The position numbers and the translations under genes are program-made. The notes beneath the pieces are model-generated. The model was not told the origin of the DNA. It saw nothing but the letters and a program-made list of their open reading frames with translations, and searched no databases. A stretch of DNA of 64,000 bases from Terrisporobacter sp. (GTDB lineage: Bacteria; Bacillota_A; Clostridia; Peptostreptococcales; Peptostreptococcaceae), in contig JARKUZ010000050.1 in the NCBI GenBank assembly GCA_029851945.1, positions 5,132-69,131 of the forward strand, read 5' to 3'. This document shows positions 1-64,000 of this stretch, one piece after another (the stretch's first letter is position 1; each line of letters starts with the position of its first letter).

Positions 1-570
1 GATAAAGCCAATAAAGCATTAGAAAACTCAATGAATTCTTTAATGAAGAAATCAAAAACTGATATTGAAAAAACAGTCAAATATGAAGAAACTGTTAATG
101 TTTTACAAAAAGAGATACTAAATTATTTATTACAACTTTCAAAATCTCCTTTAAGTGATGAAGAGAGAAGCAAAGTAGATTTACTATTTAATACTGTAAA
201 TGATATTGAAAGAGTATCAGATCATGCTGAAAATATATCTGAATTATCAAGAATCGCAATTGAAAAAGATTTATCTTTCTCTGATAAAGCAATTGAAGAA
301 ATGAAAAATATATATGATAAAGTATCTAGAAACTTTATTGAGTCACTAAAATGTTTAGAAGAAAATAATAAAGAAATGACATCAGAAATATATAAAAGAG
401 AAGATGAGGTAGATGCTCTTGAAAAGAAATATAAAAAATCTCATATTGAAAGATTAAATAATGGAGAATGTACAATAGATTCTGGAGTATTATTCCTAGA
501 TTTATTAACAAATTTAGAAAGAGTATCAGACCATTCATGTAATATAGCTAATCAAGTTGAATCTGAATAG
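1..570 (+). CDS. Na/Pi cotransporter family protein, C-terminal PhoU-like domains (5' end outside window)
   Basis: The reading frame is open from base 1, so this is the 3' end of a longer gene; the first internal Met codon is at 31. The 189 visible residues are helical and contain two copies of a PhoU-type motif ending in E-R-V-S-D-H, near residues 65-70 and 173-178. Soluble PhoU-like repeats form the C-terminal tail of NptA/PNaS-type sodium-phosphate cotransporters, where they are thought to regulate transport. The membrane part would lie upstream and cannot be seen. A free-standing PhoU protein is possible but less likely, because the frame continues off the edge. A terminator follows directly. 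Confidence 0.8.
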   Translation, partial: DKANKALENSMNSLMKKSKTDIEKTVKYEETVNVLQKEILNYLLQLSKSPLSDEERSKVDLLFNTVNDIERVSDHAENISELSRIAIEKDLSFSDKAIEEMKNIYDKVSRNFIESLKCLEENNKEMTSEIYKREDEVDALEKKYKKSHIERLNNGECTIDSGVLFLDLLTNLERVSDHSCNIANQVESE

Positions 571-584
571 TAAGACAGATAATG

Positions 585-616
585 AAAAAGTTGCCTGTAT
601 TTAGGCAACTTTTTTA
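585..616. terminator. Bidirectional rho-independent terminator
   Basis: AAAAAGTTGCCT pairs with AGGCAACTTTTT around a short loop. The A and T tracts on both sides let it serve the PhoU-type gene on the plus strand and the convergent small gene on the minus strand. Confidence 0.85.
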
Positions 617-886
617 TTGAATTTTTATATTTATTACATCTCCATTGTATCTTTCCATATTAACAATTTCACCAATCAAATTATACTTAAATGAGTCTAA
701 TAATGATTTTGATAATTTTTGAGTATCAACGATTTCTTCTTCAAATATAAAAAAATCTAAAGAATTATTTCTTATAAGTCTTTTTACAAATTCAATAGGC
801 AAATTCAATTTTATTTTATCTCCTGTATGTGAATGTATATTAATGATAACAAATCTCTCATCATAATTTTTTATAGTACTATTCAT
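614..886 (-). CDS. Small conserved hypothetical protein (90 aa)
   Basis: The chosen start is the ATG at 886, which has GGGAGG eight bases upstream; a longer frame begins at a TTG at 904 with no ribosome-binding site. The protein is about 90 residues, with a beta-rich start (FVIINIHSHTGDKIKLNLP) and an ending of the type GEIV-x-G-D-V-I-NIKI. This pattern is reminiscent of small clostridial proteins related to the SHOCT-like/YvlB N-terminal family, but the resemblance is from memory and weak. There are no membrane segments or cysteine motifs. It is convergent with the phosphate cotransporter and shares its terminator. Function unknown. Confidence 0.65.
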   Translation of the reverse strand: MNSTIKNYDERFVIINIHSHTGDKIKLNLPIEFVKRLIRNNSLDFFIFEEEIVDTQKLSKSLLDSFKYNLIGEIVNMERYNGDVINIKIQ

Positions 887-1036
887 ACTTATCCTCCCTA
901 CCAAAGAAAAACTTTATCTATACTTTAATTTATATTCATAATATGATTGGTTTTATAACAAAATATAAAGACTTAAAAAAAAATTAAAAGTATGTTAGAA
1001 TTAATTATTAAATACTATTTTAAGGGGTTGTAATAA

Positions 1037-1777
1037 TTGTTTAATTATATTAAATTTGCTATATTTCAAATTATAGGATTGATACTTTCAATACCTAAAT
1101 TAATGAAATATAAATCTAATGAAGAAAAGTATAGTAACGTAGAAAAATATAAATTTGTACATGATCATACTAATAGATCATTAAATTTGGTAAATATAAA
1201 AGTTAATGTACTAGGAAAGGCAAAGGTTCCAAAAGAAGAAGTATTATTTGTATCTAATCATTCAAGTATGCTTGATAGTTATATATTAGCAGCAAATGTA
1301 AATAGACCAGTAGGTATAGTAATAGCAGATGTACCAACTTGGAGGCATATACCTGTGGTAAGTGGATGGTTAAGCTTGATGAAGTGTGTATATATAAATA
1401 GAGAAAATAATAGAGAAGGCATAAAAAGCATAATAAAAGCTTCTGAAATAATTAAAGAAGGTCAAAGTATGGCAATTTTTCCTGAAGGAGATTTAACATG
1501 GGTAAAAGATCCTAATTCACTTATTGCTGATTTTAAACCAGGTTCATTAAAAATAGCTTATAAAGCCAATTGTCCTATTGTGCCTATGGTCATAAAAAAT
1601 TCAAGAAAAACATATGAAGGTTATCAACCTATTGGAAAAATATCTTCACAATTCGTAGAAGTAGAATTCTTAGATCCAATATATGATCATATTGAAAATC
1701 CTAAAATAAAAACGGTTGATTTGGCAAATCGTATAAAAGAAAAAATGATTAAATCTATAGAAGATTTTCATAACTAA
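1037..1777 (+). CDS. plsC: 1-acyl-sn-glycerol-3-phosphate acyltransferase (PlsC family)
   Basis: A PlsC/LPLAT-type acyltransferase that would move an acyl chain from acyl-ACP or acyl-CoA to lysophosphatidic acid, making phosphatidic acid at the membrane. The catalytic H-x4-D motif is NHSSMLD (His75, Asp80) and the substrate-binding FPEG motif is at 148-151. A hydrophobic N-terminal stretch (about residues 6-20) fits membrane association. Its length of 246 residues is normal for the family. The start is a TTG with AAGGGG about nine bases upstream. It is a single-gene unit closed by a strong terminator. Other lysophospholipid acyltransferases share these motifs, so the exact acceptor is inferred. 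Confidence 0.9.
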   Translation: MFNYIKFAIFQIIGLILSIPKLMKYKSNEEKYSNVEKYKFVHDHTNRSLNLVNIKVNVLGKAKVPKEEVLFVSNHSSMLDSYILAANVNRPVGIVIADVPTWRHIPVVSGWLSLMKCVYINRENNREGIKSIIKASEIIKEGQSMAIFPEGDLTWVKDPNSLIADFKPGSLKIAYKANCPIVPMVIKNSRKTYEGYQPIGKISSQFVEVEFLDPIYDHIENPKIKTVDLANRIKEKMIKSIEDFHN

Positions 1778-1790
1778 ATAATCATTAATA

Positions 1791-1820
1791 AAAAAAGAGA
1801 GTTAATTCTCTCTCTTTTTT
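1791..1820. terminator. Rho-independent terminator after plsC
   Basis: AAAAAAGAGAG and CTCTCTTTTTT form an uninterrupted stem with a small loop and flanking A/T tracts. It is usable from both sides and also closes the convergent DUF1540 gene. Confidence 0.85.
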
Positions 1821-1835
1821 TATTATAAAATGAAA

Positions 1836-2144
1836 TTAATGTTTTATTCTAAAAGTATCGCAAACTGCATTTTTTAAATTAATAAGAACGTGGTTAGCAT
1901 TGCATGCACCTTGGATGTTATATGTACAATTTTTTGCACTACAAGATATATTTTGAGTATTTGTCAAATTATCAGATGATGCAACATTTGTAAAATTAGT
2001 ATTTGATTTATCAATGAAACTTTCGCAATAAGTCTCTGGAGTGACGGTAGCTTCGAAACCTTCAATTTTTATATGAGATGCATAGCAATATCCAATTTTA
2101 TTATATGAACAATTGGATACTAAACAATTTAAATTACTATCCAT
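1836..2144 (-). CDS. DUF1540 domain protein, two cysteine-rich repeats
   Basis: A 102-residue protein built from two copies of a short cysteine module: residues about 7-43 and 68-97 each carry C-x4-C-x6-C followed by a later C. This matches the DUF1540 family, small Cys-rich domains that are probably metal-binding and common in clostridia, often in spore-forming species. The ATG has a perfect AAGGAGG seven bases upstream. No membrane segment or signal peptide is present. The role is unknown; the metal-binding idea is an inference from the cysteine spacing. It is convergent with plsC and stands alone. Confidence 0.85.
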   Translation of the reverse strand: MDSNLNCLVSNCSYNKIGYCYASHIKIEGFEATVTPETYCESFIDKSNTNFTNVASSDNLTNTQNISCSAKNCTYNIQGACNANHVLINLKNAVCDTFRIKH

Positions 2145-2241
2145 AATGAGCCTCCTTGGATTAATTCATATTTTTATTCTTCTTATTATTATGATGAATT
2201 TTATGAATTTAATACAAATATGAAAATTAATATTTGATGAC

Positions 2242-3450
2242 TTATGATAATAAATTAATGAAAAATAAAATACACGGCATACTGAAAATATCAAGTAAAA
2301 ATGCAGCCACCAAAGGAACTACTAAAAAAGCATTAGCAGAATGTCCATATTTCTGTGTTACAGAATTCATATTTGCTAAAGCATTAGGTGTTGCCCCAAG
2401 ACCATGACCTAACAATCCACTAACCATAACTGCTGCATCATAATCTTTACCTAAAACCCTAAAACATATTGTTGAAGAATAGATAATAATAAATATTACT
2501 TGGCATAAAACTATTATTAATATAGGACCAAGTAAACTAGACAGTGTAAAGAAATCTATACTCATAAGAGCCATAGTCAAAAACATTCCAAGGGATAACT
2601 CTTGTAAAAAATCTAATAAGTTAAAATCAAGTTTTATAATTTTAATTTTGTCGTTTAAATTTCTAAAAATTATAGCTATAAAAATACATCCTACTATACT
2701 AGGGACAACTACATTAAAATAAATATTTAATATTTTAGATAAAAAATCACCTAAAGTCATGCAAAGTAAAACTACTAAAACTTGCTCAAAAAATATAGTA
2801 TCGTTTGTTTTTAAGATAGATGATGTCTTTTTATTGTCAGGGGTAGTCTTTTTTCTAGAATATGCAATAATAGGTGATTTTAGTTTATACTTTTCTATTA
2901 AAAATCTAGCAATCGGACCTCCAATAATACCTCCCATTATAAGTCCTAAAGTAGCAGAAGCAAATCCAACACTACAAGCATTATTAACTCCTAGATTTTC
3001 TAATGTAGTACCAAATGCGAGAGAATATCCATGGCCACCTTCCATTGAAACACTTCCACACATTAAAGCTAAAAGAGGGTCTATGTTTATAATTTTAGAT
3101 AAAATAATTGTAATTATATTTTGTGAAAATCCAAGAAAAGCACATATAAACCAGTATATGATTAGGATTTTTCCTCCTTTTTTTAATAAAGAGAAACTTA
3201 CACCTATCCCAACTACAGTAAAGAAAAAGGACATAAAGTAAGGCATAAGTGTTGTAGTCATGTTAATTTCTAGTACATTAAAATACCTCAGCGTAAAAGA
3301 AAATAATGAAAAAAGTAGCCCTCCGATCACAGGAGAAGGAATACAAAATTTATTTAGTATGTAAATTTTATTAGTAAGAAAGTTGCCAAATAGATATAAT
3401 ACTATGGTGAGAATAAAAGTACTAATTATGTCCAAATCTAAGGTATACAT
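2242..3450 (-). CDS. gltS: Sodium/glutamate symporter GltS
   Basis: A 402-residue integral membrane protein of the ESS (glutamate:Na+ symporter) family with about ten to twelve hydrophobic segments. Recognisable family signatures are the glycine-rich stretch GGHGYSLAFG in the first half and GLLGHGLGATPNA in the second, the paired re-entrant-loop motifs of GltS. It would import glutamate with sodium. The start ATG follows AAGGAGG by seven bases. It lies downstream of an AraC-type regulator on the same strand, with a hairpin in the 170-bp gap, so the regulator may control it. Length is normal for GltS. Confidence 0.92.
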   Translation of the reverse strand: MYTLDLDIISTFILTIVLYLFGNFLTNKIYILNKFCIPSPVIGGLLFSLFSFTLRYFNVLEINMTTTLMPYFMSFFFTVVGIGVSFSLLKKGGKILIIYWFICAFLGFSQNIITIILSKIINIDPLLALMCGSVSMEGGHGYSLAFGTTLENLGVNNACSVGFASATLGLIMGGIIGGPIARFLIEKYKLKSPIIAYSRKKTTPDNKKTSSILKTNDTIFFEQVLVVLLCMTLGDFLSKILNIYFNVVVPSIVGCIFIAIIFRNLNDKIKIIKLDFNLLDFLQELSLGMFLTMALMSIDFFTLSSLLGPILIIVLCQVIFIIIYSSTICFRVLGKDYDAAVMVSGLLGHGLGATPNALANMNSVTQKYGHSANAFLVVPLVAAFLLDIFSMPCILFFINLLS

Positions 3451-3492
3451 AATTACCTCCTTTATTTTTATAAATATTCAAATAGATTATAT

Positions 3493-3517
3493 AAAGACGT
3501 TGAAAAATCAACGTCTT
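3493..3517. terminator. Hairpin between araC-type gene and gltS
   Basis: AAAGACGTTGA and TCAACGTCTTT form a perfect 11-bp stem with a 3-base loop. On the minus strand it is followed by only a weak T run, so it may be a partial terminator, an attenuator or a regulator-binding palindrome upstream of gltS. Confidence 0.5.
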
Positions 3518-3620
3518 TAGACTTTATATGTTTTAAAGAATAAAAAAACATATAGAAAATATAAATGAAATATTTGTAGATTATATTCTTAAGAAATAAA
3601 TAATATACTTAGATTTTGTT

Positions 3621-4322
3621 TTAGGCTCTAATAAAATTTTTTCTATATTGAGATGGAGTTTGATTTGTAGTTTTTTTAAATACAATTGAAAAATAATTTT
3701 GATTACTGTATCCAACTTCAAGAGCTATATCTAATAATGATAAATCTGTACTAGCTAAAAGTATTTTACTTTTTTCTATTCTAAAAAGATTTAGAAAATG
3801 AGAGAAATTTTCTCCCGTAGTTTTTTTAAATAAATTACAAAAGTAGGATTTGTTTATTTTTAAATAATCACATAAATCATCAATGTTAATATCCTGGCTG
3901 TAATTTTTATGTATATATTCTACTGATTTTTTTATATAAGTATTATAAGATTTAAAACTAAGATTATAATTAAGACTATCAGAAATTATATTTGATAATA
4001 AATTTTCTATATAAGCAAAGCAATTTATTGGTTTATAGAGTATCAAATTATTTTCATACTCATAATTAGTTGTAATTGGACCCATAATAAAATGAGCATT
4101 GCTTTCTTTTATTACTAAATAATAAATATCATTATCTATGGATATTTTAGAGCTATTATCATTTACGTGAAGAGTATCCTTTATAAGATTGTGAGGATAC
4201 ATATTATCTATATAATCGCTGTATCCATATGTATAGACTTTATTAGAATTTTTAACTATAACTTTTATTGGTATATTGCAACAGTTATAAAATGTTTCCA
4301 CAATATAGTTTATATTAATCAT
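3621..4322 (-). CDS. AraC family transcriptional regulator
   Basis: A 233-residue regulator. The C-terminal ~100 residues contain the two helix-turn-helix motifs of the AraC/XylS family (DINIDDLCDYLKINKSYFCN, then DIALEVGYSNQNYFSIVFKK, ending TPSQYRK). The N-terminal ~120 residues are a divergent sensing domain with no clear cupin signature. It sits upstream of gltS on the same strand and about 350 bp from the divergent TetM-like gene. Control of gltS is the simplest reading but is not shown. The ribosome-binding site is weaker (GGAG, about 11 bases upstream). Confidence 0.88.
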   Translation of the reverse strand: MININYIVETFYNCCNIPIKVIVKNSNKVYTYGYSDYIDNMYPHNLIKDTLHVNDNSSKISIDNDIYYLVIKESNAHFIMGPITTNYEYENNLILYKPINCFAYIENLLSNIISDSLNYNLSFKSYNTYIKKSVEYIHKNYSQDINIDDLCDYLKINKSYFCNLFKKTTGENFSHFLNLFRIEKSKILLASTDLSLLDIALEVGYSNQNYFSIVFKKTTNQTPSQYRKNFIRA

Positions 4323-4667
4323 AAATTATCCAACTCCGAATTATTTTTAAATATTGCCATTGAATTATCAATTGTAATTTAATAGCAAATGATAATAAAT
4401 ATCATATAAATATAATATCCAATTATTATAATAAAGTCAATTATTATTTATATTTTAATTTAAGGACAACATAGAGACAATTACAAGAAATAAATTTAAT
4501 ACTAATTTATTTAATTAAGTTATATATTAGATTTTTACAATAGAGAAGCTTCAATTACTTATACTTTTATATAAGTATATTTTTATGGATTTTACTTCTT
4601 TAATTTTACTAAGTATATATTATTATGGTAATATTTATTTATAAATTATTGGATAATGAGGTGAAAT
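4323..4667. other. Intergenic region between divergent araC-type and TetM-like genes
   Basis: About 345 bp of very AT-rich DNA that should carry both promoters. One imperfect hairpin is visible (TACTTATA...TATAAGTA, 4558-4579, followed by TATTTTTA), which could attenuate the downstream GTPase gene. A short open frame at 4585 lacks a ribosome-binding site and was not called. No gene or RNA family recognised. Confidence 0.5.
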
Positions 4668-6656
4668 ATGAACAAAGTAATTGGTATTTTGGCACATGTT
4701 GATAGTGGGAAAACTACTTTATGTGAACAAATACTTTATCATACAAATTCCATAAGAAAAAGAGGAAGGGTAGATCATAAAGATTCGTATTTTGATAATT
4801 ATGAATTAGAAAGACAAAGAGGTATTACCATATTTTCAAAAGAAGGTAAGTTTTCTTATAAAAATTCTAATTATTATTTAATAGACACTCCTGGTCATAT
4901 AGATTTCAGTACAGAAATGGAAAGAAGTCTAAAGATGTTAGATTATGCTATATTGATAATTAGTGGAGTTGAAAAAGTTCAGTCACATAGTGAAACCATA
5001 TTTAATTTACTTAGAGAAAATAATATTCCTACCTTTATATTTGTTAATAAAATAGACCGAGAAATTTCTAAGAAGCAGGATATAATAGAAAATCTACAAG
5101 AGAATTTAAGTGAAAATATTTTTGATTTCACAAATGAACTAAAAGATAAAATGAGTAATGAATTAATAGAATTTATAGCAGAAAAGGATGAAGATCTACT
5201 AGAATTATTCTTTGAAGAAAAATATGATTTCAATTTATGGATAAAATCTCTTGTTGACTTAATCAAAGAATGTAAAGTGTTTCCTTGTATATTTGGCTCT
5301 GCACTACTTGATCAAAATATAGATATTCTTTTAGAAATTATGGATAAACTGACTATTACAAATTATTCCGCAGAAGATGATTTTGTAGGACAAGTCTACA
5401 AAGTTAAATATGAGGAAAATAACCAAAAGTTAACTTTAATTAAATTATTACAAGGAAAATTAAAAATTAAAGATGAGGTATCATATGAATACAACGGTGA
5501 AATAGTAAGAGAAAAAATAAATGAAATAAGAGTATATAATGGAAAGAAATTTATAAAAAAAGATAGTGCTGATGCAGGTGAAATAATAGCTGTAAAAGGA
5601 TTAAACAAAGCAAACATTGGTAAACATTTAACTCTATATAATAATGAAGATAATCTTAAATTAGTAAGTGATAAAAACTTTGATATTATACCAACATTAA
5701 GTACTAAAGTATTATTTGATGAGAATCTTAATATTAAAGATGTATATAGTTATTTTAAACTTTTAGAAAATGAAGATCCGTCATTAAATGTTATATATAG
5801 TGAAGAATTAAAAGAAATTCAGATTAGTATAATGGGGAAAATACAATTAGAGGTTTTAAAAAATATTGTTTATGATAGATTTAATATAGAAGTGGATTTT
5901 GGTCCATGTGAAATTTTATATAAGGAAAGTATACAATCTACAGCTATTGGTATAGGTCATTTTGAACCACTTAGACATTATGCTGAAGTTGTTTTAAAAC
6001 TTGATCCAAAGGAAATAAATAGTGGAATAAGTTTTGAAAGCAAAGCGCATGTTGATGATATTACCATAGGAAATCAAAATTTAGTGAAAACTCATATTTT
6101 TGAAAAGCCACATAAAGGAATATTAGGAGGATATGAATTAACAGATCTTAAAATAACATTACTCACTGGAAGGGAACACAATAAACATACAGAGGGTGGA
6201 GATTTTAGACAGGCGACTTTAAGAGCCTTAAGACAAGGATTAGAAACCGTAGAAAATAGATTATTAGAGCCTTATTATAAGTTTAGAATTGAAGTTGAAA
6301 ATGAATATATAGGTCGTTTAATTTCTGATATACAAAAGATGAGTGGAACTTTTGAGATAAAAGAAGGTAAGAATAATAAATCTATAGTCATAGGAAGAGG
6401 TCCTGTTTCAGAATTTATGGATTATCCTTTAGAATTAATTTCTTACACAAAGGGAATAGGGAGAATAAATCTTATATATGATGGATATGATGAATGTCAC
6501 AATACTGAAGAAGTTTTAGCTAGTAAAAATTATGATAAAGACAGTGATAGAGAGTATACTTCTAATTCAATTTTTTGCTCTAAAGGTCAAGGATACATTG
6601 TAAAAGGTGAAGATGTAATAAATCATATGCACTGTGAAATTAATAAATTAATATAG
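4668..6656 (+). CDS. TetM/EF-G-like ribosome-associated GTPase
   Basis: A 662-residue translation GTPase with the EF-G/ribosomal-protection layout. G1 is AHVDSGKT (9-16), G3 is DTPGH (73-77) and G4 is NKID (127-130), followed by beta-barrel domain II and EF-G-like domains III-V. It resembles Tet(M)/Tet(O) proteins, which release tetracycline from the ribosome. However, the domain IV tip reads GREHNKHTEGGDFR where Tet(M) has a proline-containing SPVSTPADFR loop, so tetracycline protection should not be assumed. It may rescue or remodel stalled ribosomes. The ATG has GAGGTGA upstream. A metalloprotease gene follows after nine bases, so the two are probably cotranscribed. Confidence 0.85.
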   Translation: MNKVIGILAHVDSGKTTLCEQILYHTNSIRKRGRVDHKDSYFDNYELERQRGITIFSKEGKFSYKNSNYYLIDTPGHIDFSTEMERSLKMLDYAILIISGVEKVQSHSETIFNLLRENNIPTFIFVNKIDREISKKQDIIENLQENLSENIFDFTNELKDKMSNELIEFIAEKDEDLLELFFEEKYDFNLWIKSLVDLIKECKVFPCIFGSALLDQNIDILLEIMDKLTITNYSAEDDFVGQVYKVKYEENNQKLTLIKLLQGKLKIKDEVSYEYNGEIVREKINEIRVYNGKKFIKKDSADAGEIIAVKGLNKANIGKHLTLYNNEDNLKLVSDKNFDIIPTLSTKVLFDENLNIKDVYSYFKLLENEDPSLNVIYSEELKEIQISIMGKIQLEVLKNIVYDRFNIEVDFGPCEILYKESIQSTAIGIGHFEPLRHYAEVVLKLDPKEINSGISFESKAHVDDITIGNQNLVKTHIFEKPHKGILGGYELTDLKITLLTGREHNKHTEGGDFRQATLRALRQGLETVENRLLEPYYKFRIEVENEYIGRLISDIQKMSGTFEIKEGKNNKSIVIGRGPVSEFMDYPLELISYTKGIGRINLIYDGYDECHNTEEVLASKNYDKDSDREYTSNSIFCSKGQGYIVKGEDVINHMHCEINKLI

Positions 6657-6665
6657 GAGTTTATT

Positions 6666-7448
6666 ATGAGTTCAAGAGAATTAATAACATATGATAATAA
6701 AACAAAAGACTTTTATCTGTTATATCATAATGAATTAATTAAAATTAATGTTATATATAGGAAAAGAAAAAATATATCAATTAGGATAATACCAAAAGAT
6801 AAAATAGATATTATAAGTCCAAAATCTGTACCAAATTCATTTTTAAAAGAAGTTATTATAAAAAAGAAAGATTGGATTTTAAAGACTTTAGATAAGTATA
6901 AAAATATTAGCCAAGAATTTTATGAAGAAAGACAATTTGTAGATGGAGAAATCTTTTATTATTTAGGAAAAGAATATAAATTAAAAGTTATTTGTGATAA
7001 AAATATTCTAAATAAAAATAAAAATTACTGTCATATATATTTAGATAAAGAAAATATAGTTATTAAAATAAATAATTATGATAAAGAATTAATTAGAAGT
7101 GAAATTAAAAGATGGTATAAATTTGAAAGTGAAAAGTTTGTTTTAATTAGAATTGAGTATTTAAAACAGAATAATCAAATAATCAGAACTTTAAATCCTA
7201 ATATTATAAAAATAAAAGAGCAAAAAAAGAGATGGGGAAGTTGTACTTCTCAAAAATCTATTTATATTAATTCAATGGTATCAATGGCGAGATTAGATGT
7301 AATAGATTATATTATTATACATGAGTTTTGTCATCTCGTTCATATGAATCATTCAAAGTATTTTTATGAATTAGTAAAGAAAATAATGCCTGATTATAAA
7401 AAATGTGAAATATGGCTTAAAGAAAATGGATATAAGTTAATAATATAG
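6666..7448 (+). CDS. YgjP-like zinc metallopeptidase domain protein (DUF45/M48 type)
   Basis: A 260-residue protein with the YgjP/DUF45 architecture: an N-terminal beta domain beginning IRKRKNISIRI-like (residues 28-45), then the metallopeptidase-like core. Zinc ligands are visible as HEFCH (219-223) with His229 in MNHSKYF, together with the preceding KIKEQKKRWGSC motif typical of the family. The biochemical role of the family is poorly defined. Nine bases separate it from the TetM-like GTPase, and TAGGAG precedes the ATG, so it is the second gene of that operon. No signal peptide, so cytoplasmic. Confidence 0.85.
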   Translation: MSSRELITYDNKTKDFYLLYHNELIKINVIYRKRKNISIRIIPKDKIDIISPKSVPNSFLKEVIIKKKDWILKTLDKYKNISQEFYEERQFVDGEIFYYLGKEYKLKVICDKNILNKNKNYCHIYLDKENIVIKINNYDKELIRSEIKRWYKFESEKFVLIRIEYLKQNNQIIRTLNPNIIKIKEQKKRWGSCTSQKSIYINSMVSMARLDVIDYIIIHEFCHLVHMNHSKYFYELVKKIMPDYKKCEIWLKENGYKLII

Positions 7449-7467
7449 TTTTTTATATGAAATTAAA

Positions 7468-7510
7468 AAATAAAAGGAGTGATGAAAAAATTACTCCTTT
7501 TATTTTTTTT
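7468..7510. terminator. Terminator between convergent genes
   Basis: AAATAAAAGGAGT pairs perfectly with ACTCCTTTTATTT (13 bp) around a 12-base loop, followed by a run of T. It ends the GTPase/metallopeptidase operon and can also serve the convergent DUF362 gene. Confidence 0.88.
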
Positions 7511-7540
7511 AGTTAATTCTCTAACCTATATTATATTTAA

Positions 7541-8650
7541 CTATACTTCAAATAACTCATACTCTTTATTTCCTATGCCAAGTTTTACTGCATGATCTAT
7601 GCATACTTCCCAGTTTGTTTCTGGATGTGTGTTTATAAAATGATCATGAGTATGATGTTCTTTTTCCTCTAAATAACTTCCTAGAATGACAGGTTGCTTA
7701 TTGCAGGCATGTGCGCAAGCTATATCTAAAGCAACTGGATCAAAAGATGCAAATATACCAACATCAGGAATAATAGGTAAATCATTCTCTCTGTGACAAT
7801 CACAATTTGGAGAAATATCTATAACAAAACTTATATGGAAATGTGGTCTTCCCTCAAGTACTGCTTTTGAATATTCTGCTATTTTTTTATTTAAAATATC
7901 GTTTGACTCATCAGTAGGAGACTTAATTGCATCAAAGTTACATGAGCCTATACATCTTCCGCACCCCACACAATTATCATGATTTATAGAAACTTTTCTA
8001 TTCTCATCAAATATTATAGCTTCATGAGCACAGTTTTTGGAACATGACTTACAACCAACACACTTACTTTGTTTAACGTAAGGTTTACCGCTACTATGCA
8101 TTTCCATTTTACCTGCTCTAGAACCACACCCCATACCTATATTTTTTAGGGCTCCACCGAATCCTGTAGATTCATGACCTTTAAAATGATTCATACTAAT
8201 AAAAATATCAGCATCCATTATAGCTTGACCTATTTTTGCTTCCTTAACATATTCCCCATTTTTTACTGGAACTAAGGCTTCATCAGTACCTTTTAATCCA
8301 TCAGCTATAATTACATGGCATCCTGTTGTAAAAGGGTTATACCCATTGACATAAGCTGAGTCCATATGTTCTAATGCATTTTTTCTTCCGCCAACATAGA
8401 GCGTGTTGCAATCAGTTAAAAAAACTTTCCCTTCTTTTGATTTTATTAAATCAACTATAACTTTTGAATAGTTAGGCCTTAAATAAGCTAAGTTTCCAGG
8501 CTCTCCAAAATGAATTTTTATAGCTGTGAATTTATTATTAAAGTCTATATTTTCTATTCCAGCTTTTATAACTAGATTGTTAAGTTTTTCTAATAAATTT
8601 TTACTTGAGCTTGCTCGTAGGTTTGTAAAATATACTTTTGATTTACTCAT
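7541..8650 (-). CDS. DUF362 domain 4Fe-4S ferredoxin-like protein
   Basis: A 369-residue DUF362 protein with an embedded two-cluster ferredoxin. The first motif is CVGCKSCSKNC and the second CVGCGRCIGSC, roughly residues 190-235. The flanking DUF362 domain contains the conserved GGRK and F-K-G-H segments. These proteins are common in anaerobes and probably pass electrons, but their partners are mostly unknown. The ATG at 8650 is preferred over a longer frame starting at 8692, because AAGGGGG lies directly upstream of it. A single gene. Confidence 0.88.
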   Translation of the reverse strand: MSKSKVYFTNLRASSSKNLLEKLNNLVIKAGIENIDFNNKFTAIKIHFGEPGNLAYLRPNYSKVIVDLIKSKEGKVFLTDCNTLYVGGRKNALEHMDSAYVNGYNPFTTGCHVIIADGLKGTDEALVPVKNGEYVKEAKIGQAIMDADIFISMNHFKGHESTGFGGALKNIGMGCGSRAGKMEMHSSGKPYVKQSKCVGCKSCSKNCAHEAIIFDENRKVSINHDNCVGCGRCIGSCNFDAIKSPTDESNDILNKKIAEYSKAVLEGRPHFHISFVIDISPNCDCHRENDLPIIPDVGIFASFDPVALDIACAHACNKQPVILGSYLEEKEHHTHDHFINTHPETNWEVCIDHAVKLGIGNKEYELFEV

Positions 8651-8926
8651 ACTTTCCCCCTTGATCATATAAACAAATTTATTGCTTAACATATTATAGT
8701 CTTTAAAAATTTTTTTCTCTATAAAAATAAAAAGAGAAGATATAAAAGCGTTAATACTTATATGAAATTATTCATATATAAGATGTATATTAATGTACTA
8801 ATTATTCAGAACAAAAATAATTATAAAAATATGAATAAATATGTTTATATTTTGTATTCTATGGGAATATATTTACTAAATTAAAAATTAAATATAACAT
8901 CAAGAGAAACATAATGGAGGTCTAAA

Positions 8927-9106
8927 ATGGATATATTCAACAAAAATGTATGTAGATGTAGAGGAGTATCTTTTGAACAAATAGAAGATGCAATAAAAAA
9001 TGGAGCAGATACTGTAGAAAAAGTCGCTGAAGCAACTAACGCAACTAAAGGTTGTGGAAGATGTAAATCTCAAGTTAAAGATATAGTAGAAAGCAAAACA
9101 AAATAA
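8927..9106 (+). CDS. BFD-like [2Fe-2S]-binding protein (59 aa)
   Basis: A small gene of 59 residues. The protein has VCRCRGVSFEQIEDAI followed by KGCGRCK, the paired C-x-C and C-x2-C of the BFD-like [2Fe-2S] domain found in bacterioferritin-associated ferredoxin and in NifU/NirB-type proteins. The ATG has GGAGG six bases upstream. It probably carries electrons or senses redox state. It is monocistronic, ended by its own terminator, and sits next to the DUF362 ferredoxin on the opposite strand. Confidence 0.85.
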   Translation: MDIFNKNVCRCRGVSFEQIEDAIKNGADTVEKVAEATNATKGCGRCKSQVKDIVESKTK

Positions 9107-9126
9107 TTAATTATTAAATATATGAG

Positions 9127-9155
9127 AATAAAGGTTTATTGCCTTTATTTTTTTA
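9127..9155 (+). terminator. Terminator after BFD-like gene
   Basis: AATAAAGG and CCTTTATT form an 8-bp stem followed by TTTTTT. Confidence 0.75.
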
Positions 9156-9309
9156 TTTAGATTTATTGTAAATTAATTTATACATAATTGAAAAAAATTA
9201 TAAGTTATGTTAAAATGACCCATGTAATTAGCAAATATCAGTATTATAGTTTAAAGTTATTAATTTTGATGAATTATAGATTGGTATTTTAGACAACGTG
9301 GAGGAAACA

Positions 9310-10203
9310 ATGAGTATTAAGAAATTGGAGTATTTTATTAGTGTAGCTGAATGTTTGAGTTTTACAAAAGCAGCCCAAAAACATTTTTTATCTCAGACGG
9401 CTATGAGCCAGAATATAGCTTCATTAGAGTTAGAAATAGGTGTTAAATTATTTCATAGGAATCAACATCATATAACTCTTACAAAAGCTGGGCATGTTTT
9501 TTATGAAGATATAAAAAATATATTAAAAGCTTATAATTATTCTAGAGATAAATTAAAATATATTAATAGTAATAACAGATGTATAAGAATAAGTTATTCT
9601 AATGTAGTTGAAAAAGAAATTCTATTTAACTTATCTAAAAAATTCATAGATAAACACCCTGATATTGAGATTAAATTTATTAATAGAATAGTTAATAATC
9701 TTTATCAGCCTTTATTCAAAGATAATGAAGATATAGTTTTCATATTATCTAATTATATCAATAATATGAAAAGACTAAATAGAATTAATATTTATCATGA
9801 AAAGTTATTATTAGCTGTATCTAAAGAAGAAAAATTAGAAAATGAAAAATATATTAATTGGGATGATATAAATTTTGATAAAATAGTATTAACTGAAAAT
9901 CAAGTATATTTGAATGATTACAAGAATATATTCAATAATCAATTAATAAGCATAGAAAATGAGGAAATCTTTAATTCAGAAGTAGACCATGAAACTGTTA
10001 TGCTACTTATAGAATTGAATAAGGCATATTCATTTATACCAGATATACCAAGAGTCAGAAATAATAAGAGAATAAGATGCTTGGAAATTTTAGGAAAAGA
10101 TTTATATATAGATGTAGACATGATATGGCAAGAAGATATGTTAAGAGAAGAAGTAAAAGAATTTATAAAATTTGTTAAAAATGAAATGAATAATAAAGCA
10201 TAA
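9310..10203 (+). CDS. LysR family transcriptional regulator
   Basis: A 297-residue LysR-type regulator. The N-terminal winged helix-turn-helix (residues about 1-60) shows the family pattern KLEYFISVAECLSFTKAAQ, then a helix rich in SQ and leucine ahead of RN-type linker residues. The remaining ~200 residues form the effector-binding domain. The ATG at 9310 is used because GGAGG precedes it by six bases; an upstream GTG at 9298 overlaps that site. Regulators of this class often act on a divergent neighbour, but the adjacent upstream gene points the same way. The target is unknown. Confidence 0.88.
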   Translation: MSIKKLEYFISVAECLSFTKAAQKHFLSQTAMSQNIASLELEIGVKLFHRNQHHITLTKAGHVFYEDIKNILKAYNYSRDKLKYINSNNRCIRISYSNVVEKEILFNLSKKFIDKHPDIEIKFINRIVNNLYQPLFKDNEDIVFILSNYINNMKRLNRINIYHEKLLLAVSKEEKLENEKYINWDDINFDKIVLTENQVYLNDYKNIFNNQLISIENEEIFNSEVDHETVMLLIELNKAYSFIPDIPRVRNNKRIRCLEILGKDLYIDVDMIWQEDMLREEVKEFIKFVKNEMNNKA

Positions 10204-10578
10204 GTTTTTCTTATACATTATAAGTAAAAACTATTAGATTTTATTATGAAAATAATTTATAATATGTATTGTAATAAGAAAAGGGAATTATTTTTTAGGG
10301 AATAAAAGTATAATCGGGATATTTTTATTTTAATCAGTTAGAAAAGGTTTAAATTTAATTGGGAAAACCTTTTTGGTGGGGGTTGTTTTGTTCGGATTTA
10401 GGATTTATTTAATATTAAAACCTTTATTACATGGTTACTTTGAGATGGGGGTCTCTAAGTAGCCTCTTTTATTGTCAATTTTAAAAAGCTAATAATTAAA
10501 TTTAATATTATGAATAATATTAATTATTTTAAAGTAATAAATATAATTATAGTATTTATATGTAAAGAGGTGTTAATA
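10204..10578 (+). ncRNA. Possible structured RNA or long 5' leader
   Basis: A 375-bp stretch without a clear gene. A TATAAT at 10258-10263 could start a transcript; the -35 is weak. From about 10280 the strand is unusually G-rich for this genome. It contains a hairpin (AAAAGGTTT at 10342-10350 with AAACCTTTT at 10365-10373) and ends in a long terminator-like stem at 10433-10464 with TTTT after it. Promoter, internal helix and terminator in this order suggest a small RNA, or an attenuated leader of the next gene. No known RNA family was recognised. Confidence 0.4.
10433..10470 (+). terminator. Terminator-like hairpin upstream of small protein gene
   Basis: GGTTACTTTGAGA pairs with TCTCTAAGTAGCC (a few mismatches) around TGGGGG, then TCTTTT. 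It lies about 110 bases before the start of the following gene, so it could end a small RNA or attenuate that gene. Confidence 0.65.
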
Positions 10579-10929
10579 TTGGCAAATGAGGAAAATAATA
10601 AATATAAAAGAAAGAAGACAAAACAAAATAAGAAAAATAATTGCAACAATAAGTCAAAGAAAAAATATGATGAAGGTATAGGATTAGCTTCCTTTAGCTA
10701 TGCTGATTATATACTTTTATCCTCTGTAATAGCATATAGCATTGCGGAAGAATTGAATGATGATGATTTATCTATGTTTATTATTTTTCTAGATCTATTA
10801 CTTGCAGACCTAGGATTAATAGTTGCGAAAAGAGGAATAGAGGCTAGAAATAGTGCTGAAGAAAGTGAAGCTGTAGAGGAAGGTACGATAGAAGGTATTG
10901 AAAGTGTAGAGGAAGATATTTTATTTTAA
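10579..10929 (+). CDS. Small hypothetical protein with basic N-terminus, hydrophobic core and acidic tail
   Basis: The chosen TTG start at 10579 follows AGAGGTG by eight bases; the longer frame from 10510 has no ribosome-binding site. The 116-residue protein has three zones: a Lys/Asn-rich N-terminus (about 1-33), a hydrophobic, probably membrane-associated middle (ADYILLSSVIAYSIAEEL and SMFIIFLDLLLADLGLIV), and a Glu-rich acidic tail. Nothing in it identifies a function. Clostridia have many small proteins of this style near sporulation genes, but that link is only an impression. The upstream region carries terminator-like structure. Confidence 0.6.
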   Translation: MANEENNKYKRKKTKQNKKNNCNNKSKKKYDEGIGLASFSYADYILLSSVIAYSIAEELNDDDLSMFIIFLDLLLADLGLIVAKRGIEARNSAEESEAVEEGTIEGIESVEEDILF

Positions 10930-11273
10930 TGTATATAAAGTAAAATTGTAATTAATTATTATGAAAAAATGATACCTTATTACATATAATTATTTAATAT
11001 AAAAGTTAAATATTGATATATAAATTAATAATACTAATTTATTGTAGCATATTTATTTTGCTACTTTTTTTATTACAAAATAATAAAAACTTGTTACTAT
11101 GAAAGTTTTATGGTTACTAAATTATAACAAATTTAAAATTTAATGTTTGATAATAGTTACAAATTAGTTACATATTTTGGAACCCTTATTAATATAAATG
11201 TATAAATAAAATTTATATAAGAAGATGAAAATTTTTACATTTGATATAAAAATATTTTATAGGGGTGAAAATA
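10930..11273. other. Intergenic region before G5/3D protein
   Basis: About 340 bp. The only clear element is the terminator at 11044-11071. The downstream half should hold the promoter and leader of the G5/3D gene; nothing more specific is visible. Confidence 0.5.
11044..11071 (+). terminator. Terminator after small hypothetical gene
   Basis: GTAGCA pairs with TGCTAC across a short AT-rich loop and is followed by seven T. Confidence 0.7.
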
Positions 11274-12137
11274 ATGAAAAAAATTTTGAAATTTAAAAAT
11301 AGCAAAATAATTATAAACTGCTTAGTTACCATATTATTATTAGGAGGATTGCTTACTGGATATTGGAGTATAAAAAAAGAAGATGTCAGTCTAATAGTAA
11401 GAGGAGAAGGAAAAAGTGTTAATTCTTTTGCTAAAAATGTGGAAGATTTGTTAAAAGAAAACAATGTTACTTACGATGAAAATGACATAATAGAGCCGAG
11501 TTTAGATACAAAATTACAAGATAATATGAAAGTAAATGTTACATATGTTGATGTAGTTACTGTGAGTGAACATGAAAGAATTGATTATGAAACTAAAATA
11601 AAAGAAGATAGTAATTTGGAAAAAGGAGTAACAAAAGTAATTCAAGAAGGAAAACAAGGAAGAAAAGTTACCATATATGAAGAAGTATATCATAATAATA
11701 AATTGGTTTCTAAGGTTGTCGAAGAAGAAATAATTCGAGAAAAACCAGTAGCTAAGATTATAACGAAAGGGACTAACACAAGTAATTATGCTAAAGCTTC
11801 ATTAAAAAATTCAGACAAGCTAAAAGGTACTACTAGTTACAAATTATCAGGAAGTAATTATAGTTCTAGTGGTAAAAAATTAGCTGTTTCAGCTACTGCC
11901 TATAGTGGAGGCGGAATTACAGCTACTGGAACTAGAGCAAGATGGGGAGTTATAGCTGTAGATCCAAGAGTTATACCTTATGGAACAAAAGTTTATATAC
12001 CACAATTTAATATGACTTTCACAGCGGAAGATTGTGGTGGTGGTATAAAAGGAAATAAAATAGATATATATATGAATTCTGATTCTTCATGTTATAACTG
12101 GGGAAAACGTAGTATTGACATTTATATTGTAGGATAG
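11274..12137 (+). CDS. Cell-wall protein with DUF348, G5 and 3D domains (YabE-like)
   Basis: A 287-residue exported or membrane-anchored protein. One N-terminal hydrophobic segment (about residues 10-30) is followed by a DUF348 ubiquitin-like domain, a G5 domain (about 95-165, ending IREKP) and a C-terminal 3D domain (about 205-287). The 3D domain contains the aspartates that name it: AVDPRVIPYG, AEDCGG and KIDIYM. The 3D fold is related to MltA/Rpf-type lytic transglycosylases, so it probably cleaves or remodels peptidoglycan. The ATG at 11274 is preferred because AGGGGTG lies seven bases upstream. Monocistronic, with its own terminator. Confidence 0.88.
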   Translation: MKKILKFKNSKIIINCLVTILLLGGLLTGYWSIKKEDVSLIVRGEGKSVNSFAKNVEDLLKENNVTYDENDIIEPSLDTKLQDNMKVNVTYVDVVTVSEHERIDYETKIKEDSNLEKGVTKVIQEGKQGRKVTIYEEVYHNNKLVSKVVEEEIIREKPVAKIITKGTNTSNYAKASLKNSDKLKGTTSYKLSGSNYSSSGKKLAVSATAYSGGGITATGTRARWGVIAVDPRVIPYGTKVYIPQFNMTFTAEDCGGGIKGNKIDIYMNSDSSCYNWGKRSIDIYIVG

Positions 12138-12139
12138 TT

Positions 12140-12178
12140 AAAGTACCAGGGTAAGTTTAATCTTAACCTGGTACTTTT
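12140..12178 (+). terminator. Terminator after G5/3D gene
   Basis: AAAGTACCAGG pairs perfectly with CCTGGTACTTT, followed by T. Some further pairing extends into the loop. Confidence 0.88.
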
Positions 12179-12346
12179 AATATATATTTATATAAATATA
12201 ATAGATAAGGTAGGAAAATTTAAACTTTTAGAGTAAATTAATTATTACAAATTTAACATACAATATTTACTAAATATAAAAATAAAGATAAAATATACAT
12301 GATACGATTTGTATTTGATAAATAATAAATGAAAAGGAGCTTATAA

Positions 12347-14044
12347 ATGTCGTATAGGGGAAAATATAATAGTTGGTTAGAAAATAACTACTTTGATGAT
12401 AAAACAAAAGAAGAGTTATTAAACTTACAAGGAAATGAAAATGAAATAGAAGATAGATTCTATAAAGATTTAGAATTTGGAACAGCAGGGCTTAGAGGAA
12501 TAATAGCAGCAGGAACTAATAGAATAAATATATACACTGTAAGAAGAGCAACTTTTGGGCTTGCTAATTACATATTAAAAAATACAACAAAAGAGGAACA
12601 ATCAAGAGGTGTAGCAATAGCTCATGACAATAGACATATGTCTAGAGAATTTTGCATAGAAGCAGCAAATACTTTAGCAGCATGTGGAATAAAATCATAT
12701 ATATTTGATAGTCTAAGAACTACTCCTGAATTATCTTTTGCAGTTAGAAATTTAAATTGTATAGCAGGAATAGTAATAACTGCCAGCCATAATCCACCAG
12801 AATATAACGGATATAAAGTTTATTGGGAAGACGGTGCTCAAGTTATGCCAGAAATAGCTAACGCTATTACAGATGAGATAAATTCAATAGAAGATTACTC
12901 TATTATACCAACATTTAGTGAAGAAAATAAAAATTTAGTAGTTCTATTAGATGAAAAGCAAGATGCTGACTTTATAGAAGCTGTAAAAAAACAAATTATA
13001 AGAAAAGATTTAGTTAAAAAATTTGGTAAGAATTTCAAGGTAGTATATACTCCTCTTTGTGGTACAGGAAATGTTCCTGTTAGAAGAGCCTTAGAAGAGT
13101 CAGGTTTTGATCATGTTATTTGTGTAAAAGAAGAAGAAATGCCTGATTCAAACTTTGCGGGAATAGAATATCCAAATCCAGAAGACCAAAGAGCATTAAC
13201 AAGAGGTATAGAACTTGCTAAAAATGAAAATGCTGATTTAGTAATAGCCACTGATCCAGATTGTGATAGAGTAGGTGTTGCAGTAAAAACAACTAAAGGT
13301 GATTATGCTTTACTTACAGGAAATCAAATAGGTGGAATGTTGACTAATTACATAATTGAAGGGTTAAAAGAAATTGGAAAATTAGAAGAAAATTCTGTTT
13401 TAATAAAAACTATAGTAACATCTGAATTTGGAGCAGATATAGCAAAAGCAAATAATATTGATGTTATGAATGTATTAACTGGATTTAAATTTATAGGAGA
13501 AAAAATAAAATCTTTTGAAGAGAAAAAAGATAAAACTTATTTATTTGGGTATGAAGAAAGTTATGGATATTTAGTAGGTACTCATGCCAGAGATAAAGAT
13601 GGTGTAGTAGCATCTTTATTAATATCTGAAATGGCTGCATATTATTACTCAAAGGGTATGAGCTTATATGAAGGATTACAAGAACTATACCAAAAATATG
13701 GATACTTCAAAGAAGAGACAATATCTTTAACTTTAGCAGGAATTGAAGGTTTAGAAAAAATAAAAGAAATAATATCTTATTTCAGAAATAATACTTTACA
13801 ATCTTTTAATAATAAAAAAATTATAGATATTAAAGATTATGAAAAAGGTATAGATAATTTACCAAAAGCAAATGTTTTAAAATATTTCTTAGAAGATGAA
13901 TCTTGGATAGCTGTAAGACCATCAGGAACAGAACCTAAGCTTAAGTTCTATTTGGCAGTAAAAGGAAACGATGAGTTAGAAAGCGATAAGAAATTATCAG
14001 GAATAAAAGAAAGTATAAATGAAATACTAAATAAATTAATGTAA
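12347..14044 (+). CDS. pgcA: Phosphoglucomutase/phosphomannomutase
   Basis: A 565-residue alpha-D-phosphohexomutase that would interconvert glucose-1-phosphate and glucose-6-phosphate, linking glycolysis to envelope sugar synthesis. The phosphoserine loop is TASHNP (Ser147), the metal loop is DPDCDR, the sugar-binding loop is GYEESYG, and the phosphate-binding loop near the C-terminus is RPSGTEPK. Length and motif order match the PgcA subfamily of Firmicutes. AAAGGAGC precedes the ATG. It stands alone with its own terminator. Mannose specificity cannot be excluded. Confidence 0.93.
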   Translation: MSYRGKYNSWLENNYFDDKTKEELLNLQGNENEIEDRFYKDLEFGTAGLRGIIAAGTNRINIYTVRRATFGLANYILKNTTKEEQSRGVAIAHDNRHMSREFCIEAANTLAACGIKSYIFDSLRTTPELSFAVRNLNCIAGIVITASHNPPEYNGYKVYWEDGAQVMPEIANAITDEINSIEDYSIIPTFSEENKNLVVLLDEKQDADFIEAVKKQIIRKDLVKKFGKNFKVVYTPLCGTGNVPVRRALEESGFDHVICVKEEEMPDSNFAGIEYPNPEDQRALTRGIELAKNENADLVIATDPDCDRVGVAVKTTKGDYALLTGNQIGGMLTNYIIEGLKEIGKLEENSVLIKTIVTSEFGADIAKANNIDVMNVLTGFKFIGEKIKSFEEKKDKTYLFGYEESYGYLVGTHARDKDGVVASLLISEMAAYYYSKGMSLYEGLQELYQKYGYFKEETISLTLAGIEGLEKIKEIISYFRNNTLQSFNNKKIIDIKDYEKGIDNLPKANVLKYFLEDESWIAVRPSGTEPKLKFYLAVKGNDELESDKKLSGIKESINEILNKLM

Positions 14045-14046
14045 AT

Positions 14047-14090
14047 AAAAAAGCAGTAAATTCTTAGTGAGAATTATACTGCTTTTTATT
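14047..14090 (+). terminator. Terminator after phosphohexomutase gene
   Basis: AAAAAAGCAGTA pairs with TACTGCTTTTT (with a bulge), followed by ATTTT. Confidence 0.82.
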
Positions 14091-14334
14091 TTAGCATCAT
14101 GAATTAAATGCATAAAATTTAAAATATTTGTCTATTATTGAAACGAAATTTTTAAGAATTTCTATGGAGATGAATATTATAGAAAGTAAAAATTAAGATA
14201 CTATTATAATGCATATACTACTCATTAATTTTTATATTAAGAATAAATTATATAACATATAAATAAAGGTAATATATTAGAATATAAGATAAAATGAAAT
14301 ATTATGGATAGAGTATTTAGATAGGAGGAAGTGA

Positions 14335-15180
14335 ATGAAAAGAAGTTTAAGTACTGTAATTAAAGATTATAATAGAAAAATAAAATTTATCTTAGAATAT
14401 TCAAATTATAGAGAGATAAATTCTAAAGCAGCAGAAATATCCTTTTATCTATTATTATCTATTTTTCCGTTTTTTATATTTACAATAAGTTTAGTAGTTT
14501 ACACGCCTATTATAAATCTAAGTAAATATATTTTTTTGTTAAAAAAAATTATACCTGATAGTGCATTCAATATAATAACCTCACTGATTCAATCAGCAAT
14601 AGAAAATAGGAGTATACATTTTTTGTTTTTTAGTTTTATTTTAGCTATGTATACCATGTCTAGAGCCGTAATAGTACTCATAAGAGGGATGAATAAATCT
14701 TATAATATTAGAGAAACTAGGCCATACTTTGAAGTTTTATTCATATCATTAATTTTTGTTATAATGTTAGTATTTCTTATTTTTACTTCAATGATATTCT
14801 TAGTATTTGGAGAAAAGTTAGGGGCTTTTATTTTTAATATTGTAGGTTTAGATCAATACTTTATGCATATTTGGAATTTATGCAGATATATTGTTGGTAT
14901 AGTTACAGTTATTATAGTGATTATGAATTTATATAAATTTACTCCAAATAAAAAATTAACTTTTAAAGAAGTTCTTCCGGGAGCAATCGTATCTACATTA
15001 TGTTGGCTTATAGCCTCATTTTGTTACTCATATTACTCAAATAATTTTGCAAAATATGATATTATATATGGAAGTATAGGGGGCATAATAGTATTAATAA
15101 CATGGATTTATCTTAGCAGTTGGACAATTCTAATTGGATGCGAAATTAATGCTAGATTATATAGGAGAAAAATCAAGTAA
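14335..15180 (+). CDS. YihY/BrkB family membrane protein
   Basis: A 281-residue polytopic membrane protein of the YihY (BrkB, formerly mis-assigned RNase BN) family. About six hydrophobic segments are seen, with the family features AAEISFYLLLSIFPF near residue 35, and GAIVSTLCW and YGSIGGIIVLITWIYL near the C-terminus. The function of the family is not settled; export or membrane-integrity roles have been proposed. The ATG has AGGAGG eight bases upstream. It is monocistronic and convergent with the next gene, sharing a terminator. Confidence 0.88.
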   Translation: MKRSLSTVIKDYNRKIKFILEYSNYREINSKAAEISFYLLLSIFPFFIFTISLVVYTPIINLSKYIFLLKKIIPDSAFNIITSLIQSAIENRSIHFLFFSFILAMYTMSRAVIVLIRGMNKSYNIRETRPYFEVLFISLIFVIMLVFLIFTSMIFLVFGEKLGAFIFNIVGLDQYFMHIWNLCRYIVGIVTVIIVIMNLYKFTPNKKLTFKEVLPGAIVSTLCWLIASFCYSYYSNNFAKYDIIYGSIGGIIVLITWIYLSSWTILIGCEINARLYRRKIK

Positions 15181-15217
15181 AGTATAAAATTATTAAAAAT
15201 TACATAGTTGTAGTCAA

Positions 15218-15250
15218 TAAAGCTGTATGAAGATAATTCATACAGCTTTA
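15218..15250. terminator. Bidirectional terminator
   Basis: TAAAGCTGTATGA and TCATACAGCTTTA pair perfectly (13 bp) between the convergent yihY-type gene and the 120-residue hypothetical gene. Confidence 0.8.
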
Positions 15251-15253
15251 CTT

Positions 15254-15616
15254 TTAAAAATTTTTTATATAATCTTTTTCACATAACAATTCGTTAATTA
15301 AATCTACATAAGGTTTATTTTTTATATATGAAGCAGTAATATAAACTCTTTTTTTATCTTGTCTCTTCCAAAGTCTAAATTTTAAATTTTCTTTGGAACT
15401 AAATATAGACTTATAATAATTTTCAACTTTTTCTAATAATCTGGCTTCATCTTCATTTACCTTTACTTCAGACAAAATTTCATCTACTCGTTTATTAATA
15501 TCTTTGTCAGAAAGGTAAGATAGACATAATTGAAACTGTGTTTTGTAATCAACATCGGAGTACTTATTAGAAATTGTCTTTGCCATATTGTGAGCTTTTA
15601 TATATATGTCATCCAT
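15254..15616 (-). CDS. Hypothetical protein (120 aa)
   Basis: The ATG is preceded by GGAGGTG, so it is probably translated. The protein is highly charged and mostly helical, with no cysteine cluster, signal or membrane segment. A central stretch (VNEDEARLLEKVENYYKSIF) looks able to form a helical hairpin. The C-terminal third is basic (KFRLWKRQDKKRVYITASYI). No family recognised. Its upstream side faces 800 bp of decayed sequence. Confidence 0.65.
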   Translation of the reverse strand: MDDIYIKAHNMAKTISNKYSDVDYKTQFQLCLSYLSDKDINKRVDEILSEVKVNEDEARLLEKVENYYKSIFSSKENLKFRLWKRQDKKRVYITASYIKNKPYVDLINELLCEKDYIKNF

Positions 15617-15731
15617 TTAGATTCCACCTCCGTAAGAGTATTATATTTTTTATGATATAATCTTTTACTATATAATATTAAAAAAAATAATAATGATTAC
15701 CTTAAAAACAAATAAATACAAGTTTTTAGAT

Positions 15732-15908
15732 ATAAATATTTTAAACCAAATAGTTACGATATTATCTGTTGTAATGATGTTAAGATATAGCTTATCTTTA
15801 TAAGAAGAAGCTAAGTCAATATAAGATTCTGTTATAAAAGTATTAAATAAAGGATATAGTACATCAGATATTTACAAATATAAAGGAATTGTCATAGTGA
15901 CAAAATAG
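15732..15908 (+). pseudogene. leuB: Decayed 3' end of leuB (3-isopropylmalate dehydrogenase)
   Basis: In one frame the translation reads ILNQIVTILSVVMMLRYS, a stop, EEAKSI, a second stop, then DSVIKVLNKGYSTSDIY. This matches the C-terminal region of isopropylmalate dehydrogenases, which typically reads like NPIATILSAAMMLRYSF...EEA..IE.AV.KVL..GYRT.DI. Only about 55 codons survive, with two in-frame stops and no start, so the gene is dead. It implies that an ancestor had leucine biosynthesis at or near this site. The assignment rests on remembered family pattern, not a search. Confidence 0.72.
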
Positions 15909-16271
15909 AGGGGAGACCTAATAGTTAAAGAAATATAGTTATATAAATAAAAAATCATTTCTTAGATTAAGAGAGGATTTTTATTTAATCTAAAAGTCCT
16001 GAAATAGGCTCTTACCACCAATAGAATGACACTATTAAGTTAGAAGTATTTAAATGGTATTTTTCCGCTAGGATTTGAATTAGTAATAGTAATATTTTTG
16101 AGAGTTTTAAGTTTCTATAAATATCTTCTACATAATAGTAAGTATTATAATCACTCCAAAACTATAATAGATTTTACTTAAAAAATTATATGAAAATTAA
16201 TAATAGACTATGAATTTTTATAGATAAGTTTTATTAGTGTACATAAAATAATAAAATATTTATTGTTTTTC

Positions 16272-16332
16272 TTGAAAAAATAGTGTAGTATATTTATATA
16301 ATGCATACTATATAATGAAATAAACTACACTA
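16272..16332 (+). promoter_or_regulatory. Candidate promoter within an inverted repeat upstream of gap
   Basis: TTGAAA (16272-16277) and TATAAT (16297-16302; a TATATA at 16295 would give a 17-base spacer) make a plausible promoter. TAGTGTAGT at 16281-16289 is mirrored by ACTACACTA at 16324-16332, so the arms flank the -10 and probable start site. This suggests a regulator-binding site or a transcript-leader hairpin about 150 bases before gap. Confidence 0.5.
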
Positions 16333-16477
16333 AATAGAAATAAAAAGTTATTAAGACTGCTATAAATATTATTTACCTATTAATATAATATGTTATTTGT
16401 GACGGTATGCATTTGATAATAGATCTGAAAAATATATAGTGTATTCTAATTATAAAAATATATGGGAGGAATTAAAT

Positions 16478-17503
16478 ATGAAGATAAAGGTTGGTATTAA
16501 TGGTTTCGGAAGAATAGGAAGAAATGTTCTTAGAATAGCAAATGAAAAATCAAATAATGATTTTGAGATAGTTGCTATAAATGCAAGAGCTGATGCTAAA
16601 ACATTAGCACACTTATTTAAATATGATTCTTGTTATGGAATATTTAAAGAGGATGTTTATGTTAAAGATGAGGATACAATAGTAGTAAATAATAAAGAAA
16701 TAAAAATATTTAGATGTAATAATCCAGAAGAAATTCCTTGGGGTGAAATGGGTGTAGATATAGTAATAGAATCTACGGGTAAATTTATCAAAAGAGAAGA
16801 CGCAAAAAAACATTTGATAGCTGGAGCTAAAAAAGTAGTTATAACTGCTCCTGGAAAAGATGAGGATAAGACTATAGTTATGGGTGTTAATGAAAATGAA
16901 TATGATAGTGAAGTTCATAATATTATATCAAATGCATCGTGTACAACTAACTGTTTAGCTCCTTTTGTTAAAGTTATAGATAATGAATTTGGAATAGAAA
17001 AAGGTTTAATGACAACTATTCATGCATATACAAATGACCAACAGGTATTAGATAAAACTCATAAAGATTTAAGAAGAGCAAGATCTGCTGGAGAATCTAT
17101 GATTCCTACTACGACAGGAGCTGCAAAGGCAGTTTCAAAAGTATTGCCACAATTAGAAGGAAAATTAAATGGATTTGCTGTAAGAGTACCAACACCAACA
17201 GTATCTTTAGTAGATTTAGTATGTACATTAAAAAAAGAGTCTACTGTAGAAGAGATAAATCAAGTATTAAAAGAAGCTTCACAGAAAGAATTAAAAGGAA
17301 TATTAGGATATAGTGAAGAACCACTTGTATCAATTGATTATAGAGGAGACTGTCGTTCATCCATAATAGATGGACTTTCAACTATGTCTATGGGAGATAA
17401 GATGTTTAAAATCATATCTTGGTATGATAATGAATGGGGATATTCTTCAAGAACTGTAGATCTAGTAGAATTTATTGCACAAAAATTAAAATATACGAAA
17501 TAA
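16478..17503 (+). CDS. gap: Glyceraldehyde-3-phosphate dehydrogenase
   Basis: A 341-residue type I GAPDH. The NAD-binding Rossmann start is KVGINGFGRIGRN, the active-site motif is SNASCTTNCLAP (Cys155 is the nucleophile), and the C-terminal signature is WYDNEWGYSSR. It oxidises glyceraldehyde-3-phosphate to 1,3-bisphosphoglycerate in glycolysis. The ATG at 16478 is chosen because GGGAGGA sits eight bases upstream; the frame extends to 16439 without a start signal. Unlike many clostridia, no pgk, tpi or cggR follows; the gene stands alone with its own terminator, so this may be a second copy. Confidence 0.96.
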   Translation: MKIKVGINGFGRIGRNVLRIANEKSNNDFEIVAINARADAKTLAHLFKYDSCYGIFKEDVYVKDEDTIVVNNKEIKIFRCNNPEEIPWGEMGVDIVIESTGKFIKREDAKKHLIAGAKKVVITAPGKDEDKTIVMGVNENEYDSEVHNIISNASCTTNCLAPFVKVIDNEFGIEKGLMTTIHAYTNDQQVLDKTHKDLRRARSAGESMIPTTTGAAKAVSKVLPQLEGKLNGFAVRVPTPTVSLVDLVCTLKKESTVEEINQVLKEASQKELKGILGYSEEPLVSIDYRGDCRSSIIDGLSTMSMGDKMFKIISWYDNEWGYSSRTVDLVEFIAQKLKYTK

Positions 17504-17986
17504 TATAATAAAAAACTACAATAAAAAGTATGCTACTTTTATTGTAGTTTTTCTTTTTTTAATAAAATTTATCTATCAAGGAAAATATTAAAACTATAAT
17601 TATTAATACAGTAAAAATAATAAAAATACTTTTTAGAGCATAAATATATACAGAGTTTACATTAGTACTAATAGAAGATTTTATATTCTGATTTAAAGTT
17701 CATCTGATGATAAAAATAAGCATTTTAAATTTAACATACATTTTACATATATTAATGAAGGAAAAAATTATTGTAAATAGAATTTTAAATAGAAATAAGA
17801 ATAAAACGACAAATTACTTTAATATATGCACATGATAAATTTTATGTTGATATTAAATTCTAATTTAACTATTCTTAATAAATAGATGATATATAATCTT
17901 TAATCGAAGCAATTAATTAGTTACAGTTATAATTTTTAGGGCATCAAATATAAAAAAGGATTGACAGATTCATGGGGGGAAATATT
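17504..17986. other. Intergenic region between gap and activase gene
   Basis: About 480 bp. After the gap terminator, the minus strand has a short hydrophobic open stretch (17559-17698, SIFIIFTVLIIIVLIFSL) but no start codon and an upstream in-frame stop. It may be a decayed small membrane protein or chance. The rest is AT-rich with no recognisable element beyond the expected promoter of the next gene. Confidence 0.5.
17511..17552 (+). terminator. Terminator after gap
   Basis: AAAAACTACAATAAAAGTA-type left arm pairs with TACTTTTATTGTAGTTTTT; the stem is long and nearly perfect, with a T tract. Confidence 0.88.
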
Positions 17987-20900
17987 ATGAAAAAGATATA
18001 TAATATGGGGATTGATGTAGGATCTACAACAGTAAAAACAGTTATTCTAGATGATAATACAGTTATATTTAAAGAATATAGAAGACATTTTTCTGATGTA
18101 AAAAGAGCTATCAGAGAAACCTTACAAGAGGTATATAGTAAATTAGGAGATGTATGGATATCAGTAGTTGTTACTGGTTCAGGAGGAATAGATATATCAA
18201 ATTACTTGAATCTTAAATTTGTTCAAGAAGTAATATCTTCTACCAAAGCAATAGAAACTTTTAACCCTGAGACTGATGTGGTTATTGAACTTGGAGGAGA
18301 GGATGCAAAGATAACGTATATAAGTGGTGGAATAGACCAAAGAATGAATGGTATATGTGCAGGAGGAACAGGTGCATTTATAGATCAAATGGCAACTTTA
18401 TTAAAGACGGATGCAAAAGGCTTAAATGAAATGGCTAAGGATTATAATGTTATTTATCCAATAGCATCTAGATGCGGAGTATTTGCTAAGACAGATATTC
18501 AACCTTTGATAAATGATGGTGCAAAAAAATCAGATATTGCTATGAGCATATTTAATGCTGTAGTAGTTCAGACAGTGAGTGTATTATCATGTGGAAGGAA
18601 GATAGAAGGTAAGGTTGCATTTCTTGGAGGACCATTATATTTTTTATCAGAGCTTAGAAGAGCATTTCAAAATGTACTCAATCTTAATGATGAAGATATT
18701 ATATTTCCAGAAGATGCACAATTATATATTGCAATGGGTGCAAGTATATTATCTCAAAGCGAAGAGCCTATTTTATTACATGATTTATTGAATAGGTTTG
18801 AAAAAATAGAGAATCTTGATATGAGTGGGAGCAAAGGTTTAGAGCCATTATTTAAGCATGAAGATGAATATATATTATTTAAAAATAGACATGATAAAAA
18901 TTCAATAGAATCTAAAGATATAAAAGATTTGACTGGAGATGTTTATTTAGGTATAGATGCTGGGTCTACTACAACAAAGGCCACATTAATAGATGATGAT
19001 GGAAATATTGTTTATAAATTTTATAATAGTAATGAAGGTAGCCCTTTAGAAACTTCTATAAAAGTATTAAAAGAAGTATATAGTATTTTACCCAAAGGGT
19101 GTAATATATTATCCTCTTGTGTAACAGGGTATGGGGAAGCTTTATTGAAAAAAGCTTTAAAAATTGATTATGGAGAAATAGAAACTATTGCACATTATAA
19201 AGCAGCAAAATTTTTTAACCCAGAAGTAGATTTTATACTTGATATAGGTGGTCAAGATATGAAATGTCTTGAAATAAAAAATGGTGTTATAAATAGTATT
19301 ATATTAAATGAAGCTTGTTCATCAGGATGTGGATCTTTCTTAGAAACATTTGCTAATTCTTTGTCAATGGATATAAAAGATTTTGCTAAAGTAGGAATAA
19401 CTTCAAAAAAACCAGTAGATTTAGGATCTAGATGTACTGTTTTTATGAATTCTAAAGTTAAACAAGCGCAAAAAGAAGGGGCTACAGTAGGAGATATATC
19501 TGCAGGGCTTTCTTATTCAGTGATAAAAAATGCTTTATTTAAAGTAATAAAAATAAGAGATTTTGAACAGCTTGGGAATAATATAGTAGTTCAAGGTGGT
19601 ACTTTTTATAATGACCTTGTTCTTAGAGCTTTTGAAAAATTGACAAATAGAGAAGCTATAAGACCAAATATATCTGGTATAATGGGTGCCTTTGGAGCTG
19701 CATTAATAGCGAAAGAAGAGTATAAAGAAGGTTATGAAAGTAGTTTATTAGATTTAGAGCATTTAACAAATATTAAGCTTGACACTAGTGTTAAAAGATG
19801 TCAAGGATGTTCGAATAAATGTCTTTTAACTATAAATAAATTCACAGAAAATGAAATATTTATATCTGGAAATAGATGTGAAAATGGAGCATTTTTAAAT
19901 GGAGATAAAGATGTAGTTAATAATAAAGAAAAAGATATTAACTTATTTAGATATAAATATAATAGATTATTCAAGTATTATAAATCTTTAGATGATGACG
20001 AAGCAATAAGGGGAGAAATAGGTATACCTAGAGTTTTAAATATGTATGAAGATTATCCATTTTGGCATACTTTCTTCACAAACTTAGGATTTAAGGTAGT
20101 ACTATCAGAAAGATCTTCAAAAAAACTATATGAAAAAGGTATAGATTCTATATCTTCAGAAACAGTCTGCTATCCAGGCAAAATGGTACATGGACATGTA
20201 CAAAATCTAATAAATAGAGGAATCAAGACTATTTTTTATCCCGCTGTAACTCACGAATATAAAGAGGATAAAACTGCAGATAACAATTATAACTGTCCAG
20301 TAGTTATATCTTATTCTGAAGTTATAAAAAATAATTTAGAAGACTTAAGAAGAAAAAAAATTAAGTACTTGAATCCTTTTTTAAGTTTAAATAATAAAGA
20401 GAGATTGAAAAATAGATTGTATGAAATATTAAGATATAATTTTAATGATATATCTAGAAATGAAGTAGAAAAGGCAGTTGATATTGCGACAAAAGAAGAA
20501 GAGGATTTTAAATTAGATATAAGAAAAGCAGGAGAAGAAGCTATAAATATAATTAATCAAAAAGGATTAAAAGGTATAGTATTAGCAGGTAGACCTTATC
20601 ATTTAGATCCAGAAATAAATCATGGTATTCCAGAATTAATAAACTCGCTAGGTATGGCAGTATTAACAGAAGATAGTATATGTCATTTAGCAAATGTAAA
20701 AAGGCCTCTTAGAGTAGTAGATCAATGGGTATACCATTCTAGACTTTATAAAGCTGCAAGTTTTGTTAAGGAATGCGATAATTTAGAATTAGTCCAACTT
20801 AACTCTTTTGGATGTGGACTTGATGCAGTAACAACTGAACAAGTAGAAGAAATTTTAAATGAAAAATCAAAAATATATACAGTTATAAAAATAGATGAAG

Positions 20901-22327
20901 GTAACAATTTAGGTGCAGCTAAAATAAGATTAAGATCTTTACAAGCGGCTATGAAAGAAAGAGAACAAAACAATATAAGTGTAAAAAATATTAAAGGAAA
21001 AGAAATACATTATGTTAAGAATAATAAGATTAATTTAAAACACACTTTACTTGCACCGCAAATGTCTCCTTTCCATTTTCAATTTTTGCAAGAAGCATTT
21101 AATTATAGTGGATGGAATATGGAAATACTGAAACAAACAGATAGAAATGTTATAGAAGAAGGTCTAAAATATGTAAATAATGATGCATGTTATCCAGCAA
21201 TAATAGTAATTGGTCAACTTATAACTGCATTAAAATCAGGTAAATATGATTTAAATAACACTTCAGTTGCAATCACACAAACAGGAGGGGGATGCAGAGC
21301 GACTAATTATATTGGATTTTTAAGAAAAGGGTTGTATGAAGCAGGGTTTAAAAATATACCTGTAATTTCTTTAAGTGCTAGTGGTATAGAAGATAATGGT
21401 GTATTAGATAATATATCTTTAAAATTAATTAATAGAGTGGTTATGAGTGCAGTATATGGCGATTTACTAATGAAAGTATTATATAGGGTAAGACCTTATG
21501 AAGTAGTCAAGGGAAGTGCAAATAAACTTTATGATAAATGGGTGAAAATATGTAAAGATTCTCTTAAAGATGCTAAGTTTTCAACATATGGCAAAAATAT
21601 AAAAAATATAGTAGAAGAATTTGATAATTTGCCAGTATTAAATATTAAAAAACCTAGGGTTGGTTTAGTTGGAGAAATATTAGTTAAATTTCATCCAACA
21701 GCCAATAATAATATTGTAGATGTGTTGGAAGAAGAAGGAGCAGAGGCTGTTATGCCAGAGTTTATAAATTTCTTTACAGCATGGTCTGTAAATACTATTT
21801 ATAAAGCGAAGTTTTTAGAAGGAAGTAAAAAGTCATCAATATTAGCAAGATTATTTTTGATGTTTGCTAATTTTTATCAAAGAACTTATATTAAGGCATT
21901 AAAAAATAGTAAAAGATTCTCTGACCCAACAGATATAAGAAGTATTGCTAAGAATGCAGAGAAAGTTGTGTCTATAGGAAACCAAACAGGAGAAGGATGG
22001 CTTCTAACAGGGGAAATGATAGAGCTTATAGAAGATGGTGTGGAAAATATAATATGTATGCAACCATTTGGGTGCTTACCAAATCACATAGTAGGGAAAG
22101 GCTCAATAAAGGAATTAAAGCGAATTTACAAAAATGCGAATATAATTCCTATAGATTATGATCCATCTGCAAGTGAGGTAAATCAAATAAATAGAATAAA
22201 GTTAATGTTATCAAAAGCATTTAAGAATATAAGTGATGATATAGATTATGAAGGTTCACATAAATATAAATCTAAAGAAACTAAGATAAAAGAACATAAT
22301 AAAGAAGAATGTTTAGCTAAATATTAA
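17987..22327 (+). CDS. 2-hydroxyacyl-CoA dehydratase activase family protein, double ATPase with DUF2229
   Basis: A 1446-residue multidomain protein. Two BcrAD/BadFG-type ASKHA ATPase domains are present. The first (about 1-260) starts [13 protein letters not shown] and carries [11 protein letters not shown]; the second (about 318-575) starts [14 protein letters not shown] and carries the cysteine motif [10 protein letters not shown] cysteine-rich linker (RCQGCSNKC), a DUF2229 domain and a long C-terminal half related to the dehydratase subunit fold follow. Small members inject an electron into 2-hydroxyacyl-CoA dehydratases with ATP hydrolysis; the large fused form is widespread in anaerobes and its substrate is unknown. 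The ATG at 17987 follows GGGGGG by seven bases. No separate dehydratase genes are nearby. Confidence 0.88.
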
Positions 22328-22336
22328 GACTTTATA

Positions 22337-22366
22337 GTAGGTTAGATTTATTTCTAATCTGCTTTT
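22337..22366 (+). terminator. Terminator after activase gene
   Basis: GTTAGA pairs with TCTAAT(C) with extra pairing outward and CTTTTT after it; modest stem. Confidence 0.6.
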
Positions 22367-22451
22367 TAATTATATTTGATAATTTTATCACCAACTGACT
22401 AATTTATTATGATATAATTAAATTTACTATATTAGAAAAGGTGGAGTAGTT

Positions 22452-23768
22452 ATGAAATCACTTAAAGATGCTATATCTTTGGATTATTTAGAGTATGATG
22501 TAAGCGAAGATATTAGTATCCATGAAGGAAGATTTTGTGTTTACTTATATAATAAAAAATATAAATGCTACGGAAAAGTATTTTATAAGATGACGACTCC
22601 TATGTCAATTAACTTTAAAGGAAAAATTTTATCTAGAAAAGATTATGATGTAGACATAACATTAGACTATGATAATGCGATACTTGAAGTTTATGGATAC
22701 AAACCTATAAATGTTACAATTAGTTCTATAAATGATTTAATGTTAGAAGGTTATATTAATGATGGATTTATAAAATCTAAAAATTATTTTGTCGATAGTA
22801 TAGATTTTTATATTGTAAATCTTGATAGATATTCAGGAAAACTTATAATGTATGAAGATAAGTTATTCGCTGGGAGAATGGAATTTAATATTAATGATTA
22901 TGAAGTAACCATTGATAAGAGATATGATTTTACAAAAGAATTAAATCATACCCTAAGAGATAAATCTGGTAGTATAATTACCCACATCGGACGTATAAAA
23001 AAGAAAGATGGTAGCTTGTTTAAGACTAATAACATAAACGATGTATTAGATAATATTTCTATGGCCCTTAGTTTTATGTGTGGTAGATATGTAGATATAT
23101 GTATTGTGAAGGGATATGAACATGATAACAATATATTCAGATTATGTAGAGAATGTATGGTTAGTCCTTTTAGGTTTGTACCGAACTGGAGGGATACAAT
23201 AGCCAATAATCATAACATAGAGAAATATATGACATTGATGTGTAAAAAACTAAATGATTTATACTATGGACATGCAATCAGACAAGTTATTGATTGGTAC
23301 ATTGAGTCATTGGGTAATACTACTATTGAAAATAATATTATTTCCATGCAAATCGCACTAGAAACCCTATCATATGTTGTTTTAGTAGAACAAAACAAAG
23401 TATTAACTGATGAGGAATTTGACCAAAACTTATCAGCTATAAATATAAGGATGCTTTTAAATAGTTGCAAAATTCCTATTGGAAAATTCGAATTATATTT
23501 GTTTGATGAATATATAGAAAATAAATTTATTGATGGAGTAGATTTAATTATTTATTTTAGAAATAAGATAGTTCATCCAAGTAGAAAAAGAAATAAAGCA
23601 ACTTTACATGTGGAAGATATGTGGAATATAATTCAAATTGCAATTAGATATGTGGAGCTAGTAATATTATATATAATAGGGTATAAAGGAGAGTACTCTA
23701 ACAGATTGAATGAAAGATCTTATGGAGAAGTAGAATTAGTGCCATGGAATTATTATAAGCATGATTGA
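22452..23768 (+). CDS. ApeA-like HEPN domain protein (possible defence RNase)
   Basis: A 438-residue protein. The N-terminal ~250 residues are beta-rich and aromatic, and resemble the N-terminal domain of ApeA-type proteins. The C-terminal helical part has FRNKIVHP, in which Arg370-x4-His375 fits the R-x4-6-H catalytic motif of HEPN ribonucleases. ApeA is an anti-phage abortive-infection protein in enterobacteria. Similar chromosomal HEPN proteins of unknown role are also common, so a defence role is an inference. AAGGTGGAG precedes the ATG. A Spx/ArsC-type gene starts 15 bases after its stop and is probably cotranscribed. Confidence 0.62.
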   Translation: MKSLKDAISLDYLEYDVSEDISIHEGRFCVYLYNKKYKCYGKVFYKMTTPMSINFKGKILSRKDYDVDITLDYDNAILEVYGYKPINVTISSINDLMLEGYINDGFIKSKNYFVDSIDFYIVNLDRYSGKLIMYEDKLFAGRMEFNINDYEVTIDKRYDFTKELNHTLRDKSGSIITHIGRIKKKDGSLFKTNNINDVLDNISMALSFMCGRYVDICIVKGYEHDNNIFRLCRECMVSPFRFVPNWRDTIANNHNIEKYMTLMCKKLNDLYYGHAIRQVIDWYIESLGNTTIENNIISMQIALETLSYVVLVEQNKVLTDEEFDQNLSAINIRMLLNSCKIPIGKFELYLFDEYIENKFIDGVDLIIYFRNKIVHPSRKRNKATLHVEDMWNIIQIAIRYVELVILYIIGYKGEYSNRLNERSYGEVELVPWNYYKHD

Positions 23769-23783
23769 GAAAGGACTGAAATT

Positions 23784-24134
23784 ATGAAATTTTATGGATA
23801 TAAAAAATGTTCAACAGTAAAAAAAGCTAAAAAATGGCTACAAGAAAATAATATAAATTTTGAAGAAATAGATTTAGTTGATACACCCCCAACTAGAGAA
23901 GAAATAAAAAGAATATATGAAGAAAGTGGACATGATTTAAAGAAGTTCTTTAATACAAGTGGTGTAAAATATAGAGAATTAGGATTAAAAGATGTTGTAA
24001 AAACAGCAAGTGAAGATGAATTACTAGATTTACTTGCTAGTGATGGTAAATTAATAAAAAGACCTTTATTAGTAGATAATAAAAAAGTACTTATAGGGTT
24101 TAAAGAAAACGAATATAAAGAAAACTTATTATAA
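23784..24134 (+). CDS. ArsC/Spx/MgsR family protein
   Basis: A 116-residue thioredoxin-fold protein of the ArsC/Spx family. The start MKFYGYKKCSTVKKAKKWL carries one cysteine (Cys9, followed by S-T-x-K-K) and the C-terminal part has the RPLLVDNKKVLIGF segment that closes the fold. It lacks the C-x2-C of redox-sensing Spx, and a resolving-cysteine arsenate reductase set-up is not evident, so it is better called a YusI/YffB-like member. The function of this subgroup is unsettled. It follows the HEPN gene by 15 bases. Confidence 0.85.
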   Translation: MKFYGYKKCSTVKKAKKWLQENNINFEEIDLVDTPPTREEIKRIYEESGHDLKKFFNTSGVKYRELGLKDVVKTASEDELLDLLASDGKLIKRPLLVDNKKVLIGFKENEYKENLL

Positions 24135-24168
24135 AAAAACTTCCTTAGTAAAACTAAGGAAGTTTTTT
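24133..24168 (+). terminator. Terminator after HEPN-ArsC pair
   Basis: AAAAAACTTCCTTAGT and ACTAAGGAAGTTTTTT form a perfect long stem with a T tract. Confidence 0.9.
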
Positions 24169-24241
24169 GTTATTTTGAAAAGACAATAAAAATTAATATT
24201 AAGAGATTAACTTTATTTTTATGAAAAAATATAAATTGTCC

Positions 24242-24269
24242 TTGACATGTATTAGTAAAACAGTATTAA
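24242..24269 (+). promoter_or_regulatory. Promoter of the broken GntR gene
   Basis: TTGACA (24242-24247) and TATTAA (24264-24269) are separated by 16 bases; AGTAGG precedes the TTG start codon at 24288. A good housekeeping-type promoter in front of a disrupted gene. Confidence 0.6.
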
Positions 24270-24287
24270 AGATAAGTAGGTAAAATT

Positions 24288-24591
24288 TTGAACATAGTCA
24301 TAAGTAATTCTTCTGCAATTCCACTTTATAAACAAATACAAAATCAAATTAAATCACAAATTCTAAGTGGAGAACTAGATAAAGATCAAATACTTCCTTC
24401 GGTCACTAGTTAAGGAATTGAAGGTAAGTATAATAACTACAAAACGAGCCTATGAAGAGTTAGAAAAAGAAGGTTATATAGTAACTGTTCCAGGAAAAGG
24501 CAGTTTTGTAGGAACTCAGAGTAAAGAAAGATTAAAAGAAGCTGACCTTTATGAGATCGAAAGTAAATTTTTCTATAGAATGTATATTTAA
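24288..24591 (+). pseudogene. Frameshifted GntR (YtrA-type) regulator
   Basis: The first part reads as a GntR winged-helix start (SSAIPLYKQIQNQIKSQIL, then SGELDKDQILPSV). After TCGGTC the frame hits a stop, while another frame continues with KELKVSIITTKRAYEELE and then GYIVTVPGKGSFVG. A small deletion at about 24403-24410 has removed a few bases in the DNA-recognition helix. The C-terminal end also departs from the family. YtrA-type regulators normally head ABC transporter operons; no ATPase gene follows here, so the locus appears decayed. Confidence 0.82.
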
Positions 24592-24987
24592 TATTTTAAT
24601 GATAATTATGACAGGTGTTTTATTTTGGATAATATATGTACTAGCGATTAAGCTTAATGTGGAGGAGTATATACTAATAGATTACAAAACTAATTTATAT
24701 ATGGGTGTAATGATGTTTATTATTTGGGTTTCGGTTTTTATACCTGTCATATTAAGATTAGGTATTAAAAATCAAGATTTGCTATGACGTTAATTTTTAT
24801 GATAACAATTATTCCATATTTTGGTATAATATCTATAGAAGAACGTGAAACTGTATGTGATATATTTTATAAAATAAGTCAAGTAGATAGAGATATTTTA
24901 TCAATATTATTAAGGGTCATGATACTTATAATATCATATTTTATAAGTTTAAAATTATACAATAATAAAGAAGTTATAAATTCTTAG
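24551..24987 (+). pseudogene. Membrane protein in two overlapping fragments
   Basis: Two short open frames (78 and 67 codons) overlap by four bases (ATGA) at 24784-24787. Both are hydrophobic: the first has segments FNILMIIMTGVLFWIIYVLAI and MGVMMFIIWVSVFIPVIL, the second MTLIFMITIIPYFGIISI and LRVMILIISYFISL. Neither has a convincing ribosome-binding site, and the first overlaps the end of the broken GntR gene. They probably come from one membrane protein, perhaps the permease that went with the GntR regulator, split by a frameshift. Two separate small proteins are less likely. Confidence 0.5.
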
Positions 24988-24991
24988 AATA

Positions 24992-25026
24992 AAAAAATCC
25001 TAATCAAAATTTGATTAGGATTTTTT
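24992..25026. terminator. Bidirectional terminator
   Basis: AAAAAATCCTAATCAAA and TTTGATTAGGATTTTTT pair perfectly. It separates the decayed GntR locus from the convergent permease gene. Confidence 0.9.
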
Positions 25027-25036
25027 ATAAATAAGA

Positions 25037-26389
25037 CTATGCTATTTTATCTATATTAGAATCATCATTGCTAGCTTGTTTTTGAGCTAAGCTATAAAGT
25101 GGTAGGCCTATTAATGTTATTAATACACCACCTATAGATACTAGAGTATTTATCAAACCAGCAAAAAATAATTGGTTAATTACTACAAATAATCCACCAG
25201 CTATAGCTATTATAGGTATTATTGGATATAGTGGAACTTTATAAGGTCTATTTAAATCTGGTTGAGTTTTTCTAAGTTTCATAACACCAAGGAATGTTAA
25301 AACATAGAAAGACCAAACAGCAAACATAGATAAATCACTTAATAAGTTGAATTGTCCAGATAATGCATATAAAGCTGAAATAACACCCATAACTAAAGTT
25401 GCATTAGCAGGAACACCGTTTTTATTTAAAGCTCCTATATATCTATATCCTGGTAATGATTTTTGCTTACCTAAAGTGAAAAGGATTCTTGGTCCAGTTA
25501 ATAAATACCCATTTATACATCCGAAGACTGAGATTAATATACCTATAGTAATTATTTTACCACCCATAGGTCCAAAAATTACTTCTGCAACTGCTGAAGC
25601 AGGAGAAGCATAATTGGCTAATTCGTTGGCAGGTAAAACCCAAAGATAAGCTAAGTTTATAGTTATGTATACAGCCATAACTAAAGATAAACCACCAACT
25701 ATAGCTCTAGGTAAATCTTTTCCAGGATTTTTCATTTCACCAGCTAGTGTACCAACATTTATCCAGCCATCATAAGCAAATAATATAGAAATTAAAACTT
25801 GTCCTATAACAGATCCTGGTGATAAACCATCACCTACTAAAGGTGTAGTTATAGGGTTGTTGCCATTTCCTTTTATAAAACCAAATAATATTATTAAAAC
25901 AAGAGGAACTAATTTAGCTATAGTAGATATTGTTTGTATCATACCACTAGTTTTTGAACCAAAAGTATTTAAAACACTAATTAATAGTATAGTTCCTACT
26001 GTTACAGGAATAACTAAAGCATCATTTCCTAAAAGTATAGCACTTTGGCTACCAAACATAACTGCAACGGCAGCTATTGTTGCTGGGAAGAATAAAACTG
26101 ATTGCATCCAGCCAGTTAATACTCCTAATTTTTTACCATAAATTTCTTCGATGTATACCATCATACCACCAGTTTTAGGTATTGCAGCTGAAACTTCTGC
26201 TGCAGTTAAACCAGCAGCTATTGTCATAACACCAGCTATAACCCACGCTAACATACCAAGACCTGGAGCACCACCAGTTATAGTATAAACGGCTTGAGGT
26301 TTAAAGAATACTCCACCACCTATTACCATACCTATAACTGTTGATAATGCAGCGGCAAGTCCTAAGTTTTTTTGTAATTTTTGACTCAT
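25037..26389 (-). CDS. APC family amino acid permease
   Basis: A 450-residue polytopic protein of the amino acid-polyamine-organocation (APC) superfamily with about twelve hydrophobic segments. The first helix carries the unwound GMVIGGGVFF motif that binds the amino-acid backbone, and TM6 carries LFAYDGWINVGTLAGEMKNPGKDLPRAI, a family signature. It is closest in style to the LAT-like exchangers (such as SteT), but the substrate cannot be read from sequence. The ATG has AAAGGA upstream. Monocistronic; divergent from alr across a 400-bp gap. Confidence 0.9.
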   Translation of the reverse strand: MSQKLQKNLGLAAALSTVIGMVIGGGVFFKPQAVYTITGGAPGLGMLAWVIAGVMTIAAGLTAAEVSAAIPKTGGMMVYIEEIYGKKLGVLTGWMQSVLFFPATIAAVAVMFGSQSAILLGNDALVIPVTVGTILLISVLNTFGSKTSGMIQTISTIAKLVPLVLIILFGFIKGNGNNPITTPLVGDGLSPGSVIGQVLISILFAYDGWINVGTLAGEMKNPGKDLPRAIVGGLSLVMAVYITINLAYLWVLPANELANYASPASAVAEVIFGPMGGKIITIGILISVFGCINGYLLTGPRILFTLGKQKSLPGYRYIGALNKNGVPANATLVMGVISALYALSGQFNLLSDLSMFAVWSFYVLTFLGVMKLRKTQPDLNRPYKVPLYPIIPIIAIAGGLFVVINQLFFAGLINTLVSIGGVLITLIGLPLYSLAQKQASNDDSNIDKIA

Positions 26390-26498
26390 AACTTATTTTT
26401 CCTTTCGAATAATTATTTGTAAGTAAATTATTTCTAGCATCTTATTCTAAGACGGCTTTTAATAATACTTCATTATTATATATTCATGAGTAAAAATT

Positions 26499-26537
26499 AA
26501 CAATATATTTTTTTAAATATATTGTTAATTTTTTATA
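26499..26537 (+). terminator. AT-rich terminator-like hairpin
   Basis: AACAATATATTT and AAATATATTGTT form a perfect 12-bp stem with a 4-base loop, then AATTTTTTA. It lies between two divergent promoters with no gene pointing into it, so its purpose is unclear. Confidence 0.45.
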
Positions 26538-26746
26538 ACAATAAGATATATTTAAATATTATAAATTACTTTTAAAATTGTAGTGAAAATACAAATATCC
26601 ACTTACTTAATATATTAATTAATATTTCTAAAAGAATATATTTTATGTATAAATAAATAAAAGTGTATATGGATAAAAATGGAACATTTTGTGTATCGTG
26701 AATAAAATAATTTAATGATATATTAGTAATTGTATATATTAATTTA

Positions 26747-26775
26747 TTGTAAAAGATATATAGTAAAGATATAAT
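26747..26775 (+). promoter_or_regulatory. Promoter of alr
   Basis: TTGTAA (26747-26752) and TATAAT (26770-26775) with a 17-base spacer, about 33 bases before the start codon. Confidence 0.6.
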
Positions 26776-26807
26776 GTGATTAATTAAAAGATTTATTGGA
26801 GGTAAAT

Positions 26808-27962
26808 ATGGACATTAAATCAGGATGTTGGGCTGAAGTAAATTTAGACAATATAGGCTATAATTTGCAAGAAATAAAGAAATCTTTAGACTCTGAAATG
26901 AAAATATGTTGTGTAGTAAAAGCAGATGCATATGGAAGTGGATCAGTTCAAGTTGCAAAATATTTAGAAAAACAAAATGTGGATTTTCTATCAGTAGCAA
27001 GAATAGAAGAAGCTTTAGAACTTCGAAAAAATAATATTAAATTGCCTATTTTATGCATGGGATATATTGATATATCTATGATAAAGGAGGCTATTATAAA
27101 TAATATATCTCTTACAGTATATAATGTGAATTATGCTAAAGAAGTAGATAGGTTTGCTAGCTTATTAAATAAGAAAGCTAATATACATGTAAAGATAGAT
27201 AGTGGAATGAGTAGATTAGGTTTTTTAGCTTTAGAGTCGATAGAACCTATAAAAGAAATCTATAAGCTTAATAATTTAAATATAGAAGGTATCTATACTC
27301 ATTTTGCAAAAGCTGATGAAAAAGACAAATCAGATACATTAGAACAGCTAAATAAATTCAAGTTTGTAATAGATAAGTTAAATACTTTAAATATAAATAT
27401 ACCATTAAAACATGTAGCAAATAGTGCAGCTGTATTAGATTTAAAAGATGAATTATTCAATATGGTTAGAGTAGGAATTATTTTATATGGATATTATCCA
27501 TCAGATGAAGTTGATATGGATAATATTAAATTAAAACCGTGTTTAAAATTAAAGTCTACAGTTACAAACGTAAAAATAGTAGATGAAAATGTATGTGTAA
27601 GTTATGGATATACATACAAGACTTCTGAAAAAACAAAAATAGTTACTATATCTATTGGTTATGCAGATGGGTTTAATAGAATTCAGCATAATCCAAAAGT
27701 ATTTATAAATGGATATATACTTGATATAGTTGGTAGAATTTGTATGGATCAATGTATGGCCAAAGCACCTATTGATGCTGAAATATCTGTAGGGAATGAA
27801 GTTATAGTAATAGATAATGATATTCCTCAACTTTCTGTAGAAGAACATGCAAGAAGAAATGATACTATTAATTATGAAATTTTATGCATGATTAATAGAA
27901 GAGTTACAAGAATTTATAAAGAGAATAATAAAACTTATTCTATAAATTATTTATCAAATTAA
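26808..27962 (+). CDS. alr: Alanine racemase
   Basis: A 384-residue fold-type III PLP racemase that supplies D-alanine for peptidoglycan. Lys38 in CVVKADAYGSG is the PLP lysine, and Tyr266 in VSYGYTY matches the catalytic Tyr265 of the Geobacillus enzyme. The later GYADG and GRICMDQ segments are family hallmarks. The ATG at 26808 follows GGAGG by five bases; an upstream TTG at 26796 overlaps the ribosome-binding site. The PLP loop reads KADAYGSG rather than the common KANAYGHG, so a related substrate such as serine is possible. Confidence 0.93.
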   Translation: MDIKSGCWAEVNLDNIGYNLQEIKKSLDSEMKICCVVKADAYGSGSVQVAKYLEKQNVDFLSVARIEEALELRKNNIKLPILCMGYIDISMIKEAIINNISLTVYNVNYAKEVDRFASLLNKKANIHVKIDSGMSRLGFLALESIEPIKEIYKLNNLNIEGIYTHFAKADEKDKSDTLEQLNKFKFVIDKLNTLNINIPLKHVANSAAVLDLKDELFNMVRVGIILYGYYPSDEVDMDNIKLKPCLKLKSTVTNVKIVDENVCVSYGYTYKTSEKTKIVTISIGYADGFNRIQHNPKVFINGYILDIVGRICMDQCMAKAPIDAEISVGNEVIVIDNDIPQLSVEEHARRNDTINYEILCMINRRVTRIYKENNKTYSINYLSN

Positions 27963-27987
27963 AATGAGGTTAATAGCCTCATTTTTT
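27961..27987 (+). terminator. Terminator after alr
   Basis: AAATGAGGT with GCCTCATTTTTT, overlapping the stop codon of alr. Confidence 0.8.
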
Positions 27988-28062
27988 AATTTTAAATTTG
28001 ATTTATTAAAAATCTTTATATATACTAGAGTAGATAAATTATTTTGAGGGGATTGAAAATAG

Positions 28063-28866
28063 ATGGAAGCTGCGATAAATGATAAATTAAATGAATTAAA
28101 AAGGAATTTAAAAGAAATGGGGAGCATATCTATTGCTTATTCTGGAGGAGTAGATAGTAATTTTTTATTAAAAGTTGCAAAAGATACTCTTGGAGAAGAA
28201 AATGTATTTGCTATTACAATAAGTGCTATGATGCATTCAAGTAGAGAAATTGAAGAGGCAATTAGTTATGCGAAAGAATATGAAGTAAATCATTTATTAT
28301 ATAAAGTAGATAATTTGGATTTAAAAGAATTTACTGAGAATGGACCTCTTAGATGTTATTATTGTAAGAAATTTATTTTTAGTAAAATAAAAGAAATAGC
28401 TAATGAACATAATATTAAATATATACTTGATGGTACTAATTTAAGTGATTTGGATGATTACAGACCAGGAATTAAGGCTTTAGAGGAACTTAGTATAATA
28501 AGTCCATTAAAAGATAGTAAATTAACTAAAGATGAAATTAGAATATTATCAAAAGAATTAAATATATCTACATATAAAAAACCTTCTTTTTCATGTCTAG
28601 CAACTAGAATACCTGTATATCATGAGATTACAAAGGAGAAGTTAAAAATGATAGAAGAAGGAGAAAACTTTTTACAAGATAATAATTTTAATCAATATAG
28701 AGTAAGATTGCACAATAATATGGCAAGAATCGAAGTTGATAAAAAAGAAATAAATAAATTCTTTAGTGAAGAAATGATAAATAAAATAAATTTAAAGTTT
28801 AAAGAAATTGGATTTAAACATGTTACTTTAGATTTAGAAGGTTATCAAATGGGAAGTATGAATTAA
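28063..28866 (+). CDS. larE: LarE-type ATP-dependent sulfur transferase
   Basis: A 267-residue PP-loop protein of the LarE family. The ATP pyrophosphatase loop is SGGVDS (27-32). LarE adenylates the nicotinic-acid-derived cofactor precursor and transfers sulfur to make the nickel-pincer cofactor of lactate racemase. Three cysteines stand out: Cys98 and Cys101 (PLRCYYCKK) and Cys178 (PSFSCLATR). The last is at the place of the sacrificial Cys176 of Lactobacillus LarE. The three together might hold an iron-sulfur cluster, as proposed for some LarE proteins. No larA, larB or larC is in the window. An RNA methyltransferase gene follows 14 bases later. Confidence 0.9.
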   Translation: MEAAINDKLNELKRNLKEMGSISIAYSGGVDSNFLLKVAKDTLGEENVFAITISAMMHSSREIEEAISYAKEYEVNHLLYKVDNLDLKEFTENGPLRCYYCKKFIFSKIKEIANEHNIKYILDGTNLSDLDDYRPGIKALEELSIISPLKDSKLTKDEIRILSKELNISTYKKPSFSCLATRIPVYHEITKEKLKMIEEGENFLQDNNFNQYRVRLHNNMARIEVDKKEINKFFSEEMINKINLKFKEIGFKHVTLDLEGYQMGSMN

Positions 28867-28880
28867 CATAGGAGGAAGAA

Positions 28881-30029
28881 ATGAAAAACTATACTTTAAT
28901 AACACCATGTTTCTTTGGTGTGGAAAAAATGTTAGCAAGAGAAATAAAAGATCTTGGCTATGAAATAATAAAAACAGAAGATGGAAGAGTTACATATAAA
29001 GCAGATGAATATGGAATTGCAAAATCAAATATTTATCTTAGATGTGCAGAAAGAGTACATTTAAAAGTAGCTGAATTTGAAGCTAGAAGTTTTGATGAGC
29101 TATTTGAAGGTACTAAAAGAATAAACTGGGCAAAATATATTCCATATGGTGGAGAATTCCCTATATCAAAAGCATCATCTATAAAATCCAAATTATATTC
29201 TATACCAGATATACAGTCTATAGTTAAAAAAGCTGTAGTTGAAAGTTTAAAGAAAAGTTATTTAGAAACAGGAATGATAAAAGAAGATAAAGAAAAATAT
29301 CCAATTTATGTTTTTATACATAAAGATAAAGTAACTTTAACAATAGATACTTCAGGTACTGCTCTTCATAAAAGAGGATATAGAGAAAAAGCTAATAAAG
29401 CACCTATTAGAGAAACTTTAGCCGCAGCAATTATGGATTTAGTTCCTTGGAGACCAGGTAGAACTTTAATAGACCCAATGTGTGGTTCAGGAACTCTTTT
29501 AATAGAGGCTGCTATGAAGGGAATAAATATGGCACCAGGATTAAATAGAGAATTTATATCTGAGAAATGGAGAACTATGGATAAAAAAATCTGGTGGGAT
29601 GTAAGAAGGGAAGCTTATGACAAAATAGATAATGATATAGAATTTAAAATCTATGGATATGACATAGACGAAGAAGCACTTGAAATTGCAAAAGAAAATG
29701 CTGAAATAGCAGGTGTAGAAGATTATATAGTATTTAAACATAAAAATGCATTAGATTTTACTAGTGATGAAGAATATGGATTTATTGTAACGAATCCTCC
29801 ATATGGAGAAAGATTAGAAGATGCTGATACTGTAAAAATGCTCTATAAGCAATTAGGATATGTATTTAGAAAACTTAAAAATTGGTCTTATTATTTAATA
29901 ACTTCATATGAAGACTTTGAAAATGAGTTTGGTCAAGAGGCAACTAAAAGAAGGAAATTATATAATGGTATGCTAAAAAGTAATTTATACCAATATATAG
30001 GACCAAGACCACCTAAAAATAATAAATAA
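28881..30029 (+). CDS. THUMP-domain class I SAM-dependent rRNA methyltransferase (RlmL-N/YpsC-like)
   Basis: A 382-residue methyltransferase. The N-terminal ~150 residues contain a THUMP RNA-binding domain. The C-terminal Rossmann domain has LIDPMCGSGTLLIEAA for SAM binding and VTNPPYGERL as the catalytic N-PP-Y motif of N2-guanine or adenine methylases. It matches the YpsC/RlmL-N group that methylates 23S rRNA. AGGAGG precedes the ATG by seven bases. It is 14 bases after larE and probably cotranscribed, though the two jobs are unrelated. Confidence 0.92.
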   Translation: MKNYTLITPCFFGVEKMLAREIKDLGYEIIKTEDGRVTYKADEYGIAKSNIYLRCAERVHLKVAEFEARSFDELFEGTKRINWAKYIPYGGEFPISKASSIKSKLYSIPDIQSIVKKAVVESLKKSYLETGMIKEDKEKYPIYVFIHKDKVTLTIDTSGTALHKRGYREKANKAPIRETLAAAIMDLVPWRPGRTLIDPMCGSGTLLIEAAMKGINMAPGLNREFISEKWRTMDKKIWWDVRREAYDKIDNDIEFKIYGYDIDEEALEIAKENAEIAGVEDYIVFKHKNALDFTSDEEYGFIVTNPPYGERLEDADTVKMLYKQLGYVFRKLKNWSYYLITSYEDFENEFGQEATKRRKLYNGMLKSNLYQYIGPRPPKNNK

Positions 30030-30100
30030 TTTAAAAATAATCAATATATTCCCTTAAATTGAATATATATTATAGTAAGTAGATTTAAGGGGGTGTAATT

Positions 30101-30862
30101 TTGTTTAATAATAGAAATAACTTTAGAAGAAGTGTAAAGCATAAGCAACCTAAAAATACGAAGAAAACTCCTCAATATGTGGAAGATTATAACGAAGTTA
30201 TATTAAATGACTTAGTTGATGAAAATAAAGTTGATGAAGTGAATGCTGAAGAAGAACCAGCAAGGAAGGCTAAGAAAAAGAAAGGGATTAACTTGACATT
30301 AGCTAATAAGAAAAAATCTACAACAACTGAATCTAATAAAAAATCAAGACCTTCAGATAAAAAACACAAAAAATATGAACCAGAAGAGATTATAGAAATT
30401 GATAATAAAAAAGAAGAATCCAAGTCTCAACAAACATCACAGCAAAATGTAAAATCAAAGAAAAAGAATTCAAAACAGAGTAAATTTCAATCTAAAAAGA
30501 ATTCAAATAAAAAAACTCAAAGTGAACCACAGGAAGAAAGCATGAAGAAAACTCATCATAAGTCATCAAAGAAACATTCTATTGAAAATAAAGAAGAAAA
30601 TCATAAGAAGCATAATAAAAGAAGAGTAAAAAAAGAAGAAGAAAAAGTTAATCTTAGCTCTTTAGAAGATGAAAATATAGCAAATGAAGAAGTAAATGAA
30701 GTACCTGAAGAAATTGTTGACTTAGGAGTGTTTAGAAATATAAGTAGTGAAGAAATAGAAAGAAAAGATACACAAGAAATAGAGAATGATATGGCAAAAG
30801 AAGATAGTGAACATAAGTTTAATAATATCGTATGGTCAGACGATAGTTTTCCAAAGGATTAA
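30101..30862 (+). CDS. Lysine/glutamate-rich low-complexity protein
   Basis: A 253-residue protein that starts at a TTG after GGGGGTG. It begins with NNRNNFRRS and is dominated by Lys, Glu, Ser, Asn and Gln, with a strongly basic middle (about 65-190) and a more acidic C-terminal third. There is no hydrophobic segment, cysteine motif or recognised fold, so it is probably disordered. The basic run could bind RNA or DNA, fitting its place behind an rRNA methyltransferase, but that is only suggestive. It has its own terminator. Confidence 0.65.
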   Translation: MFNNRNNFRRSVKHKQPKNTKKTPQYVEDYNEVILNDLVDENKVDEVNAEEEPARKAKKKKGINLTLANKKKSTTTESNKKSRPSDKKHKKYEPEEIIEIDNKKEESKSQQTSQQNVKSKKKNSKQSKFQSKKNSNKKTQSEPQEESMKKTHHKSSKKHSIENKEENHKKHNKRRVKKEEEKVNLSSLEDENIANEEVNEVPEEIVDLGVFRNISSEEIERKDTQEIENDMAKEDSEHKFNNIVWSDDSFPKD

Positions 30863-30863
30863 T

Positions 30864-30930
30864 AAAAAAGCTAAATCAATATGATAATTAGTACTATACT
30901 AAATATCAGTTGGTTTAGCTTTTTATTTTT
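30864..30930 (+). terminator. Terminator after Lys/Glu-rich gene
   Basis: AAAAAAGCTAAATCAA pairs with TTGGTTTAGCTTTTT (one G-T pair) around a loop of about 30 bases that also contains some pairing, then ATTTTT. Confidence 0.75.
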
Positions 30931-31067
30931 AATAAAATTTAAAAGGTATATAATTTACATAAATATTAGTTCATATCTTGTGTTAGAATATAATAAGGCT
31001 TAGTTGTTATACTAATCTTTTAATTTAATAAAATTTATGTATAATAAAAATAGAAAGAGTGATTTGA

Positions 31068-31691
31068 ATGACTAGTAGAGAATTATATGAAAAATTAGAT
31101 TTTATACTAATTAATAGTGAGAAACCATCTGTAGAAATTAAAAATCTAATGAGATTAGATGAGTTTGATCAAAATCCTTTTGTAAAAATAAAAGATTTAG
31201 AGAATATTGAACAAAATCCAACTCATCATCCAGAAGGCAATGTTTTAAATCACACTTTATTAGTAGTTGATAATGCAAGTAAGTATAAAGAAAAATCTAA
31301 AGATAAAAGAGTATTTATGTGGGCAGCTCTTCTTCATGATTTAGGTAAATTAACTACAACTAAAGAAAGAAAAGGTAGAATAACTTCATATAATCATGAT
31401 TTGCAGGGGGAAATATTAGCTAGGGAATTTCTTAATTCTTTAGCTGAAGATGAAAATTTCATAAATAATGTATGCAATTTAGTGAAATTTCACATGCAGC
31501 CATTATTTTATGACAAGAAACTACCATTTTTTAAAGAAAAAGAAATAATAGAGAAGTCTGATTATAAAGAAATATCATTACTTTCTTTAGCCGATAGATT
31601 AGGGAGAGGAAATTTATACGAAGAAAAAATTAGAAATGAGGAAAAAAGAATTAAAAGTTTTAAAAACTATTTAGAAGAAAAGTATAATTAG
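31068..31691 (+). CDS. HD domain metal-dependent phosphohydrolase
   Basis: A 207-residue HD-superfamily protein. The metal-binding residues are His in GNVLNHTLLV, the pair His90-Asp91 in LLHDLGKL, and later His residues in YNHDLQGE and KFHMQP. This places it with the small HDIG hydrolases and the HD part of tRNA nucleotidyltransferases, acting on nucleotides or RNA ends. The specific substrate is unknown. It is the first gene of a run with a lipoprotein (10 bases later), response regulator and kinase. Confidence 0.85.
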   Translation: MTSRELYEKLDFILINSEKPSVEIKNLMRLDEFDQNPFVKIKDLENIEQNPTHHPEGNVLNHTLLVVDNASKYKEKSKDKRVFMWAALLHDLGKLTTTKERKGRITSYNHDLQGEILAREFLNSLAEDENFINNVCNLVKFHMQPLFYDKKLPFFKEKEIIEKSDYKEISLLSLADRLGRGNLYEEKIRNEEKRIKSFKNYLEEKYN

Positions 31692-31701
31692 GAGGGAATA
31701 T

Positions 31702-33054
31702 ATGAAATTGCTTAAGTTAGCAGCCTTAGCTCTTACAATGTGTTTTATGACAACAGGCTGTGATACAAGTAGTGACTCACCAGAAAGTCTACTTAATGAT
31801 AATATTGTATATAATAAGTCTAAAAATGAATTATATACTTTTGTAAACCAATCTTTAGATGGAACTACATTATTACTTCCTGGAAATTCATCTGAAGTGG
31901 GCGAAATTAATGAATTAGATTCTAATGTGATTGCATTTCAGCGAAAGCAAGATGTTAATGCAAATAAAAATGAAGTTGGGCTAGTTCTTATTTCAAAAAA
32001 CAATGATAAATATGTATTAAAAGATAGTTATTTAGAAGAAGGGGAAGATATAGAATATGCAAATTTCTACGATTTAAATAACGATGGAAATGATGAAATA
32101 ATTCTCCTTATAAAGAACGGGATTACTACAACAATGAATGTGTATAGCATAATAGATGATAAGATTGAATTATTATCTACTGTTGTTCCTACTTGGCTAG
32201 ATAATTATCTTAAGTATACAAACACTAAAATCAAAATAGATTTTATAGATGATGATTTAAAACTAGATGTATTAATGATTAATCATGATTATAATAGTGG
32301 TAATATGTATGCAACTATATTAAATTATGATAAAGACAATCAAATTAAAAATAGTAATTCAGTGAAATTTACCAATGTAAAGAATATTAATGAGCTATAT
32401 GTAACAATTGGTAGAGTTCATAATAGTAGCAAAGGCGCTGTTTTAAGTATACCAACTACCAAGGATGGATACATTACACAAATCCTTTGTATGAAAGACA
32501 ATAAATTAACAAAAGTATTTGACGAAGGTAAAGAAATTTTTAATAGTTATTACATTCCTGTATCTGATACAAATAGTGATGGTGTAATATCATTTCCTGT
32601 ATTAAATAATAATATGATTGAAAATTATTCTTCAGCAAATAGCAAATCATCTGCCCTTGTTAGCTGGAAAAAATGGAATGGTAAATTTAATCAAGATGCT
32701 GATACAATATTTATAAGTCAAATTTATTATAATTATAAAAATAATTTTAAGTTTTTAGTTCCTAATAATCTTGCTAATAAGCTTTATATTCAAAAAAATA
32801 TTTTAGGTGATACACCATATTATATATTTTATTATTATGATAAAAATGACAAGGAACCTACTGAATTATTTCAAATTGCTATTTCATCTAAAAATTTAGT
32901 TGAAGATGCAAAAAATACTACTAATGCTGATATAATTTTAGCAGAGACAGATAATAATTATTATCAACTTATAGTTAAAAATAAAAAGATATTTGAAAAT
33001 TATGATTTAACATTAGATAATATGAAGGAATATTTTTCTTTAATATATCAATAG
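31702..33054 (+). CDS. Lipoprotein of a two-component operon
   Basis: A 450-residue predicted lipoprotein: the N-terminus is basic, then hydrophobic (LLKLAALALTMCFMTTGC), with Cys20 as the probable lipidated residue. The body has aspartate-rich segments such as DLNNDGNDEI and DTNSDGV, like FG-GAP/VCBS calcium-binding repeats, which suggests an extracellular beta-propeller. It sits between an HD hydrolase and a response regulator/histidine kinase pair, so it may sense or modulate the signal of that kinase on the outside. AGGAGGG precedes the ATG. No closer family is recognised. Confidence 0.78.
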   Translation: MKLLKLAALALTMCFMTTGCDTSSDSPESLLNDNIVYNKSKNELYTFVNQSLDGTTLLLPGNSSEVGEINELDSNVIAFQRKQDVNANKNEVGLVLISKNNDKYVLKDSYLEEGEDIEYANFYDLNNDGNDEIILLIKNGITTTMNVYSIIDDKIELLSTVVPTWLDNYLKYTNTKIKIDFIDDDLKLDVLMINHDYNSGNMYATILNYDKDNQIKNSNSVKFTNVKNINELYVTIGRVHNSSKGAVLSIPTTKDGYITQILCMKDNKLTKVFDEGKEIFNSYYIPVSDTNSDGVISFPVLNNNMIENYSSANSKSSALVSWKKWNGKFNQDADTIFISQIYYNYKNNFKFLVPNNLANKLYIQKNILGDTPYYIFYYYDKNDKEPTELFQIAISSKNLVEDAKNTTNADIILAETDNNYYQLIVKNKKIFENYDLTLDNMKEYFSLIYQ

Positions 33055-33078
33055 AATTAAAACTTTGGGAGGAATTGT

Positions 33079-33783
33079 TTGAAAATGAAGGAAAAGATAT
33101 TGATTTTAGAAGATGAAATAGGAATAAGAAGTTTTGTAAGTATAAATTTAAAAAGAGAAGGCTATGAAATTATAGAAGCAAGTACAGGGACAGAAGCTAT
33201 AGAGCAAATATCTAATAATCCGGATATTTCAATAGCATTGCTTGATGTAATGCTTCCAGATATGAGTGGTATTGATGTATGTAAGTTTATAAGACAACAG
33301 TTTGATCAAATCGGTATTATAATGCTTACTGCTAAAGGTCAAGAAGAAGATAAATTAGAAGGGTTTATATCAGGTGCTGATGACTATATGGTAAAGCCAT
33401 TTAGTATTAAAGAATTATTAGTGAGAGTTTCTGCTCTTATTAGAAGAGTTAAAAAAGATGATAGTAAATTACAAAGTAATGAAATAATTTCAGATCCATT
33501 TATATTAAACATAGATAAGAGAAAATTATATAAAAATGGATTAGAAATAGAATTAACTCCAACAGAATTTTCTATAGTTAAATACTTAATGGTAAATGCA
33601 AAAAAATCTTTAAGCAGAGATCAAATTTTAAATGAGGTATGGGGAAGTAACTATTTATATGATTTTAAAATAGTTGATGTCAATATAAGAAGAATAAGAA
33701 ATAAAATAGAAGATGATCCATCAAAACCAAAATTCATCCAAACAGTTTGGGGTTATGGATACTGCTTTAGAAAGGATGAATAA
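33079..33783 (+). CDS. OmpR/PhoB-type response regulator
   Basis: A 234-residue response regulator. The receiver domain has the acidic pair in LEDE, the phosphoacceptor Asp56 in LLDVMLPDMSG and the lysine in YMVKPFS. The C-terminal domain is an OmpR-type winged helix (ELTPTEFSIVKYLM, DVNIRRIRNKIE, VWGYGYCF). A TTG at 33079 is taken as start because GGGAGG is seven bases upstream; an ATG six bases later is possible. The cognate kinase follows after three bases. Confidence 0.94.
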   Translation: MKMKEKILILEDEIGIRSFVSINLKREGYEIIEASTGTEAIEQISNNPDISIALLDVMLPDMSGIDVCKFIRQQFDQIGIIMLTAKGQEEDKLEGFISGADDYMVKPFSIKELLVRVSALIRRVKKDDSKLQSNEIISDPFILNIDKRKLYKNGLEIELTPTEFSIVKYLMVNAKKSLSRDQILNEVWGSNYLYDFKIVDVNIRRIRNKIEDDPSKPKFIQTVWGYGYCFRKDE

Positions 33784-33786
33784 TAG

Positions 33787-35217
33787 TTGTTACATTTAGA
33801 TGGTCTTAGAAAAAGGGTAATCAAATATTATTTTATTATGATTATTATAACTGTGGCTCTATTTGAAGGACTATTCATGTTTTATTTACAAAATTATTAC
33901 TATAATTCTGCAAAACAATCACTGATATCACAAGCTAGCTATACTATGGATATCTATGATGGAGTAGGTATGGAGTCTACTAGTTTTGAGGATAAAATAA
34001 GTAATATATTTGAAAAAGAAAATGTTAATAGTAATACAAATTTCTCTGTAGAAATTATTGATAAGAGTAAGAATGTTATATTAGATAAATATGGAATTAG
34101 AACCAATGATAAATATGAATATGATGATGTAAATAGAGCATTGAGAGGGGAAACTAATTTATTGCCATATACTTATAATATAGCTGGTACAAATGAGCAT
34201 GTTATGAGTATATCTGTTCCAATTAAAGTGAATAATCAGATAGAAGGTGCAGTAAGATATAGTTTATCTCTTAGAAATATTGATAATACGATATTGAAAT
34301 TAGTACTTTTCTTTATACTAGCAGGCCTAGTTATATTAATAATTGCTTTATTACTTAGTTTGAGATTTGCAGAGTCCTTGATAAAGCCACTTAAAAACTT
34401 AAAACAATTTGCTAACGAGCTTGCTCAAGGGAACTATAATATAAAATTAAAAAAAGAAAAGCTGCATAATGATGAAATTGCTGACCTAGTTCAAACTTTT
34501 GAACATATGGCTGTAGAAATTGACAAAAGTAGAAAATTGAAGGAAGAATTTATTTCATCAGTATCTCATGAGCTTAGGACCCCTTTAACATCTATAAAAG
34601 GATGGAGTGAGACTTTAGGTTATGAAGGCATTGGCAAAGAAGAATTAGACTTAGGTCTTGGTATAATACAAGATGAAACAGAAAGAATGATATCCCTAGT
34701 TGAAGATTTATTAGACTTTTCTAGATTATCCTCTGATAGAATTAGGCTTCAAATTGATATGGTTGATGTAATAAAGCTTGCTAAAGGAGTTGTGGCACAG
34801 CTTGGCGTTAAGGCAAATGAAAAAAATATAACACTTCTTGCAGAGTTCAATACTGAAAATATTGAGGATATTCAGGGAGATAAAAATAGATTAAGACAAG
34901 TTTTAATAAATTTAGTCCAAAATGCCATTAAATTTACAGCAGAAGGTGGCTATGTAGTAGTGATTGTGTCTCAGGGAGAAGAATTTACTACATTTTCAGT
35001 AACCGATAATGGTGTTGGTATCAAAAAAGAAAATTTAACTAAAGTATTAGACAAATTTTTCCAAGAAGATTATAATAAATCAGGTAGTGGATTAGGTCTG
35101 GCTATAAGTCAAGAAATAGTAAAATTACATGGTGGAAAAATGATAATAGATAGTGAAAAAGGAGTTGGAACAACAATAACTTTCACTTTGAAAAATAAGA
35201 TTATAGAATCTATATAA
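33787..35217 (+). CDS. Membrane sensor histidine kinase
   Basis: A 476-residue kinase of the PhoR/WalK style. Two transmembrane segments (about 12-35 and 172-194) enclose an extracellular sensor domain of about 135 residues. A HAMP linker (SLIKPLKNLKQFANEL), a HisKA domain with SHELRTPL (His261) and an ATPase domain with NLVQNAIKF, DNGVGI and GSGLGLAI follow. It would phosphorylate the adjacent response regulator. TTG start, nearly touching the regulator gene. The upstream lipoprotein may be an accessory sensor. Confidence 0.94.
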   Translation: MLHLDGLRKRVIKYYFIMIIITVALFEGLFMFYLQNYYYNSAKQSLISQASYTMDIYDGVGMESTSFEDKISNIFEKENVNSNTNFSVEIIDKSKNVILDKYGIRTNDKYEYDDVNRALRGETNLLPYTYNIAGTNEHVMSISVPIKVNNQIEGAVRYSLSLRNIDNTILKLVLFFILAGLVILIIALLLSLRFAESLIKPLKNLKQFANELAQGNYNIKLKKEKLHNDEIADLVQTFEHMAVEIDKSRKLKEEFISSVSHELRTPLTSIKGWSETLGYEGIGKEELDLGLGIIQDETERMISLVEDLLDFSRLSSDRIRLQIDMVDVIKLAKGVVAQLGVKANEKNITLLAEFNTENIEDIQGDKNRLRQVLINLVQNAIKFTAEGGYVVVIVSQGEEFTTFSVTDNGVGIKKENLTKVLDKFFQEDYNKSGSGLGLAISQEIVKLHGGKMIIDSEKGVGTTITFTLKNKIIESI

Positions 35218-35218
35218 T

Positions 35219-35254
35219 AAAAAAGTACTACATTTTACAGGTGTAGTATTTTTT
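35219..35254 (+). terminator. Terminator after two-component operon
   Basis: GTACTACA with TGTAGTA plus A and T tracts. About 290 bp of AT-rich spacer to cdd follow, with no gene seen. Confidence 0.78.
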
Positions 35255-35512
35255 TATGAAAAAGATAATGATACTAGAAGAGAAAGTTTGAAAAGATTTA
35301 GCTATAAAGTTTAATAAATTTATTGAAAACATAATATAAATTATAATTAATAGATATAATATATTTAGTGATATTTTAAATATTAGAACATAAAATTACA
35401 AAAAATATATACATTTTTAAAATTTGATGTTATAATAATTATCCTTTATGTATTTATAGAATTCATACATAATAATTTTATAAAATTTTTTGTTGAAAGG
35501 ATATAATAACTT

Positions 35513-35938
35513 ATGAATAATATAGAATTATTAATACAAAAAGCTTTTGAAGCTCAAGACAACTGTTATACACCATATTCTAATTTTAATGTAGGAGCTG
35601 CATTACTTGGAACTAATGGGAAAATATATCAAGGATGTAATATAGAAAATGCAGCTTTTACACCAACTAACTGTGCAGAAAGAACAGCGTTCTTTAAAGC
35701 AGTTTCAGAAGGACAAAGAACTTTCAGTGCAATTGCCATAGTTGGAAATATGAGCAATGCATCAGAAGGTGAATATTGTTCACCATGTGGAGTATGTAGA
35801 CAAGTAATGATGGAGTTTTGCGATCCAAAGAAGTTTAAAATATATTTAGCTAAAGATAGAAATAATTATAGTGATTATATTGAATATACATTAGAAGAAA
35901 TGTTCCCATTAGGATTTGGTCCTAATAATTTAAAATAA
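35513..35938 (+). CDS. cdd: Cytidine deaminase
   Basis: A 141-residue homotetrameric-type cytidine deaminase that converts cytidine and deoxycytidine to uridine forms in pyrimidine salvage. The zinc and catalytic motifs are NCAERTAFF (the first Cys binds zinc, Glu is the proton shuttle) and CSPCGVCRQ (two zinc cysteines). The substrate motif near the start is YSNFNVGAALL. Length is normal. AAAGGA lies upstream. It is monocistronic; its terminator overlaps the stop codon. Confidence 0.95.
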   Translation: MNNIELLIQKAFEAQDNCYTPYSNFNVGAALLGTNGKIYQGCNIENAAFTPTNCAERTAFFKAVSEGQRTFSAIAIVGNMSNASEGEYCSPCGVCRQVMMEFCDPKKFKIYLAKDRNNYSDYIEYTLEEMFPLGFGPNNLK

Positions 35939-35964
35939 GAAGGATATAAATCCTTCTTTTTTTA
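35934..35964 (+). terminator. Terminator overlapping the cdd stop codon
   Basis: AAGAAGGAT pairs with ATCCTTCTT, followed by TTTTTT. Confidence 0.82.
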
Positions 35965-35971
35965 TATAAAT

Positions 35972-36347
35972 GAGATTACTTGCGAATGTGATGTTGCAGT
36001 TCCAAGAGGTAAGGTAGCAGAATTTATAAGATATACTCACGATATCCAAAGAGAAGTTGAGTTTAGAATAAAAAGCTTTGGTCATGCAGGAGATGGAAAT
36101 TTACATGTTTATCCTCATAAGGATGATTTAGATGATCTTGCTTAGAGAGAGATTAAATAAAGCTTTTGAGTTAATGTTTGCAAAAGTAAGAGAACGAAAT
36201 GTGGAAGTTTCAGGAGAACATGGTATAGGATATGCTAAAAGTCCATATTTTTGTGAATCTAAAGATGAAAATTATGTGAATATATTAAAAGGTATTAAAT
36301 GTGCATTTGATCCAAAAAATATATTAAATCCAGGAAAAATTTATTAA
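35972..36347 (+). pseudogene. Decayed FAD-linked oxidase (GlcD / D-lactate dehydrogenase type), C-terminus only
   Basis: The first frame reads [17 protein letters not shown] and [15 protein letters not shown], stops at 36143, and an overlapping frame continues with RLNKAFELMFAKV, VSGEHGIGYAKSPYF and FDPKNILNPGKIY. These are the C-terminal signatures of GlcD-type glycolate oxidases and the electron-bifurcating D-lactate dehydrogenase subunit. About 125 codons of some 460 remain, with a frameshift near 36140 and no start, directly behind the cdd terminator. Clearly a remnant. Confidence 0.88.
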
Positions 36348-36355
36348 AATAAAAC

Positions 36356-36392
36356 AAGACCATCCTAGTAAAAATAATGGGATGGTCTTTTT
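36356..36392 (+). terminator. Terminator of the decayed FAD oxidase gene
   Basis: AAGACCATCC pairs perfectly with GGATGGTCTT, then TTT. It outlived the gene it served. Confidence 0.85.
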
Positions 36393-36595
36393 ATAGTTTT
36401 TTATAAAATTATATTTACTAACATCCAATGAGATAGATTAACATAAATATAGAGGTGAACATATATAAAAATTTAGCAACCATAATAAATGTATGTAGAT
36501 TTTACTTTATTATTAATATAACTTTTATTGAATTGTTGATAAACTCTAGTATATTGTTTATATTTAATGTATACACAAATGAGGGAGGGTATTAT

Positions 36596-38269
36596 ATGTA
36601 TGATTTAATTAAAATAACATTGGCTATAATAGCCCTTATTATTATATGTTTCTTAATTGATCTATATAGTAATAAGAAGAAATTTAAAATAAAGAAAAGA
36701 GAGATAATAAATAGCTATGGAAAAGAAGTGGATATAGAGGATATTAATTATAAAATGAAAAATATATCTACTTATTTTAGAAATAAAAATGAGGAATCTA
36801 TAGATGACATAACATGGAGTGATTTATCCATGGATGATGTTTATAAAAAAATAAACAATACTCAGAGTACAGCAGGAAAAGAGATATTATATTATATTTT
36901 AAGAAATCCAATAAAAGATATAGAGACATTAAAGAAAAGAGATAATTTAATAGAATATTTTAGAAATAATGAAGATATTAGATTAGAATTACAACTGGAC
37001 TTTGCAAAACTTGGGGATAGTAATGATCCCAATACAACATTGAGTTTATTTGTAGAAGGTGATGATACAAAGAGCAAACTTTTGCTATATAGGGTTTTAA
37101 GAGCTTTACCTATTATAAGCATTATTCTAACTGCTTCAAATAAATCATTTTTATTTTTTGTACTATTATCAATAGGTTTAAATATATTTATTAGTTATAA
37201 GAATAAGACTGAACAAATAGATACAGGTGGTTTTACATATCTTATAAAAAGTCTTAATGTTGCTTATAAAATAAAAGATAAAAATATAAAAGAAATAGAT
37301 GAAAATATTCACGATATTAAAGAGGATTTGAAAAAGGTAAAAAAAATTAAAAAGAAAAGTGTAACATCAAATCCAAATTCTATAATGTCAGAATTAAATG
37401 TTTTTAGAGAATATTATAATATGATATTCTTATCAGAGTTAATTACATATGAAAAAGTAAAAGAAACAATTATTAATAATAAAACATATTTAAAAAATAT
37501 ATATGAATATGTTGGAACTATAGATGCTTTGATAGGAATTGCTTCTTTTAGAGACTCTTTAGAATATTATTCTAAACCAAATTTAAAAATAAGTAATAAT
37601 AGAGAATCAAACTTAATTGAATTTAAAGAAATATATCACCCACTAATTGAAGACCCTGTAACAAATTCATTGAAAGTAAAAGGTGGAGTATTGATAACAG
37701 GTTCCAATGCTTCAGGTAAATCTACTTTTATAAAGAGTATAGCAATAAATCAAATTTTAGCTCAAAGTATTTTTACAACTTGTGCCAGGGAATATAATTC
37801 ATCCATATTTAATATATATACATCTATGGCGCTTAAGGATGATGTTTTAAATAATGAAAGTTATTATATTGTTGAGATAAAATCTTTGAAAAGAATTATA
37901 GAGAAGTCTAGAGACATTGTACCATGTTTATGTTTTGTTGATGAAATTTTAAGAGGAACAAATACAATAGAAAGAATTGCTTCTTCTAGTGAAGTATTGA
38001 AACATTTGAATAAATCAAATTGTATATGTTTCGCAGCAACTCATGATATTGAACTTACTTATTTGTTAGAAGGTGAATTTGAAAATTATCATTTTGAAGA
38101 AGAAATAACAGATAATGATATTATGTTTGACTATAAGTTAAATCCTGGTAGAGCTAAATCAAGAAATGCTATTAAGTTATTGTCATTAATGGGATATAAA
38201 GACGAAATTGTTAATAATGCTAATAATAGAGCAGAGAACTTTGCTAAAACAGGCAAATGGGAGCAGTAA
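36596..38269 (+). CDS. Membrane-anchored MutS-like ATPase
   Basis: A 557-residue protein with a MutS C-terminal ATPase domain. Walker A is GSNASGKST (369-377) and Walker B is CFVDEILRG (Asp449, Glu450), followed by AATHDIEL and a C-terminal helix. The mismatch-recognition domain of MutS is absent. Residues about 5-22 and 155-200 are hydrophobic and look membrane-spanning, unusual for MutS relatives. This fits a clostridial family annotated as MutS-related, of unknown job. The ATG at 36596 follows GGGAGGG; the longer frame to 36455 lacks a start signal. Confidence 0.85.
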   Translation: MYDLIKITLAIIALIIICFLIDLYSNKKKFKIKKREIINSYGKEVDIEDINYKMKNISTYFRNKNEESIDDITWSDLSMDDVYKKINNTQSTAGKEILYYILRNPIKDIETLKKRDNLIEYFRNNEDIRLELQLDFAKLGDSNDPNTTLSLFVEGDDTKSKLLLYRVLRALPIISIILTASNKSFLFFVLLSIGLNIFISYKNKTEQIDTGGFTYLIKSLNVAYKIKDKNIKEIDENIHDIKEDLKKVKKIKKKSVTSNPNSIMSELNVFREYYNMIFLSELITYEKVKETIINNKTYLKNIYEYVGTIDALIGIASFRDSLEYYSKPNLKISNNRESNLIEFKEIYHPLIEDPVTNSLKVKGGVLITGSNASGKSTFIKSIAINQILAQSIFTTCAREYNSSIFNIYTSMALKDDVLNNESYYIVEIKSLKRIIEKSRDIVPCLCFVDEILRGTNTIERIASSSEVLKHLNKSNCICFAATHDIELTYLLEGEFENYHFEEEITDNDIMFDYKLNPGRAKSRNAIKLLSLMGYKDEIVNNANNRAENFAKTGKWEQ

Positions 38270-38298
38270 AAAAGAGATATGATATCATATCTCTTTTT
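38268..38298. terminator. Bidirectional terminator
   Basis: AAAAAAGAGATATGAT and ATCATATCTCTTTTTT form a perfect palindromic stem between the MutS-like gene and the convergent regulator gene. Confidence 0.88.
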
Positions 38299-38307
38299 TA
38301 CTGTCGA

Positions 38308-38880
38308 TTATACTTTAAATGGATTAGGGCTATTAACTGTAAGTATTTTTACTATCTTTGAAGTATTATTTCTCCAATTGTGAGGAGAAATAGATTTAAT
38401 ATGAGCACTATCTCCTGGATATAAGTCAGTCTGGGTATTATCAACATTTAGTGTTAATATTCCTTCTAATACATATATAAACTCTTCACCTTCATGAGAA
38501 TATAGTTCAATATTTTCTTGATCATCATCTTTGTGAGGTATTACTTCTTGTATTCTAGGTAATATATCATAGCTAAGAGCATTTTTATTTAAGTTATATT
38601 GAATTATTTCAGGATTTATAGAAGTATATTTTTTTTCATAGCTTCTTACAATGCTTGTTGTACCTGAGTCGCTAGTAACATCAAAAAAATCTAATACATC
38701 AACGTCTAGTACTTTTGCTATTTTTGCTAAAGAGTCTATTGCGATGCTAGTCATACCTCTTTCTAATTGAGATAAAAATCCCGTAGATAAATTTGTTTGT
38801 TCACTTAAATATTTTAGTGTGAATTTTTTTTGACTTCTTAGTTCTTTAATTTTTAAACCGATTGTTGTGTTATAGTTCAT
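38308..38880 (-). CDS. XRE-cupin transcriptional regulator (probable hydroxyproline locus regulator)
   Basis: A 190-residue regulator with an N-terminal Cro/CI-type helix-turn-helix (LKYLSEQTNLSTGFLSQLERG, residues 18-40) and a C-terminal cupin domain (HEGEEFIYVLEGILTLNV and PGDSAHIKSISPHNW) that could bind a small effector. PuuR-like members of this class control amine and amino-acid catabolism. It is divergent from the hydroxyproline dehydratase operon, so control of that operon by hydroxyproline or a product is the natural inference. Its own promoter is TTGACA-17-TAACAT on the minus strand. Confidence 0.88.
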   Translation of the reverse strand: MNYNTTIGLKIKELRSQKKFTLKYLSEQTNLSTGFLSQLERGMTSIAIDSLAKIAKVLDVDVLDFFDVTSDSGTTSIVRSYEKKYTSINPEIIQYNLNKNALSYDILPRIQEVIPHKDDDQENIELYSHEGEEFIYVLEGILTLNVDNTQTDLYPGDSAHIKSISPHNWRNNTSKIVKILTVNSPNPFKV

Positions 38881-38921
38881 AAAGCTTAACCCCTCTACTA
38901 ATATTTTTAGTAATTAATTAA

Positions 38922-38950
38922 ATGTTAAAATATTTTGTAATTGTTGTCAA
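38922..38950 (-). promoter_or_regulatory. Promoter of the XRE-cupin regulator
   Basis: On the minus strand TTGACA (38945-38950) and TAACAT (38922-38927) are 17 bases apart. Confidence 0.65.
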
Positions 38951-38969
38951 TTTGCTACAATCAAAACCG

Positions 38970-38985
38970 TTTCATATATATGAAA
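38970..38985. promoter_or_regulatory. Candidate operator palindrome in the hydroxyproline intergenic region
   Basis: TTTCATATATATGAAA is a perfect 16-bp palindrome between the two divergent promoters. This is where a dimeric XRE regulator would be expected to bind. In AT-rich DNA such palindromes can also arise by chance. Confidence 0.45.
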
Positions 38986-39013
38986 AAATATATAAAAATA
39001 ATCAAAAAAGTAA

Positions 39014-39042
39014 ATGACAAAAGTATAACAATATACTACTAT
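39014..39042 (+). promoter_or_regulatory. Promoter of the hydroxyproline dehydratase operon
   Basis: ATGACA (39014-39019) and TACTAT (39037-39042) with a 17-base spacer, about 48 bases before the activase start. Weaker than consensus, as expected for a regulated promoter. Confidence 0.5.
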
Positions 39043-39089
39043 GAAAGTAACAAATTAAATATTCATAATTATGAAAATGGGGGAATGTA

Positions 39090-40001
39090 ATGAAGATACC
39101 AAATATAGTTAGTATTCAAAAATATTCTATACATGACGGAGATGGAATTCGGACTACAGTATTTTTTAAAGGGTGTTTGTTAAATTGTTGGTGGTGTCAT
39201 AATCCAGAAAGTCAAAACTTTAAACCTGAACTTATGTATAACAAAGAGCAGTGTTCAGGATGCTTTACTTGTACTAAAGTCTGTGAACATAATCATGCTG
39301 ATATTGAAAATAATATTGTTATAAATGATAGACTAAATTGTACACTATGTGGTAAATGTTTAGATTATTGTGCAAATAATGCTAGAGAAATTGTTGGTAA
39401 ACAATACTCAGTTATGGATATTGTGAAAGAAGTTGAAAAAGATAGTATGTTTTATGAATCTTCTTATGGAGGGATAACGTTATCAGGGGGAGAGGTCATG
39501 ACACAAGATATGGAATTTATAGTATCTTTGTTAAAAAAACTTAAACGAAAAGGCTATAATGTAGCAATTGATACTTGTGGTCATGCACCTAAAGAAAATT
39601 ATGAAAATGTTTTACCATACGTGGATACATTTTTATATGATATAAAATTAATGGATAATGAAAAACATAAAAAATATATGGGAAAAGGTAATGAACTTAT
39701 ATTAAAAAATTTAGAATATATAAGTAGTCAAGGCGCTAATATTTATATTAGAATACCTGTGATTGGTGGAGTGAATGATAGTGATAAAGAAATAGAAGAT
39801 ATAATTAATTACTTAAAAGATAATATTTCTGTCAGTCAAGTAAATTTATTACCTTATCATGATATTTCATCTAGCAAATATGAAAGACTAGATATGATTT
39901 ATAAAGGTAAAGAATTTAGTATACCAAGTGAAGAAAGAATGGAAGAATTAAGAAATATGTTTATACAAAAAGGGTTTAATAATACAAAAATAGGGGGATA
40001 G
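39090..40001 (+). CDS. Glycyl radical enzyme activase for trans-4-hydroxy-L-proline dehydratase
   Basis: A 303-residue radical SAM enzyme. The SAM-cluster motif is C-x3-C-x2-C in GCLLNCWWCHNPES. An inserted ferredoxin-like region with CSGCFTCTKVC and CTLCGKC supplies two more [4Fe-4S] clusters, as in activases of this group. It would abstract a hydrogen from Gly765 of the partner HypD to install the glycyl radical. The start has GGGGG upstream, and only four bases separate its stop from hypD. In C. difficile the equivalent gene is also next to hypD. Confidence 0.94.
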   Translation: MKIPNIVSIQKYSIHDGDGIRTTVFFKGCLLNCWWCHNPESQNFKPELMYNKEQCSGCFTCTKVCEHNHADIENNIVINDRLNCTLCGKCLDYCANNAREIVGKQYSVMDIVKEVEKDSMFYESSYGGITLSGGEVMTQDMEFIVSLLKKLKRKGYNVAIDTCGHAPKENYENVLPYVDTFLYDIKLMDNEKHKKYMGKGNELILKNLEYISSQGANIYIRIPVIGGVNDSDKEIEDIINYLKDNISVSQVNLLPYHDISSSKYERLDMIYKGKEFSIPSEERMEELRNMFIQKGFNNTKIGG

Positions 40002-40005
40002 AAAA

Positions 40006-42378
40006 ATGGAAAGAGGAATGAATGAAAGAATTAAAAAGCTAAGAAAACAAAGTGTAGAAGCTACACCACATATTTATATGGAAAGAGCAGACTTAATGAC
40101 AGATGCTTATATGGAATATGAAGGAACTGTATCGGTACCTGAAATGAGAGCATTAGCTTTCAAGCATTTTATGGAAAATAAAAAACTTTGCATCAATGAT
40201 GGTGAGTTAATAGTAGGTGAAAAGGGTGATTCTCCACAATCTTCTCCATCTTTTCCAGAGTTATGCTGTCATACTCTTGAAGATATGAAGGTTATGAATG
40301 ACAGAGAATTAATTTTCTTTAAGGTAAAAGAAGAAGATTTCAAATTACAAGAAGAAAAAATAATTCCTTTTTGGGAAAAGCGTTCTATAAGAAATAAAAT
40401 ATTAAATGCAATGACTGATGAATGGAAAGCTTGTTATGAAAGTGGAATATTTACAGAATTTATGGAACAACGTGGTCCTGGTCATACAGTTGGTTCTAGA
40501 AAAATTTATGAAAAAGGATTTTTAGATTACAAAAAAGATATTCAAGATGCAAAATCTAAAATAGACTATTTAAATGATAGAGAAGCAATAGATAAAGTTG
40601 CACAATTAAATGCAATGGAAATTTGTTGTGATGCAATAATGATACTTGGGAAAAGATATGCTGATTATGCTAGGGAATTAGCTGAAACAGAAAAAGATCC
40701 AGTTAGAAAAGAAGAATTATTACAAATAGCTGCTAACTGTGATGTTGTACCAGCTCATAAGCCTCAAACTTATTGGCAAGCAATCCAAATGTATTGGTTT
40801 GTTCATTTAGGGGTTACTACTGAGTTAAATCCATGGGATGCTTATAGTCCAGGTAGATTAGATCAACATTTATATCCGTTCTATGTAAAAGATATAGATG
40901 CTGGAACTTTAGATGATGAAAAAGCATTAGAATTATTAGAATGTTTATGGATTAAATTTAATAACCAACCAGCTCCACCTAAGGTAGGTATAACATTAAA
41001 AGAAAGTGGTACTTATACAGACTTTGCAAATATAAACACAGGTGGTATAGCTGAAGACGGAAGAGACGGAGTAAATGACGTAAGCTACTTGATTCTTGAT
41101 TGTATGGATGAAATGAAATTATTACAACCAAGTTCCAATGTACAAATCAGTAAAAAAACACCAAGAAGATTTTTAAAACGTGCTTGTGAGATATCAAGAA
41201 AAGGATGGGGTCAACCAGCATTTTACAATACAGAAGCTATAGTACAAGAATTGCTTAATGCAGGGAAAACTATAGAAGATGCAAGAATGGGTGGAACTAG
41301 CGGATGTGTTGAAACTGGTGCATTTGGTAATGAAGCTTATATATTAACAGGATACTTCAATCTTCCTAAAATATTAGAATTAACTTTATATAATGGCTAT
41401 GATAAAGTAAGCAAGAAACAATTAGGTTTACAACTTGGATATGCTAAAGATTTCAAGTCATATGAAGAATTATTAGAAGCATACAAAAAACAAATAGAAT
41501 ACTTTGTTGACATAAAAATAAAAGGAAGCAACGTTATTGAAGAAATATATGCGAGATACATGCCAGCTCCATTTTTATCAATTATTACAAATGATTGTAT
41601 ATCAACTGGAAAAGACTATAATGCTGGAGGTGCTAGATATAATACATCTTATATACAAGGTGTTGGTATAGGAACAATAACAGACTCTTTAGCTTCAATT
41701 AAATATAATGTATTTGAAAATAATAAGTTTACAATGGAAGAATTAATAGAAGCATTAGAAAATAATTTTGAAGGACATGAAATAATTAAAAATATTATAA
41801 GTAATAAAACACCTAAGTACGGAAATGATGATGACTATGCAGATGAAATAATGAAAGAATTATTTAATTTCTATCAAAAAACTATAACAGGAAGACCAAA
41901 TATGAGAGGTGGTCATTATAGAATAAATATGCTTCCTACAACTTGTCACGTATACTTTGGAGAAGTAATGATGGCAAGTCCAGATGGACGTTTAGCTCAT
42001 AAGCCAGTATCAGAAGGTATATCGCCATCTAAAGGTGGAGATACAAATGGCCCAACAGCTGTTATAAAATCAGCTTCAAAAATGGATCACTTAAAAACAG
42101 GAGGAACTTTATTAAATCAAAAATTCACTCCAGGTGTTGTTGCGGGAGAAAATGGTCTAGATCAAATGGCTAACTTAGTAAGAGCATATTTTGATATGGA
42201 TGGACATCATATACAATTCAATGTAATTGATAAGCAAACATTAATAGATGCACAAAACAATCCAGAAGAATACAAAGATTTAATAGTAAGGGTTGCAGGA
42301 TATAGTGATCACTTTAGAAATTTAAGCAAGTCCCTACAAGATGAAATAATTGAACGTACTGAGCAATCTTTTAATTAA
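40006..42378 (+). CDS. hypD: trans-4-hydroxy-L-proline dehydratase (glycyl radical enzyme)
   Basis: A 790-residue glycyl radical enzyme that dehydrates trans-4-hydroxy-L-proline to (S)-1-pyrroline-5-carboxylate. The thiyl-radical cysteine is Cys434 in GGTSGCVETG, with Glu436 beside it, and the glycyl radical site is Gly765 in RVAGYSDHF. These numbers match those reported for C. difficile HypD, which separates it from pyruvate formate-lyase, choline and glycerol dehydratases. The next gene, proC, reduces the product to proline. TAGGGGGA precedes the ATG. A long hairpin follows the stop. Confidence 0.95.
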   Translation: MERGMNERIKKLRKQSVEATPHIYMERADLMTDAYMEYEGTVSVPEMRALAFKHFMENKKLCINDGELIVGEKGDSPQSSPSFPELCCHTLEDMKVMNDRELIFFKVKEEDFKLQEEKIIPFWEKRSIRNKILNAMTDEWKACYESGIFTEFMEQRGPGHTVGSRKIYEKGFLDYKKDIQDAKSKIDYLNDREAIDKVAQLNAMEICCDAIMILGKRYADYARELAETEKDPVRKEELLQIAANCDVVPAHKPQTYWQAIQMYWFVHLGVTTELNPWDAYSPGRLDQHLYPFYVKDIDAGTLDDEKALELLECLWIKFNNQPAPPKVGITLKESGTYTDFANINTGGIAEDGRDGVNDVSYLILDCMDEMKLLQPSSNVQISKKTPRRFLKRACEISRKGWGQPAFYNTEAIVQELLNAGKTIEDARMGGTSGCVETGAFGNEAYILTGYFNLPKILELTLYNGYDKVSKKQLGLQLGYAKDFKSYEELLEAYKKQIEYFVDIKIKGSNVIEEIYARYMPAPFLSIITNDCISTGKDYNAGGARYNTSYIQGVGIGTITDSLASIKYNVFENNKFTMEELIEALENNFEGHEIIKNIISNKTPKYGNDDDYADEIMKELFNFYQKTITGRPNMRGGHYRINMLPTTCHVYFGEVMMASPDGRLAHKPVSEGISPSKGGDTNGPTAVIKSASKMDHLKTGGTLLNQKFTPGVVAGENGLDQMANLVRAYFDMDGHHIQFNVIDKQTLIDAQNNPEEYKDLIVRVAGYSDHFRNLSKSLQDEIIERTEQSFN

Positions 42379-42396
42379 AAAATTAACATGTTATTA

Positions 42397-42439
42397 AAAG
42401 TTATTAGCTTAATTTAATTCAAATTAAGCTAATAACTTT
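42397..42439 (+). terminator. Long intercistronic hairpin between hypD and proC
   Basis: AAAGTTATTAGCTTAATTT pairs perfectly (19 bp) with AAATTAAGCTAATAACTTT. There is no T tract after it (GATTAATT), so it may stabilise the upstream mRNA or only partly end transcription, giving more hypD than proC. Confidence 0.6.
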
Positions 42440-42470
42440 GATTAATTATACAAAAAGGGAGATGTCAAAT

Positions 42471-43271
42471 ATGAGTAAAAAACTTGGTTTTATAGGATCA
42501 GGCAACATGGCAAAAGCTATGATGGGAGGAATAATAAGAAATGAAATAATTTCTTGTGATGAGATAATTGCATCGGATGCATATGTTCCAAGCTTAGACG
42601 CAGCAAAAGAAAATTTAAATATTTCTACTACAAAAAGTAATCTTAAGGTAGTTGAAGAAGCTGAGATTATAGTATTATCTGTTAAGCCTCAATATTACGC
42701 TACAGTTATAAAAGAAATAAAAGATTCAGTTAAAGAAAATCAAATAATAGTAACAATAGCACCTGGTCAAACAATAGAAAGATTAAATTCTTTATTTGAA
42801 AAACCAGTTAAAATAGTAAGAACTATGCCTAATACTCCAGCATTAGTTTGTGAAGGTATAACAGGAGTTTGTCATAATGAATTAGTGAGCAAAGAAGAAT
42901 TGGATTATGTTTGTAAAATACTTGGAGGCTTTGGACAAGTGGAAGTAGTTCCAGAAAACTTAATGGATGTGGTTGTATCTGTGAGCGGTAGTTCACCAGC
43001 TTATGTATATATGTTTATAGAAGCTATGGCAGATGCTGCAGTTCTTGACGGAATGCCAAGAGATAAAGCTTATAAGTTTGCTGCACAAGCAGTTATGGGA
43101 AGTGCAAAAATGGTACTAGATACTAATAAACATCCAGGAGAATTGAAAGATATGGTTTGTTCTCCAGGAGGGACAACAATAGAGGCAGTTCGTGTATTAG
43201 AGGAAAAAGGATTTAGAAGTGCCATAATAGAATGTATGAAAGCATGTGTAAAAAAAGCTAGAGGACTATAA
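42471..43271 (+). CDS. proC: Pyrroline-5-carboxylate reductase
   Basis: A 266-residue NAD(P)H-dependent reductase. The Rossmann motif is LGFIGSGNMAKAMMGG at the start, and the family signature near the C-terminus is VCSPGGTTIEAVRVLE. It reduces 1-pyrroline-5-carboxylate, the product of HypD, to L-proline, completing the hydroxyproline-to-proline route. The start at 42471 is chosen because AAGGGAGA lies seven bases upstream; an ATG at 42462 overlaps that site. It is 30 bases before ppnP. Confidence 0.95.
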   Translation: MSKKLGFIGSGNMAKAMMGGIIRNEIISCDEIIASDAYVPSLDAAKENLNISTTKSNLKVVEEAEIIVLSVKPQYYATVIKEIKDSVKENQIIVTIAPGQTIERLNSLFEKPVKIVRTMPNTPALVCEGITGVCHNELVSKEELDYVCKILGGFGQVEVVPENLMDVVVSVSGSSPAYVYMFIEAMADAAVLDGMPRDKAYKFAAQAVMGSAKMVLDTNKHPGELKDMVCSPGGTTIEAVRVLEEKGFRSAIIECMKACVKKARGL

Positions 43272-43301
43272 AATAGATTTATTCATAAAGGGGAAATATA
43301 A

Positions 43302-43616
43302 ATGGAATTTAATAATATTAAAATAGTAAAAAAAGCTACAGTATATTTTGATGGGAAAGTAAGTAGTAGAACTATATACTTAGAAAATGGAGAGCGTAAA
43401 ACATTAGGATTTATGGCAGAAGGTGAATATGAATTTAATACAGGTGTAGAAGAATTGATGGAAGTTCTTGGGGGAGAAATGAATGTTTGTTTACCTGGTG
43501 AAACAGAGTTTAAAACTTATAAAGAAGGGGATAGTTTTATAGTACCAGAAAAATCTGTATTTAAGGTAACAGTAAAAACATACGGAGATTACTGCTGTTC
43601 ATATAAAGACAAGTAA
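43302..43616 (+). CDS. ppnP: Pyrimidine/purine nucleoside phosphorylase PpnP (DUF1255)
   Basis: A 104-residue single-cupin protein of the PpnP (formerly YaiE/DUF1255) family. Characteristic stretches are [27 protein letters not shown], and [21 protein letters not shown]. The E. coli enzyme splits several nucleosides with phosphate. AAGGGGA lies before the ATG. It is 30 bases behind proC on the same strand, so it is probably cotranscribed, although nucleoside cleavage has no obvious link to hydroxyproline use. Confidence 0.92.
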
Positions 43617-43976
43617 AATACCAAAATTAAAAATAGTAATATTACAAAGAGAATACTGTATATTTTAAATATCTCACTGAGGTGAGATATTTTTTCTTGC
43701 AAGTATATTATATTATTTTAAAGTTATGAAGAACACTTAGAATTAAGTTGCATTAACATACCTGTGAAATTGTAAAATGATTAAATTTTGATTAAATTCG
43801 TTGTTTGAAATGAAGGAAATGATTTGTTTACATGGTGGATCAAGAGAAGTGAATTTATTATAAAATAAAAAATTAATTATACATATTTCTTACCTATTAT
43901 ACTAAAAATTTCGTTAAACTAATAATTAGGGCTGAATAAACTATATAAGAGAATAATTAGTAAAGGAGGACGTAGA
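43617..43976. other. Intergenic region between ppnP and yitT-type gene
   Basis: About 360 bp. It has the ppnP terminator, then AT-rich sequence with one 17-codon open frame at 43810 (MKEMICLHGGSREVNLL) that lacks a ribosome-binding site and may be a relic of a lost gene. No RNA element recognised. Confidence 0.5.
43668..43695 (+). terminator. Terminator after ppnP
   Basis: AATATCTCAC and GTGAGATATT form a 10-bp stem with loop TGAG, then TTTTC. Confidence 0.85.
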
Positions 43977-44831
43977 ATGACAAATTTTCTAGATAGTAAA
44001 GTAGGAAAACAAATATTAATTATTATAGGAATTATATTTAACGCCATAGGTATTAATGGCTTTTTGGCACCGGCTAATTTACTAAGTACAGGTTTGGCTG
44101 GTATTGTAGTTATATTTAATAAACTATTTGGTATTAACCAAGGTATTGCAATTATAATTATGAATATTCCTATATTTTTAATATGTAAAAAGTATGTAGA
44201 CAAAGAGTTCTTTTTCAGTAGTATTATAAATATGTTTATTTTTTCCTTTTCATTAGGTGTTACAGAAAATTTATATAAATATATAACTATTGACGATCTT
44301 ATGATACAAAGTATATTTGGTGGAGTACTTATAGGTATTGGAGTAGGTTTAATATTTAAGGCTAATTCTTCTGTTGGAGGATTGGATATAGTTATGGCTA
44401 CACTTAAATTAAAATATGATATTTCTATAAAAAATGCATCTTTATTTATTAACTTTTTTATAATATGTGCTGGTGGAATTTTATTTGGTAGTTTAAAGGC
44501 TATGTACACATTAATATCTATGTATTTAACCTCAATATCTATAGAGATGGCTAAAGATTGCTTTAATCAGCAAAAGTTAATTTTATTAATATCAGAAAAG
44601 TACACAGAAATAGCAACTAATATAATGAATGCAACAGGAAAAGGTGTTACTTTTCTAGATGTGGAAGGAGCTTATTCACATAATAAAAAGAAAATGATTT
44701 ACTGTGTAGTATCATCTAATCAAATTGCAAAGATAAAAGAGATAATTTACAAAGAAGATAATAATGCTTTTATTTCAATTAATAATATTGACGAAGTAAA
44801 AGGTGGAGGTTTTAAAGGTAAGAAATTATAA
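43977..44831 (+). CDS. YitT family membrane protein (DUF161/DUF2179)
   Basis: A 284-residue protein of the YitT family: about five hydrophobic segments in the first ~190 residues, including the GINGFLAPANLLSTGLAGI and GVGLIFKANSSVGGLDIV family stretches, then a soluble C-terminal DUF2179 domain (about 195-275, ending in IKEIIYKEDNNAFI). The function is unknown; transport is a reasonable guess. AAAGGAGG precedes the ATG. Monocistronic. A 196-codon antisense frame over this gene is a shadow. Confidence 0.9.
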   Translation: MTNFLDSKVGKQILIIIGIIFNAIGINGFLAPANLLSTGLAGIVVIFNKLFGINQGIAIIIMNIPIFLICKKYVDKEFFFSSIINMFIFSFSLGVTENLYKYITIDDLMIQSIFGGVLIGIGVGLIFKANSSVGGLDIVMATLKLKYDISIKNASLFINFFIICAGGILFGSLKAMYTLISMYLTSISIEMAKDCFNQQKLILLISEKYTEIATNIMNATGKGVTFLDVEGAYSHNKKKMIYCVVSSNQIAKIKEIIYKEDNNAFISINNIDEVKGGGFKGKKL

Positions 44832-44847
44832 TTAATCAATAGTTTTT

Positions 44848-44883
44848 AAAACAGTAATAATATGAAATTATTACTGTTTTTTT
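44848..44883 (+). terminator. Terminator after yitT-type gene
   Basis: AAACAGTAATAA pairs with TTATTACTGTTT, then TTTT. Confidence 0.88.
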
Positions 44884-45009
44884 ATATATAAAGAATTTAT
44901 TATTAAAATCTTAACAAAATCTTTATATATATTATTATATCTTAATAAGAACTTAATTTTAGAATTGATATAATAATAATATAAAATTTAAAGTTAGGAG
45001 TTTAAAAAT

Positions 45010-45328
45010 ATGTTGGCAATGTGTGTTAAGAAAAACAATATAAATGATTATATTAATGAGGTTATTTATTATCTAAAAGAAAATAACTATGAAAAAGCTT
45101 ATAAGAGTATAAAATATGCTATGATAGAGGACTTATCATCAGGGAGATTAATAACTTATTAGGAATTTACTATGAGAAAATAGGCGAATTTAATATGGCT
45201 AAAAAACACTATAGAGTTTCTAGTGACTTAAATCCTAAGCTTAGTGCACCAATGAAAAATTATAAAGATTAGGTGGTTTTAGATATATATGTAATGACAA
45301 ATATATAGACTATGGAGAAGGTATATAA
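45010..45328 (+). pseudogene. Frameshifted small TPR-like protein gene
   Basis: An ATG with TAGGAG nine bases upstream opens a frame (NNINDYINEVIYYLKENNYEKAYKSIKYAM) that stops after 50 codons at about 45162. Another frame continues with EINNLLGIYYEKIGEFNMAKKHYRVSSDLNP and stops at 45275. A third segment, GGFRYICNDKYIDYGEGI, follows in a further frame. Joined, they make a plausible TPR-type protein of about 105 residues, typical of small clostridial helical-repeat proteins. Two frameshifts show that it is no longer made intact. Confidence 0.75.
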
Positions 45329-45551
45329 TAGTAAAATTATTTGTTTTTACAAAATTATATAGATAAAAGAAATTTTAGAAAGATATAAAGGAATTTTAGT
45401 GGATTTAAAATAGAAAGAGATGACACTGACCAAAAATAATTAATGATTCGATATTAATATATATATATATATAAATTTTATCTTTTTGTAACTTGTTATA
45501 TTTACACTTATTATGATAAACTAAAAAAAAAGAACATAAGGAGATAAAAGC

Positions 45552-46043
45552 ATGAAAAAGTTAACTGTTTTATTTGTAGCCATGTTAATGTCATTATCTA
45601 TGGTAGGATGTGGATCTAAAACTTCAAAAGGAGATCCAATTTTATCGGAAGATCTTACTTCTATATTAGAAAAAATATATGAAAGCGCAGATATTGATAA
45701 AGAACAAAAAGATTTTATAAAAAATTATGAAACAACAAAACTTGATGAAAGCAATGCTGAATTTATATTAGGATCTGAAGAGGTAAAATTCAAAGAAGGT
45801 ATTTTATCGGCTCCATTGCAAAATGTTATACCATATCAATTAGTGCTACTTAGATTGGAAGACGGTTCAGATATTGAAGCTACAAAAGAAATTATATCAA
45901 AAAATGCAAATCCAAGAAAATGGGTATGTGTTGAAGCAGAAGAGGTTGTAGTTGAGAATATAGATAATATAGTATTATTTATGATGGCTAATGAAGCTGA
46001 AGCTACTGCAGTAAAAAATGCATTTATGAATTTAGAAAAATAA
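45552..46043 (+). CDS. DUF4358 lipoprotein
   Basis: A 163-residue predicted lipoprotein: the signal MKKLTVLFVAMLMSLSMVGC ends at Cys20. The mature part matches the DUF4358 pattern (a start with SILEKIYESADID, central LLRLEDGSDIEATKEII, and a C-terminal FMMANEAEATAVKNAF). DUF4358 proteins usually lie next to MBOAT and DHHW genes in clostridia, as here, and probably take part in acylating a surface polymer outside the membrane. A terminator lies between this gene and the MBOAT gene. Confidence 0.88.
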   Translation: MKKLTVLFVAMLMSLSMVGCGSKTSKGDPILSEDLTSILEKIYESADIDKEQKDFIKNYETTKLDESNAEFILGSEEVKFKEGILSAPLQNVIPYQLVLLRLEDGSDIEATKEIISKNANPRKWVCVEAEEVVVENIDNIVLFMMANEAEATAVKNAFMNLEK

Positions 46044-46100
46044 AAATACCTTATTGTATAAATAATTATTATATGACTAAAATAAATAAGTATAGATATT

Positions 46101-46137
46101 AAAGCAGTCTGGAATATGTTTTTCAGACTGCTTTTTA
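46101..46137 (+). terminator. Terminator immediately before the MBOAT gene
   Basis: AAAGCAGTCTG pairs with CAGACTGCTTT, then TT. Its T tract runs straight into the AGGAGG of the next gene, 13 bases before that start codon. It may therefore attenuate a DUF4358-MBOAT-DHHW transcript. Confidence 0.82.
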
Positions 46138-46149
46138 GGAGGATAAAAA

Positions 46150-47553
46150 TTGATATTTTCGAGCATAAGTTTTTTATATTATTTTTTACCTGCAACAATT
46201 ATTTTGTATTTTTTGACAAAAGATAAATATAAAAATTTTATTTTGTTATTATGCAGTTTATTGTTTTATTTTGTAGGGGAACCAGTATATTGTTTATTAA
46301 TGATTTTTTCAGCATTTAGTGGGTATATACATGGTTTACTTATTGAAAAATATAAAGGGCGTAGATATTCTAAATACTTTCTTATATCGTCCATAGTAGT
46401 TAGTGTGGGGCTTTTAGGTTTATTTAAATATTCTAATTTTTTTATTGATAATATAAATAATATTTTTAAATTAAATGTTAAATTTCTAAAGGTAGTACTT
46501 CCCATAGGAATAAGTTTTTACACTTTTCAGATAATAAGTTACACAATAGATGTGTATAAAGGAAAAGCAAAGGTATGTGAAAAATTTATTGATTTTGCAA
46601 CATATGTATGTTTATTTCCACAGTTGATAGCAGGGCCAATAGTTCGTTATACAAGTATACAAAATGAACTTGATAATAGATATCACTCATTTGAAAATTT
46701 TTCTTATGGAACTACTAGATTTTTAATAGGATTATCTAAAAAAGTATTAATAGCAAATAATTTGGGGGTTTTACTAGAAATATTTAATAGTACAAATGAT
46801 AAGAGTTTGTTATTTTATTGGATAAGTGCAATTGCATTTACTTTGCAAATTTACTTTGATTTTTCTGGGTATAGTGATATGGCAATAGGACTTGGTAAAA
46901 TTTTTGGTTTTAATTTTCCAGAAAACTTTAACTACCCATATATTTCAAAAAGTATAAGTGAGTTTTGGAGAAGATGGCATATTTCATTAGGTAGTTTTTT
47001 TAGAGATTACGTATATATTCCCCTTGGTGGAAATCGTGTTAAGAAAAGTAGATGGGTATTTAATATTTTTATAGTATGGTTTTTAACTGGATTTTGGCAT
47101 GGAGCAAGTTGGAATTTTATATTATGGGGATTATACTTTGCAATTTTTCTTATATTAGAAAAATTATTTTTATTCAAAATATTAGGGAAGCTACCAAATT
47201 TTATATGTAACATTTACGTTATTTTCTTTATAATAATTAGTTTTGTTATTTTTTATAATGATAATATTAGCGATGTTTTTAGTTATTTATCATATATGTT
47301 TGGTAAAGGAGATATACCTTTAAGTAACGATATATCAATATATTATTTGAAAAGTTATCTTTTATTGTTAATAATATCAGTTATAGGCTCAACTCCATTA
47401 TTAAAAACTATAATTTATAAAATTAAGCAGAATAAACTTGGTGAAAAAATACTGTTTTATCTAGAAATAATATTTAATATAATACTTTTGTTATTAATTA
47501 CGGCTTATTTAATAGACGGTTCATTTAATCCGTTTTTATATTTTAGATTTTAG
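46150..47553 (+). CDS. MBOAT family membrane O-acyltransferase
   Basis: A 467-residue polytopic enzyme of the MBOAT (AlgI/DltB-like) family. Diagnostic segments are YPYISKSISEFWRRWHISLGSF-type sequence and WHGASWNF, where His317 is the expected catalytic histidine. AlgI-type proteins pass acetyl or similar groups across the membrane to extracellular transferases acting on polysaccharides. The TTG start has AGGAGG eight bases upstream, next to a terminator stem. The DHHW protein gene follows 11 bases later, giving the acyl-donor/acyl-acceptor pair of such systems. Confidence 0.93.
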   Translation: MIFSSISFLYYFLPATIILYFLTKDKYKNFILLLCSLLFYFVGEPVYCLLMIFSAFSGYIHGLLIEKYKGRRYSKYFLISSIVVSVGLLGLFKYSNFFIDNINNIFKLNVKFLKVVLPIGISFYTFQIISYTIDVYKGKAKVCEKFIDFATYVCLFPQLIAGPIVRYTSIQNELDNRYHSFENFSYGTTRFLIGLSKKVLIANNLGVLLEIFNSTNDKSLLFYWISAIAFTLQIYFDFSGYSDMAIGLGKIFGFNFPENFNYPYISKSISEFWRRWHISLGSFFRDYVYIPLGGNRVKKSRWVFNIFIVWFLTGFWHGASWNFILWGLYFAIFLILEKLFLFKILGKLPNFICNIYVIFFIIISFVIFYNDNISDVFSYLSYMFGKGDIPLSNDISIYYLKSYLLLLIISVIGSTPLLKTIIYKIKQNKLGEKILFYLEIIFNIILLLLITAYLIDGSFNPFLYFRF

Positions 47554-47564
47554 GAGGGATTAAA

Positions 47565-48668
47565 ATGAATAAAAAAACTAAAAATATTATTGTGTCGATA
47601 AGCTTTATAAGCATATTAATTGGGTTTAGTATAGTTAATGTTTTAATTGAAGATAAATATATTTCATATAGTGAGCGAAGAAAATTAAAGCAATTACCTA
47701 ATTTAACAGTAGAAAGACTTTTAAATGGAGAGTATTTTGGAGAACTAGAAAATTATTTACAAGATCAATTTATTTTAAGAGATGATTTTAGATACTTAAA
47801 AGCTTTTACAAATTTTAAGTTATTAAATCAAAAAGATAACAATGGTATCTACTTGATTGATAATAACATTTATCAAATGACTTATAAACTTAATGAAAAA
47901 TCTGTATATAATGCAGCTAAAATATATAATAAAATATCGTCAAAATATTTTAAAGATGATAATATTTACTATACTATAATTCCGGATAAAAATTATTTTG
48001 TTCCAAAGGATAAAGGATATTTATCTTTAGATTATGATAAAATGATTAAAATTATGAAAGATAATACAGAAAATATGAAGTATATAAATATCATGGATAA
48101 CTTAAATATCGATGACTACTATAAAACTGATTTACATTGGAGACAGGACAAAATTATAAAAATAGCTGATAAAATTTTATTATCCATGGGAAAAGATAAA
48201 GTATCATCTTATAATTATAGAAAAAAAGAATTTTATCCTTTTTACGGCTCTTATTATGGACAAGGAGCTATAAAAGTTGAACCAGATAAATTAATATATT
48301 TAACAAATAATATTATGGAAAATTGTAAAGTATATGATTCAGACAATAATGAATATAGAAAAATATATAAAGATGAAGAATTTAATGATGTGGATTCTTA
48401 TAATATATTTTTAGGTGGACCTAAAGCTATTTTAGAAATAGAAAATAAGTATAGTAAAAATAATAATGAACTTTATATTTTTAGAGATTCTTTTGGAAGT
48501 AGTATAGCACCATTATTAGCTAGTGAGTATTCTAAAATAACTTTAATAGATTTAAGATATATATCTTCTACATTATTAGAAAAATATCTTAATCCAAAAG
48601 AAAATAGTGATGTATTATTCATGTATAACACTTTAATTTTAAATGATAGTAGTATTATATCTAGATAA
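47565..48668 (+). CDS. DHHW family protein (AlgX/AlgJ-like extracellular acyltransferase)
   Basis: A 367-residue exported protein with one N-terminal membrane anchor (about 7-27) and a DHHW/SGNH-type domain. Visible family marks are YSERRKLKQLPNLT after the anchor, TDLHWRQ (the D-x-H-W region that names the family) and a late RDSFGSSIAPLL, the serine block. These resemble AlgJ/AlgX proteins that place acetyl groups on polysaccharide outside the cell. Together with the MBOAT protein 11 bases upstream it should form one acylation pathway; the polymer is not identifiable here. Confidence 0.88.
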   Translation: MNKKTKNIIVSISFISILIGFSIVNVLIEDKYISYSERRKLKQLPNLTVERLLNGEYFGELENYLQDQFILRDDFRYLKAFTNFKLLNQKDNNGIYLIDNNIYQMTYKLNEKSVYNAAKIYNKISSKYFKDDNIYYTIIPDKNYFVPKDKGYLSLDYDKMIKIMKDNTENMKYINIMDNLNIDDYYKTDLHWRQDKIIKIADKILLSMGKDKVSSYNYRKKEFYPFYGSYYGQGAIKVEPDKLIYLTNNIMENCKVYDSDNNEYRKIYKDEEFNDVDSYNIFLGGPKAILEIENKYSKNNNELYIFRDSFGSSIAPLLASEYSKITLIDLRYISSTLLEKYLNPKENSDVLFMYNTLILNDSSIISR

Positions 48669-48756
48669 TAAATAAACTATATATTATAAAAATTTTAAAA
48701 TATAATTATATGATATAATTTTTCATATAGAATTAATTTTAGGGGGAATTAATAAA

Positions 48757-49251
48757 ATGAATTTTTATGAAGATATGGCTTCTGCCATGGAGAATCTGAC
48801 TGAAAGAGGGGCATTTTTAACTGTAAAAAATAATAATATAGTAAATACTATGACTATAGCATGGGGATATATGGGATATAGTTGGAATAAACCATTTTTT
48901 GTTGCTATGGTAAGACCTCAAAGGTATACTCAAGAATTGATAAAAGATGCAAAGGATTATACAATAAGTATACCTTACTCTGATGAAATGAAAGAAGCTC
49001 TTATTATATGTGGAACAAAGTCAGGTAGAGATATAGATAAAGAAAAAGAAGCAAATATAAAATTTGTACCTAGCAAAAAAATAGAATCACCAGTAGTATA
49101 TAATTGTAACATGTACTATGAGTGTAATATAAAATATATAGATGTATTAGATAAAGAAAAATTTCCACAAGATTTAAAAGGAAATTATCCAAATGATGAC
49201 TATCATTACTTATATTATGGTGAAATAGTAGAATGTTATAAAAATAAATAA
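48757..49251 (+). CDS. Flavin reductase family protein (flavoredoxin-like)
   Basis: A 164-residue FMN-binding split-barrel protein. The typical pattern is visible: GAFLTVKNNNIVNTMTIAWG, then PFFVAMVRPQRYTQELI and DYTISIPYSDE, as in flavoredoxins and the flavin reductase-like family of anaerobes. It would bind FMN and move electrons, possibly detoxifying oxygen or reducing flavin. AGGGGGA precedes the ATG. It is monocistronic, ended by a strong terminator. The true partner is unknown. Confidence 0.88.
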   Translation: MNFYEDMASAMENLTERGAFLTVKNNNIVNTMTIAWGYMGYSWNKPFFVAMVRPQRYTQELIKDAKDYTISIPYSDEMKEALIICGTKSGRDIDKEKEANIKFVPSKKIESPVVYNCNMYYECNIKYIDVLDKEKFPQDLKGNYPNDDYHYLYYGEIVECYKNK

Positions 49252-49254
49252 ACT

Positions 49255-49300
49255 AAAAGATGTTGTCTATATTATTAAGTAAAAATAGACAACATTTTTT
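49255..49300 (+). terminator. Terminator after flavin reductase gene
   Basis: AAAGATGTTGTCTAT pairs with ATAGACAACATTTTTT (one mismatch) with a loop of about 14 bases. Confidence 0.85.
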
Positions 49301-49520
49301 AGTTTAGTGAGGATGTTCTAAATTATTTCTATAAGAGTTTATAACTCCTTTGAACAAATAGTCTACAGAAGGAGGAGTTCACTTAATTTGTAATAAATAA
49401 TTTGCTTATTTTAATATTTCTAATGATAAGAGTTTAAATGGAGAAATAAAATATTTGACAGAAAAAAATATAATGTATATAATCAGTTTGAAAATATTAG
49501 CTAAAGAAGGAGTATTTAAC

Positions 49521-50159
49521 ATGACAAACTTAGATTTCATTTATAATCGTAAAAGTGTTAGAAAATTCAAAGACACAGAAATACCTAAAGAAGATATTTT
49601 AGAACTAATAAAAGCAGGAACTTTTGCTCCATCTCCAAAGCATCAACAAAACTGGCATTTTGTAGTACTGCAAAATAGAGAAATAATAAATGAAATGGCA
49701 GACATAGTGACAAAAAGTCACGAAAATATAGGTTCACTTGCTAAAAACGAAAAAGACTTTAAAAAGCATATGAGTGTAATAAAATATTATACTTGTTTTA
49801 AACATGCACCAGTTGTAGTTTTAGTATATGCCTGTGAATATGACATGATAGAATACAAAATACTAAAAGAAAATAATGCTCCTAAAGAAGTATTAGATGT
49901 ATTAGTTTCTCCACAATCAGGAGCTCAAGGAATTGGTGCAGCAGTTGAAAATATCTTATTAGCTGCAACTGAAATGGGCTATGGAAGCTGTTATATGACT
50001 GGGCCTACTCATGCTAAAAAAGAAATAGAGGAGCTAATAGGATTTAATAAAGATGGATATGAATTAATGTCAATGATATCTTTAGGAGTTGCTGAAGATA
50101 ATACTCCACCTCAACCGCCTAGAAAACCTTTAGAAGATGTAATAACTTTTATAGATTAA
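49521..50159 (+). CDS. Nitroreductase family protein
   Basis: A 212-residue FMN-dependent nitroreductase-family enzyme. The N-terminal FIYNRKSVRKFKDTEIP and GTFAPSPKHQQNWHFVVL segments bind FMN; GIGAAVENILLAATEMGYGSCYM is the second signature. It would use NAD(P)H to reduce nitro compounds, quinones or enones. The ATG at 49521 is selected for GAAGGAG upstream; the frame extends to 49455 without a start signal. Monocistronic. Confidence 0.92.
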   Translation: MTNLDFIYNRKSVRKFKDTEIPKEDILELIKAGTFAPSPKHQQNWHFVVLQNREIINEMADIVTKSHENIGSLAKNEKDFKKHMSVIKYYTCFKHAPVVVLVYACEYDMIEYKILKENNAPKEVLDVLVSPQSGAQGIGAAVENILLAATEMGYGSCYMTGPTHAKKEIEELIGFNKDGYELMSMISLGVAEDNTPPQPPRKPLEDVITFID

Positions 50160-50164
50160 TAAAT

Positions 50165-50207
50165 AAACTGTAGTAAAGCTAAAAGCTTACTACAGTTTTT
50201 GTTTTTT
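50165..50207 (+). terminator. Terminator after nitroreductase gene
   Basis: AACTGTAGTAAAGCT pairs with AGCTTACTACAGTT (one bulge), followed by TTTG and TTTTTT. Confidence 0.85.
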
Positions 50208-50229
50208 ATTATATATTATATATTTGTCA

Positions 50230-50829
50230 TTATTCCCCAGTATTAATATTATATTTTTTTACTTTTCTATAAAGAGTAGCGATTCCAATATTTAGAGCTT
50301 TAGCTACTTGTTTCATTTCTTGTGTATTACTACCGTATTTCTTTATAGCTTTTTCAATTTCTTCTTTTTCTAATTGCTCAACGGTTTTTATTTCTTCTTT
50401 ATACATTTCATCTAGTTTATATGATATTAAATTTGACATACTGTTTATAAACTCACGTAAGTCTTGATCTTTAGATAAAATTTTATTTTTCTGTTCTTCT
50501 GTAAAAGCAGCTATTCCAAGAATTCCTAAATTATCATCTCCAAGTTTAATCGGAGTACAAATATCAGCAAGTTCTTTGCAATCTTTATTATGTATGCAGT
50601 CCTTGCAGCTGTGTTCAAGTTCACGATTAAATATATATGATTTACTACTACTTAATACATTAGAATAAACTGATTTATCAGAAATTTTTTCACCTATTCT
50701 ACTTTCGAAAATTCCAGTTCCTGATATTCTGACTAAGTCTCTTGATACAACAGTCACATCCACATCAAGAACTGTAGAAATATTTTGACAAACATTTTGT
50801 ATATAATTTGTAATATCAATTAATTTCAA
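50230..50829 (-). CDS. Fis-type HTH regulator with GAF-like domain and four-cysteine cluster
   Basis: A 199-residue regulator. The N-terminal ~150 residues look like the GAF/PAS-type sensory domain of some sigma-54 activators and contain Cys75, Cys78, Cys84 and Cys91 (SCKDCIHNKDCKELADIC), spaced to hold an iron-sulfur cluster or zinc. The last ~45 residues are a Fis-type helix-turn-helix (MKQVAKALNIGIATLYRKVKKY). The AAA+ domain of sigma-54 activators is missing, so it should act as a simple DNA-binding protein. The TTG start follows GGGAGG. It is divergent from cysK-cysE and could be their regulator. Confidence 0.8.
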   Translation of the reverse strand: MKLIDITNYIQNVCQNISTVLDVDVTVVSRDLVRISGTGIFESRIGEKISDKSVYSNVLSSSKSYIFNRELEHSCKDCIHNKDCKELADICTPIKLGDDNLGILGIAAFTEEQKNKILSKDQDLREFINSMSNLISYKLDEMYKEEIKTVEQLEKEEIEKAIKKYGSNTQEMKQVAKALNIGIATLYRKVKKYNINTGE

Positions 50830-50960
50830 GTTTGAACCTCCCAACATAGTTTATTTGAAAAGTTGTAGTTTATTAAAGTATATCACATTATTATTACTAA
50901 TTTTAGGATAATAATTATTTTTAAAAATGTGAAAATTTACCATAAAAAGATCGCGCTTTA

Positions 50961-51009
50961 TTGAATTATCATTTTGATAATGCTATAATATTATTATCAA
51001 AATGATAAT
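50961..51009 (+). promoter_or_regulatory. cysK-cysE promoter with two operator palindromes
   Basis: TTGAAT (50961-50966) and TATAAT (50984-50989) have a 17-base spacer. ATTATCATTTTGATAAT (50965-50981) fills the spacer and ATTATCAAAATGATAAT (50993-51009) covers the likely start site. Both are perfect ATTATCA-N3-TGATAAT dyads whose centres are 28 bp apart. A bound repressor would block RNA polymerase from both sides of the -10. The same arrangement occurs at the cystine symporter gene. Confidence 0.8.
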
Positions 51010-51039
51010 TAGTTAATATATTATATTGGGGTGATTAAA

Positions 51040-51936
51040 ATGAAATATGAAAATGCTTTAGATTTAATAGGTAGTACACCTATGATTTGTTTAAAAAATA
51101 TTGGGTATGAAAATGTTTTTGTTAAACTTGAAAAATATAACCCTGGGGGAAGTATAAAGGATAGAATAGCATTATCTATGATAGAAGGAGCAGAAAAGAA
51201 AAATATCTTAAATAAAGATAGTGTATTAGTTGAAGCGACAAGTGGAAACACAGGTATAGGTCTTGCTATGGTTGGAAAATTAAAGGGATATAAGGTTGTT
51301 ATAATAATGCCTGAAAGCATGAGTATAGAAAGAAGACAATTAGTTAAAGCTTTCGGGGCAGAACTAATTTTAACTAAGGGGTCTAAGGGGATGAATGGTT
51401 CTATAGAAAAGCTAGAAGAGTTATTAAGAAATAATAAAAATTATATAAATTTAGGTCAATTTGAAAATGAAGATAATCCTAGAATTCATTATGAAAAAAC
51501 TGGCCCGGAAATATATGATGAAATACCAGATGTAGATATGATTATAGCTGGAATTGGTTCAGGTGGAACAATAAGTGGTATAGGAAAATTCTTGAAGGAA
51601 AAAAATAACAATGTGAAAGCAATCAGTATAGAACCAAAAGCATCACCACTAATTACTGAAAGTAAAGCGGGACCTCATAAAATTCAAGGAATAGGTGCTA
51701 ATTTTATACCTAAAAACTATAATAAAGAAATAGTAGACGAAGTTTTAACTGTTAGTGATGAAGAAGCTTTTGGAGCTGTTAAATTAATTGCTAATAAACT
51801 TGGAATACTAGTTGGAATATCATCAGGAGCTAATATTTTTGGAGCTATAGAATTATCAAAAAAATATCCAAACAAAAAAATAGTTACCATTGCACCTGAT
51901 GGAATAGATAAATATATGTCCATGGGCATATTTTAG
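51040..51936 (+). CDS. cysK: Cysteine synthase A (O-acetylserine sulfhydrylase)
   Basis: A 298-residue PLP enzyme that makes cysteine from O-acetylserine and sulfide. The PLP lysine is Lys40 in NPGGSIKDRIA, the substrate loop is EATSGNTGIGLA and the phosphate-binding loop is GIGSGGTISGIGK. The ATG at 51040 lies seven bases after GGGGTG; a GTG at 51031 overlaps that site. It heads a two-gene operon with cysE, 14 bases downstream, so acceptor and enzyme are made together. Its promoter has twin palindromic operators. Confidence 0.95.
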   Translation: MKYENALDLIGSTPMICLKNIGYENVFVKLEKYNPGGSIKDRIALSMIEGAEKKNILNKDSVLVEATSGNTGIGLAMVGKLKGYKVVIIMPESMSIERRQLVKAFGAELILTKGSKGMNGSIEKLEELLRNNKNYINLGQFENEDNPRIHYEKTGPEIYDEIPDVDMIIAGIGSGGTISGIGKFLKEKNNNVKAISIEPKASPLITESKAGPHKIQGIGANFIPKNYNKEIVDEVLTVSDEEAFGAVKLIANKLGILVGISSGANIFGAIELSKKYPNKKIVTIAPDGIDKYMSMGIF

Positions 51937-51950
51937 AAAGGTTAAAGAAA

Positions 51951-52517
51951 ATGTTTAAATATATAAATGAAGATTTAAAATATATAATAGATAATGATCC
52001 AGCTGCAAGAAATAAAATAGAAGTATTTTTACTTTATCCATCAATTCATGCGCTTTTAATATATAGAATATCGCATTTTTTTTATAAACATAAAAGGTTT
52101 TTCTTTGCAAGATTATTATCTCAATTTGGAAGATTTATAACTGGTATAGAAATACATCCTGGAGCTAAAATAGGATACGGTATTTTAATAGATCATGGCA
52201 TGGGAGTAGTAATAGGTGAAACAGCTATAATTGGTAATAGGGTAACTATATATCAAGGTGCTACTATAGGAGCTACAGGGAATGAAAAAGAGTTTAAGAG
52301 ACATCCTACTTTAGGTAATGATATTGTAGTAGGCTCTGGAGCTAAAATTTTAGGACCTGTAAGTATTGGAAATCATAGTAAAATAGGAGCTAACTCAGTA
52401 GTTATAAGTGATATGCCGGAATATTCAACAGCAGTTGGTATTCCTGCTAGAATAAAGCAAAGAAAACTTAGTGAAGATGAACTGGAGGAAATAGATAATG
52501 TAGTTTATTTTATATAG
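51951..52517 (+). CDS. cysE: Serine O-acetyltransferase
   Basis: A 188-residue serine acetyltransferase that makes O-acetylserine for CysK. The N-terminal part holds LLYPSIHALLIYRISHFFY, a helical region typical of CysE. The C-terminal ~100 residues form a left-handed beta-helix of hexapeptide repeats (EIHPGAKIGYGILIDHG, then AIIGNRVTIYQGATIGATG and GAKILGPVSIG). It belongs to the short form. It is 14 bases after cysK and ends at a terminator. Feedback inhibition by cysteine is usual in the family. Confidence 0.95.
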   Translation: MFKYINEDLKYIIDNDPAARNKIEVFLLYPSIHALLIYRISHFFYKHKRFFFARLLSQFGRFITGIEIHPGAKIGYGILIDHGMGVVIGETAIIGNRVTIYQGATIGATGNEKEFKRHPTLGNDIVVGSGAKILGPVSIGNHSKIGANSVVISDMPEYSTAVGIPARIKQRKLSEDELEEIDNVVYFI

Positions 52518-52530
52518 TAGTTTAAGGTTT

Positions 52531-52558
52531 AAAAAGAGGGATTTAAATTCCTCTTTTA
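52531..52558 (+). terminator. Terminator after cysE
   Basis: AAAAGAGG pairs with CCTCTTTT, followed by AATT; the stem is perfect though the T tract is short. Confidence 0.78.
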
Positions 52559-52580
52559 ATTATATTAAGCATCAATTTTA

Positions 52581-52830
52581 TTAATAACTCATACATGGTT
52601 CAATATGTATGGTTATACTTTTACCATTTGTAAATTTTTTTAATTAAAACCTATAAATTATTTGCAATTTCATGATCTTCTAGAACACTTAAATTTTTAT
52701 CTATTAAGATAGTTAAATTAACATATGCCATAGAGCTATGTTTTCTAGTTCTGAGTTGGCAGATATTTAATATATTTTTGTTTGCTTCTTCAAATCTATC
52801 TTTCAAAATAAAATCTCTTATATATTTTTA
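52581..52830 (-). pseudogene. Decayed C-terminus of a cation diffusion facilitator (CDF) transporter
   Basis: The minus-strand translation contains FEEANKNILNICQLRTRKHSSMAYVNLTILID, then NLSVLEDHEIAN, a stop, and after a frameshift GKSITIHIEPCMSY. This is the pattern of the cytoplasmic C-terminal domain of CDF metal-cation efflux proteins (LRTRK.G....VDL.I.VD..L.....H.IA, ending ...I.IHIEP). Only about 80 codons persist, without the membrane part. Clearly a remnant; its metal was unknown. Confidence 0.8.
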
Positions 52831-53024
52831 CTACCAATTGATAATTACATGATAAGGGTTAAGGCTGTTAATATTAGCTAATTATTCTCGGTTGTTGTTA
52901 TCAAATGAGAGTTAAATTTGTTATAGAACGTATAAGTATTTAAAGTATTTAAATTGGTTGTTTATTCTACTAATATGTGATAAACTTCTTTACACAAGAT
53001 AACTTATCTTAAGGGAGATTAATA

Positions 53025-53435
53025 ATGAAGGAAAAAATAATGAAATTTATGTATGGAAGATACGGTAATGATGAACTAAATCAATTTTTAGTGAAGTTAA
53101 TATTTGTAAATTTAATATTATCTTTATTTGTAAGAAGTTCAAGATTTTTAAGCGATTTATTTTATTATTTAAGTATAATTTTATTAATTTTTATGTATTA
53201 TCGTATGTTTTCTAAAAATTATAGCAAAAGATATTCAGAAAAAATGGCTTACCTAGAATATTCTAATAAGGTAAAAGTATATCTAGATAAAAATAATAAA
53301 GATAAATCACAAAGAAAAGAATTTCGTTTTTATAAATGTCCATCATGTAAGCAAAAGGTAAGAGTACCTAGAGGTAAGGGGAAAATATCTATCCATTGTC
53401 CTAAATGTGGTGTAGATTTTATTAAGAAAAGTTAA
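53025..53435 (+). CDS. Small membrane protein with C-terminal zinc ribbon
   Basis: A 136-residue protein with two hydrophobic segments (about 20-40 and 44-62), a basic linker and a zinc ribbon at the C-terminus (KCPSCKQKVRVPRGKGKI, then HCPKCG). Such TM-plus-zinc-ribbon proteins are widespread in Firmicutes with no known job. AAGGGAGA precedes the ATG. It lies between the cysE block and the cystine symporter and has its own terminator-like hairpin; a link to sulfur is not shown. Confidence 0.75.
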   Translation: MKEKIMKFMYGRYGNDELNQFLVKLIFVNLILSLFVRSSRFLSDLFYYLSIILLIFMYYRMFSKNYSKRYSEKMAYLEYSNKVKVYLDKNNKDKSQRKEFRFYKCPSCKQKVRVPRGKGKISIHCPKCGVDFIKKS

Positions 53436-53449
53436 AAATATTATTTAAG

Positions 53450-53490
53450 ACTCATTTATTCATAGTTTTTATGATTGAATGAGTTTTTTT
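53450..53490 (+). terminator. Terminator after zinc-ribbon gene
   Basis: ACTCATT with AATGAGT, additional internal pairing (CATAG region), and TTTTTTT after it. Confidence 0.7.
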
Positions 53491-53502
53491 ATGAAAAAAT
53501 TC

Positions 53503-53551
53503 TTGTATTATCAAAATGATAATGCTATAATTCTATTATCATTTTGATAAC
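53503..53551 (+). promoter_or_regulatory. Cystine symporter promoter with two operator palindromes
   Basis: TTGTAT (53503-53508) and TATAAT (53526-53531) are 17 bases apart. ATTATCAAAATGATAAT (53507-53523) fills the spacer and ATTATCATTTTGATAAC (53535-53551, one mismatch at the end) lies just past the -10. Spacing and position match the cysK promoter exactly, with the two centre sequences swapped, so one regulator probably controls both. Confidence 0.8.
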
Positions 53552-53600
53552 GATGAGTAATTATAAATGAGTAAATATATATTTACATAAAGGAGGACAT

Positions 53601-54971
53601 ATGAGTAATACATTTTTTTCACAATTTTTAATGATAACAAATATACATACTATAATTATGATTGCTTTATTAGTAGGATTATTTGTATTAGTAAATAAAT
53701 TAAAAGGAAAAGTAAAATTTACAAATTTGATGATTATATCAATATTTTTAGGTTTAGGGCTTGGAATAATAATTCAACTTATAGCTAAATTTCCAAGTGA
53801 TCCGTCGGAGATTTCATGGATAAAAGAAATTAGTTCTTGGTATGGTCTACTTGGAAATGGATTTATGGATTTATTAAAAATGATAGTGATGCCACTGGTA
53901 TTAGTATCAATAATAAGAGTTATAATGAATATGAAAGAAGATAACTTAGGAAAGTTAACTTTTAAATCTATGGGGATGTTTTTCTTAACTACTGCTTTAG
54001 CAGCTACTATAGCAATAATAATTGGGACTATGTTTAACCTAGGATCAAATGTAGAAGCTGTAAATTCTAGCGAACAGATTAGAGAGATAACATCTCTACC
54101 GGATACTATAAGAGGATTATTACCATCTAATCCAATAAAAGCTATGGCTGATGGAAATACAGTGGCAGTTGTAATATTTGCCACGTTTATAGGATTAGCA
54201 ATTAAAAGACTTAAAAAGAAATATTTAGAGATAGTAAAACCATTTATAGATTTAGTTGAAGCTTTTTATAAAATAATAGTTTCAGTTGCAATAACAGTAA
54301 TTAAGATGATGCCTTATGCTATAATTCCACTTATGGCAAGCACTATTGCAAGTAGAGGGATTAAATCATTATTAGATGTTGTTGATTTTATACTAGCTTT
54401 ATACTTGAGTGTTGCTGTTATGTTTATTATACATTTAATAATAGTTGCTTTGAGTGGAGTAAATCCTATAACTTATCTTAAGAATGTATCAAGAGCATTA
54501 ATACTTGCATTTACATCTCGTTCTAGTTTAGGTACTTTACCTGTTACCGTAGAATGTTTAACGGATAAAATGAATGTAGATTCTGGGACAGCAAGCTTTG
54601 TTACTAGTTTAGGTTCTAATATGGGGATGAATGGATGTGCTGGAATATATCCAGCATTAGTAAGTGTTATGCTTGCAAATATGGCAAATATAGATATGAA
54701 TTTTACATTTTATTCTATGTTAATAATTGTAATAACAATAAGCTCTCTAGGTATAGCGGGCATACCAGGAACTGCAACTATGGCAGTATCTGTTGTTATA
54801 TCAGGTATTGGACTTGGTGAATATTTCCCTTTAGTTGGAGCTGTAATAGCTATAGATCCTATCCTAGACATGGCTCGTACAATGTTGAACGTAAATGGAA
54901 CCATGGCTATTTCTATAGTTGTAGATAAATCTTTAAAAAATGATAAATTAGAAGTAGAAAAAATATCATAA
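53601..54971 (+). CDS. Dicarboxylate/amino acid:cation symporter, probable L-cystine importer (TcyP-like)
   Basis: A 456-residue DAACS (SDF) family symporter with about eight helices and two re-entrant hairpins. FTSRSSLGTLPVTVECL is the serine-rich hairpin, GMNGCAGIYPALVSVMLAN the NMDGT-like segment, and GIAGIPGTATMAVSVV the second hairpin. The family carries glutamate, dicarboxylates or cystine. The length and the promoter shared with cysK-cysE favour cystine, as for TcyP, but that is inference. AAGGAGG precedes the ATG. Monocistronic. Confidence 0.88.
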   Translation: MSNTFFSQFLMITNIHTIIMIALLVGLFVLVNKLKGKVKFTNLMIISIFLGLGLGIIIQLIAKFPSDPSEISWIKEISSWYGLLGNGFMDLLKMIVMPLVLVSIIRVIMNMKEDNLGKLTFKSMGMFFLTTALAATIAIIIGTMFNLGSNVEAVNSSEQIREITSLPDTIRGLLPSNPIKAMADGNTVAVVIFATFIGLAIKRLKKKYLEIVKPFIDLVEAFYKIIVSVAITVIKMMPYAIIPLMASTIASRGIKSLLDVVDFILALYLSVAVMFIIHLIIVALSGVNPITYLKNVSRALILAFTSRSSLGTLPVTVECLTDKMNVDSGTASFVTSLGSNMGMNGCAGIYPALVSVMLANMANIDMNFTFYSMLIIVITISSLGIAGIPGTATMAVSVVISGIGLGEYFPLVGAVIAIDPILDMARTMLNVNGTMAISIVVDKSLKNDKLEVEKIS

Positions 54972-55062
54972 AAACAGTTAATTTGTCAAGTTTTGTAACA
55001 AAAAATAACGTAGGCCATATAATATATTAAAACATGAATAAATATTATAAGGGGCTGATAGT

Positions 55063-55404
55063 ATGGATGTTATATCAGATTTAGTTAGAGCTAGAGGTTA
55101 CAAGAATATAAGTGGAGTTCAAGCTGAAATGATGATAAAAACACATGATAATATTTTAATATTAGATGTAAGAAGCCCAGAAGAATTTATGAGTGGACAT
55201 ATACCTAATGCTATAAATATACCTGTAGATGATATGAAGTATAATATGTCAACTTTGAATTATTATAGACAATCTGAAATAATTGTATATTGTGCCTCTG
55301 GTATTAGAAGTAAAAGTGCTTCAGATTTTTTAGTTAAAAATGGATTTTCTAAAGTTTATAATTTGAATGGAGGAATTCCGTATTATAAAGGTAAATTAGT
55401 GTAA
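55063..55404 (+). CDS. Rhodanese-like domain protein
   Basis: A 113-residue single rhodanese domain. LDVRSPEEFMSGHIPNAINIP near the middle and VYCASGIRSKSAS (catalytic Cys) are the standard motifs; the C-terminal NLNGGIPYYKG completes the fold. It would carry or transfer sulfane sulfur. It lies about 90 bp behind the cystine symporter on the same strand, with the sulfur context suggesting use in cysteine or persulfide handling. AAGGGGC precedes the ATG; a terminator follows. Confidence 0.92.
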   Translation: MDVISDLVRARGYKNISGVQAEMMIKTHDNILILDVRSPEEFMSGHIPNAINIPVDDMKYNMSTLNYYRQSEIIVYCASGIRSKSASDFLVKNGFSKVYNLNGGIPYYKGKLV

Positions 55405-55406
55405 AT

Positions 55407-55446
55407 AAAAAAATAAGCACAAACATTAGATGTGCTTATTTTTTAT
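55407..55446. terminator. Terminator after rhodanese gene
   Basis: AAAAAATAAGCACA pairs with TGTGCTTATTTTTT around a short loop. Confidence 0.88.
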
Positions 55447-55501
55447 TTTAACATTAGATTTTTAGCAATGGACGAAGTCATTGAATACGTGCAGGAAAGC
55501 T

Positions 55502-56080
55502 TTATTTCATTATCAATCCATCTTGGTTACAGAATATATATAATTTACCCTTAGATAGCCTTGGGAATCTTACTGAAGGATTTTGCTCTGGATAAAGTTT
55601 TACTATAAGAACTCTATCATATGTTACATATGCAACGAATGAAATATAATGTTCTTTTGTCATTTCATGATCTATCGTGACATAATAATCATTTTCTATT
55701 TCTTCAACCGTAATTTTATGGTTATCATCTAATAATTTATGAATCTCAGGTTTTAATTTTCTCCCACAACAAGAAATTTCAGCTTGTCCAGTACAAGTTG
55801 TTATATTGCCACAGTTTGGGCATACGTAAAATTTAATTCTTTTCATATTACCTCCATCAACCTCATTGGGTTGTAAGTCACCTATTAAAATTTTTTCAAT
55901 ATTTATATCAAATATATTAGAAAGCTTAGATAGAAGAGAGATATCGGGATAACCTAGACCTCTTTCCCACTTAGATATTGTTTTATCACTTATATTTAAT
56001 TTATCTGCTACTTCTTTTTGAGTCATATTTTTTTCTTTACGTAGGTTCAATATTAATTTGCCTACTTTACTACAATCCAT
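55502..56080 (-). CDS. XRE-family regulator with zinc ribbon
   Basis: A 192-residue protein. The N-terminal Cro/CI helix-turn-helix (MTQKEVADKLNISDKTISKWERG, about 18-40) is followed by a zinc ribbon (FYVCPNCGNITTCTGQAEISCCGRKL) and a beta-rich C-terminal domain. This helix-turn-helix plus zinc ribbon layout is frequent in clostridia, with unknown targets; metal or redox sensing is a possibility. GGAGGTG lies seven bases ahead of the ATG at 56080, preferred to the frame start at 56095. Monocistronic. Confidence 0.85.
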   Translation of the reverse strand: MDCSKVGKLILNLRKEKNMTQKEVADKLNISDKTISKWERGLGYPDISLLSKLSNIFDINIEKILIGDLQPNEVDGGNMKRIKFYVCPNCGNITTCTGQAEISCCGRKLKPEIHKLLDDNHKITVEEIENDYYVTIDHEMTKEHYISFVAYVTYDRVLIVKLYPEQNPSVRFPRLSKGKLYIFCNQDGLIMK

Positions 56081-56367
56081 ATTGTTCACCTCCATGCATT
56101 AAGAATATACTATATCAAATAATGTTTCAATCTACTTTTAGTAGAGTTTATAATATATATAATTTATGAAATAAATTTTAACTTATATACGAATTAATAT
56201 AAAATTTTTTATGTTATAGTTATAAGTATATTAATTTTAGTATTAACCAAAGAAAAAATTAAAGAAATGTAAATTAAATAACTTTAGAATTTCTTAGATA
56301 TATTGTTATAATGTTATTAAAACTTAAACATTGAGTTAGTATAAAATTAACTAGGAGGAATATAAAA

Positions 56368-57045
56368 ATGAATTATGAAATACGAGGAAATGTAGTTCCT
56401 AGTGTTGAAATATCGCTTAGGAGAGGAGAGGAAATGTTTACTCAATCTGGAGGGATGTTTTGGCAGACTGAAGGAATACATATGGAAACTAATACTAGAG
56501 GTGGATTACTGAAAGGTATTGGTAGAATGTTTGCTGGTGAGTCATTATTTATGGCTACATATTCTGCAACTAGAGATGCTAAAATAGCATTTGCATCAAC
56601 AGTGCCAGGAAGTATAATTCCCATAGATGTATCTAATGGCAACTTTATCATACAAAAAGGAGCTTTCTTAGCAGCAGAGTCTTCAGTTGAATTGAAAACA
56701 ATTTTTAATAAAAAGTTAGGGACAGGATTTTTTGGTGGAGAAGGATTTATATTACAAGAATTAAAAGGTAGTGGTATAGCATTTTTAGAAGTAGATGGAG
56801 ATGCAATTCAAATGGATTTAGGACCTGGTGAAGTTATTAAAATTGATACGGGAAATCTTGTTTGTTTTGAAAGAAGTATATCTTATGAAATAGAAACCAT
56901 AAAAGGACTTAGTAATATATTCTTCGGTGGGGAAGGTTTATTTTTAACTAAGCTAACAGGACCAGGTAAAATAGTACTTCAAACAATGAACATGAATGAA
57001 TTTGCAGCAAGAGTTGGAATGCATATACCAACATCTACAGATTAA
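56368..57045 (+). CDS. AIM24 / TIGR00266 family protein
   Basis: A 225-residue protein of the TIGR00266 (AIM24) family, made of beta repeats: EMFTQSGGMFWQTEGIHMET, GESLFMATYSAT, GTVPGSIIPIDV-like, and later FFGGEGLFLTKLTGPGKIVLQ. Yeast Aim24 shares the fold; the bacterial role is not known. AGGAGG lies nine bases before the ATG. The gene is followed by an unusual inverted-repeat region and not by an ordinary terminator. Confidence 0.9.
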   Translation: MNYEIRGNVVPSVEISLRRGEEMFTQSGGMFWQTEGIHMETNTRGGLLKGIGRMFAGESLFMATYSATRDAKIAFASTVPGSIIPIDVSNGNFIIQKGAFLAAESSVELKTIFNKKLGTGFFGGEGFILQELKGSGIAFLEVDGDAIQMDLGPGEVIKIDTGNLVCFERSISYEIETIKGLSNIFFGGEGLFLTKLTGPGKIVLQTMNMNEFAARVGMHIPTSTD

Positions 57046-57090
57046 TGATTAAAAATTTAATAAAAAGACTAATAAGTATAGAACATCATT

Positions 57091-57182
57091 CTATTAAGTA
57101 GATAGTTTAGAAAATAAAAATTTGGACTAAACTCGACTAAATAGACTATTTATCATGTCTACTTAATAGGATTTAGTCCAAA
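57091..57182. repeat. Two crossing inverted repeats downstream of the AIM24-family gene
   Basis: CTATTAAGTAGA (57091-57102) is the exact reverse complement of TCTACTTAATAG (57158-57169). TTTGGACTAAA (57121-57131) is the exact reverse complement of TTTAGTCCAAA (57172-57182). The order is A-B-A'-B', so the helices cross and can form a pseudoknot or two alternative hairpins. A small palindrome AAATAGACTATTT (57139-57151) lies between. No T tract follows on the plus strand. Confidence 0.7.
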
Positions 57183-57251
57183 TAATTTATTATTTAAATT
57201 GGCTACTATAAAGGGAGCATATTTAACTATCCAAATTAATAGCTTTTAAAC

Positions 57252-59045
57252 TTACTGTGGAATCTCTCCGTATATATCAATTAATTCCTGTTCAAATCCT
57301 ACTGGATTGTTTATTGATTCATACATTGCTCTTGTTAATATATTTGCTTGGTCGTAAGTTGATGTCCAGGAGAATATACCTCCTAAGCAGTTATCGAGAG
57401 CATATTGAGCCTTTAAGAATATAGATAAATCATTATCAAAAGACATAGCGAATTGACCGCCTTGAACTAAATAAGGAACCTTAGCTGCATTATCAAATCT
57501 ATATTCATAACCATTTTTATTTATAAAAGATTTTCTAAGTTCATCATAAGATTTTGTTACTGTTGCGCCAAGTCTGCCGTAGAAAGGAACACCTAAAAGA
57601 ATTTTTTGTGAAGGCATTCCAGCATTTATTAAGTTATTAACGAATCTGTCTACACTATATCCAGGTAATGATAAATCTGAATCATATAAATTGGCCTGAT
57701 GTTTTCTTCCTCTTTCTCCAGTCTCTCCTGCAGTAAAATCATAGCTCATTAAATTAAAGTGTGTCAAAAGTGGAGCTACATTTGCTACTTCTAAACTATT
57801 ATTAATATAAGCACTATCTCCTGTACCTGCCACACTAATCCAAGTATCTGGTCCTAATACATCTCTTAATGCTGTAATTAAAAGAGTAAAGTTTTCTTTA
57901 TCTTGTGGTCTTGATTTTATTCCAGCAGCACTACTTCCTGGATATTCCCAGTCTAAATCTATACCATCTAAGCCATAATCATTGATAAGATCCTGCGCAT
58001 TTCGGGCAAAATTATATCTTGAAGATGGTGTAAGAGCTGCATCTGAAAATCCATCAGCTCCCCATCCGCCTATAGCGGCTATTACTTGTAGTGATGGTTT
58101 AACATCTCTTAAATTTAATAATTGATTTAAATAACCTGGTGATGGAACTCTTAAATCACCATTAGAATCAATTTCTACAAAGGCATAAATAACTGCATCT
58201 AAAAAACTTGGATCTACATTAGCAGGATTTCCAAGTACATATTCTGCTACTATAGGTTTTAAATTTGGACAATTAGGATTTTGAGTATCTGGTGGCAACT
58301 CTTTATCTACAGGAGGTCTGTTTAAATTTTTAGTTTTTGTAGACATTATATTGTTAGAACTAAGAGCCTTTTTAGTGTTATTCATTCTTTCTATACATTT
58401 TTTACTCTCATCTTCTACAAAACATAAGTACCAATCCATACAAGAGTATTTTTTATCACAATTTTTAACTCTTTTTAGTAACTCTTTGTGAGTTTTTGGT
58501 GGTGGTAAAATAACTGGCATTCCAGGCATCCAGTTTGCAGGTGTAACCACGTTATTCCTATCTACAGTTTGTAAAGAATCAATGATTCTAAGTATCTCAG
58601 GAATATTTCTTCCTGTAGAAAGTGGGTAGTATAATATGGTTCTCAATACTTGTTTATCGTCTATAATGAATACACTTCTTATTGTAGATGTACTACTCAT
58701 AGGCTCCGAAATCATTCCATACTTTTTTGCTATCTTCATATCTCTATCTTCAATAACTGGAAATGGTATTTCTATTCCAGTAAGCTGTAAAATATTATAT
58801 ATCCATGCCAAATGAGAAGTATTACTATCAACACTAAGTCCGATTAGTTGAGTATTTCTTTTTTCGAATTCACAAGCATATTTAGCAAAACACATAAATT
58901 CAGTGGTGCATACAGGTGTAAAATCACCAGGGTGCGAAAAAAGAACAACCCATTTACCCACATAATCGGATAATTCTATCGTGCCAAATGTACTATTGGC
59001 TCTAAAATTAGGGGTCTTTTCTCCTAAGTTAGGAAGACATGCCAT
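57252..59045 (-). CDS. cotE: Peroxiredoxin-chitinase fusion, CotE-like spore coat protein
   Basis: A 597-residue fusion protein. Residues about 1-165 form a 1-Cys-type peroxiredoxin with PGDFTPVCTTEF (Cys46). A linker with several cysteines (NCDKKYSCMDWYLC) joins a GH18 chitinase domain (about 265-597) with DGIDLDWEYP (360-369), where Glu367 is the catalytic acid. This is the layout of C. difficile CotE, a spore-coat protein with peroxiredoxin and chitinase activity. The ATG at 59045 is used because GAGGTGA lies upstream; a GTG nine bases further up overlaps that site. The product marks the organism as a spore former. Confidence 0.93.
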   Translation of the reverse strand: MACLPNLGEKTPNFRANSTFGTIELSDYVGKWVVLFSHPGDFTPVCTTEFMCFAKYACEFEKRNTQLIGLSVDSNTSHLAWIYNILQLTGIEIPFPVIEDRDMKIAKKYGMISEPMSSTSTIRSVFIIDDKQVLRTILYYPLSTGRNIPEILRIIDSLQTVDRNNVVTPANWMPGMPVILPPPKTHKELLKRVKNCDKKYSCMDWYLCFVEDESKKCIERMNNTKKALSSNNIMSTKTKNLNRPPVDKELPPDTQNPNCPNLKPIVAEYVLGNPANVDPSFLDAVIYAFVEIDSNGDLRVPSPGYLNQLLNLRDVKPSLQVIAAIGGWGADGFSDAALTPSSRYNFARNAQDLINDYGLDGIDLDWEYPGSSAAGIKSRPQDKENFTLLITALRDVLGPDTWISVAGTGDSAYINNSLEVANVAPLLTHFNLMSYDFTAGETGERGRKHQANLYDSDLSLPGYSVDRFVNNLINAGMPSQKILLGVPFYGRLGATVTKSYDELRKSFINKNGYEYRFDNAAKVPYLVQGGQFAMSFDNDLSIFLKAQYALDNCLGGIFSWTSTYDQANILTRAMYESINNPVGFEQELIDIYGEIPQ

Positions 59046-59275
59046 AAAAATCACCTCATTAAAATAATTATATATTAATTTATTTTATTAAATTTAGGCA
59101 TATAATGTTACAATTAAGTATTTATAATACTTTGCAATAATTTTGTCATAAGAAAAAGCACAAATATAACTATTTTTTCTACAATTAATTATTATTATTA
59201 ATTGCCAATTTTGTATAAGTTTGTTATCATATTAGATATAGTGCAATAATATATATAAAAGTTGAGGTGAGGGGC

Positions 59276-59623
59276 ATGAAGAAAGTAATAAGAAAATTTA
59301 AAATTAAAACTATTAATAAGATTAAACATTTATTTAATATAATATATAAATTAATAAAGGTTACTATACAGTCAGCCATAATATGCTTTCCTATGACAAT
59401 AGTTTTATTAGTATGGAATTCTTTATTTGGAGTAAATATAAGGTTAAGTTATTATATACAATTAGCGATTTTAGCAACTTTAGGAATTTCTTGTTTACTA
59501 TCTATTTTTAATTGGAAACATATTATAGCTAAACCAGCTAAGGCGTCTAAAAAATCTGTTCCTACTGATACTAAGAAAAAGAGACAAAGGTCTATTAATA
59601 GAAATACAAGAAACATATCATAA
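59276..59623 (+). CDS. Small basic membrane protein (115 aa)
   Basis: A 115-residue protein with a basic N-terminus (MKKVIRKFKIKTINKIK), two hydrophobic segments (about 25-45 and 57-72) and a lysine/arginine-rich tail. No family recognised. GAGGTGA lies just before the ATG at 59276; an in-frame GTG nine bases earlier overlaps that site. It is divergent from cotE across about 220 bp, and its own terminator follows. Confidence 0.65.
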   Translation: MKKVIRKFKIKTINKIKHLFNIIYKLIKVTIQSAIICFPMTIVLLVWNSLFGVNIRLSYYIQLAILATLGISCLLSIFNWKHIIAKPAKASKKSVPTDTKKKRQRSINRNTRNIS

Positions 59624-59652
59624 AGTTAATAAAAGTAGAAATTGTTTATAAT

Positions 59653-59690
59653 CCGCAAATTTATCTATTATATAAATTTGCGGTTTTTTA
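59653..59690 (+). terminator. Terminator after small membrane protein gene
   Basis: CCGCAAATTTAT and ATAAATTTGCGG pair perfectly, followed by TTTTTTA. Confidence 0.9.
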
Positions 59691-59743
59691 AATTCTTTTA
59701 AAACATATTATTTAAGTATAAGTAAAGTTTTAGGAGGCAAGTA

Positions 59744-60508
59744 ATGATATTCACTGTTTTTAGTAAGAGTATAGTAGGTTATAAAAATAAAATAAAAAAT
59801 AAATCTTCTCAAGATTATATAAAATATGAAATTTTAGAAGATAGTATAATATGTTCAATCGCAGATGGACATAGTGGTGAGTTTTTTACTCATAGTCATA
59901 AGGGATCAAAATATGCGTGTGAAGCAGCTATTGAAGTCTTAAAAAAATATATAACATATAATCTATATGATTTAGATACTTTTTTTAAAGAAAATAAAAT
60001 TCAAAAAGAAATCTGTAATCTATGGAGGGAATTAGTGAAAGAAGACTTTATAAAAAACTCACCAAGGGTATATAAGCTAAATTATTTTAGATATGGTACT
60101 ACGCTATTAACTGCAGTAGTAACTAATAAATATAGACTATTTCTAAAATTAGGTGATGGGGAAATATTAACAAATAAAAACAACATATTTAATAAAGAAT
60201 TATATGTTCCACCAAAAAAATTAGTAGATTGTATGGCTGAAGAAGAAGCATATACTAAAATTGTATGGAAGTTGGAAGAAAATACCGATATAGGAGGAGA
60301 TTCTATAATTTTATACTCTGATGGATATGAAAATAGTTTTTCATCCTATAAGTTTATGATAAAAGATTTAAAAGATACTTTAGACAAATATAACAAAAAT
60401 ATATTTACTAAATTAATCTTGGAAAAGAGCTATGAAAATTATTTGGCAAAGTTAAGTAAAGAAGGTAGTCATGATGATATAAGTATTATTTTTATAAATA
60501 TATTGTAG
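59744..60508 (+). CDS. PP2C-like protein serine/threonine phosphatase
   Basis: A 254-residue PP2C-family phosphatase. Metal-binding aspartates are in SIADGHSG (about residue 47), LKLGDGEIL and SDGYE, with a C-terminal GSHDDISIIF, the order found in PPM phosphatases. RYGTTLLTAVV matches the family GTT motif. It would dephosphorylate serine or threonine on proteins with Mn or Mg. AGGAGG precedes the ATG. The next two genes encode envelope proteins on the same strand with short gaps, but a shared role is not evident. Confidence 0.87.
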   Translation: MIFTVFSKSIVGYKNKIKNKSSQDYIKYEILEDSIICSIADGHSGEFFTHSHKGSKYACEAAIEVLKKYITYNLYDLDTFFKENKIQKEICNLWRELVKEDFIKNSPRVYKLNYFRYGTTLLTAVVTNKYRLFLKLGDGEILTNKNNIFNKELYVPPKKLVDCMAEEEAYTKIVWKLEENTDIGGDSIILYSDGYENSFSSYKFMIKDLKDTLDKYNKNIFTKLILEKSYENYLAKLSKEGSHDDISIIFINIL

Positions 60509-60647
60509 AAAGTTATAATAATGTGATAACCTTTAATTGAGCTTTATGAGCTATATTGATAGTTAGTTTTAGTCAATGAAAAAAATGTATATATATGATA
60601 TAATTAAAAAAGTTTTTATTAATATTGGTTGCAGGAAGGGAAGGGAA

Positions 60648-62033
60648 ATGGATTTTAAGACATTTTATGATAAAGCTGTTGATTTAATATATGATAATAG
60701 ACAAAAAATAGTCAAAGTTTCTTTGACAGTTTTATCCGTAATATTATTAATGATAGTTCTTTATTTTAGTAGTGATAATTTAAGTGTCAACAAAGAGGTA
60801 GAAGATTTGGTTACACATATAGAAAATAGGAATTATGATGAAGCTGAGAACTATTATGATGATTTATTGAAGAAATTTTCTGATTCAAAAATGGATAGAT
60901 TCAATAAAAAAGCGTCAAAAAAATTATCTTCATTGCTTATGAATAGTGCGGATGCCTATATAAATAATAAAATTACAAAAGAACATTATATGGGACTTAT
61001 TAATATGATTAACTCATTAAATACCATAAAAATTGACTCAAGTAGTTTGATTGACTTAGCTAAAAGAGTAGATGAAATGTATAAAGAAGAAAATTTATCT
61101 TATGAAAAGGCATCTTCTTATTTGCAAGTTACATCAACTTTAAGAGGTGTTAAGCAAGGTTTAGATGAATATAAGCAACATATAAAAGTACTTTATGAAT
61201 CTAGAGAAGTTTATAAAGAGGCTACTAAGTACCAATCAATAAAAAAATATAATGAAGCAATAGATCATTATAACAAAGTAATTGAAGAAGATGAAAAGTA
61301 TTACTCATTAGCCAAAAGTGCAAAAGAAGAGTGCATAAAATTAATGTATGATTATTATATGGGATATGCTAAAAATTTTGCTAATGAAGGAAAATATGAA
61401 GAAGCTGTAAAATACTTAGGATATTTAACACCATATTATGATGAAGAAGAAATAGAGGAGTTAATAGAAGAATATAATAAACATATTTCTGATTATACAA
61501 TGAGCACAGATGATATTATAAGTTTAATATCGAGAAGAGGAAACTTAAATAAAAAGGATATAGAAATAGTATCATACTTGCAAACAATAAAGTCTCACAG
61601 ATATTACTATGCAGAAGTACTTGAAGATGATAAAGTAATAAATGAAGTGTTGATTGATACTAAGAGCAAAAATATGTATTCATATAAGTCTGATAAAAAA
61701 GATTATGACTGTACTTATAGTGATGCATACTTTAAAATTGATGAGAATAGTGGAGAAATAGTTTTATCAATAGATAAAAAAGAAGGTAAAACCATACTAG
61801 AAAAAGAACTTACTAGTGATGAAAAGAAATATAAAAGTATTAAAGAATTAAATAGTGATGAAATTAAAAAATACAATAATAAAGAGTTAGAGAAGATGAT
61901 AAAAAATAATGGTAATATTTATTATTATTTTTCAGTCAAAGCAGGATGGTTCAAGCCTAAAGAAGTATATATTGTAAATATATATAATAAAGAAATATAT
62001 ACATTAACTGAAAGTGGAGTTGAACTTTATTAA
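60648..62033 (+). CDS. Membrane-anchored TPR-like protein
   Basis: A 461-residue protein with one N-terminal transmembrane segment (about 23-41) and a large helical exterior rich in charged TPR-like repeats (such as YDEAENYYDDLLKKF, and AIDHYNKVIEEDEKYY, then YAKNFANEGKYEEAVKYL). The C-terminal ~130 residues are beta-rich. No enzyme motif is visible; it may be a scaffold. The ATG at 60648 is used because GGAAGGGAAGGG lies upstream; the frame extends back to 60576 without a start signal. VanW-type gene follows 38 bases later. Confidence 0.78.
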   Translation: MDFKTFYDKAVDLIYDNRQKIVKVSLTVLSVILLMIVLYFSSDNLSVNKEVEDLVTHIENRNYDEAENYYDDLLKKFSDSKMDRFNKKASKKLSSLLMNSADAYINNKITKEHYMGLINMINSLNTIKIDSSSLIDLAKRVDEMYKEENLSYEKASSYLQVTSTLRGVKQGLDEYKQHIKVLYESREVYKEATKYQSIKKYNEAIDHYNKVIEEDEKYYSLAKSAKEECIKLMYDYYMGYAKNFANEGKYEEAVKYLGYLTPYYDEEEIEELIEEYNKHISDYTMSTDDIISLISRRGNLNKKDIEIVSYLQTIKSHRYYYAEVLEDDKVINEVLIDTKSKNMYSYKSDKKDYDCTYSDAYFKIDENSGEIVLSIDKKEGKTILEKELTSDEKKYKSIKELNSDEIKKYNNKELEKMIKNNGNIYYYFSVKAGWFKPKEVYIVNIYNKEIYTLTESGVELY

Positions 62034-62071
62034 AATAATTTTACCAATTTGATTCTAATAAGGAGAAGAGA

Positions 62072-63775
62072 ATGAATAAATTAAGAGGCATAAATTTAGT
62101 AATTACTATTTTAATAGCTATTTTATTTATATTCATTGGGTCTTTTTGTACTCAAATAAATAGTGATAAAATAGTTAAAAATACATTTATAAGAAATATT
62201 AATGTGGGAAATTTAACTAAGCAGGAAGCTAAAGTTATTTTGGGTAATGAAATTGCTATAGATACAATTTCATTTAAATATAGAGGTGATACTTGGAAGG
62301 TGGATCCTGATGAAATAGATACAGATTATGATATAGATAAAACAATAGAAAATGCATTTAATATTAATCGAAAAGGAAATGTATTCTCGAATATATTTAC
62401 TACTATGAAATCATATTTAGGAATTAAAAATGATGTAAAGGTAGCTTTAGATTGTAATGATGTAAAAGTAAAAACTAAGCTAGAGGAAATAGCTGAAGAA
62501 ATAAATGTTAAGATGGATAATGCTGATTTAGAATTTATAAACGGTCAACCTAATATAACAAAAGAGAAAACAGGTATAAAGCTAGACATAGAAGAGAGTA
62601 TGATTCGCTTTAAAAAATCTCTTCAAAAAGGAATATTAGAAGATGACTTAGTAGTTATCAAAGTTGAGCCAGAAGTAAGAAGTGAAGATTTAAAAAATGT
62701 AGATACTTTATTAGGAACATATAGTACAAGTTTAAGAGACTCAAGTCCTGGAAGAGTTGAAAATATTAAAATTGCTACTGAAAGAACTAGTGGAGTATTA
62801 CTAATGCCAGGAGAAGAGTTTTCATATAATGAACATACAGGAAAAAGAACTACTGAAAATGGATATAAAGATGCAACTGTAATAGTAAAGGGAGAAGCTA
62901 TACAAGGTATAGGTGGGGGTGTATGTCAAGTTTCAACAACATTATATAACTCTGTATTATACTCGGGTCTTGAAATAGTGAAAGTCAAAAATCACTCTAT
63001 TCCATCAAGCTATGTACAAAAAGGTAGAGACGCAGCTGTTACAGATGCTGGGATAGATTTTGTATTTAAAAACAATTATAGCCAACCAGTTTATATTAAA
63101 AATATTTTTATAAATAATACTGTAACTTGTCAAATTTATGGAAATAGCGACGATAAGAAAAATATTGAAATAACTACAAATGTTGATAAAGTGACTCCTT
63201 TTTCTGTAAAAAAAGAAAATGATTCAAGTTTAGAGGATGGTACAGAGAAAGTTATTGAACAAGGTAGAGAAGGTTATACAACATCAACATATAGAGTATA
63301 TTATGATGAAAATGGAAATGAAATAAAAAGAGAAAAGGTTGCTACTTCATATTATCCACCAAGAAAAAAGGTAGTATCTGTAGGAGTTAAAAAAGAAGAC
63401 ATTATAGATGAATCAGTTGATACTGGAACAACTAATAGACCTCAAGGAAGTAATGGAGGAAGTAGTAATTCTACAGGAAATAGACCAGGAAATAGCGGAA
63501 GTAGTAATTCTACAGGAAATAGACCAGGAAATAGCGGAAGTAGTAGTTCTACAGGAAATAGACCAGGAAATAGCGGAAGTAGTGGCTCTACAGGAAATAG
63601 ACCAGGCAATGGCGAAACTGGTGGATCTACAGATAATAAGCCAGGCAATGGCGAAACTGGTGGATCTACAGGTAATAAGCCAGGCAATGGCGAAACTGAT
63701 GGCTCTACAGATAATAAGCCAGAGAATGGTGGAACTGAAAAACCATCTCAACCAGAAGATAATAATGTTTATTAA
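62072..63775 (+). CDS. VanW family protein with G5 domain and repetitive C-terminus
   Basis: A 567-residue exported or anchored protein. One hydrophobic segment (about 8-27), a peptidoglycan-binding-4-type domain (about 60-190), a VanW domain (about 230-360; NEHTGKRTTENGYKDA and GIGGGVCQVSTTLYN), and a G5 domain (about 375-445) are visible. The last ~100 residues are a Gly/Asn/Ser/Pro repeat in 13-residue units. VanW proteins are widespread in Firmicutes and probably act on the cell wall; VanW in vancomycin clusters is of unknown function. The repeat tail suggests a flexible spacer. AGGAGA precedes the ATG. Confidence 0.9.
   Translation: MNKLRGINLVITILIAILFIFIGSFCTQINSDKIVKNTFIRNINVGNLTKQEAKVILGNEIAIDTISFKYRGDTWKVDPDEIDTDYDIDKTIENAFNINRKGNVFSNIFTTMKSYLGIKNDVKVALDCNDVKVKTKLEEIAEEINVKMDNADLEFINGQPNITKEKTGIKLDIEESMIRFKKSLQKGILEDDLVVIKVEPEVRSEDLKNVDTLLGTYSTSLRDSSPGRVENIKIATERTSGVLLMPGEEFSYNEHTGKRTTENGYKDATVIVKGEAIQGIGGGVCQVSTTLYNSVLYSGLEIVKVKNHSIPSSYVQKGRDAAVTDAGIDFVFKNNYSQPVYIKNIFINNTVTCQIYGNSDDKKNIEITTNVDKVTPFSVKKENDSSLEDGTEKVIEQGREGYTTSTYRVYYDENGNEIKREKVATSYYPPRKKVVSVGVKKEDIIDESVDTGTTNRPQGSNGGSSNSTGNRPGNSGSSNSTGNRPGNSGSSSSTGNRPGNSGSSGSTGNRPGNGETGGSTDNKPGNGETGGSTGNKPGNGETDGSTDNKPENGGTEKPSQPEDNNVY
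63461..63733 (+). repeat. Seven 39-bp tandem repeats in the VanW-type gene
   Basis: Units start at 63461, 63500, 63539, 63578, 63617, 63656 and 63695, each encoding 13 residues. The first four encode an RPGNSG-type unit, the last three a KPGNGE-type unit. All are multiples of three, so copy number can change without breaking the frame. The near identity of neighbouring copies points to recent slippage or recombination. Confidence 0.9.
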
Positions 63776-63810
63776 TGTAAAAAACTACATAAAAATCAAT
63801 ACAATATATA

Positions 63811-63840
63811 AAAAGGTCTAAAAGTTTTAGACCTTTTTTA
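63811..63840 (+). terminator. Terminator after VanW-type gene
   Basis: AAAAGGTCTAAAA pairs with TTTTAGACCTTTT, followed by T. The remaining 160 bases of the window are AT-rich and show no gene. Confidence 0.88.
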
Positions 63841-64000
63841 TATAATATTATAGTTATAGTAACTTTAAAATTTTACAACTTAGAAAAGTATTGTAGAATT
63901 CAGCTTCAGTATAGATTTAAATTTCTTTTATATTTATATATTAAGGTAAAAATATTTAATATAGTCTCATCTTTATAATTAGATGTAACATATGATTGTT

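What the first reader, a model, noticed from the sequence alone, without database searches (positions are those of the whole stretch)
50961..53551. Twin-palindrome operators with identical geometry at two sulfur genes
The cysK-cysE promoter and the cystine-symporter promoter, 2.5 kb apart, each have a 17-bp ATTATCA-N3-TGATAAT palindrome filling the -35/-10 spacer and a second just past the -10. Centres are 28 bp apart in both. Four copies (three perfect, one with a single end mismatch) in two places are far beyond chance. The geometry suggests a repressor that clamps RNA polymerase from both sides. I did not recognise this site as that of a known cysteine regulator such as CymR, so it may define an undescribed cysteine/cystine regulon.
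Basis: partly seen in the sequence, partly recalled or inferred. Interest (0 to 1): 0.78.

Follow-up and report, generated by a model that had tools for sequence, protein, structure and literature searches.

The report
Paired repressor sites at cysteine genes
Two cysteine-related promoters carry matching pairs of DNA palindromes, very probably the docking sites of a small neighbouring regulator, with a close relative in C. difficile, that looks like a gene activator that lost its motor and became a repressor of cysteine making and uptake.

Summary
Four ATTATCA-N3-TGATAAT sites lie at the cysK-cysE and transporter promoters, one filling each 17-bp spacer and one over the likely start site; shuffles give 0.17 such sites per window. 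Such pairs recur in Peptostreptococcaceae, C. difficile included, at cysK or at varying amino-acid transporters. The 28-bp spacing is not conserved.

Best candidate binder: the divergent 'Fis-type' gene 50230-50829(-), here REG, a GAF-like sensor plus HTH_8 without AAA+ domain. Over 60 genomes a good site precedes cysK in 35 of 36 with REG and 0 of 24 without; only 5 independent contrasts exist (4 agree, 0 oppose, 1 neutral; p 0.125). REG's recognition helix IGIATLYRK resembles that of 8 of 9 sigma54 activators found beside the same motif, and REG shares four sensor cysteines with CdsR, activator of cysteine breakdown. Rrf2 (CymR-type) proteins do not track the sites.

The motif's spelling is in none of the held papers. 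Binding, repression and ligand are inferred; of the published C. difficile expression data seen, most fit a cysteine-responsive repressor and one statement contradicts it.

The parts
50961..50966 (+). -35 hexamer TTGAAT of the cysK-cysE promoter
   Evidence: sequence; 17-bp spacer
50965..50981 (+). operator O1 of cysK-cysE, palindrome ATTATCATTTTGATAAT filling the spacer
50984..50989 (+). -10 hexamer TATAAT of the cysK-cysE promoter
50993..51009 (+). operator O2 of cysK-cysE, palindrome ATTATCAAAATGATAAT over the predicted transcription start (start site inferred)
51040..51936 (+). cysK, cysteine synthase A (ATG 51040 after GGGGTG; the ORF list starts it at GTG 51031)
   Evidence: TIGR01139 above cut-off; start
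51951..52517 (+). cysE / EpsC-type serine O-acetyltransferase
   Evidence: TIGR01172 and NF041874 above cut-off
53503..53508 (+). -35 hexamer TTGTAT of the transporter promoter
53507..53523 (+). operator O1 of the transporter gene, ATTATCAAAATGATAAT filling the spacer
53526..53531 (+). -10 hexamer TATAAT of the transporter promoter
53535..53551 (+). operator O2 of the transporter gene, ATTATCATTTTGATAAC (one mismatch)
53601..54971 (+). SDF-family symporter (PF00375), probable cyst(e)ine carrier
   Evidence: no NCBIfam equivalog passes
50230..50829 (-). REG, candidate repressor, 199 aa: GAF-like sensor with four conserved Cys plus HTH_8, no AAA+ domain. TTG start at 50829 chosen because it follows GGGAGG; the ORF list starts at ATG 50847 (205 aa)

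Best explanation
The palindromes are operators of REG (50230-50829, minus strand), a one-component regulator made of a GAF-like sensor with four conserved cysteines and a Fis-type HTH_8 domain. It is an AAA+-less relative of the sigma54 activator CdsR. A REG dimer sits on each palindrome; the one in the -35/-10 spacer and the one over the start site shut out sigmaA RNA polymerase (position shown; dimer, occupancy and repression inferred). REG keeps cysK-cysE and a main cyst(e)ine-type transporter off when the cell's cysteine or cysteine-derived sulfur pool is high and lets go when it falls (inferred). The regulon is small: at the promoter pattern tested, these two promoters in the nearest relative held (G070), cysK only in two named C. 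difficile genomes. Confidence: about 0.85 that REG is the binder, about 0.6 for repression in response to cysteine.
For: Co-occurrence: best site of at least 12 of 14 before cysK in 35 of 36 REG+ and 0 of 24 REG- genomes (60 of the 62 genomes with a cysK hit were fetched); before SDF genes in 22 of 38 genes of REG+ genomes and 0 of 22 of REG- genomes. The one REG+ exception at cysK, G004, has its pair at SDF. Spacer-promoter pattern at up to 2 mismatches in 35 of 40 REG+ and 1 of 31 REG- genomes (that one lacks TTATCA). Adjacency: REG is divergent from cysK across the operators in the window and in 6 genomes, and directly before SDF in G004. Recognition helix: IGIATLYRK in 118 of 120 listed REG homologues. 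The 70 loci of the motif scan hold 9 sigma54 activators, found without any filter on the helix; 8 have GIG[IV]ATLYR, 1 GISIATLYR. The 8 different CdsR-type proteins have GISRATLYRK. Of 13 HTH_8 matches in G005 and G015, only the 2 REGs have IGIATLYRK. Function: where SDF is not the target, pairs precede amino-acid ABC transporters (Asaccharospora L007, a Clostridioides bin L053, Tepidibacter L120); the Tepidibacter binding protein is best matched by the cystine model, 227 bits, below its cut-off of 312. Sensor: pattern C-x2-C-x5-C-x6-C-x-P in 115 of 120 REG homologues and the four Cys also in CdsR; CdsR is needed for cysteine-induced expression of the cysteine-degrading cdsB (PMC5767170, passages). 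C. difficile cysKE expression (passages): up to 32-fold up in the transition phase (PMC6110889); cysK 12.4-fold down with ebselen, in a section titled as raising the cysteine pool (PMC8557875); cysK and cysE 68.68- and 57.33-fold down in a rpoN mutant (PMC12069270); glucose effect independent of CcpA (PMC3510511).
Against: No binding or expression experiment on REG. Phylogenetic independence is limited: on a CysK tree only 5 supported contrasts, 4 agree, 0 oppose, 1 does not differ, sign test p 0.125. PMC6459899 states, citing two papers, that cysK and cysE were among the most up-regulated genes on L-cysteine treatment (passage); the cited Dubois 2016 paper is not held and I did not see this in the passages of the other. 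The SDF genes of C. difficile G001 and G002 have no site. 8 of the 35 cysK promoters with a site do not have it in the spacer register, among them G012 and G071, close kin of the window; in G013, G014, G064 and G066 the site is also weaker (12 or 13 of 14). REG's own promoter has no site except where it shares the cysK intergenic region (6 of 30 loci looked at, of 40 with REG). Genome-wide, single sites with at most 1 mismatch are at control level, 14 against 13 in G070 and 12 against 15 in G015.
Confidence: 0.72

Rival explanations
1. REG binds the sites but its signal is sulfide or persulfide (or O-acetylserine), not cysteine: the four Cys react with or ligate a sulfur species or metal, and the repressor lets go when sulfide is plentiful, so that CysK can capture it.
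For: Four Cys (C-x2-C-x5-C-x6-C) conserved in REG and CdsR. The reported up-regulation of cysKE by L-cysteine (passage of PMC6459899) and the 57- to 69-fold fall in a rpoN mutant (PMC12069270), which should lack CdsB and its H2S (inferred), both fit a sulfide inducer.
Against: cysKE rise up to 32-fold in the transition phase, which the paper links to depleted cysteine (PMC6110889). The Cys loop (81-90) has pLDDT under 50 in the model, so no metal site can be read. Co-regulating a cystine importer makes less sense for a sulfide-induced system.
Confidence: 0.2
2. Another regulator, for example an Rrf2-type CymR/IscR protein or an unlinked factor that shares REG's history, binds the palindromes.
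For: Co-occurrence cannot exclude a co-inherited factor; Rrf2 proteins are present in 69 of 71 of these genomes.
Against: Rrf2 is equally present in REG- genomes that lack sites. REG lies beside the operators in two arrangements, and its recognition helix matches 8 of 9 activators in loci with the same motif. Other regulator families were not searched.
Confidence: 0.12
3. REG activates rather than represses, or the palindromes act as RNA or DNA hairpins at the start of the transcript.
For: The HTH domain is of the family used by sigma54 activators. The palindromes are self-complementary.
Against: REG has no AAA+ domain, needed for sigma54 activation. The sites lie between -35 and -10 and over the start, where a bound protein would block the polymerase. 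In the window the transcript would start inside the second palindrome, so the RNA hairpin would be incomplete (inferred).
Confidence: 0.06

Closest known systems
CdsR (C. difficile CD630_32330), sigma54-dependent activator of cdsB
   Same: Homologous sensor domain (38% identity over REG residues 12-169) with the same four Cys, homologous HTH_8, and a cysteine-linked target (PMC5767170, passages). That the protein is CdsR follows from its 591 aa, domains and neighbouring cdsB-like gene.
   Different: CdsR has the AAA+ sigma54-interaction domain; REG is about 200 aa without it. CdsR's recognition helix is GISRATLYRK, REG's NIGIATLYRK. CdsR turns on breakdown from a distance; REG's sites lie inside -35/-10 promoters.
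Sigma54 activators of the dpaL/M20-peptidase kind (perhaps DioR of PMC6615313)
   Same: TTATCA-N3-TGATAA pairs in the same loci as these activators, homologous sensor, similar helix.
   Different: Full-length AAA+ proteins; spacing 20-22 bp in 6 of 9 loci, 33 in 3. That some are DioR is my inference from gene lists in passages; the paper's motif figure and tables were not available.
CodY
   Same: GAF sensor followed by a helix-turn-helix, amino-acid responsive repressor (as recalled); the top Foldseek matches of the REG model are CodY chains (E 5.9e-06, TM 0.45).
   Different: HTH_8 rather than CodY's winged helix, another operator, a regulon of a few genes.
CymR (Rrf2 family), cysteine regulator of Bacillus and Staphylococcus
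   Same: Controls cysteine metabolism (start of the abstract of PMC2869319 seen; details recalled).
   Different: Unrelated protein family and, as recalled, a different box.

Membership tests
Sigma54 enhancer-binding proteins (NtrC family) | AAA+ sigma54-interaction domain with GAFTGA loop | tested here: not met
   REG has only HTH_8 above cut-off, no PF00158; 205-aa ORF
Sigma54 enhancer-binding proteins (NtrC family) | C-terminal Fis-type HTH (HTH_8) | tested here: met
   PF02954, 31.4 bits, cut-off 22
Sigma54 enhancer-binding proteins (NtrC family) | Targets with -24/-12 promoters and distant upstream sites | tested here: not met
   sites lie in -35/-10 promoters in the window and in spacer register in 27 of 35 cysK promoters with a site
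CodY | GAF sensor domain | tested here: inconclusive
   AF2 model pLDDT 79; CodY and other GAF chains among the top Foldseek hits, with low TM-scores, mostly 0.3-0.5 by query length; no Pfam GAF hit
CodY | CodY winged-helix DNA-binding domain | tested here: not met
   HTH_8 instead
CymR / Rrf2 | Rrf2 domain (PF02082) | tested here: not met
   no Rrf2 hit in REG
CymR / Rrf2 | Operator of the CymR type | not tested
   CymR consensus only recalled
Cysteine-responsive repressor (function class) | Binds and represses cysteine synthesis and uptake genes | not testable with these tools
   needs gel shift and deletion mutant
Cysteine-responsive repressor (function class) | Sites restricted to sulfur genes in genomes with the regulator | tested here: inconclusive
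   the paired sites identified in this family lie at cysK or transporters, but single sites are at chance level genome-wide and some sit at M20/AbgT genes

The most novel reading that the evidence does not exclude
One ancestral cysteine-family sigma54 activator gave rise in Peptostreptococcaceae to two opposed regulators with the same four-cysteine sensor: CdsR, which kept its AAA+ motor and switches on cysteine breakdown, and REG, which lost the motor, changed its recognition helix and operator, and became a sigmaA repressor of cysteine synthesis and uptake, so that one sulfur signal is read in two directions, in C. difficile too.
Probability: 0.35. Interest if true: 0.72.

Novelty: new variant of a known kind. 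Interest (0 to 1): 0.58.

Why it matters
Cysteine controls metabolism and toxin output in C. difficile, and in the passages I read no direct repressor of cysK-cysE is named although the operon changes 12- to 69-fold. This names a candidate protein and its exact sites. It is also a candidate case of a sigma54 activator losing its motor domain and turning into a classical repressor, with an activator relative still in the same genomes.

Tried and rejected
28-bp spacing as a signature: rejected. Genome-wide regulon by single sites: no signal above the reversed-pattern control at 1 mismatch (14 v 13, 12 v 15); at TTATCANNNTGATAA in 12 genomes 3 to 8 per genome against 0 to 10. CymR/Rrf2: rejected as an explanation of presence and absence. 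Autoregulation: in 30 of 40 REG loci no site before REG outside the shared cysK region. CdsR upstream site: the best candidate in the cdsR-cdsB gap, AATCTCA-N3-TGAGATT, lies about where PMC5767170 puts the activating region, but it is also the stem of a terminator-like repeat before a run of T, so I do not build on it. Rfam (gathering thresholds) and tRNA scans of the window found nothing. PDB sequence search with REG gave 6 weak matches, 4 of them NtrC-family HTH regions. A search for C. difficile locus tags near REG's recalled position gave 8 papers, one on C. difficile; its one passage names CD1436 as a VanW protein and says nothing of the next gene. Two literature searches for a GAF or Fis-family cysteine regulator: one returned 0 papers, the other 16, of which the 10 listed were not relevant by title and start of abstract. 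Of the 70 loci I assigned 25 to cysK or a transporter, 9 to sigma54 activators and 4 to NAD-type genes; the other 32 were not assigned. My first helix table filtered on the helix; one search repeats it without that filter and finds the same 9 activators.
Full report
OBSERVATION. They are the only sites with at most one mismatch in the window; shuffles give 0.17 on average and none of 100 reaches four. Each promoter has a -35 of the form TTGNAT, a 17-bp spacer and TATAAT; the first palindrome overlaps the -35 end and fills the spacer, the second begins 4 bp after the -10 and so covers the likely start site (start site inferred). Promoter A drives cysK and cysE (NCBIfam equivalogs above cut-off); promoter B drives an SDF-family symporter (PF00375).

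WHERE ELSE. A scan of one genome per species for two TTATCA-N3-TGATAA sites separated by 5 to 30 bp returned 70 loci. By my reading pairs lie at cysK, 11 at the SDF gene, 3 at an amino-acid ABC transporter, 9 are in loci that carry a sigma54 activator, and 4 lie before isochorismatase-type genes (one of these loci, L004, checked by Pfam and also holding a nicotinate phosphoribosyltransferase); 32 were not assigned. The 25 at cysK or a transporter come, by record titles, from Terrisporobacter, Romboutsia, Clostridioides including C. difficile, Asaccharospora, Tepidibacter, and bins titled Peptostreptococcaceae or Clostridium sp. Centre spacing in these 25 is 26, 28, 29, 34 or 37; in the later set also 31, 35 and 36, with one pair at 20. 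T. mayombei has three cysK sites at 28 + 28 bp, and G023 has four within 76 bp between the outer centres.

THE CANDIDATE BINDER. The divergent gene before cysK (50230-50829, minus; called REG here) encodes about 200 aa with HTH_8 at the C-terminus (31.4 bits, cut-off 22) and no AAA+ domain. TTG 50829 is the likelier start, 7 bp after GGGAGG; the closest database homologues are mostly 199 aa, the named ones chiefly from Terrisporobacter. An AlphaFold2 model (mean pLDDT 79) has a GAF-like sensor; its best Foldseek matches are CodY chains, with low TM-scores. Of 71 genomes of the family, 40 have REG at E up to 1e-35. In 297 genomes drawn from the order, the matches at E up to 1e-30 other than these 40 are open frames of 587-615 aa, the size of full activators; weaker short relatives would not show at that threshold.

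CO-OCCURRENCE. I took about 450 bp upstream of cysK in 60 of the 62 genomes with a cysK hit (G009 and G067, both REG+, were not fetched; G035, REG-, gave only 198 bp and G058, REG-, 440). The best match to the palindrome is at least 12 of 14 in 35 of 36 REG+ genomes and 0 of 24 REG- genomes; before SDF genes (60 of 60 fetched, one shortened to 252 bp) in 22 of 38 against 0 of 22. The REG+ exception at cysK, G004, has the pair at SDF with REG directly before it. The promoter pattern with a spacer palindrome, at up to 2 mismatches, is in 35 of 40 REG+ and 1 of 31 REG- genomes, the one (G042) without TTATCA. These genomes are related: on a CysK tree REG changes 6 times and the site 5 times; of 5 supported independent pairs 4 agree, none opposes, 1 does not differ, p 0.125. 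So the association is strong in numbers and consistent over the few independent events, but not significant on those alone. Rrf2 proteins are in 69 of 71 genomes.

MATCH OF HELIX AND SITE. REG's recognition helix reads IGIATLYRK in 118 of 120 listed homologues; the two others are cut or shifted before it ends. The 70 scan loci hold nine sigma54 activators by a search without helix filter: 8 have GIG[IV]ATLYR, 1 GISIATLYR. The 8 different CdsR-type proteins have GISRATLYRK. Among 13 HTH_8 matches in T. mayombei (G005) and an unnamed Clostridioides-like genome (G015), only the two REGs have IGIATLYRK. The nine activators were selected by the motif, so this is correlation, not proof.

LINK TO CYSTEINE. 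REG's sensor is 38% identical to that of a 592-codon C. difficile open frame, which lies beside a cdsB-like gene and so is CdsR by inference; PMC5767170 (passages) shows that CdsR and sigma54 are needed for cysteine-induced cdsB. REG and CdsR share C-x2-C-x5-C-x6-C. In REG homologues the pattern followed by x-P is in 115 of 120; two of the other five keep all four Cys. Targets change gene but keep function: SDF in Terrisporobacter and Romboutsia, an ABC importer in Asaccharospora and a Clostridioides bin, another ABC importer in Tepidibacter whose binding protein scores best against the cystine model, 227 bits, below its cut-off of 312. The substrate of these importers is inferred; the Asaccharospora and Clostridioides binding proteins score best against a lysine/arginine/ornithine model, also below cut-off. 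Single sites lie before an M20 peptidase and AbgT transporter in two Terrisporobacter, and two sites precede an oligopeptide-type binding protein in one.

EXPRESSION IN PRINT (passages only, C. difficile): cysKE up to 32-fold up in the transition phase (PMC6110889); cysK down 12.4-fold with ebselen, while a cystine/cysteine ABC transporter subunit rose 3.97-fold (PMC8557875); cysK and cysE down 68.68- and 57.33-fold in a rpoN mutant (PMC12069270); up with glucose independently of CcpA (PMC3510511). Against: PMC6459899 says, citing two papers, that cysK and cysE were among the most up-regulated on L-cysteine. The first cited paper is not held; the passages of the second that I saw do not say so. 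The direction of the cysteine effect is therefore open, and a sulfide-responsive REG is kept as the main rival.

MECHANISM. Most likely REG dimers occupy each palindrome and block sigmaA polymerase at the spacer and the start site when the cysteine-derived signal is high. Shown: sites, promoter register, co-occurrence, adjacency, helix match. Inferred: binding, repression, ligand. Evidence against: limited independence; no site at SDF in C. difficile G001 and G002; 8 of 35 cysK promoters with the site out of spacer register, two of them close kin of the window; chance-level single sites genome-wide.

NOVELTY. A full-text search for five spellings of the motif found 0 papers; searches for a GAF or Fis-family cysteine regulator found none relevant in the listings. 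PMC6615313 (passages) reconstructs sigma54 regulons in Clostridiales and includes CdsR, working from AAA+ activators; its tables and figures were not available, so the motif of a sister activator may be in print there. I rate this a new variant of a known kind: HTH_8 domain, GAF-like sensor and twin operators are each known; an AAA+-less relative of a cysteine activator acting on -35/-10 promoters appears new as far as these searches go.

Noticed in passing
L004, L014, L055, L057 (Lachnospiraceae and a Roseburia bin): The same palindrome fills the spacer of TTGACATATTATCA-N3-TGATAATATTATA promoters (exact in L004, L014, L057), with a second copy 34-40 bp on, before isochorismatase-type genes (Pfam checked in L004 only); L004 also holds a nicotinate phosphoribosyltransferase. 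No REG hit; a different, possibly undescribed regulator of NAD genes.
   Followed up: partly
L001, L006, L018, L032, L033, L046, L048, L050, L059: Pairs or triples of TTATCA-N3-TGATAA in the same loci as GAFTGA-type sigma54 activators, most with sensors resembling REG; spacing 20-22 bp in six, 33 in L032, L048 and L059.
   Followed up: partly
L255, L256, L253 (cysK upstream of G013, G014, G064): Besides the weaker palindrome upstream of -35 these cysK leaders share a TTCTGATA-N2-AATACTA element downstream of the -10, perhaps the site of another regulator.
   Followed up: no
L079 1935-1949 (Tepidibacter mesophilus): A perfect TTATCAAAATGATAA lies inside the REG coding sequence itself.
   Followed up: no
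L127 4675-4689 (C. difficile): A single TTATCATATTGATAA sits after what looks like the -10 of a glyA-like gene (my reading of the protein start).
   Followed up: no
window 57252-59054; L121: Peroxiredoxin-chitinase-like fusion resembling the C. difficile spore-coat protein CotE (resemblance recalled). In C. difficile the REG orthologue lies in a similar neighbourhood (L121) right after a VanW-like gene, away from cysK; PMC11986978 names CD1436 as VanW, so REG is probably CD1437.
   Followed up: partly
window 53025-53435: Small membrane protein with a zinc-ribbon-like end (Pfam hit below cut-off) between cysE and the SDF gene, conserved before SDF in L008, L041 and L051.
   Followed up: no
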